Source: a virus
DNA: 20,057 nucleotides
IMG/VR virus record: IMGVR_UViG_3300015360_000248
Location: 1 to 20,057 of that record
Direction: 5' to 3' (one strand)
The position numbers and the translations under genes were made by a program. A model generated the notes under the pieces. It was not told where the DNA came from. It worked only from the letters and a program-made list of their open reading frames with translations, and made no database searches. Of this stretch, positions 1 to 20,057 are shown one piece after another; the first letter of the stretch is position 1, and the number at the start of each line of letters is the position of its first letter.

Positions 1-1
1 G

Positions 2-1561
2 GTTGAGGTTGGCGGGGGCGGCGACTTGTCGAACCTGAGTGCAACCAATCTGACCAGCGGCACCGTTCCCGATGCGCGTTTCCCCGCGACGCTTCCAGCA
101 TCCAGCGGCGTGAATCTCACAGCCTTGAACGCCAGCAATCTCGGCAGTGGGACTATTCCTGATGCGCGCTTCCCTGCAACGCTACCGGTGGCGAGCGGTG
201 TGAATCTGACAGCATTGAACGCCAGCAATCTCGGCAGTGGCACCGCAACGATTTCTCGCGGGGGGACCGGCGCAACGACGCTGGGAACATCGCGCCAACC
301 GGTACTTGGGAACGGCACCTCGGCCCTGACCGCGCTTTCGGCACCGGGAACTGACGATGCGAACGCAGACTCAGTCGCCACCTCTTCCACAACTGGCAAG
401 AAGATTCAGGTTTATCAGGGTAAAGCTTCGCGCACTGTGCCGATGATGGAATTTCAAGGCAATACGGGACAGACATCCATTGCGCTCGGTTTAGATGGGC
501 TGCCGAACTGGCATAATCTCTGCTATTTTGAACAGATTTACGCTGGGTATAGCGGGGCATCTTACGCCACAGGGAACGCTCAATCCGCGATGGGCGCCAG
601 TGTTTCGATTAAGGGTAATAGCTCCGAGAATCGCTTCTCGTGGAAGTCGGACGTAGGCGGAGCAACACAACAAGCGTCATTCAGTAATCCAGCCAATGAT
701 TGCATCGCAATACTCGGCGATACTGTAGGAGCAGCGTTCGCGTTTCAGGCAAACACCCAAGCGCAGATTACTACTGACCAAAATAATCTAGCACTGACAC
801 AGGGATCGGGCTTCCAGCGCTGGAACACTGATGCCAGTCGTGTCGTCACTGGAATGGTGTCGCCTGGGACGATGCAGGACGGTCAGGAGCACGTCATCTT
901 AAATGTCGGATCGTTCAACATTGTCTTCGCTCACGAATCCGCCAGCAGCACTGCCGCCAATCGTTTCACCAGCGTGACCAGTAACGACATCATTCTACTC
1001 CCGAACGAATCAATATCCTGTCGCTACTCCACCGATTCGAGCAGATGGAAAGTGCTGAAGGAAGGCAGTGCGGTCGGAGGCGCTCTATTTGCCGCTAAAA
1101 CAAGCGTCACTATCGCGAATACCACAACGCCCACATCCCTGATCGGCACGGCGGTCGGGACCAAGGACTACAACAATTGGCGCATTGGACAGGTCATCAA
1201 GCTGAAGGCATGGGGCAAGGTATCTACTGATGTATCAGGGTCGAATGCGACGGTTATTTTCAAGCTCGGATCGACGACGCTTTCAACGACCGGATCAACA
1301 GCACTTGGCGCGAGCCGTTCCTCTCATTTTTTAGAGGTCGATTTAATGGCAACCGTCGTCTCTGCTACCCAAGTACAAACGAACGGCTCTATTCGGCTGC
1401 CACTCCTCACTGGCGGCGCAGCATTCATGAACCTTCCAAGTACGCTTTCAACACCGACGCTGAATGCAGTGCAGACGTTTGACCTCACGTGGACGTGGGG
1501 AACAGCAACGGCTGGGAATACCGTGACGTTCGACCAAGTGTTGATCGAGGTCGTCAACTAA
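2..1561 (+). CDS. Tail fibre / receptor-binding protein, 5' partial
   Basis: This is the C-terminal part of a phage tail fibre that would sit at the tail tip and contact the host surface. The frame is open through the window edge (V-E-V-G-G-G-G-D precedes the first possible TTG start at 26), so the true start lies outside. The first ~85 residues hold about 2.5 copies of a 30-residue repeat containing SGTxPDARFPATLP and LNASNLGSGT, followed by ISRGGTGATTLG, a motif typical of phage fibre shafts. The middle (~residues 290-345) has a Gly/Ser/Asn-rich stretch with NIVFAHESASSTAANRF and SSRWKVL, also familiar in fibre proteins. The last ~150 residues, from about VTIANTTTPTSLIG, look like a beta-sandwich tip domain. 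No hydrolase motif is visible. Base use is more AT-rich than in the genes that follow. The class is confident; the receptor is unknown. Confidence 0.75.
   Translation, partial: VEVGGGGDLSNLSATNLTSGTVPDARFPATLPASSGVNLTALNASNLGSGTIPDARFPATLPVASGVNLTALNASNLGSGTATISRGGTGATTLGTSRQPVLGNGTSALTALSAPGTDDANADSVATSSTTGKKIQVYQGKASRTVPMMEFQGNTGQTSIALGLDGLPNWHNLCYFEQIYAGYSGASYATGNAQSAMGASVSIKGNSSENRFSWKSDVGGATQQASFSNPANDCIAILGDTVGAAFAFQANTQAQITTDQNNLALTQGSGFQRWNTDASRVVTGMVSPGTMQDGQEHVILNVGSFNIVFAHESASSTAANRFTSVTSNDIILLPNESISCRYSTDSSRWKVLKEGSAVGGALFAAKTSVTIANTTTPTSLIGTAVGTKDYNNWRIGQVIKLKAWGKVSTDVSGSNATVIFKLGSTTLSTTGSTALGASRSSHFLEVDLMATVVSATQVQTNGSIRLPLLTGGAAFMNLPSTLSTPTLNAVQTFDLTWTWGTATAGNTVTFDQVLIEVVN
26..250 (+). 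repeat. 90-bp in-frame tandem repeat in the fibre shaft
   Basis: The conserved AATC of the SNL motif recurs at 47, 137 and 227, an exact 90-bp spacing that encodes a 30-residue unit (ASNLGSGT, PDARFPATLP, SGVNLTALN). About two and a half copies lie in the window and more may lie to the left. The second and third copies are nearly identical over the part encoding NASNLGSG, which suggests recent duplication. Confidence 0.8.
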
Positions 1562-1583
1562 CCAAGGCTGGAATAGAGGCATC

Positions 1584-2012
1584 ATGCCAGCGATTCCTGA
1601 TTACGGTCCAGCGGTCGAACAAGTCGGCACGTGGATCGCCGAGGCCGTCGTGCTGGCCAAGGGCCGGACCATGCTGCTTGAGCCGGACCTGCCGGAAGCG
1701 CCGGACCGCGTGGCCACGGTGTTCGAAACCGGCGGCGCCTGGAACCGGGAACGCGGCTGGCAAGACTGGACGCTGTTACTCGTGACCCGCGCGGCCACGC
1801 TGCTTGAAGCGCGCAAGCTGGCGGTGGATTGCATCAACGGCGCCCTGGACAAATTCAAAAGCTCGGTGCATCCGCGCCCAGCCCACATCGCGGATTTGCA
1901 GCTCTCGTCATTGCCGCTGCTCACGCCGCGCGATGCGCGCGGCCGCGTGACGCTCGAAACAAAATTCCTGCTGCGCATCCGCGCACTGAATGAAGACGGC
2001 GTAGCGCAGTAA
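1584..2012 (+). CDS. Probable tail terminator / minor capsid-type protein
   Basis: This 142-residue protein is likely the tail terminator that caps the tail tube at the head-proximal end. The core (~residues 30-90) has the pattern PDLPEAPDRVATVFETGG, then WTLLLVTRAATLLEARKLA and a helix ending INGALDKF. That order of acidic proline segment, (D/E)TGG turn, central strand and paired helix is what I know from the siphophage minor capsid/tail terminator family. A GAGGC ribosome-binding site precedes the ATG. The gene lies 38 bp upstream of the portal rather than next to the tail tube gene, its more usual place. The call rests on remembered motif pattern and size. Another head-tail joining protein is the main alternative. 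Confidence 0.5.
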   Translation: MPAIPDYGPAVEQVGTWIAEAVVLAKGRTMLLEPDLPEAPDRVATVFETGGAWNRERGWQDWTLLLVTRAATLLEARKLAVDCINGALDKFKSSVHPRPAHIADLQLSSLPLLTPRDARGRVTLETKFLLRIRALNEDGVAQ

Positions 2013-2050
2013 TCAACGGCGGTCGAAAACCGCGCGGCGGAGGCAAGGCG

Positions 2051-3415
2051 ATGGCTGAGAATTCCAAATTCGGGCCGTGGACGTTGAGCGCGGCGGAACA
2101 GCAGCGGCTGAAAGACTATGACCGCCTGCAAGACCTGCTCTCGCGAAAGGCCGAGTCGCACGATCCACTCTTTCAGCGCGACAAGAAGGAGATGCAGGAA
2201 CTCCAACAGCTCTGGGTGGACTTGCCCGGACTCGTCTGTCGCGTCACGGCGGACCTGATTCTATCCAAGCCGCCCGTGGTCAAGACATCCGACAAGAACG
2301 CGGACATCGACGCGCGGATCGCGGCGCTGATGCGGCGCTCGCGGTTGATGAAGCTGGCGTGGAGGACGATCTTCTGGACGGCCGGCCAGGGCGATACGTT
2401 CCTCATTATCTCCGACGTTCCCGGCGCGGATGAAAAGTTATTGCCGGTCATTTCATTGCGCCGCGCCACGGGCTCAGTGGCGCGCAACATTCGCGAAGAG
2501 GACGCGCCCAAGAATCGGCAGTTCCTCTTTCGCTCCAAGCTGAACGGGCTGGACCTGTTCGCGGAATACCTTTCAGGCACGACCAAGTATCACGCATTCA
2601 AGGGCAATGACCCCGCCGCGTTGCCGGAAGGTTATGTGGCGGAGTACCCGACCCAAGAGATTCTTCCGCTGGTCGTACACGTGGCGGCGTTGCGCGGCGA
2701 TGCGACTGACGAATCCTTCGGAGAGTCGGACTTCGCTGGCACGGAAGATTTGTGTTTTGAAATCGCCAACCGATTGCGGCAGGTCTCGAAAGTGTTGGAC
2801 CGTCACAGCGAACCGGCGATGAACGTTCCCGATGGCAGCGTCGACGAAGGCGGCGGACTCAACGTTCGCAAAAAGAAGGTCTTCGAGCGTGGCGTCGACG
2901 GCACCGGCATGGAGTACGTGACGTGGCATTCGCAGCTGGTTGAAGCGTATACCGAAATCGACAAGCTGACTGACCTGATCCTGTTGCTGACCGAAACTCC
3001 GGCCGCGCTGTGGGGCCGCGATAAGAACGGCCAGGCGGAATCCGGCCGGGCGCTCAAGTTCCGACTGTTGAGCGGGCTGGGCAAGGCGCGGCGCACTGGC
3101 GGCATGTTCAGTGAAGCACTGGTGGAGGCCGTGCGGATCGCGCTCCGCCGCGAAGACATCCTGTCGGGCCGGGCGCCGCAGGAATACGAGACCCTTCAGT
3201 GTGAGCTGTCGGACACATTCATTGCCGATGACATGGAGACCGTTGAGACCATCGCCAAGCTGCGACAGTCTCAGGTCATGTCGGTTCAGCGGGCCGTAGA
3301 AGAGGGGCAGGGTTTGAGCGGGACCGAACTGGAGGAGGAAGTGAACAGGATCACTTCCGAGAACCAGAACGCGGCCCCATTAGGACTTGAACCGGGGCGG
3401 TTTTTGGGCGGGTAA
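2051..3415 (+). CDS. Phage portal protein (SPP1 gp6-like)
   Basis: This 454-residue protein is the likely portal, the dodecameric ring at the capsid vertex through which DNA is packaged and ejected. Its length fits the SPP1 gp6-type family. The N-terminal part carries YDRLQDLL and the conserved helix DLPGLVCRVTADLILSKPP, followed by a beta-rich clip/wing region. The crown side has the hallmark LTETPAALWGRDKNGQAESG leading into ALKFRLLSGLGKARR. The C-terminus has TFIADDMETVETIAKLRQSQVMS and an acidic EEGQGLSGTELEEEV tail. GGAGG at 2039-2043 lies 7 nt before the ATG. The portal sits upstream of the terminase genes, the reverse of the common small terminase-large terminase-portal order. Confidence 0.85.
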   Translation: MAENSKFGPWTLSAAEQQRLKDYDRLQDLLSRKAESHDPLFQRDKKEMQELQQLWVDLPGLVCRVTADLILSKPPVVKTSDKNADIDARIAALMRRSRLMKLAWRTIFWTAGQGDTFLIISDVPGADEKLLPVISLRRATGSVARNIREEDAPKNRQFLFRSKLNGLDLFAEYLSGTTKYHAFKGNDPAALPEGYVAEYPTQEILPLVVHVAALRGDATDESFGESDFAGTEDLCFEIANRLRQVSKVLDRHSEPAMNVPDGSVDEGGGLNVRKKKVFERGVDGTGMEYVTWHSQLVEAYTEIDKLTDLILLLTETPAALWGRDKNGQAESGRALKFRLLSGLGKARRTGGMFSEALVEAVRIALRREDILSGRAPQEYETLQCELSDTFIADDMETVETIAKLRQSQVMSVQRAVEEGQGLSGTELEEEVNRITSENQNAAPLGLEPGRFLGG

Positions 3416-3441
3416 CAAAAAACCGCGTAGAAACGACGCTA

Positions 3442-3471
3442 TTGAGTTTCACATTCGATATGAGGTATATT
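3442..3471 (+). promoter_or_regulatory. Candidate sigma70-type promoter upstream of the terminase genes
   Basis: TTGAGT (3442-3447) and TATATT (3466-3471) are separated by 18 bp, a good match to a -35/-10 pair. They lie in the longest non-coding interval of the window, after the portal stop and about 125 bp before the helix-turn-helix gene. A long 5' leader is implied. This is a pattern match only; no expression evidence is available. Confidence 0.4.
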
Positions 3472-3506
3472 GCAAGCCGATGACTTCTCGGTCACGGTAA
3501 CCAAGG

Positions 3507-3604
3507 AAACGCGCAAATTGGACGCGTTTTGAGCATAGCTGCCAATTTGGCGTGCAGATTTTGGCTACCAACCCAAAATGGAACCCCGAGGCGCAAAATG
3601 GAAC
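3507..3604 (+). promoter_or_regulatory. Cluster of dyads and 11-bp direct repeats in the terminase leader
   Basis: Several short symmetric elements are packed in about 100 bp. AAACGCG (3507-3513) pairs with CGCGTTT (3523-3529) across a 9-nt loop. CAAATTGG (3514-3521) pairs with CCAATTTG (3542-3549). GCCAATTTGGC (3541-3551) is an almost perfect palindrome. CAAAATGGAAC occurs twice, at 3574-3584 and 3594-3604, exactly 20 bp apart, with the second copy covering the ATG at 3598. Such spacing suits binding of a helix-turn-helix protein to one face of the helix. The region could be an operator, a packaging recognition site, or RNA structure in the leader. Confidence 0.35.
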
Positions 3605-4029
3605 ATATTGACAATCCTCTTGGCGAGTTGAAAACCTACCTCTTTAGCTGGGGGGCTGAACAGGGGGCTTCAAAACAGAGGGGGATAGCGCGGGCGCTGG
3701 GAGTAGGGCTAAGCAAACTGAGCCAATGGCTCCAAGAAAAACGATTCCCAGGGCCGAAGCACCGGCAGCAGTTGGTCAAAGCGGGGGTCTGTTCAGACCA
3801 AGAGATGGAACGGATATTCAAGGCGTATCGTGCGCACGTCGCCGCCCAGCTCCGCCGCGTCGCACGGCCAACACAAACGAACGACCTCGTGGTTGCCCTG
3901 CGGAAGGAAATTATTCGCCGCGCGAATCGCCTGCACCTCCATCTCATTACAGTGCCGTCAACCGATTGGTCCGAAACTGAACGGCGCGCTGAAATCTTCG
4001 CGCGCTCCTTAATCGAAATCACTCAATAA
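3598..4029 (+). CDS. Helix-turn-helix protein, candidate small terminase subunit
   Basis: This 143-residue protein lies directly upstream of the large terminase gene. I chose ATG 3598 because GAGG (3588-3591) sits 6 nt before it; an in-frame TTG at 3529 has no good site. Residues ~24-45 (SKQRGIARALGVGLSKLSQWLQ) form a clear helix-turn-helix, followed by a basic PGPKHRQQL stretch, an amphipathic helix around residues 67-90 and a basic C-terminal half with LRKEIIRRANRLHLHL. A small DNA-binding protein in this position is most often the small terminase, which recognises the packaging site. A transcription regulator of the Cro/XRE type is a real alternative, because the leader carries symmetric sequences. 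The stop is 14 bp before the large terminase ATG. Confidence 0.5.
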   Translation: MEHIDNPLGELKTYLFSWGAEQGASKQRGIARALGVGLSKLSQWLQEKRFPGPKHRQQLVKAGVCSDQEMERIFKAYRAHVAAQLRRVARPTQTNDLVVALRKEIIRRANRLHLHLITVPSTDWSETERRAEIFARSLIEITQ

Positions 4030-4043
4030 AATGGAGGTGATAC

Positions 4044-5510
4044 ATGAGCGCATCTGACGTATCTATCGACCCGATTCTCTCCGCTCTGGAAGGGGCGGAG
4101 AGAACGGCCTCCGCCGCGCCCGTGCTCATCAAATCCCCGGCAGACCTTATCCCCTACTGCAAATTGCTGGACCCCGAAACACTCAAAGTCGAACCGATGC
4201 AGGCGTGGCCGCACATCCTGTCGCTGCTGACTTTTTGGGCCACGAACAAACGCACCGTCACGTTGAAGTCTCGCCAGATGGGCGCGTCGTGGGCCATAGC
4301 GCTGCTGGCGCTGCATCACGCTGGCTGGAACAAATATGCGACCGTGCTGGTGCTCAACTACAATCAGACCGAGGCCGCGAAGCTCCTCCGGAAAATGAAG
4401 GTATTGTGGCTGTGCCTGCCGCTGTCGATCCGGCCGGAAGTCGTGGGCGAATGGGCTACGGATCACGTCACGTTTAAAAACGGATCGCGCGTGATGGCGC
4501 TGCCGGTGACTGAGAACGCTGGCGCCGGTGAAACCCCAACGCTGGTTGTCATCGACGAAGCGGCGCTGATTCCAAATCTGGCTGGCGTATGGCCCGCAAT
4601 CTCTCAGGGCGCGGAACATGGACAGATCCATTTATTCTCCACGCCGCGCGGAGATTCGACGTTCTTTGCGCAGGTCATTGGCAAGGCGCGCACGGGCGAC
4701 AGTCCGTTCAAATTCAAACTACTGAACTATCGCGAGCATCCCGAGAAGAACCCCGAGACAGACAAGGGCAAGGCGTGGGTTGCGGCGCGCAGAGCCGAAC
4801 TGAGCCCCGACGATTTCGCACGCGAGCATGAATGTGAATTTGTGCGGTCGGGCGCGTCGTACTTCCACACTGGCGTCATCACGCGGATTTGTAAAGGCTG
4901 TATCGCTCCGCTGCAAACGCTGCTCAACGGCCGCTTAAAAATCTTCGTTCCGATGAAGGCATGGGCCCCAGGGGAAAATGTCGGAGGAGCTGACGTAGCC
5001 GAGGGCCTTGACGACGGCGACTTCTCAGCGGCCGCAATCATGCATCGCCGCAGCGGTGTCGTACTCGCCACGTATCACGCGCGTGTCAGCGTCACGGACT
5101 ATGCCGAAGACCTAGCGAAAATCGGCGTGCTGTTCGGAAAAATTTGGTGGAGCATCGAAGCCAACAACCACGGCCACGCGGTTTGCATGTGGCTCTACAA
5201 GCATCTGAAATATCGAAACGTTTATCGCGAGTCGCGCGAAGCCGAGGGCCAGATTGGCGCGCCGAGTCACACTCGGCTGGGCGTGCTGACCACGGCCGCA
5301 AGCAAACCGGCGATGCTGGCCGTGGCTGAAAAAGGATTGCGGACGGGAAGCATCAAAGTGTTGGATATCGGCATGGCTGAAGAGCTGGCGACGTTCCTGT
5401 GTCTCCCAGGCGGCGGATATGGCGCGGCGCCGGCCACTCACGATGACCGCGTGATTTCGCTGTTGCTGGCGCAAGACGGGCGCAGCCGTCCGTTTCCGCG
5501 AAGCTGGTGA
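4044..5510 (+). CDS. terL: Terminase large subunit (ATPase and nuclease)
   Basis: This is the 488-residue packaging motor, which docks on the portal, pumps DNA with ATP and cuts concatemers. All key parts are visible. Residues 76-82 SRQMGAS form the Walker A-like loop, VVIDEAA with D171-E172 is Walker B plus the catalytic Glu, and STPRG (199-203) is the coupling motif. In the RNase H-like nuclease, D317 lies in GGADVAEGLDDGDFSAA, E372 in IEANNHGHAV, and HDD (466-468) near the C-terminus supplies the last metal-binding acid. An excellent GGAGGTGA site (4033-4040) precedes the ATG. The protein looks intact. Its last ~70 bp may overlap a small minus-strand gene. Confidence 0.95.
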   Translation: MSASDVSIDPILSALEGAERTASAAPVLIKSPADLIPYCKLLDPETLKVEPMQAWPHILSLLTFWATNKRTVTLKSRQMGASWAIALLALHHAGWNKYATVLVLNYNQTEAAKLLRKMKVLWLCLPLSIRPEVVGEWATDHVTFKNGSRVMALPVTENAGAGETPTLVVIDEAALIPNLAGVWPAISQGAEHGQIHLFSTPRGDSTFFAQVIGKARTGDSPFKFKLLNYREHPEKNPETDKGKAWVAARRAELSPDDFAREHECEFVRSGASYFHTGVITRICKGCIAPLQTLLNGRLKIFVPMKAWAPGENVGGADVAEGLDDGDFSAAAIMHRRSGVVLATYHARVSVTDYAEDLAKIGVLFGKIWWSIEANNHGHAVCMWLYKHLKYRNVYRESREAEGQIGAPSHTRLGVLTTAASKPAMLAVAEKGLRTGSIKVLDIGMAEELATFLCLPGGGYGAAPATHDDRVISLLLAQDGRSRPFPRSW

Positions 5511-5641
5511 GACAGCATCGGGCACATCATTTTAGCCAAGTCGTCTGAAACGTTCGAGGCCCATTGCGTCCGCTCGCGTTCTTGCCGCTGGCATTGCTGA
5601 TCGTAGTCACGCCACCAGCGCTTAAGCATGCGCCGTTTCAT
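5438..5641 (-). CDS. Small basic hypothetical protein, second gene of a minus-strand pair
   Basis: This 67-residue frame begins MKRRMLKRWWRDYDQQCQ and is rich in Arg, Gln and Glu. I do not recognise it. Its ATG (5641-5639) overlaps the TGA of the upstream minus-strand gene in an ATGA junction, the usual sign of translational coupling. I therefore prefer this start to the longer frame that begins 18 nt earlier. The 3' part runs antisense into the last 73 bp of the large terminase gene, so its C-terminus may reflect shadow coding. Support is the junction and the otherwise empty 5511-5637 interval; there is no family evidence. Confidence 0.4.
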   Translation of the reverse strand: MKRRMLKRWWRDYDQQCQRQERERTQWASNVSDDLAKMMCPMLSHQLRGNGRLRPSCASNSEITRSS

Positions 5642-5892
5642 ATCCCCGCGCCTTTCCAATCCTCTCCGCTATCAAAATCTTCCGGCCAAACGTCGACGCG
5701 CGTTTCTTCCTGCTCTCTCGTGAGCCACTCTTCAACCGAGCCGCGCCGCGCGTAGTAGTTCCCACGGCCGGCCGCATAGGACTGTGTTGGTCCGCCATCT
5801 TCACGAGTCGCGAGAATTTGAACCGAGTCAAAGTGTTCGACGATTGCCGAGGCGTGCTTGATCAGAAGTGCGTGTCGCTGCTTATCGGTCAT
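5638..5892 (-). CDS. Conserved small phage protein on the minus strand
   Basis: This 84-residue soluble protein runs against the surrounding late genes. GGAGG on the minus strand (plus-strand CCTCC, 5902-5906) lies 9 nt before the ATG. The body has EHFDSVQILATREDGGPTQS, then GRGNYYARRGSVEEWLTREQ. I know this pattern, an FDSVxI strand, a polar loop, G-x-GN-x-YAR and EWL, from short uncharacterised phage proteins of about 70-90 residues. No function is established that I can name. The acidic tail (VDVWPEDFDSGEDWKG) ends at the ATGA junction with the next minus-strand gene. The clear ribosome site and the recognisable motif make this a real gene rather than an antisense shadow. Confidence 0.7.
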   Translation of the reverse strand: MTDKQRHALLIKHASAIVEHFDSVQILATREDGGPTQSYAAGRGNYYARRGSVEEWLTREQEETRVDVWPEDFDSGEDWKGAGI

Positions 5893-5964
5893 CGGGTTTT
5901 GCCTCCGGCGTATCTAAAGTTTTGATACGACGCATCGAAACCCGCTGAACGGAGATTTTTAAAC
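5893..5964. promoter_or_regulatory. Divergent intergenic region with nested inverted repeats
   Basis: These 72 bp separate a minus-strand gene start from the scaffold start, so regulation in both directions would have to sit here or upstream. CGGGTTT (5893-5899) pairs with AAACCCG (5938-5944). Nested inside, CGTATC (5909-5914) pairs with GATACG (5924-5929) across a 9-nt AT-rich loop. No convincing -35/-10 pair stands out on either strand. The dyads could be a regulator site or a bidirectional hairpin. Confidence 0.3.
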
Positions 5965-6558
5965 ATGGCCAAACTGCTGAACCTCATCAACGCGCTGCTG
6001 ACCGTCGAAGCGCACAAGGCTCTGGCCACGGAAGTCCAGGCGGAGCTGGGCGACCTCGCCAATCTGGACGCGAAGGAGTTCGCCGCGCGGATCGCCAAGG
6101 GCGACGACGCGCTCAAACAGAATGGCGAGCTGGTCAAAGCCACCCAGGAACTCGAAGACAAGGCGAAAGGCGCGGACGCGCTGAAGGCCATCGTCAATGG
6201 ATACGAGACGCGCGACCGCGATGCCGTCGTCTCCAAGGTCTGGGTCGAAGCCGCGAAGAAAGCGGGCATCAGCGACGCGGCTATCGAGACGGCGCGCAAA
6301 CTCGCGGACCTGTCCAAGATCAAGGTCGATGCGGCCAACGGCACGGTCGAAGGCATCGGCGATGAACTCTTCGCCGGGCTGAAGAAGGATCATCCGGTTT
6401 TGTTTACGCCGCCTGTCGCGGCCGTCGCGGCTCCCGCTGCCATCCCGGCTTTGCCTCCGGCCGGTGGCGGGGCCGTGGCAGCCGATAAGGCTCCCGAAAT
6501 TTCCGGTCCGGTCGGTCTGTTCATGGCGGCTGCCAAGATGGCGGATGCTAAGAAGTAA
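5965..6558 (+). CDS. Capsid scaffolding-type protein
   Basis: This 197-residue protein lies directly upstream of the major capsid gene, the standard scaffold position. It is predicted to be helical and very Ala/Lys/Glu/Asp-rich, with a coiled-coil-like segment at ~40-80 (DDALKQNGELVKATQELEDKA), a conserved-looking ADLSKIKVDAANGTVEGIGDELF block near 115-140, and KKDHPVLF. A Pro/Ala/Gly-rich linker (~143-170) then leads to a short C-terminal helix ending AAKMADAKK, suited to capsid binding. No serine protease triad is visible, so this looks like a plain scaffold without a protease. A GGAG site precedes ATG 5965. Confidence 0.75.
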   Translation: MAKLLNLINALLTVEAHKALATEVQAELGDLANLDAKEFAARIAKGDDALKQNGELVKATQELEDKAKGADALKAIVNGYETRDRDAVVSKVWVEAAKKAGISDAAIETARKLADLSKIKVDAANGTVEGIGDELFAGLKKDHPVLFTPPVAAVAAPAAIPALPPAGGGAVAADKAPEISGPVGLFMAAAKMADAKK

Positions 6559-6622
6559 AAAAAATCCGCGCGGGCGTGGGCCTGCCGAACTTAAATCATC
6601 TTTCTAGAGGAGACGTAGAACC

Positions 6623-7561
6623 ATGTTTACCGCCGCCGATTGGGCCAAGCTCAACTCCGATCCGAAGGGACAGGCGCAGAATCTCGCTGCGGCCGTGGCG
6701 CTGGCCATGGGCTTCCCGATTCTGAAGATTCTCCCGTTCGTGCCGAGTCCCGGAATGACCTACACCGCAAACATCGGCGCCGCCTCAACCCAGAAGGCTA
6801 CGCGCGCCGTGAACGCCGCGTTTACCGAAAGCGCTCCGACGATTGCGCAGATTGCGTTCATGCTGCGGGCCGCCGGCGGCGAACTGAAGCTCGACATCAA
6901 CCAGATCGACGCCGACACCACGGGCGTGCTGCGTGGAATGCTTCTGACTCAGAAGTTGAAGGACATCGGAGCGAGACTCTTTCGCATGTTCTTCAGCGGC
7001 GACAAGGACGCGGGCTCGGCTGAACAGTTCGAAGGACTCAACAACCTGGTTCCCGATTTGGGCGCCGGACAGGTCGTCGTGGCCGGAGCCAACGGCGCGG
7101 CGCTGACCTCCGCCATGATGGATGAAGCGCTCTCCAAGGTTCCCGGTGCGAACCTGATCCTGTCCAATCGCACGCTCGCCAGCAAGATCGATGGCTTCTC
7201 TGTCGGCGTGCAGAAAACCGTGCTGCTCAACCAGGGCGGTCTGTCTCCTGACATGTTCGTGCAGTCGTATAAGGGTGTGCCGATTCTGCCGGTGGGAATG
7301 GCGCCCGACGACACCACTGCGGTGCAGGCGGAGATTCTACCGTTCACCGAAACGCAGGGTTCCTCCGATCTGACCAGCCGCGTCTCCGTGGTGCGCATCG
7401 GCGTGGACGGCATCTATGGCCGCCAGAACAAACCGCTTGAAATCGCCGCGCCGCGCCGGGCCGGAGCCTTCGAATTCAACGACCTCAACTGGCTGATGGC
7501 GCCGTGCGTCTCCGACAACGTGGACGCCGCCGCGCAGATCAAGGGCATCACGAACGCCTAG
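6623..7561 (+). CDS. Major capsid protein, HK97 fold
   Basis: This 312-residue protein forms the icosahedral shell. The pattern fits HK97-fold capsid proteins: an N-terminal helix-rich segment (DPKGQAQNLAAAVALAMG), a glycine/threonine-rich strand region, then FEGLNNLVPD. Next comes NGAALTSAMMDEALSKVPGANLILSNR, where the A-domain helix leads to a loop, then SYKGVPILPVG and a late IYGRQNKPLEI strand. It has no long N-terminal delta domain, consistent with a separate scaffold gene. AGAGGAG (6605-6611) lies 11 nt before the ATG. The C-terminus is Asp/Ala-rich. It is the best-supported capsid candidate by both sequence pattern and position. Confidence 0.88.
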   Translation: MFTAADWAKLNSDPKGQAQNLAAAVALAMGFPILKILPFVPSPGMTYTANIGAASTQKATRAVNAAFTESAPTIAQIAFMLRAAGGELKLDINQIDADTTGVLRGMLLTQKLKDIGARLFRMFFSGDKDAGSAEQFEGLNNLVPDLGAGQVVVAGANGAALTSAMMDEALSKVPGANLILSNRTLASKIDGFSVGVQKTVLLNQGGLSPDMFVQSYKGVPILPVGMAPDDTTAVQAEILPFTETQGSSDLTSRVSVVRIGVDGIYGRQNKPLEIAAPRRAGAFEFNDLNWLMAPCVSDNVDAAAQIKGITNA

Positions 7562-7676
7562 TCGGAATAACCAACGGGCCGGGCCAGACCCGGCACAAGC
7601 GCAGTGAACGCCCACTAGCTAACGCAGAGCACGGCGTGACAGGCCGGAGAGACGGCCAATAGATTCGAGAGACACG
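7562..7676 (+). other. Intergenic gap with two short GC hairpins after the capsid gene
   Basis: GCCGGG (7578-7583) pairs with CCCGGC (7589-7594) over a 5-nt loop, and GGCCG (7642-7646) pairs with CGGCC (7653-7657). Neither is followed by a T-run, so they are not intrinsic terminators. They might protect or attenuate the capsid transcript. No gene is seen here. Confidence 0.3.
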
Positions 7677-8108
7677 ATGCCGCTTGACGCCACCGTTTCA
7701 GGAACTGCCAGTGATAGCTATCTGACTCTGTCGGATGCGAACACGCTGGCGACTAGCAACGGGCTGAGCGTTTGGAGTGGCAAGACGGACGGAGAAAAGG
7801 AAGTCGCGCTGCGGCGGGCGTCTCAGGAAATCGATAGCCACCGCGTTCATGATCCAGCACCAGGGCGAACAGGACAGGCGCGGCTTTTCCCGCGCTCGAA
7901 AGACGCGGGAGTGATTCCGGCAGCGGTCAAGCTCGCGGTGCTCTATCAGGCGGACTGGATCGCCACGAGCGGCGAGTCCGACCGCAAGCAGTGGGAAGGC
8001 GCGAAGGCCGGGCCGGTCAAGGATGCGGGCGGCGGCTCTCCATTGTGTCCCAGGGCGTTTGCAATTTTCGCGCGCTTCATCGCGCGCACAGCCGAGTACA
8101 CCGATTAG
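7677..8108 (+). CDS. Head-tail adaptor (DnaT-like ssDNA-binding family)
   Basis: This 143-residue protein probably binds below the portal as the first connector. The order SDSYLTLSDANTLA, then EKEVALRRASQEID, then GQARLFPRSKDAGVIPAAVKLAVLYQA matches the family described as DnaT-like phage head-tail adaptors: an SYxTLxxA opening, an ALRRAxxxID helix, a Q-x-x-x-x-PR turn and a final IPxxVKxA helix. It lies between the capsid and tail tube genes, as expected. Its TAG stop (8106-8108) overlaps the AGGAG site of the tail tube gene. No separate head-closure gene lies between here and the tail tube gene. Confidence 0.7.
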   Translation: MPLDATVSGTASDSYLTLSDANTLATSNGLSVWSGKTDGEKEVALRRASQEIDSHRVHDPAPGRTGQARLFPRSKDAGVIPAAVKLAVLYQADWIATSGESDRKQWEGAKAGPVKDAGGGSPLCPRAFAIFARFIARTAEYTD

Positions 8109-8121
8109 GAGAACATGACCG

Positions 8122-8976
8122 ATGGCTATCCAGCGCAAGAATCTTCCGTACACCGCTTTGCAGTCCATGCTGGGCGGCTTCCGCGTCATGATTTCCGAGC
8201 CGGGCTCGGGCGCGAATCTCACCGGCATGCGCTATCTGGGCACCGTGTTCGAACCGAAGTGGCAGCAGACGGTCGAATACTACGAGCACTTCGAGACGGC
8301 CAGCGGAGCCAAGGTTCTCGACCGCAAGCTGCCCAAGCAAATCGGTCTGAAGGTCGCGTTCAAGCTCGACGATCTTTTCGCCAAGAATCTGGAACGCTAT
8401 TTCCTCGCCAAGGAAATGACGGCCGTCGCCGCCAACGCCGCCGCCGCCAAGACGGCCGAACTGTTCATCGCGGGCAAGACTGACGCGCTGCACGGTCTGT
8501 CCGAAGGGCGCCAGACCGACCTGCAGAAAACCGCACTGGCCGTCTACAACGTCACGGACGCCGCGCTCCTGGTCGAAAACACCGACTACGCGAAGGTCCG
8601 CTACTACGGCTGGACGTTCATCAAGATGCTGGTCAACACACACGCGGGCGACGTGATCCGGGTGGGCGTCGGAGCCACGGCCGTCACGGACTACAACTAC
8701 AACGAGCTGGGGTACGACGCCATTTCCCCGCTCACGCGCTATGAACGCGAAGTGCGCGGCATCCTCCAGGCGCCGTCGAAGACGGGCGGCAACTGGGAGT
8801 ACTACTTCGAAAAGGCGATTCTGTCGCCGGATGGAGAGTTCGACCTCAATGTCGAACAGGCGTCCAGCATCCAGATGGCGCTGGACTTCAAGGACAATTC
8901 GGCCAACGACGCGGCCAATCCCTTCGGCGTCCTCCGCCATCGCGGCTACGACGATACCGGGCTGGCCGTGGTCTAG
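8122..8976 (+). CDS. Major tail tube protein
   Basis: This 284-residue protein would stack as rings to form the tail tube. AGGAG (8107-8111) is 10 nt before ATG 8122; an out-of-frame ATG at 8115 is too close to the site. The protein alternates long beta segments with few cysteines. It contains an AKVLDRKLPKQIGLKVAFKLDD region, a mid-section with TDAALLVENTDY, and a C-terminal EYYFEKAILSPDGEFDLNVEQASSIQMALD stretch followed by NPFG. A C-terminal P-x-GEF strand before a short NPFG tail is familiar from siphophage tube proteins. It is followed by a strong terminator and the chaperone gene, the standard neighbours. Confidence 0.82.
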   Translation: MAIQRKNLPYTALQSMLGGFRVMISEPGSGANLTGMRYLGTVFEPKWQQTVEYYEHFETASGAKVLDRKLPKQIGLKVAFKLDDLFAKNLERYFLAKEMTAVAANAAAAKTAELFIAGKTDALHGLSEGRQTDLQKTALAVYNVTDAALLVENTDYAKVRYYGWTFIKMLVNTHAGDVIRVGVGATAVTDYNYNELGYDAISPLTRYEREVRGILQAPSKTGGNWEYYFEKAILSPDGEFDLNVEQASSIQMALDFKDNSANDAANPFGVLRHRGYDDTGLAVV

Positions 8977-9027
8977 GCAGCTCACAACGAAGTGGATTGA
9001 TTTCGGCTGAGCCAGAGACGTAATGTG

Positions 9028-9060
9028 CAGGGGCGGGAATGGTCCCGCCCCTGTTTTGTT
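9028..9060 (+). terminator. Intrinsic terminator after the tail tube gene
   Basis: CAGGGGCGGGA (9028-9038) pairs perfectly with TCCCGCCCCTG (9043-9053) around the 4-nt loop ATGG. TTTTGTT (9054-9060) follows at once. This is an 11-bp, GC-rich hairpin with a T-tract, the clearest terminator in the window. It would separate abundant head and tube messages from the lower-dose chaperone and tape measure messages, allowing partial read-through. Confidence 0.88.
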
Positions 9061-9078
9061 AAATAGGAGGCAAACAAA

Positions 9079-9477
9079 ATGGCAAAGAAGGAACCGACAT
9101 CAACAGCCGTGTCTGAAGTCAGGGCGGCTGGACCGATCACGCTGAAGACGTGGCCGATGCGGCCGGGCTTCAAGCATCTGGGCACGCTGCAAAATATCAT
9201 CGCGTCGGTGGATCTAAAAACGATTCAGGGCGGCAACGTCAACGACATCATCAAGGCCGTCAAGGTCGATGAAATCGGAGCCAAGTACGGCACTGACATC
9301 GTGGCTCTGATCGCCGATGGATCGAACTTGAGCCAGGACGAAATCGAAAGCTTAAGCATCGCCGACATCGTCACGCTGGTGATTGAAATCGCGGGCCTAA
9401 ACGTCCGCCCCATGACGGGCCTGTTCAGCCGCCTGAAAAAATCTGGCGTGGCATCTTCGACGCAGCCGCAAGCTTAG
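9079..9477 (+). CDS. Tail assembly chaperone, short form (lambda gpG-like)
   Basis: This 132-residue protein occupies the chaperone position between the tail tube and tape measure genes. It contains ITLKTWPMRPGFKHLGTL, then helical segments with VNDIIKAVKVDEIG, DSLS-like acidic turns and IADIVTLVIEIAGLNVRPM. AGGAGG (9066-9071) precedes the ATG. Codons 120-121 are AAA AAA inside G AAA AAA (9435-9441), where a -1 slip would join the next frame. In lambda-like phages the short form is made in excess and coats the tape measure protein together with the extended form. Confidence 0.68.
   Translation: MAKKEPTSTAVSEVRAAGPITLKTWPMRPGFKHLGTLQNIIASVDLKTIQGGNVNDIIKAVKVDEIGAKYGTDIVALIADGSNLSQDEIESLSIADIVTLVIEIAGLNVRPMTGLFSRLKKSGVASSTQPQA
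9435..9441 (+). promoter_or_regulatory. Probable -1 programmed frameshift site (G AAA AAA)
   Basis: In the chaperone frame the codons are CTG AAA AAA TCT. Six A's (9436-9441) allow the ribosome to step back one base. The next codon is then ATC at 9441, giving R-L-K-K-I-W-R-G-I-F-D-A-A-A in the new frame. The -1 frame is open from 9387 to 9740. The heptamer is not a strict X-XXY-YYZ, since the first base is G, so efficiency is uncertain. Confidence 0.55.
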
Positions 9478-9740
9478 GCGCTGCGGGCGTCCCGATGCTG
9501 GACGCGCTCGACAAAATTCCCAGCGCGGATGTGACGGAAATGATTCGCGCTGTCGGGCGCCGGGATGCGAAGAGGCTGATTGAGCAGGCCCTGCTGACCA
9601 AGGCCGCGTGGATGGAACCGGCCGATTTTAAGATCTTCATCGAAAAGCTGACCGTGATCGCAGAGGGCGACACACTCAAATGGCAAGAAAATTCGAACTC
9701 CAACTCGGCCTTGACCTCTCGACACTTACAGCCGGTCTGA
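9441..9740 (+). CDS. Chaperone frameshift extension (gpT-like part)
   Basis: These 99 codons are the -1 frame continuation of the chaperone, giving a fusion of about 220 residues. The joined stretch IWRGIFDAAASLGAAGVPML reads as a plausible helical segment, followed by SADVTEMIRAVGRRDAKRLIEQALL and WMEPADFKIFIEKLTVIAEG. An internal ATG at 9495 could start an 81-residue protein, but only weak GGGCG lies upstream, so I favour frameshifting. It overlaps the tape measure start by 61 bp. The extension would recruit the tape measure protein and tube subunits during tail assembly. Confidence 0.6.
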   Translation: MWRGIFDAAASLGAAGVPMLDALDKIPSADVTEMIRAVGRRDAKRLIEQALLTKAAWMEPADFKIFIEKLTVIAEGDTLKWQENSNSNSALTSRHLQPV

Positions 9741-12700
9741 GCGGCGTCGCTTCTGAACTGACCGAACTCGCAACTTCAGCGGCGTCGAGTTTCTCCGGCG
9801 TCTTTGATGGCGGCGTGCAGGCGCTGCAAAGTTTCAGTCAGCAGCTACAGCAAGCCAGCCAACAGGCTCAGCAAGTCGCCGGTAGTCTGGTGGGTCTATT
9901 TCAGAACGTCAGCCAGGCCGCATCCGGTGACGAGCTGGCTGACCTTCAATTCGATCGCGTGTTCGGCGACGCCAGCGCGGCCGTGGAAGAGTTCACGACC
10001 AAGCTCAGCAGCGCAACAGGCCGAACTGTTGGCGACCTTCAAGCGTTTATCGCTCAGACAAAGTTCGCGGCGGATGGTCTCGGCTTCACTGCGGAAAAGT
10101 CGGCTGAGCTTTCTCAAAGCGTGGCTCAACTGGCGCTGGATTTCGCGAGCTTCCGAGGCATCAGCGACGAGTCGGCATTCTCCGCCATCCAACAAGCGCT
10201 GATCGGCAACACGCGCGGTCTCAAACAATACGGCATCGTGCTGGATGAAGCCGCGGAGAAACAGCGCGCGCTGGATTTGAGTTTCGACCCGGACAACATG
10301 ACCCAGCAGGAACAGGCGCTCGTGCGCTTGCAGCTTGTGACTGAAGCGCTCGTTCCGGCCACGGGCGCGGCGGCTCAATCTCAGAACACTTTCAGCGGCT
10401 CGGTTCGCAGTTTGAATTCTCAACTCTCAGAGTTCGCCGGTGAAGTCGGCAAGATCACAAACGACTTGCTTAAGCCTTTGGTTCAGTCGCTTCGTGACGC
10501 TGTCATTGCTGTGCGCGCGTTCGCATCCGAAAATCCAGAACTATTCCGCACGCTGGTTCAGGTCGGGACGGTCATCGGCGGTGTGATCGTGGGCTTCACT
10601 GGACTGGTCACAGCCGCCGCTGCCGTCTTCGCGCCTATCGCTGCGTTGCTGGCATCCATCGGTTCTCTCGGAACCACTCTCACAACCATCGTCGGGCCGC
10701 TGCTTGGAATGGGCGAGGGTGTTGGCGCGCTGAGTGTGGCCGGCGGACTGGCGAAAGCGGCCGCCGTTGCGTTGAGTAGCGCGCTCCTGTTGGTCGGAGC
10801 TGCTATTGCCGGATGGGAGATCGGTTCCTGGATAAGCGACCTTTTGGATTTCGAAGGATCCATTGAGCGTGCCACGAAAGGCACTGCAACATGGGTGGAC
10901 CATATAAAACGCGCAGGCGTGGCAATTGTCACTCTGGGTGTCAGTGAAGCAGTGATTGTCGACAATCAAGCGCGCATTGCCGCCTCGATGCAGCTTACGG
11001 ATGAGTCTACGAAGAAATTGATTGCCACATTCGCCCAGGGAAGCGAAGAGCTCGAGACCTTTAACCGGTTAGTTGAGGAGGGCGTTAGTGTCGCCAGGGC
11101 GGCAATTCTGGCGTCCAATAAGCAGAATGAACTGCTGTTTCTCACAGAGAAAGGCTTGAAGCGAACGGCGGCAGAAGAGAAGCGTTATCAGGAACTCTTG
11201 AGGCAAGGCAAGGCTGTGTTGGCTGACGCAGCACGCGCTGAAGCGGAGCGCAGCGCGGTCACCGAAGTGGCTACAAGAGTTCGCGAGGAAGCTGCTAAGA
11301 AGGAAAAGGACTTTCTGAAATCCGCAGCGGAGACCACGAACGAGCTGATCCGCCTTCGTGCAGGCGAGACCGCAGCGTTAATTGATAAACTCCGCCGTGA
11401 GAACGAAGAGACGATTCAGGAAACCAAGCGCGCTGAAACGGAGAAGACGGCGGAAATCGCGCGGGCGATGGTTCAGAGAGCAGCGCTTCAAGCCAAGATT
11501 GCTACGCGGGCTGGGACGCCAGAGGATGTAGCACAGTTCGCGCGCGTGGAACAAGACCTGAAGCAACACCAGTCCGCGCTGGCACAAATCAAAGATGACC
11601 AGGTGAACAAGGAAGCGTTGTTTGTCGATCGATTCGCAGCTCTACAGCGCAAGCAAACTGAGGCGCTGGTCACTGAGCGCGACAAGCGCATAAAGGCCGT
11701 GCAAGACGAGTCGAACAAACTGATTTCAGAGTATCAAAAGCAGGTCGATAAGATCAGCGCTGAGCTGGACAAGCTACAGGCCAAGCGCGATGGCAACATC
11801 CGCGACACCAAGAACCTTCTGGCGCAAATCAATCAAGCCGAACTTGAAGCGTCGAACCCGATTCAGGCGAAGATTAAGGCGATTGCCGAGGAACGCGCGG
11901 CCATCATTCGAAAGGGCGGAGCGGAGCAGGATGCGCAGCAAGTTGCGGAGAAGACCATCACGCAGCTTCGAACCCTGGCGGACCAGAGCAAGCAAATCGC
12001 CGCGCTGAAAAAGGAGGAGGCTGACGCGCTGCGTGCCGCCGGGGATGCGTCATCGCGTGGGGACCGCGCGGGCGTCACTGCGGCTACGGAGAAGACGCTC
12101 GCAGCGGCAGAGGCCGTGATCCAGCTGACGCAGCAACAGGCGGACGCAAAGGCGGAGTTGGAACGGCAAGAGGCTTCGCTTGCCGCTGCCGTTCAGGAAG
12201 GCGCGACGGCTCAACAGGACTTGGAGCGAGAGATTCTCACGCAGCTTGACCTGCGTCGAAACGCGGAGAACGACATCCTTGCGATTCAGCAGAATCAGCA
12301 GACGCAAATTAACGCCATCGCCAAGGAGTATGACCTCGCGGCCATCTCCGCGAAGAAGCTCGGAGACGAACTCATCCGCACTGCCGACGCGGCGGAGCGC
12401 ATCGCCAAGGCTCAGGGACAAATCAAGCCCGTACAGAACAGCGCCGTCACGCTGACTGGCGATGCCGCAGCGGCCGCGCCGAGTACAGACAACGTCGCCA
12501 AGGCCGTCACCGCCCAGGCGGACGCCGCGAAGGCCGCTCAGGGCGCGGCGGAAGCGGCGCGCGCGTCGGAGGGGGCGGCAAAGTTCACCGCGACAGCGGC
12601 CGCTGATGCCTCCAGGGCGTCCACGCAGATCGGCGCGGCGCTGACGGCCGCGCTGGCCGCGACTACGCAGGCGCTGGCCGCGCTGGTGACCCAGGGACAG

Positions 12701-12952
12701 GAGCTGCTGAACGCGGCAAACCTCTTCCCCGACGTTGCGGCCGCGCTGGCCACGATCAACGACCAACAGGCCATCTTCGGCAAGCGGCTGGCCGATTTCG
12801 GCGGCGTCGTGCTGGAGAAGTTCACAGAGACAGCCGCCGCCTTCAAGACTCAGGGCGCCGCCATTGCCGACAACACAGCCAGGCTCAAGGCCATCGATAT
12901 TGCGGGCGCTGGCGACATCAATTTGGCCGCGTCGGGACTGCCAGCGTTGTAA
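9680..12952 (+). CDS. Tape measure protein
   Basis: At 1090 residues this is the largest protein here. It sets tail length and is threaded through the tube at ejection. Residues ~85-200 contain LQFDRVFGDASAAVEEF, then LALDFASFRGISDESAFSAIQQALIGNTRGLKQYGIVLDE, a strong hallmark of tape measure N-terminal domains. Residues ~291-380 are strongly hydrophobic (VGTVIGGVIVGFTGLV and similar) and likely insert into the host membrane. From ~430 to ~900 runs a long charged coiled coil. The end (~905-1090) is Ala/Gln/Thr-rich. No lytic transglycosylase or peptidase motif is seen. AGAGGG (9662-9667) lies 12 nt before ATG 9680. By the lambda rule of about 0.15 nm per residue, the tail might be near 160 nm; this is inference. 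Confidence 0.92.
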   Translation: MARKFELQLGLDLSTLTAGLSGVASELTELATSAASSFSGVFDGGVQALQSFSQQLQQASQQAQQVAGSLVGLFQNVSQAASGDELADLQFDRVFGDASAAVEEFTTKLSSATGRTVGDLQAFIAQTKFAADGLGFTAEKSAELSQSVAQLALDFASFRGISDESAFSAIQQALIGNTRGLKQYGIVLDEAAEKQRALDLSFDPDNMTQQEQALVRLQLVTEALVPATGAAAQSQNTFSGSVRSLNSQLSEFAGEVGKITNDLLKPLVQSLRDAVIAVRAFASENPELFRTLVQVGTVIGGVIVGFTGLVTAAAAVFAPIAALLASIGSLGTTLTTIVGPLLGMGEGVGALSVAGGLAKAAAVALSSALLLVGAAIAGWEIGSWISDLLDFEGSIERATKGTATWVDHIKRAGVAIVTLGVSEAVIVDNQARIAASMQLTDESTKKLIATFAQGSEELETFNRLVEEGVSVARAAILASNKQNELLFLTEKGLKRTAAEEKRYQELLRQGKAVLADAARAEAERSAVTEVATRVREEAAKKEKDFLKSAAETTNELIRLRAGETAALIDKLRRENEETIQETKRAETEKTAEIARAMVQRAALQAKIATRAGTPEDVAQFARVEQDLKQHQSALAQIKDDQVNKEALFVDRFAALQRKQTEALVTERDKRIKAVQDESNKLISEYQKQVDKISAELDKLQAKRDGNIRDTKNLLAQINQAELEASNPIQAKIKAIAEERAAIIRKGGAEQDAQQVAEKTITQLRTLADQSKQIAALKKEEADALRAAGDASSRGDRAGVTAATEKTLAAAEAVIQLTQQQADAKAELERQEASLAAAVQEGATAQQDLEREILTQLDLRRNAENDILAIQQNQQTQINAIAKEYDLAAISAKKLGDELIRTADAAERIAKAQGQIKPVQNSAVTLTGDAAAAAPSTDNVAKAVTAQADAAKAAQGAAEAARASEGAAKFTATAAADASRASTQIGAALTAALAATTQALAALVTQGQELLNAANLFPDVAAALATINDQQAIFGKRLADFGGVVLEKFTETAAAFKTQGAAIADNTARLKAIDIAGAGDINLAASGLPAL

Positions 12953-13035
12953 GGGCAATTTTGAGTTTTGAATTTTTAATTTTGAATGAACGGAAAACCT
13001 AGCGGCGTATCTAGAACTTTGAGGAGACATGGTTC
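12953..13035 (+). other. AT-rich spacer between tape measure and next gene
   Basis: This 83-bp gap opens with an AT-rich run (12959-12988) built from near-repeats of TTTTGA and TTTTTAAT, unlike the GC-rich flanks. It then carries CGGCGTATCTA (13003-13013), also found at 5906-5916, and AGGAGA (13022-13027) before the next ATG. No strong hairpin or promoter is seen. Confidence 0.35.
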
Positions 13036-13485
13036 ATGGCAAAGAGGAATCAGCATAAGGATATCGAGGACATCGAAGCGGAAATCGAAGCTGGCGATGC
13101 ACGCATGGTGAAAGCGGATGATGCATTGGATGCGGCGGAGCAAGTACGGTTACTCCAGAAAGTGAACCCGCAAGCCGCGCCTGTGATCGAACCGCCCGTG
13201 CTCACGCCGCCTACTGAGATTGAACCGCCCCCCGTCGTCAAACGGATTGTCGTGCATGATGACGTTCAGGGGCTTCGGTACCGATGCTCTTCGATGGTCA
13301 ACTCCGTGCGTGCATTTCGCGTGGTTGATCCGAGCGAGGACAAGCGCGCGGGTGGGTTCAGGATCGAAACGCCTGACGGTGTTCAGCTCGGGAACGATGG
13401 CGATTGGATCGTGCAACTTCAGGACGGCCAGCGCGTCATCGTCCCCGCTGAGAAGTTCGCGGAGCACTTCACGAAAATTCGATAG
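13036..13485 (+). CDS. Hypothetical tail-region protein with Pro-rich linker
   Basis: I do not recognise this 149-residue protein as a named tail component. Residues 1-45 are acidic and helical (DIEDIEAEIEAGDARMVKADDALDAAEQ). Residues ~46-70 are Pro/Val/Glu-rich (PPVLTPPTEIEPPP), a likely flexible linker. The C-terminal ~80 residues form a compact beta-rich domain, FRIETPDGVQLGNDGDWIVQLQDG then VIVPAEKFAEHF. The GDWIV-x-x-x-x-G, V-x-P-x-x-F pattern resembles small phage proteins I have seen without assigned function. AGGAGA lies 8 nt before ATG 13036; an ATG at 13029 is out of frame. It sits between the tape measure and a distal-tail-like gene, so an accessory tail role is likely. Confidence 0.6.
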   Translation: MAKRNQHKDIEDIEAEIEAGDARMVKADDALDAAEQVRLLQKVNPQAAPVIEPPVLTPPTEIEPPPVVKRIVVHDDVQGLRYRCSSMVNSVRAFRVVDPSEDKRAGGFRIETPDGVQLGNDGDWIVQLQDGQRVIVPAEKFAEHFTKIR

Positions 13486-13516
13486 CCCACTCTCTCGCGT
13501 CCTTTGAGATTCAGCC

Positions 13517-14272
13517 ATGGCCCGGAAATTTCGATTCACGGCCGGAATCGGTGTCCTCTCTTTAGAGGGCACCGATTTTTGGTTGGAGTATCGCGCTGAA
13601 GGCGGCGCGTCCAGCGCCGTGCTGGGCGTCGTGTTGCATGGCGTGTGGGAGGGTTCCAACTTAGCGCTCCCGGCTCTCGCCCGGCGCAAGGCGGCTGAAG
13701 ATCGTCTAAAGGTCTTGACGTGGGATTACATCAACGCCACGGGCCTGCTCGAAATCGACTACGGCACCGCGTATGCGCGCTCACTGTCCGGGATCACGCT
13801 GACGGGTTTAGCTCCGGCTGAAGTCAGTTCGAACGTGATGCTCGAATACGATCTTGAGTTCTCGTTCCCGCTGGCTCAGGGCGGTCTGCAAATCGCGCGC
13901 TCGCTGCAATTCGCGGCGAAGCCGATGAGCGCTCAAAACTTCATCCTCCATTACATCAAGCCCGACGAGACCACGTTTCAGCCCGTCTTCCGCGCCGCGC
14001 CGATTCGCATTCCGGGCGCGGTCCCGTTGAAGACGCTGCGAGTCACGGCCATCAAGCAGAGCATCCCCGGTGCGAACGATCTTGCGCGGCGGCAGGCCGT
14101 TGAGGCCGAGTTCCAGGACTGGTCTTGGAATCTGAAGGGCAATCAGGGCCTGCTGATCATCGACGGCGTAAACAAAGGCACGTTCCATCTTCGGGATGTG
14201 ATCGCCAGCGACCTGTCGTTGCCCGATGCCATCGCGTTCGAACTGGAGTTCGTGACCGGCTACGGAGTGTGA
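13517..14272 (+). CDS. Distal tail-like structural protein with internal duplication
   Basis: This 251-residue protein lies where siphophages carry the distal tail or baseplate ring gene. It is beta-rich and contains two related halves. RRKAAEDRLKVLTWD (56-70) with GLLEID at 76-81 and DLEFSF (112-117) matches RRQAVEAEFQDWSW (191-204) with GLLIID at 211-216 and FELEFV (241-246). The 20-residue offset between the RR and GLL motifs is identical in both. This suggests a duplicated domain. No signal peptide or catalytic motif is visible. The ribosome site upstream is weak (TTGAG). Distal tail protein is the preferred call; another ring protein of the tail tip is possible. Confidence 0.6.
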   Translation: MARKFRFTAGIGVLSLEGTDFWLEYRAEGGASSAVLGVVLHGVWEGSNLALPALARRKAAEDRLKVLTWDYINATGLLEIDYGTAYARSLSGITLTGLAPAEVSSNVMLEYDLEFSFPLAQGGLQIARSLQFAAKPMSAQNFILHYIKPDETTFQPVFRAAPIRIPGAVPLKTLRVTAIKQSIPGANDLARRQAVEAEFQDWSWNLKGNQGLLIIDGVNKGTFHLRDVIASDLSLPDAIAFELEFVTGYGV

Positions 14273-14275
14273 GCG

Positions 14276-14506
14276 ATGAAGCGCGCGGACACAGTTATTT
14301 ATTGCGGCCGATGCGGTTCGACTCAGAAGCACAAACGCGTGCCTTATATCGGAAGCCTTTCGCGGGATGCGTCCATCGGATTCGAGTGTCGAGGTTGCGC
14401 ATCATTCAAGCTGTATGTGGAGGTAACGCGTGCCCGTAGTCGCGGCAAGTTTGCTACTGCTGCGTTGCGCGCCGTTGGCGTGTTCCACCTCCAGCGCTGG
14501 CTTTGA
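14276..14506 (+). CDS. Small zinc-ribbon protein
   Basis: This 76-residue protein carries two Cys pairs, C10-x2-C13 and C38-x2-C41 (YCGRCG and ECRGCA), a typical four-Cys zinc ribbon. It begins 3 nt after the upstream stop. Residues after ~46 (VEVTRARSR and beyond) appear to be appended. The DNA encoding CASFKLYVEVTRARSR is repeated 144 bp downstream, where the same frame would end almost at once in R-A-stop. The last ~21 residues may thus come from an insertion. Function is unknown; it may assist tail-tip assembly or bind nucleic acid. Confidence 0.65.
   Translation: MKRADTVIYCGRCGSTQKHKRVPYIGSLSRDASIGFECRGCASFKLYVEVTRARSRGKFATAALRAVGVFHLQRWL
14396..14444 (+). repeat. 49-bp direct repeat, copy 1
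   Basis: These 49 bases recur perfectly at 14540-14588, a 144-bp offset that is exactly 48 codons. This copy encodes part of the zinc-ribbon tail and includes an idle copy of the ribosome site and GTG (14430) used by the hub gene in copy 2. Between the copies lie 95 bp found nowhere else in the window. Confidence 0.9.
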
Positions 14507-14539
14507 GCTCCAGCTCGGCCTTCGCTTTCATCGCGGTGG

Positions 14540-14588
14540 TGCGCATCATTCAAGCTGTATGTGGAGGTAACGCGTGCCCGTAGTCGCG
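14540..14588 (+). repeat. 49-bp direct repeat, copy 2 (carries the hub gene start)
   Basis: This is identical to 14396-14444. It contains TGGAGG (14562-14567) and the GTG start at 14574 of the following hub gene. Loss of one repeat plus the 95-bp spacer would restore a zinc-ribbon gene that overlaps the hub gene start by a few codons, a typical phage junction. Confidence 0.9.
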
Positions 14589-16661
14589 CTTGAGACCGTC
14601 CCCGGATTGAGCGTTCGCTCCATTAAGTTTGCGCCGAACTCAGCGCGCGAACTGGAGGCAAGTCACGCCATCTGTTCGGATCACGCCAACATTCTGGCCA
14701 AGGGTCAAGAGGTTACGTACACCGACGTTGAGCTGGGCGTCGTGTTCGTGGGCAAGATCGTGCGCCGCAAACGCGCGAAGCGGCCGGGCGAGGGCGTGAC
14801 GTACATCTGCGCTGACAACTATCGCCAGCTCACGAAGTCCGCCGCGACGTTGAGTAACGGCATCGGCACTTCCGCCAAGATCGCGTTCGAGACGGGCACG
14901 GCCGTGCAGAGCGCGCTGAGTAAAGTCCTGAGCGGCGTCTCCGGCCATTTCCCCGGGGGCATCGCTATCAGCGTGGGTGGCACGCTGCCAGCGACCGACA
15001 AGGGCGGGCAATCGGTCGATACCTGGATCGAAGACATCCTCAAGAATACGACGGGCGGTTTTGCGTGGATCAATCCGGCCGGGGGCTCGCAGGCGCTGCG
15101 CTTCGACGATTACTATGCGTCTCCGGGGCTCACGCTGACGGAAGGCCAGTACGTGCTGCACAACCAGGGCAACGGCGAACTGCTCATCAGTGAAGGCGAC
15201 ATCGAAGACACGCTGGACGAAAAGTTAAAGAAACTCACGGTGGAGGGCGCCGGGCGATTCAAGCGCTGGCAAGAGAAGTACATCTACCCGACGTATCCGA
15301 CAGACGGGGGCGATGAATTCCGTTGGTACGTTGACGACGGCATGATCATCAAGCGCTACATCAAACCAGACGGATATTGCGCAGACGGCACGCGCATGAA
15401 GCTCAGGATCGGCGGCGCGCTGGCCATCGGAAATGTGTTCATCATCAACGATCCGCCGTTTGTGAACGGCGGTCCAGGCAACACTTATTTCTGGTTCCGA
15501 GTGCAGGCGCGCACGCCAGCGGCCGCTGGGAACCAATACACGAGCGTTGAGGCGTGGTTCGACTACACGGTTTATGAAGGCCCGCTCAGCGAGACCGTTC
15601 AGGGCTCAGACCCGCTGCTGGAAGGTTCGGCGGTCGAAATCCACGACGACTATTTTTCATATGAGGGGCCGGGAATCACGGTCAACCACGCGCCGGACCT
15701 CCAGGCGCTGGCACAGAGCATCTACAACCGACACGGCCAGACGTCCGACACGCAAGGAAACTTCACCGTCATCATCAAGTCCGTGAACCCCAATTTGAAG
15801 CTGGGATCGCGCATCACGAACTTTGGCAACGCGCGCATTCGACAGATTACGTACCTCATTTCTCAGCGCCTGATGCAGCTCGAAATGTCGGACGTTCCGT
15901 TGAAGGATCGATTGCAGACCTCCAAGCAAATCGCGCGTGAGCGCACGCTGCCCGGCAACAACTGGTATCAGAACCGCGTGCCCGCGTCGCTGGGATGCTT
16001 TTCGAACTGGTCGTCTGTGCTCAGCTCTAACGGCACCACTGACAACAACGTCGGCGGCGGCGGTTGGGGCGGCGGCGCTGGCGGCGGAGGCGGCGGCGGT
16101 CGCGGGCCGGGCGTGCCGAATCCGAAGGCGCCGGGCAGCAACGTGACCTCGTGGCGCTGCGTGAATGGCCAGTGCGAAGAGCGTGAAGGCGACGAAGGCT
16201 TCGCGACGCAAGAGGAGTGCGAAAAGATTTGCGGCGCAACGTCTTGGGAACGCGTGAACGATTGTTTCTGTCATCAGCGCAACGACGTGACGGGACCGTT
16301 CAAGACAAAAGCCGAATGCGAGGCTGGCATCCCCGCGAACTGCGGCGGCGTGACGACGGTTGACCCAAACAATCCGCCGCCGCCGCCTGAACCGCCGCCA
16401 GTGCCTCCCGTCAATCCACCGGCTGAGCCGGACACGAAGACATGGGCGCCAGCAACGAATCCATTCAACGACTGCATCGGCGTGGTGACGGAGATTGTCT
16501 CAGACGACAAAGGTCACGTGATCGCGCTCACCGGCAAGGGCATTCGATGCAGCCATCGTGACGTGCTTGAAAATGTGTCGGTCGTTTGTAACGGGGACGG
16601 CACGATCACGGTCACTAAGACATTCACTGCCATCGATTATCTGGATTCAGAAGGCGTCTAA
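14574..16661 (+). CDS. Tail hub / tip protein with Gly-rich linker and Cys modules
   Basis: This 695-residue protein is likely the hub that closes the tail tip, as its position after the tape measure and distal-tail-like genes suggests. It starts at GTG 14574 with TGGAGG 6 nt upstream. Residues ~1-445 are beta-rich hub-like sequence (YTDVELGVVFVGKIV, DTWIEDILKNTTGGFAW, ITYLISQRLMQLEMSD). Residues ~492-513 are a nearly pure Gly linker. Residues ~523-590 hold two Cys modules, SWRCVNGQCEE with TQEECEKICG and SWERVNDCFCHQ with TKAECEAGIPANCGG. A proline run (~599-620) leads to a C-terminal domain with DCIGVVTEIV and ISRCSH-like GIRCSHRD. The Cys modules are probably surface-exposed. The hub assignment is by position and fold impression. 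Confidence 0.68.
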   Translation: MPVVALETVPGLSVRSIKFAPNSARELEASHAICSDHANILAKGQEVTYTDVELGVVFVGKIVRRKRAKRPGEGVTYICADNYRQLTKSAATLSNGIGTSAKIAFETGTAVQSALSKVLSGVSGHFPGGIAISVGGTLPATDKGGQSVDTWIEDILKNTTGGFAWINPAGGSQALRFDDYYASPGLTLTEGQYVLHNQGNGELLISEGDIEDTLDEKLKKLTVEGAGRFKRWQEKYIYPTYPTDGGDEFRWYVDDGMIIKRYIKPDGYCADGTRMKLRIGGALAIGNVFIINDPPFVNGGPGNTYFWFRVQARTPAAAGNQYTSVEAWFDYTVYEGPLSETVQGSDPLLEGSAVEIHDDYFSYEGPGITVNHAPDLQALAQSIYNRHGQTSDTQGNFTVIIKSVNPNLKLGSRITNFGNARIRQITYLISQRLMQLEMSDVPLKDRLQTSKQIARERTLPGNNWYQNRVPASLGCFSNWSSVLSSNGTTDNNVGGGGWGGGAGGGGGGGRGPGVPNPKAPGSNVTSWRCVNGQCEEREGDEGFATQEECEKICGATSWERVNDCFCHQRNDVTGPFKTKAECEAGIPANCGGVTTVDPNNPPPPPEPPPVPPVNPPAEPDTKTWAPATNPFNDCIGVVTEIVSDDKGHVIALTGKGIRCSHRDVLENVSVVCNGDGTITVTKTFTAIDYLDSEGV

Positions 16662-17596
16662 TGCCGACAACCGTCGAAACCTATCCGTGCGCGTGCTGCG
16701 ACGATGCGCTGCCGCCCGACCCTTGCGAGACTTGCACCGGAGACCCGCATCCGACGCGACCGCCGGGGATACCCGAGTTCATCACGCCCAATTGCATTTA
16801 CTCGGACACGGCGCAAGCGTGCGTTTCCTCCGGCAGCAATCAACTGCTGTACGAACGCTTTGTCTGTGGCGACGTGCCGTTCACTGAGGACTGCATCGCG
16901 CCGGGTGGCTTCGAGATCACGATCAAAGGCTGTCCATGCGACTTCGATCACTCCAACGCGCGCGCTGAAATCACCGCGTATCCACCGGAAGGCGACCCGG
17001 TCACAACGACGATCAATTATGCGGCGGGGCATTCGCCGCTGTCCGCCAGCGGCAACTTTCCGGGCGGGTATCCGCCCTGCACGCGCTTCCGAATTCGCAT
17101 CTATGCGGACATCACGATTTGCCAGGGCAGCGGCCACGCGCCGTGTGGATCGGCGACCGAAGAGACGATCAACTACGGCATCAGCAGCGGCTCCGACATC
17201 ACGACCGACATCGTGCAGTGCATCACGCCGTGCGATGAAGGCGAAGGACTGAACACTGTTCACCGCAGGTTCATTCTGCGCATCACGAACACGACGCCGA
17301 AGTGCATCGACCTGACGCTAAATATTTTCGCGTACAGTGATCCAGGCGCGTGCAAACAATTCGCGGCGCTGGTCGCTGGTAAGGCAGCGCTATGCAATGA
17401 TGCCAGTGCGCTGCCCAAATTCCTCTACGCGGTCTGCATCGAGCCCAATTCGGTGCGCGACCTGACGTTCTTTGTTGCGTTGCTGGGCACAACCAGTTGC
17501 TGCGCAAACCGCCAGTGGTGCTTCAAGCTGCAAGTCAGCCACATCTGCAACAGCGGCGGCGGGTCATCATGCGTCGGACCGTGTCCGAGCTGCTAA
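16661..17596 (+). CDS. Cysteine-rich tail-region protein
   Basis: I do not recognise the family of this 311-residue protein. Its striking feature is about 27 cysteines, spread along the whole chain: YPCACCDD near the N-terminus, GCPCD, VQCITPCDE, TSCCANRQWC and a C-terminal SCVGPCPSC. It also contains many Gly/Pro/Asn/Thr turns and beta-type segments. There is no signal peptide or membrane segment. The ATG overlaps the hub stop by one base (TAATG), so the two are translationally coupled. A virion protein at the tail tip, stabilised by disulfides or metal after release, fits the context. A metal-binding chaperone is an alternative. Confidence 0.65.
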   Translation: MPTTVETYPCACCDDALPPDPCETCTGDPHPTRPPGIPEFITPNCIYSDTAQACVSSGSNQLLYERFVCGDVPFTEDCIAPGGFEITIKGCPCDFDHSNARAEITAYPPEGDPVTTTINYAAGHSPLSASGNFPGGYPPCTRFRIRIYADITICQGSGHAPCGSATEETINYGISSGSDITTDIVQCITPCDEGEGLNTVHRRFILRITNTTPKCIDLTLNIFAYSDPGACKQFAALVAGKAALCNDASALPKFLYAVCIEPNSVRDLTFFVALLGTTSCCANRQWCFKLQVSHICNSGGGSSCVGPCPSC

Positions 17597-17605
17597 GGAG
17601 GCGTG

Positions 17606-18244
17606 ATGGTGATTGAACTTCTACACGCTGCGGCCGCAGAGCACGGGCTGACGCTGGTCAAAGAAGTTCCGCTGACTGTTTGCCTGCCGTCTCGGCCAGA
17701 CGTGATGACCTCTTTAGCCATGCCGTCGCTCGCAGAGCTGCATGCCGGGCTGAGTGACGCGCGCGCCCGGCTGGATCAATTCGTCGCCGCGAACCGTCGT
17801 CAGCCACCGGCCGCGCCGCCCGACAGCGCCGCCGTAGAGTTGAACCCAAAGCGTGAAGAGCGCACAACGACGCCGTGCGCCAAAAACGATCCCAAGAGCC
17901 CTTGCGCGCAGGCGCGTGAACATAAGTCTCTTGGCGTTGCGTCTCTGTTGAAGGCCACGACGTCCCCCACGGTTGACGCGCGGATCGCGGCGGAGCGGCT
18001 GGACGTGTGCCGGAGCTGCCGGGCGGTCGATTCGGGCGGTGAGCGTCTCTTTCGAGAGATTGAGGCGCTGCACTTTTGCGGCGCGCCGCGCGCCTTCGCA
18101 GGCGGCAAAATTCCGTCACTCAAACAGCTCATCAAGACCTACCGCGATGAAACCGTAGATGGTTGCGGCTGTGAGCTGTCCGACAAGGTCCAGTACAGCG
18201 CCGCTGAATGCCCGCTCAAACTTTGGTCCGCCGTCCGTATCTAA
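17606..18244 (+). CDS. Zinc-finger-like protein with C-terminal Cys motif
   Basis: This 212-residue protein starts at ATG 17606; AAGGAGG (17595-17601) is 4 nt before it, while GTG 17603 is too close. The N-terminal ~65 residues are helical. The middle (~65-105) is Pro/Lys/Glu-rich and disordered-looking. The C-terminal ~90 residues contain LDVCRSCRAVD, HFCGAP, DGCGCELSDKVQ and AECPLKLW. The C-x2-C, CG, GC-x-C-x-L-x-x-K, C-P-x-x-x-W order is one I know from small phage zinc-binding proteins without assigned function. It may help assembly of the Cys-rich proteins upstream, but that is inference from neighbourhood alone. Confidence 0.6.
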   Translation: MVIELLHAAAAEHGLTLVKEVPLTVCLPSRPDVMTSLAMPSLAELHAGLSDARARLDQFVAANRRQPPAAPPDSAAVELNPKREERTTTPCAKNDPKSPCAQAREHKSLGVASLLKATTSPTVDARIAAERLDVCRSCRAVDSGGERLFREIEALHFCGAPRAFAGGKIPSLKQLIKTYRDETVDGCGCELSDKVQYSAAECPLKLWSAVRI

Positions 18245-18289
18245 AAAGTACGCAGGCGACACCCCCACTTTTTCAGGAGGACGGAACGT

Positions 18290-19057
18290 ATGGACCCATT
18301 GAAGCCCGGAGAGAAGACATCGGAATTCGAAGTCAATCAGTCATCGGGAGCATGGGGCAATATCGCCGTGCTCCTCGGCACCATCGGCCCGGCCGGGCTT
18401 TCCGCGTTCGGCAACCTTTCCGATACGCACAAAATCATCGTGATCGTCTGCGGCGCGCTGATCGCCATCTTCGGGCTGATCACCAAATGCATGGCCGACG
18501 TGGCCTACATTCGCGGACGCAGCGAACTGAAAGCCGCCAGCATCCAGGCGGAAGCCGTCGTGTCCCCGCCCAAATCATTGCTACTACTGTTCGTGCTCCT
18601 GCCGCTGCTATTGATCGCCAGCGGATGCAGCCGGACTAAGGAGGAGGCCGACGCGCAACAGTTGAAGCGAAGGGCGCTGGCGCAATACGTCGCCAACACG
18701 AACGCGATTCACGACGCTGAACAGAAGGCGTATGTGATGAGCGAGAAAGAGCACGCTGAGACGTTGCTGCAACAGGGCTTGGAGCGGCTTAAGGAGAAGG
18801 CTGGCCCAGACGGGAAGGTTGACCCGGTAGCCGCCAAGGTCTGGGTGCAAATGTTGATCCGGGACCGTGACGCCTACATCGCCAAGGCGCACGACAACGT
18901 GGCTCAAATCCGCGTGCAAATCAGTGAAGCGGACAGGGACATGTACAGCGCGCTGAAGCTGGATGAGCTGGTCGAGCGCGCGGCCGGGCAAGGCATCGAC
19001 ATCAAGACCATCCAGCCGTTCATCGATTCGATTCTGGACATCGTCAAGCGCAAGTGA
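18290..19057 (+). CDS. Holin-like membrane protein continuous with a lipoprotein-like half
   Basis: This 255-residue frame joins two recognisable parts. Residues 1-80 open with PGEKTSEFEV and have two hydrophobic segments (~22-40, ~48-66), resembling small phage holins that begin GYKTTEF. Residues 96-112 are a third hydrophobic segment ending in LIASGC (lipobox, C113), followed by a charged, coiled-coil-rich domain (SRTKEEADAQ through IVKRK). AGGAGG (18275-18280) is 9 nt before the ATG. A GTG at 18560 (codon 91) gives M-S-P-P-K then the hydrophobic run and lipobox, a classic lipoprotein signal. The locus may make a holin-lipoprotein fusion or a nested lipoprotein resembling an outer spanin. 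Lysis is the likely role. Confidence 0.6.
   Translation: MDPLKPGEKTSEFEVNQSSGAWGNIAVLLGTIGPAGLSAFGNLSDTHKIIVIVCGALIAIFGLITKCMADVAYIRGRSELKAASIQAEAVVSPPKSLLLLFVLLPLLLIASGCSRTKEEADAQQLKRRALAQYVANTNAIHDAEQKAYVMSEKEHAETLLQQGLERLKEKAGPDGKVDPVAAKVWVQMLIRDRDAYIAKAHDNVAQIRVQISEADRDMYSALKLDELVERAAGQGIDIKTIQPFIDSILDIVKRK
18560..19057 (+). CDS. Possible nested lipoprotein from an internal in-frame start
   Basis: Starting at GTG 18560 the product would be 165 residues: MSPPKSLLLLFVLLPLLLIASGC, with a short basic N-terminus, a hydrophobic core and a lipobox, then a helical periplasmic domain. Only a modest AGGCGGA (18546-18552) sits 7 nt upstream. It shares the reading frame of the full-length protein, unlike Rz1, which lies in a different frame from Rz. 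Whether it is made is unknown. Confidence 0.35.
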   Translation: MSPPKSLLLLFVLLPLLLIASGCSRTKEEADAQQLKRRALAQYVANTNAIHDAEQKAYVMSEKEHAETLLQQGLERLKEKAGPDGKVDPVAAKVWVQMLIRDRDAYIAKAHDNVAQIRVQISEADRDMYSALKLDELVERAAGQGIDIKTIQPFIDSILDIVKRK

Positions 19058-19135
19058 GCGTGGCTCACGAGCGGAAGTTCGCCGCCCGCGCCGCCTCAAT
19101 CCCTCACCTTCAACCCAGCAACGAAAGGAACGGAT

Positions 19136-19381
19136 ATGACACACACCCCGAAGACATCACCCGCCGCCAGCACTCCAGACGAGACGTTCGGCCAATCGCC
19201 GTTCGCTGGCAAGAGCCCCGTCAGCATCGTTGAGCAGTTAGACCGCAAGATCGAAAGCATTCCTCACGATCAAGTCCAGGCGACCTACGACGCGGCCGTG
19301 AAGGCCATGGAAGCAGGAAAGCTGGCACCCGGCGCGGCGCTGAAGTCTGTCGCGCAGATGCTGTTCGGCCTCCTGAAGTGA
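19136..19381 (+). CDS. Small hypothetical protein
   Basis: This 81-residue protein is not recognised. The first ~30 residues are Ser/Thr/Pro-rich and probably disordered (PKTSPAASTPDETFG). The remainder is helical, SIVEQLDRKIESIPHDQVQATYDAAVKAMEAG and LKSVAQMLFGLLK, with an amphipathic C-terminus. GAAAGGAA lies upstream of ATG 19136. Its last codons overlap the next gene in a GTGA junction. It follows the lysis-type gene, so it could be a late or a lysis accessory protein. Confidence 0.6.
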   Translation: MTHTPKTSPAASTPDETFGQSPFAGKSPVSIVEQLDRKIESIPHDQVQATYDAAVKAMEAGKLAPGAALKSVAQMLFGLLK

Positions 19382-19617
19382 ACGATCCAAACGAGCGGCT
19401 GAGCATCACGCTGAGCCGCAAGGAATGGCGCAACCTCGTCACGGCGCTGCGAAGGGACATCCGGCTTCAACCGCAACTCGGGCGTCTGGCGTGGATGACA
19501 GTCGGGGTCATAGAAGGCGCCGTGGCGGGGATTGAAAGCCAAGGCGGACAGAGAGCCGCCAGCCGGGTCGGAGAGGACTCATTGCCCTGTGACACCCTCA
19601 AACGACCCGGTCTTTAG
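19378..19617 (+). CDS. Small hypothetical protein, coupled start
   Basis: This 79-residue protein begins at GTG 19378, which overlaps the TGA of the previous gene (GTGA). It has a helical core ERLSITLSRKEWRNLVTALRRDIRL and LAWMTVGVIEGAVAGIE, then a polar tail. I do not recognise it. The 3' end overlaps the next zinc-finger gene by ~29 bp, so the last ~10 residues are the least certain. No ribosome site of its own is needed if translation is coupled. Confidence 0.5.
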   Translation: MNDPNERLSITLSRKEWRNLVTALRRDIRLQPQLGRLAWMTVGVIEGAVAGIESQGGQRAASRVGEDSLPCDTLKRPGL

Positions 19618-19828
19618 ATTCGAAGGGCTTCCCAAGTTCGAGAAGCGCTGCCCGCGCGTTGAAACCTACAGACCTCGAACCGCTTGGAAGATGTGCAGGT
19701 CGAAGAGCCAATACGATTCCCATGCGACAGCGCAACGGGTCATCGCCAACCGAGGCGTGCCGTTGCGCAGTTACGAGTGTCCATTGTGCCGACGCTGGCA
19801 CATCACGCACGAGAGGCTGAAGGTATGA
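19589..19828 (+). CDS. Small zinc-finger protein
   Basis: I place the start at GTG 19589, giving 79 residues; a TTG at 19532 would add 19 residues with no better site. The core is WKMCRSKSQYDSHATAQR, a 12-residue spacer, then LRSYECPLCRRWHITHER. This C...K-x-x-Y, A-x-x-x, Y-x-C-P-x-C-x-x-W-H-x-T pattern is familiar from tiny zinc-binding proteins of phages and actinobacteria, of unknown function. It could bind DNA or RNA. The stop overlaps the next ATG as ATGA. Confidence 0.6.
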   Translation: MTPSNDPVFRFEGLPKFEKRCPRVETYRPRTAWKMCRSKSQYDSHATAQRVIANRGVPLRSYECPLCRRWHITHERLKV

Positions 19829-19968
19829 GCAAGCGACTGAAGAAAGAGCTGAGCGATTGGGCGCGGCGCTGGCCTGTTACGGCGTTTAATCCGGGGAAGG
19901 TCCGCGACTTTTTGAGGGGTTCAGAACGTCCTAACTCGTGGACCCAAGCGCCGAAATCCGCGAGTTAG
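19825..19968 (+). CDS. Very small basic hypothetical protein
   Basis: This 47-residue protein begins at ATG 19825, overlapping the previous stop (ATGA). It is basic and polar, with SKRLKKELSDWARRWP then KVRDFLRGSERPNS. No domain is recognised. Its TAG (19966-19968) lies within the downstream inverted repeat, so structure there could affect its 3' end. The overlap supports it being real. Confidence 0.5.
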   Translation: MSKRLKKELSDWARRWPVTAFNPGKVRDFLRGSERPNSWTQAPKSAS

Positions 19969-19971
19969 GAC
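19928..19971 (+). repeat. Long inverted repeat at the end of the gene string
   Basis: GTCCTAACTCGTGGA (19928-19942) pairs with TCCGCGAGTTAGGAC (19957-19971). Fourteen pairs are Watson-Crick and one is G-T, around a 14-nt loop. No T-tract follows, so it is not a standard intrinsic terminator. It covers the last codons and stop of the 47-residue gene. It could be an operator, an RNA processing hairpin, or a recombination or packaging site. Confidence 0.7.
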
Positions 19972-19983
19972 AGGTTTCCGAGC

Positions 19984-19989
19984 TATAAT
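19984..19989 (+). promoter_or_regulatory. Perfect TATAAT beside the inverted repeat
   Basis: TATAAT lies 12 bp after the right arm of the inverted repeat. A -35 box 17 bp upstream would fall at 19961-19966 (CGAGTT), a poor match, inside the repeat arm. A regulator bound to the repeat would cover that position, so an activator-dependent or repressed promoter is possible. The match may also be chance. From here to 20057 I see only two similar motifs, AGGACAGGTTTCCG (19967-19980) and AGGACAGATTTTCG (20021-20034). Confidence 0.3.
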
Positions 19990-20057
19990 GAAACCGACTA
20001 GGTTTTATATTGGGCTGGAAAGGACAGATTTTCGCGTTTTTACGACGCTGCTTTACA

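Follow-up and report, generated by a model that had tools for sequence, protein, structure and literature searches.

A single open reading frame downstream of the tail genes

The window spans an entire virus record (20,057 bases) and carries portal, terminase, major head, major tail, and tape-measure genes, along with a tail-fiber-like gene (26-1561) that features repeated TALNASNLGSGTIPDARFPATLP units. Located 3' of the tail genes is a single frame of 255 amino acids (18290..19057; all window features below are on the + strand) that reads uninterrupted from ATG 18290 to TGA 19057 and has a single-frame homolog in a syntenic prophage of genome G255, discussed below. Judged from its sequence, the frame is composed of a predicted holin-like module, an internal lipoprotein signal, and a helical lipoprotein domain. 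The preliminary description of this locus reported two hydrophobic segments after PGEKTSEF, a third with a lipobox, and a helical part with no intervening stop; translation, hydropathy, and AlphaFold2 (AF2) modeling bear out each of these features.

The holin-like module (residues 1-88; 18290..18553), as defined by a family profile and alignment with relatives, includes the motifs G-E-K-T-S-E-F and Y-I-R-G-R-S-E-L-K. A hydropathy scan (19-residue window) places a weak first transmembrane (TM) segment at residues 25-43 (18362..18418; hydropathy 1.5; AF2 helix 12-37) and a second at residues 49-67 (18434..18490; hydropathy 2.6; AF2 helix 45-85). These are followed by a basic linker, AASIQAEAVVSPPK (residues 82-95; 18533..18574), with no AF2 helix at 86-95; in the alignment, relatives encoded by separate genes terminate at this position. 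The third segment, KSLLLLFVLLPLLLIASGC, includes Cys113 and corresponds to the third hydropathy peak (2.4, residues 96-114) and the AF2 helix at 96-111. It resembles a signal peptide (residues 96-113, SLLLLFVLLPLLLIASG-C; 18575..18628): K95 provides the basic n-region, 17 uncharged residues from Lys95 to Cys113 provide the h-region, and the lipobox (residues 110-113, at the end of LLLIASGC) conforms to [LVI][ASTVI][GAS]C as IASGC, although it is internal to the frame rather than at its N-terminus. G112-C113 is preserved in G255 and both relatives in a second genome, G309. The predicted mature lipoprotein domain (residues 113-255; 18626..19054) is all helical in the AF2 model and collinear with the G255 protein, and residues 115-255 contain no hydrophobic segment (hydropathy maximum 0.68). 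The model is of moderate confidence (mean pLDDT 71, pTM 0.36), and Foldseek returned no match to it at E<=0.001.

The gene upstream (17603..18244) encodes a Cys-rich protein ending in CGC...CPLKLW that matches PHROG 13558 (E=5e-9), and its counterpart, at 32% identity, also precedes the G255 homolog. The G255 version (L301 / G255:C1:567248-568507) is 419 amino acids in length and features a glycosyltransferase-like extension absent from the window version. The next gene downstream (19136..19381; 81 amino acids) occupies the position of an 86-amino-acid gene in G255.

A two-TM family with holin-like features

The N-terminal half is, by profile comparison, a member of a family of small membrane proteins that we refer to as GxKTSEFW. 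Its hallmark is G-x-K-T-[ST]-E-F-W, and most members are 57-120 amino acids in length with two TM segments and a terminal Y-x-x-x-R-x-x-x-K; in place of the Trp that follows F, the window has Glu and G255 has Lys. A profile built from 36 viral GxKTSEFW proteins matches window residues 2-88 at E=3.1e-7, compared to 0.1 for the best of 999 shuffles. We gathered the family with DNA patterns: G-x-x-K-T-S-E-F-W recovered 43 viral stretches, two broader patterns recovered many more, and one genome scan yielded 10 stretches, some of them from Planctomycetota. The pattern matches L211 and L212 were set aside as chance, and L323-L325 are generic matches. Direct searches of IMG/VR and phage records with the whole window protein returned no match, and nine proteins from family loci (holin-like, one joined, and three lipoproteins) matched no PHROG and no Pfam entry at the curated cut-off. 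Two variations were also observed within the family. In L262:4377-4592 and L157, the KTTEFW-type domain occurs twice in tandem within one frame, giving four TM segments by duplication, and the module in L171 and L200 continues into a C-terminal part that on visual inspection resembles helix-hairpin-helix (ComEA-like).

Holins are typically small proteins of one to four TM segments encoded beside an endolysin. Two TM segments are predicted in the window protein; no endolysin is recognized in the window, while endolysin-like genes neighbor its relatives. Phage lysozyme, GH25, GH108, M15, SLT, and Hydrolase_2 domains were recognized in a set of 94 neighbors of family loci, and GH24, GH108, or M15 endolysin-like genes directly adjoin family genes in several of them. 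Identified by motif, hydrolase genes lie directly 5' of the holin-like gene in L128 (M15, -8 nt), L086 (M15, -54), and L193 (GH108, -155). Based on these sequence contexts, the label "holin-like" is fair, if provisional, for the family. Alternatively, GxKTSEFW proteins may not be holins and the locus could serve a membrane/lipoprotein function other than lysis, such as superinfection exclusion. Neither half matches a lysis family and the neighbors in many family loci are structural genes, as such a function would allow, but the adjacency of small two-TM proteins to lipoprotein genes, the endolysin-like neighbors, and the late position after the tail genes render it improbable.

A syntenic prophage of Planctomycetota

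A syntenic relative of the window is a prophage in G255, a Planctomycetota genome. Homologs of 13 window genes are arranged in matching order in this prophage, with identities of 59% for portal and head and 48% for terminase. Following its Cys-rich gene is a single-frame protein of 256 amino acids with the layout GEETTEF, two TM segments, YIKSRTAVK, LALAGC, and a helical part; in pairwise comparison, it is 26% identical to the window protein over 222 amino acids (E=1e-21). When the lipoprotein halves were compared alone, similarity was not significant, and we base their proposed homology on synteny and position, length (143 vs 144-145 residues), and collinearity rather than on a sequence score. 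The family match of the N-terminal half and the same single-frame architecture in a syntenic prophage indicate, at the level of sequence, that the window architecture is not due to chance.

The G255 prophage also suggests that the window virus likely infects a Planctomycetota host. Searches of the viral collections with the window terminase, portal, and other genes recovered distant relatives or none, with no synteny, and 195 Myxococcota genomes yielded no true relative; the single match was an unrelated OmpA-type lipoprotein. Within the same class as G255, the holin-like part ends at a stop codon in G440, G325, G275, and G370, and other lipoproteins follow the holin-like gene in the first three of these.

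The G255 lipoprotein has also exchanged its N-terminal partner. At two loci in G309, a homologous lipoprotein (E=2e-18 and 1e-8) follows, in frame, a non-holin N-domain of soluble appearance, which is itself homologous (E=3e-10) to the separate 86-amino-acid gene located 3' in G255. The presence of either kind of N-terminal part indicates that this lipoprotein tolerates a long N-terminal extension, with Cys at residues 94-113. The 81-amino-acid window gene has no detectable similarity to the G255 gene or the G309 N-domain; the G255/G309 pair alone holds. In L313:9168-10414 (G309:C46), the single-frame lipoprotein gene is directly preceded by a 94-amino-acid TM and coiled-coil gene and a patatin-like phospholipase gene (DGGGMRG), and this locus may be an atypical lysis cassette that includes a phospholipase.

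Split and joined arrangements among relatives

Across 143 non-redundant viral members, a separate lipoprotein gene lies within 400 nt in 61, either at <60 nt past the stop (25) or at 60-400 nt (36), and several of the 25 close genes overlap the holin-like stop by 1, 4, or 8 nt. No lipoprotein gene was found in 69 of the remaining members, another 6 are truncated, and in 7 the lipobox lies within the holin-like frame itself; these counts are regex-based and approximate. These sequences indicate that two genes are the usual state of the holin-like protein and lipoprotein. One small lipoprotein family (S-R-V-V-F-V...R-L-G-P-D-V-R-G-x-V-Y...L-P-E-G-W-Y) is located 3' of the holin-like gene in many phages (L058, L091, L097, L116, L170, and others), and L097, its sole tested member, matched no Pfam or PHROG entry.

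Joined frames with a lipobox are present in L093, L121, L181, L198, L265, L273, L277, L296/L303, G255, and the window. The 7 viral cases were picked by lipobox search and their lipobox is not independent evidence; G255, G309, and L303 were chosen otherwise. Two further loci, L087 and L123, feature an SPase I-type signal in frame instead of a lipobox (PGLANA-Q and GPLSA-Q), and Pro-rich repeats (PLGGPPRQ / LPIPGDPRQ) share the frame with their holin-like part and signal. L076 encodes, as a separate gene, a lipoprotein homologous to the lipoprotein part of L198 (37.5% over 72 amino acids, E=1.4e-10), which provides a direct pair of the same lipoprotein in joined and separate form. Furthermore, both members are joined in two divergent pairs, L093/L277 (E=1.5e-18) and L087/L123, which indicates that the joined state persists. 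A proposed relationship of the L303 lipoprotein to those of L056 and L235 was discarded since similarity was not significant. The holin-like and lipoprotein genes of L291 (Planctomycetota) are in the same frame with a TGA between them.

We conclude from these sequences that the joined arrangement is recurrent and found in unrelated phages. The syntenic G255 homolog and the independent joined cases rule out a sequencing or assembly frameshift as the origin of the window frame. The preliminary description had reasoned that a stop codon between the halves in homologs would count against a joined gene; such stops occur in distant relatives, where the genes are separate, and not in syntenic G255. 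Its suggestion that one frame either fuses the two parts or encodes two products is upheld and extends to relatives, and the evidence below favors a single polypeptide.

One product or two

Initiation at ATG 18290 is preceded, at a distance of 9 nt, by the Shine-Dalgarno (SD) sequence AGGAGG (18275..18280), whose anti-SD duplex of -10.3 kcal/mol ranks in the best 0.6% of random window positions. Full-length starts of other single-frame genes mostly rank high as well (G255 0.4%, L198 1.4%, L314 3%, L265 4%, L093 5%). No good SD precedes the N-terminal start chosen for L121, L181, and L273. The in-frame GTG noted in the preliminary description before the lipoprotein-type signal is indeed present at codon 91 (18560..18562), 23 residues through Cys113, and its product would be MSPPKSLLLLFVLLPLLLIASGC.

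This GTG could indicate that the locus encodes two products in one frame: the full-length protein, begun at ATG 18290, and an ordinary lipoprotein made from a same-frame nested gene, a layout that would match the dual starts of lambda S or Rz1 within Rz in economy. The lipoprotein of most relatives has its own gene and start. In 8 of 12 single-frame cases, a start codon 21-25 residues before Cys could begin a plausible signal peptide, where roughly a quarter is expected from a codon frequency of 5.2%; the window (GTG) and G255 (TTG) are among the 8. With this excess, an internal start may be used in some single-frame genes, among them that of the window. The window GTG (-5.8) and the G255 TTG (-6.2) also have modest SD-like energies. 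Internal starts overall, however, are near background, at the 15th (the window GTG) to 95th percentile with one at 9% and none better. The GTG by itself is unremarkable since an in-frame ATG, GTG, or TTG occurs in 53% of 16-codon windows across the genes of this phage, and neither the codon nor its exact position is conserved between the window and G255. Moreover, four of the 12 (L121, L181, L198, and L273) have no ATG, GTG, or TTG 17-32 residues before Cys and, barring non-standard starts, their lipoprotein could hardly derive from anything but the long chain. We therefore regard two products from one frame as unlikely for the window.

The geometry of the third segment bears on the fate of a single chain. 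In 12 of 12 lipobox cases, 14-21 uncharged residues separate K/R (His in one) from Cys, a span that fits a signal peptide and not a stable TM helix. Our main sequence-based argument for use of the internal lipobox within the long chain comes from proteins that show this geometry yet have no internal start. The chain could instead remain an uncut fusion, with the third segment a normal TM helix (or Cys113 lipidated and uncut) and the helical domain tethered to the holin-like part at the inner membrane, much as in an i-spanin that has additional TM segments. The modeled C-domain, long and helical, would resemble i-spanins in kind, and Pro-rich linkers occur in the window, L198, L181, and L123; yet each lipobox case combines a signal-length stretch with a lipobox, the remaining two cases (L087 and L123) carry AxA-type sites, and relatives make a free lipoprotein. 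An uncut product is, in our estimation, a little less probable still than internal initiation.

Proposed processing at the internal lipobox

The reading that we narrowly favor is one polypeptide processed at its internal lipobox by host Lgt and LspA. A single translation from ATG 18290 would yield a protein whose N-terminal, holin-like module spans the membrane twice in the N-in/C-in orientation and leaves the linker in the cytoplasm. The conserved basic Y..R..K end and the helix-hairpin-helix-like part after the L171 and L200 modules would place both module ends in the cytoplasm. The third segment would then insert N-in/C-out in the manner of a lipoprotein signal peptide; Lgt would lipidate Cys113 and LspA would cut before it. 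The predicted products are a holin-like protein with a cytoplasmic tail and signal stub and, in a 1:1 ratio, a 143-residue helical envelope lipoprotein. We infer the insertion topology, lipidation, cleavage, and lysis role of the window gene; lysis timing by the N-terminal part and an envelope role for the lipoprotein would follow from genomic context.

A precedent for part of this pathway is LtaS of Staphylococcus aureus, which signal peptidase SpsB cuts between the TM domains and the enzyme domain (PMC11898559) and which illustrates a type I peptidase acting after TM segments. The proposed cut is likewise between TM segments and an extracytoplasmic domain, but SpsB is a type I peptidase and LtaS is a cellular enzyme without a lipobox. 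No precedent emerged from the literature searched for LspA cutting a protein downstream of two TM segments. Extended to the other joined genes, this model suggests, with close to an even chance of being correct, that tailed phages repeatedly evolve holin-lipoprotein polyproteins that are matured by the host lipoprotein signal peptidase (SPase I in L087 and L123) into two lysis proteins. Such proteins would be a bacterial counterpart to the signal-peptidase-cut polyproteins of animal RNA viruses.

Relation to known lysis systems

Phage lysis genes are known for economical layouts, including dual starts (lambda S) and embedded or overlapped spanins (Rz1 within Rz). The window gene resembles the two-TM holins of tailed phages in its short module, two TM segments, charged C-terminus, and, in relatives, adjoining endolysin-like and lipoprotein genes. 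It differs in that it has no Pfam or PHROG holin match and runs on into a signal-like segment and a 143-amino-acid lipoprotein domain. Similarly, the late-gene lipoprotein beside a membrane protein and the helical domain recall two-component spanins (Rz/Rz1), but the in-frame partner is holin-like. We do not retain the earlier "spanin-like" label for the lipoprotein half, as no spanin family is significant (PHROG 456 Rz-like, E=0.37; Pfam none). The unimolecular spanin T1 gp11 also combines a lipobox and TM segment in one polypeptide; u-spanins, however, feature an N-terminal lipobox and C-terminal TM, a layout that does not fit the window protein with its N-terminal TM segments, internal lipobox, and lack of a C-terminal TM. 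The known i- and o-spanin gene layouts are embedded, overlapped, or separate (spanin survey PMC6139136), and neither a keyword search of that survey nor the other literature searched identified a holin-like protein and lipoprotein in one frame with an internal lipobox.

Overall, the joined gene is a real, recurrent arrangement and a probable variant of the phage lysis-cassette layout, and its N-terminal half defines GxKTSEFW, a widespread two-TM family that is absent from Pfam and PHROGs. If the protein is cut by LspA, then Lgt and LspA would be able to act on substrates whose TM segments precede the lipobox, two lysis proteins would be made in fixed 1:1 amounts, and signal-peptide predictors restricted to N-termini would miss such lipoproteins.
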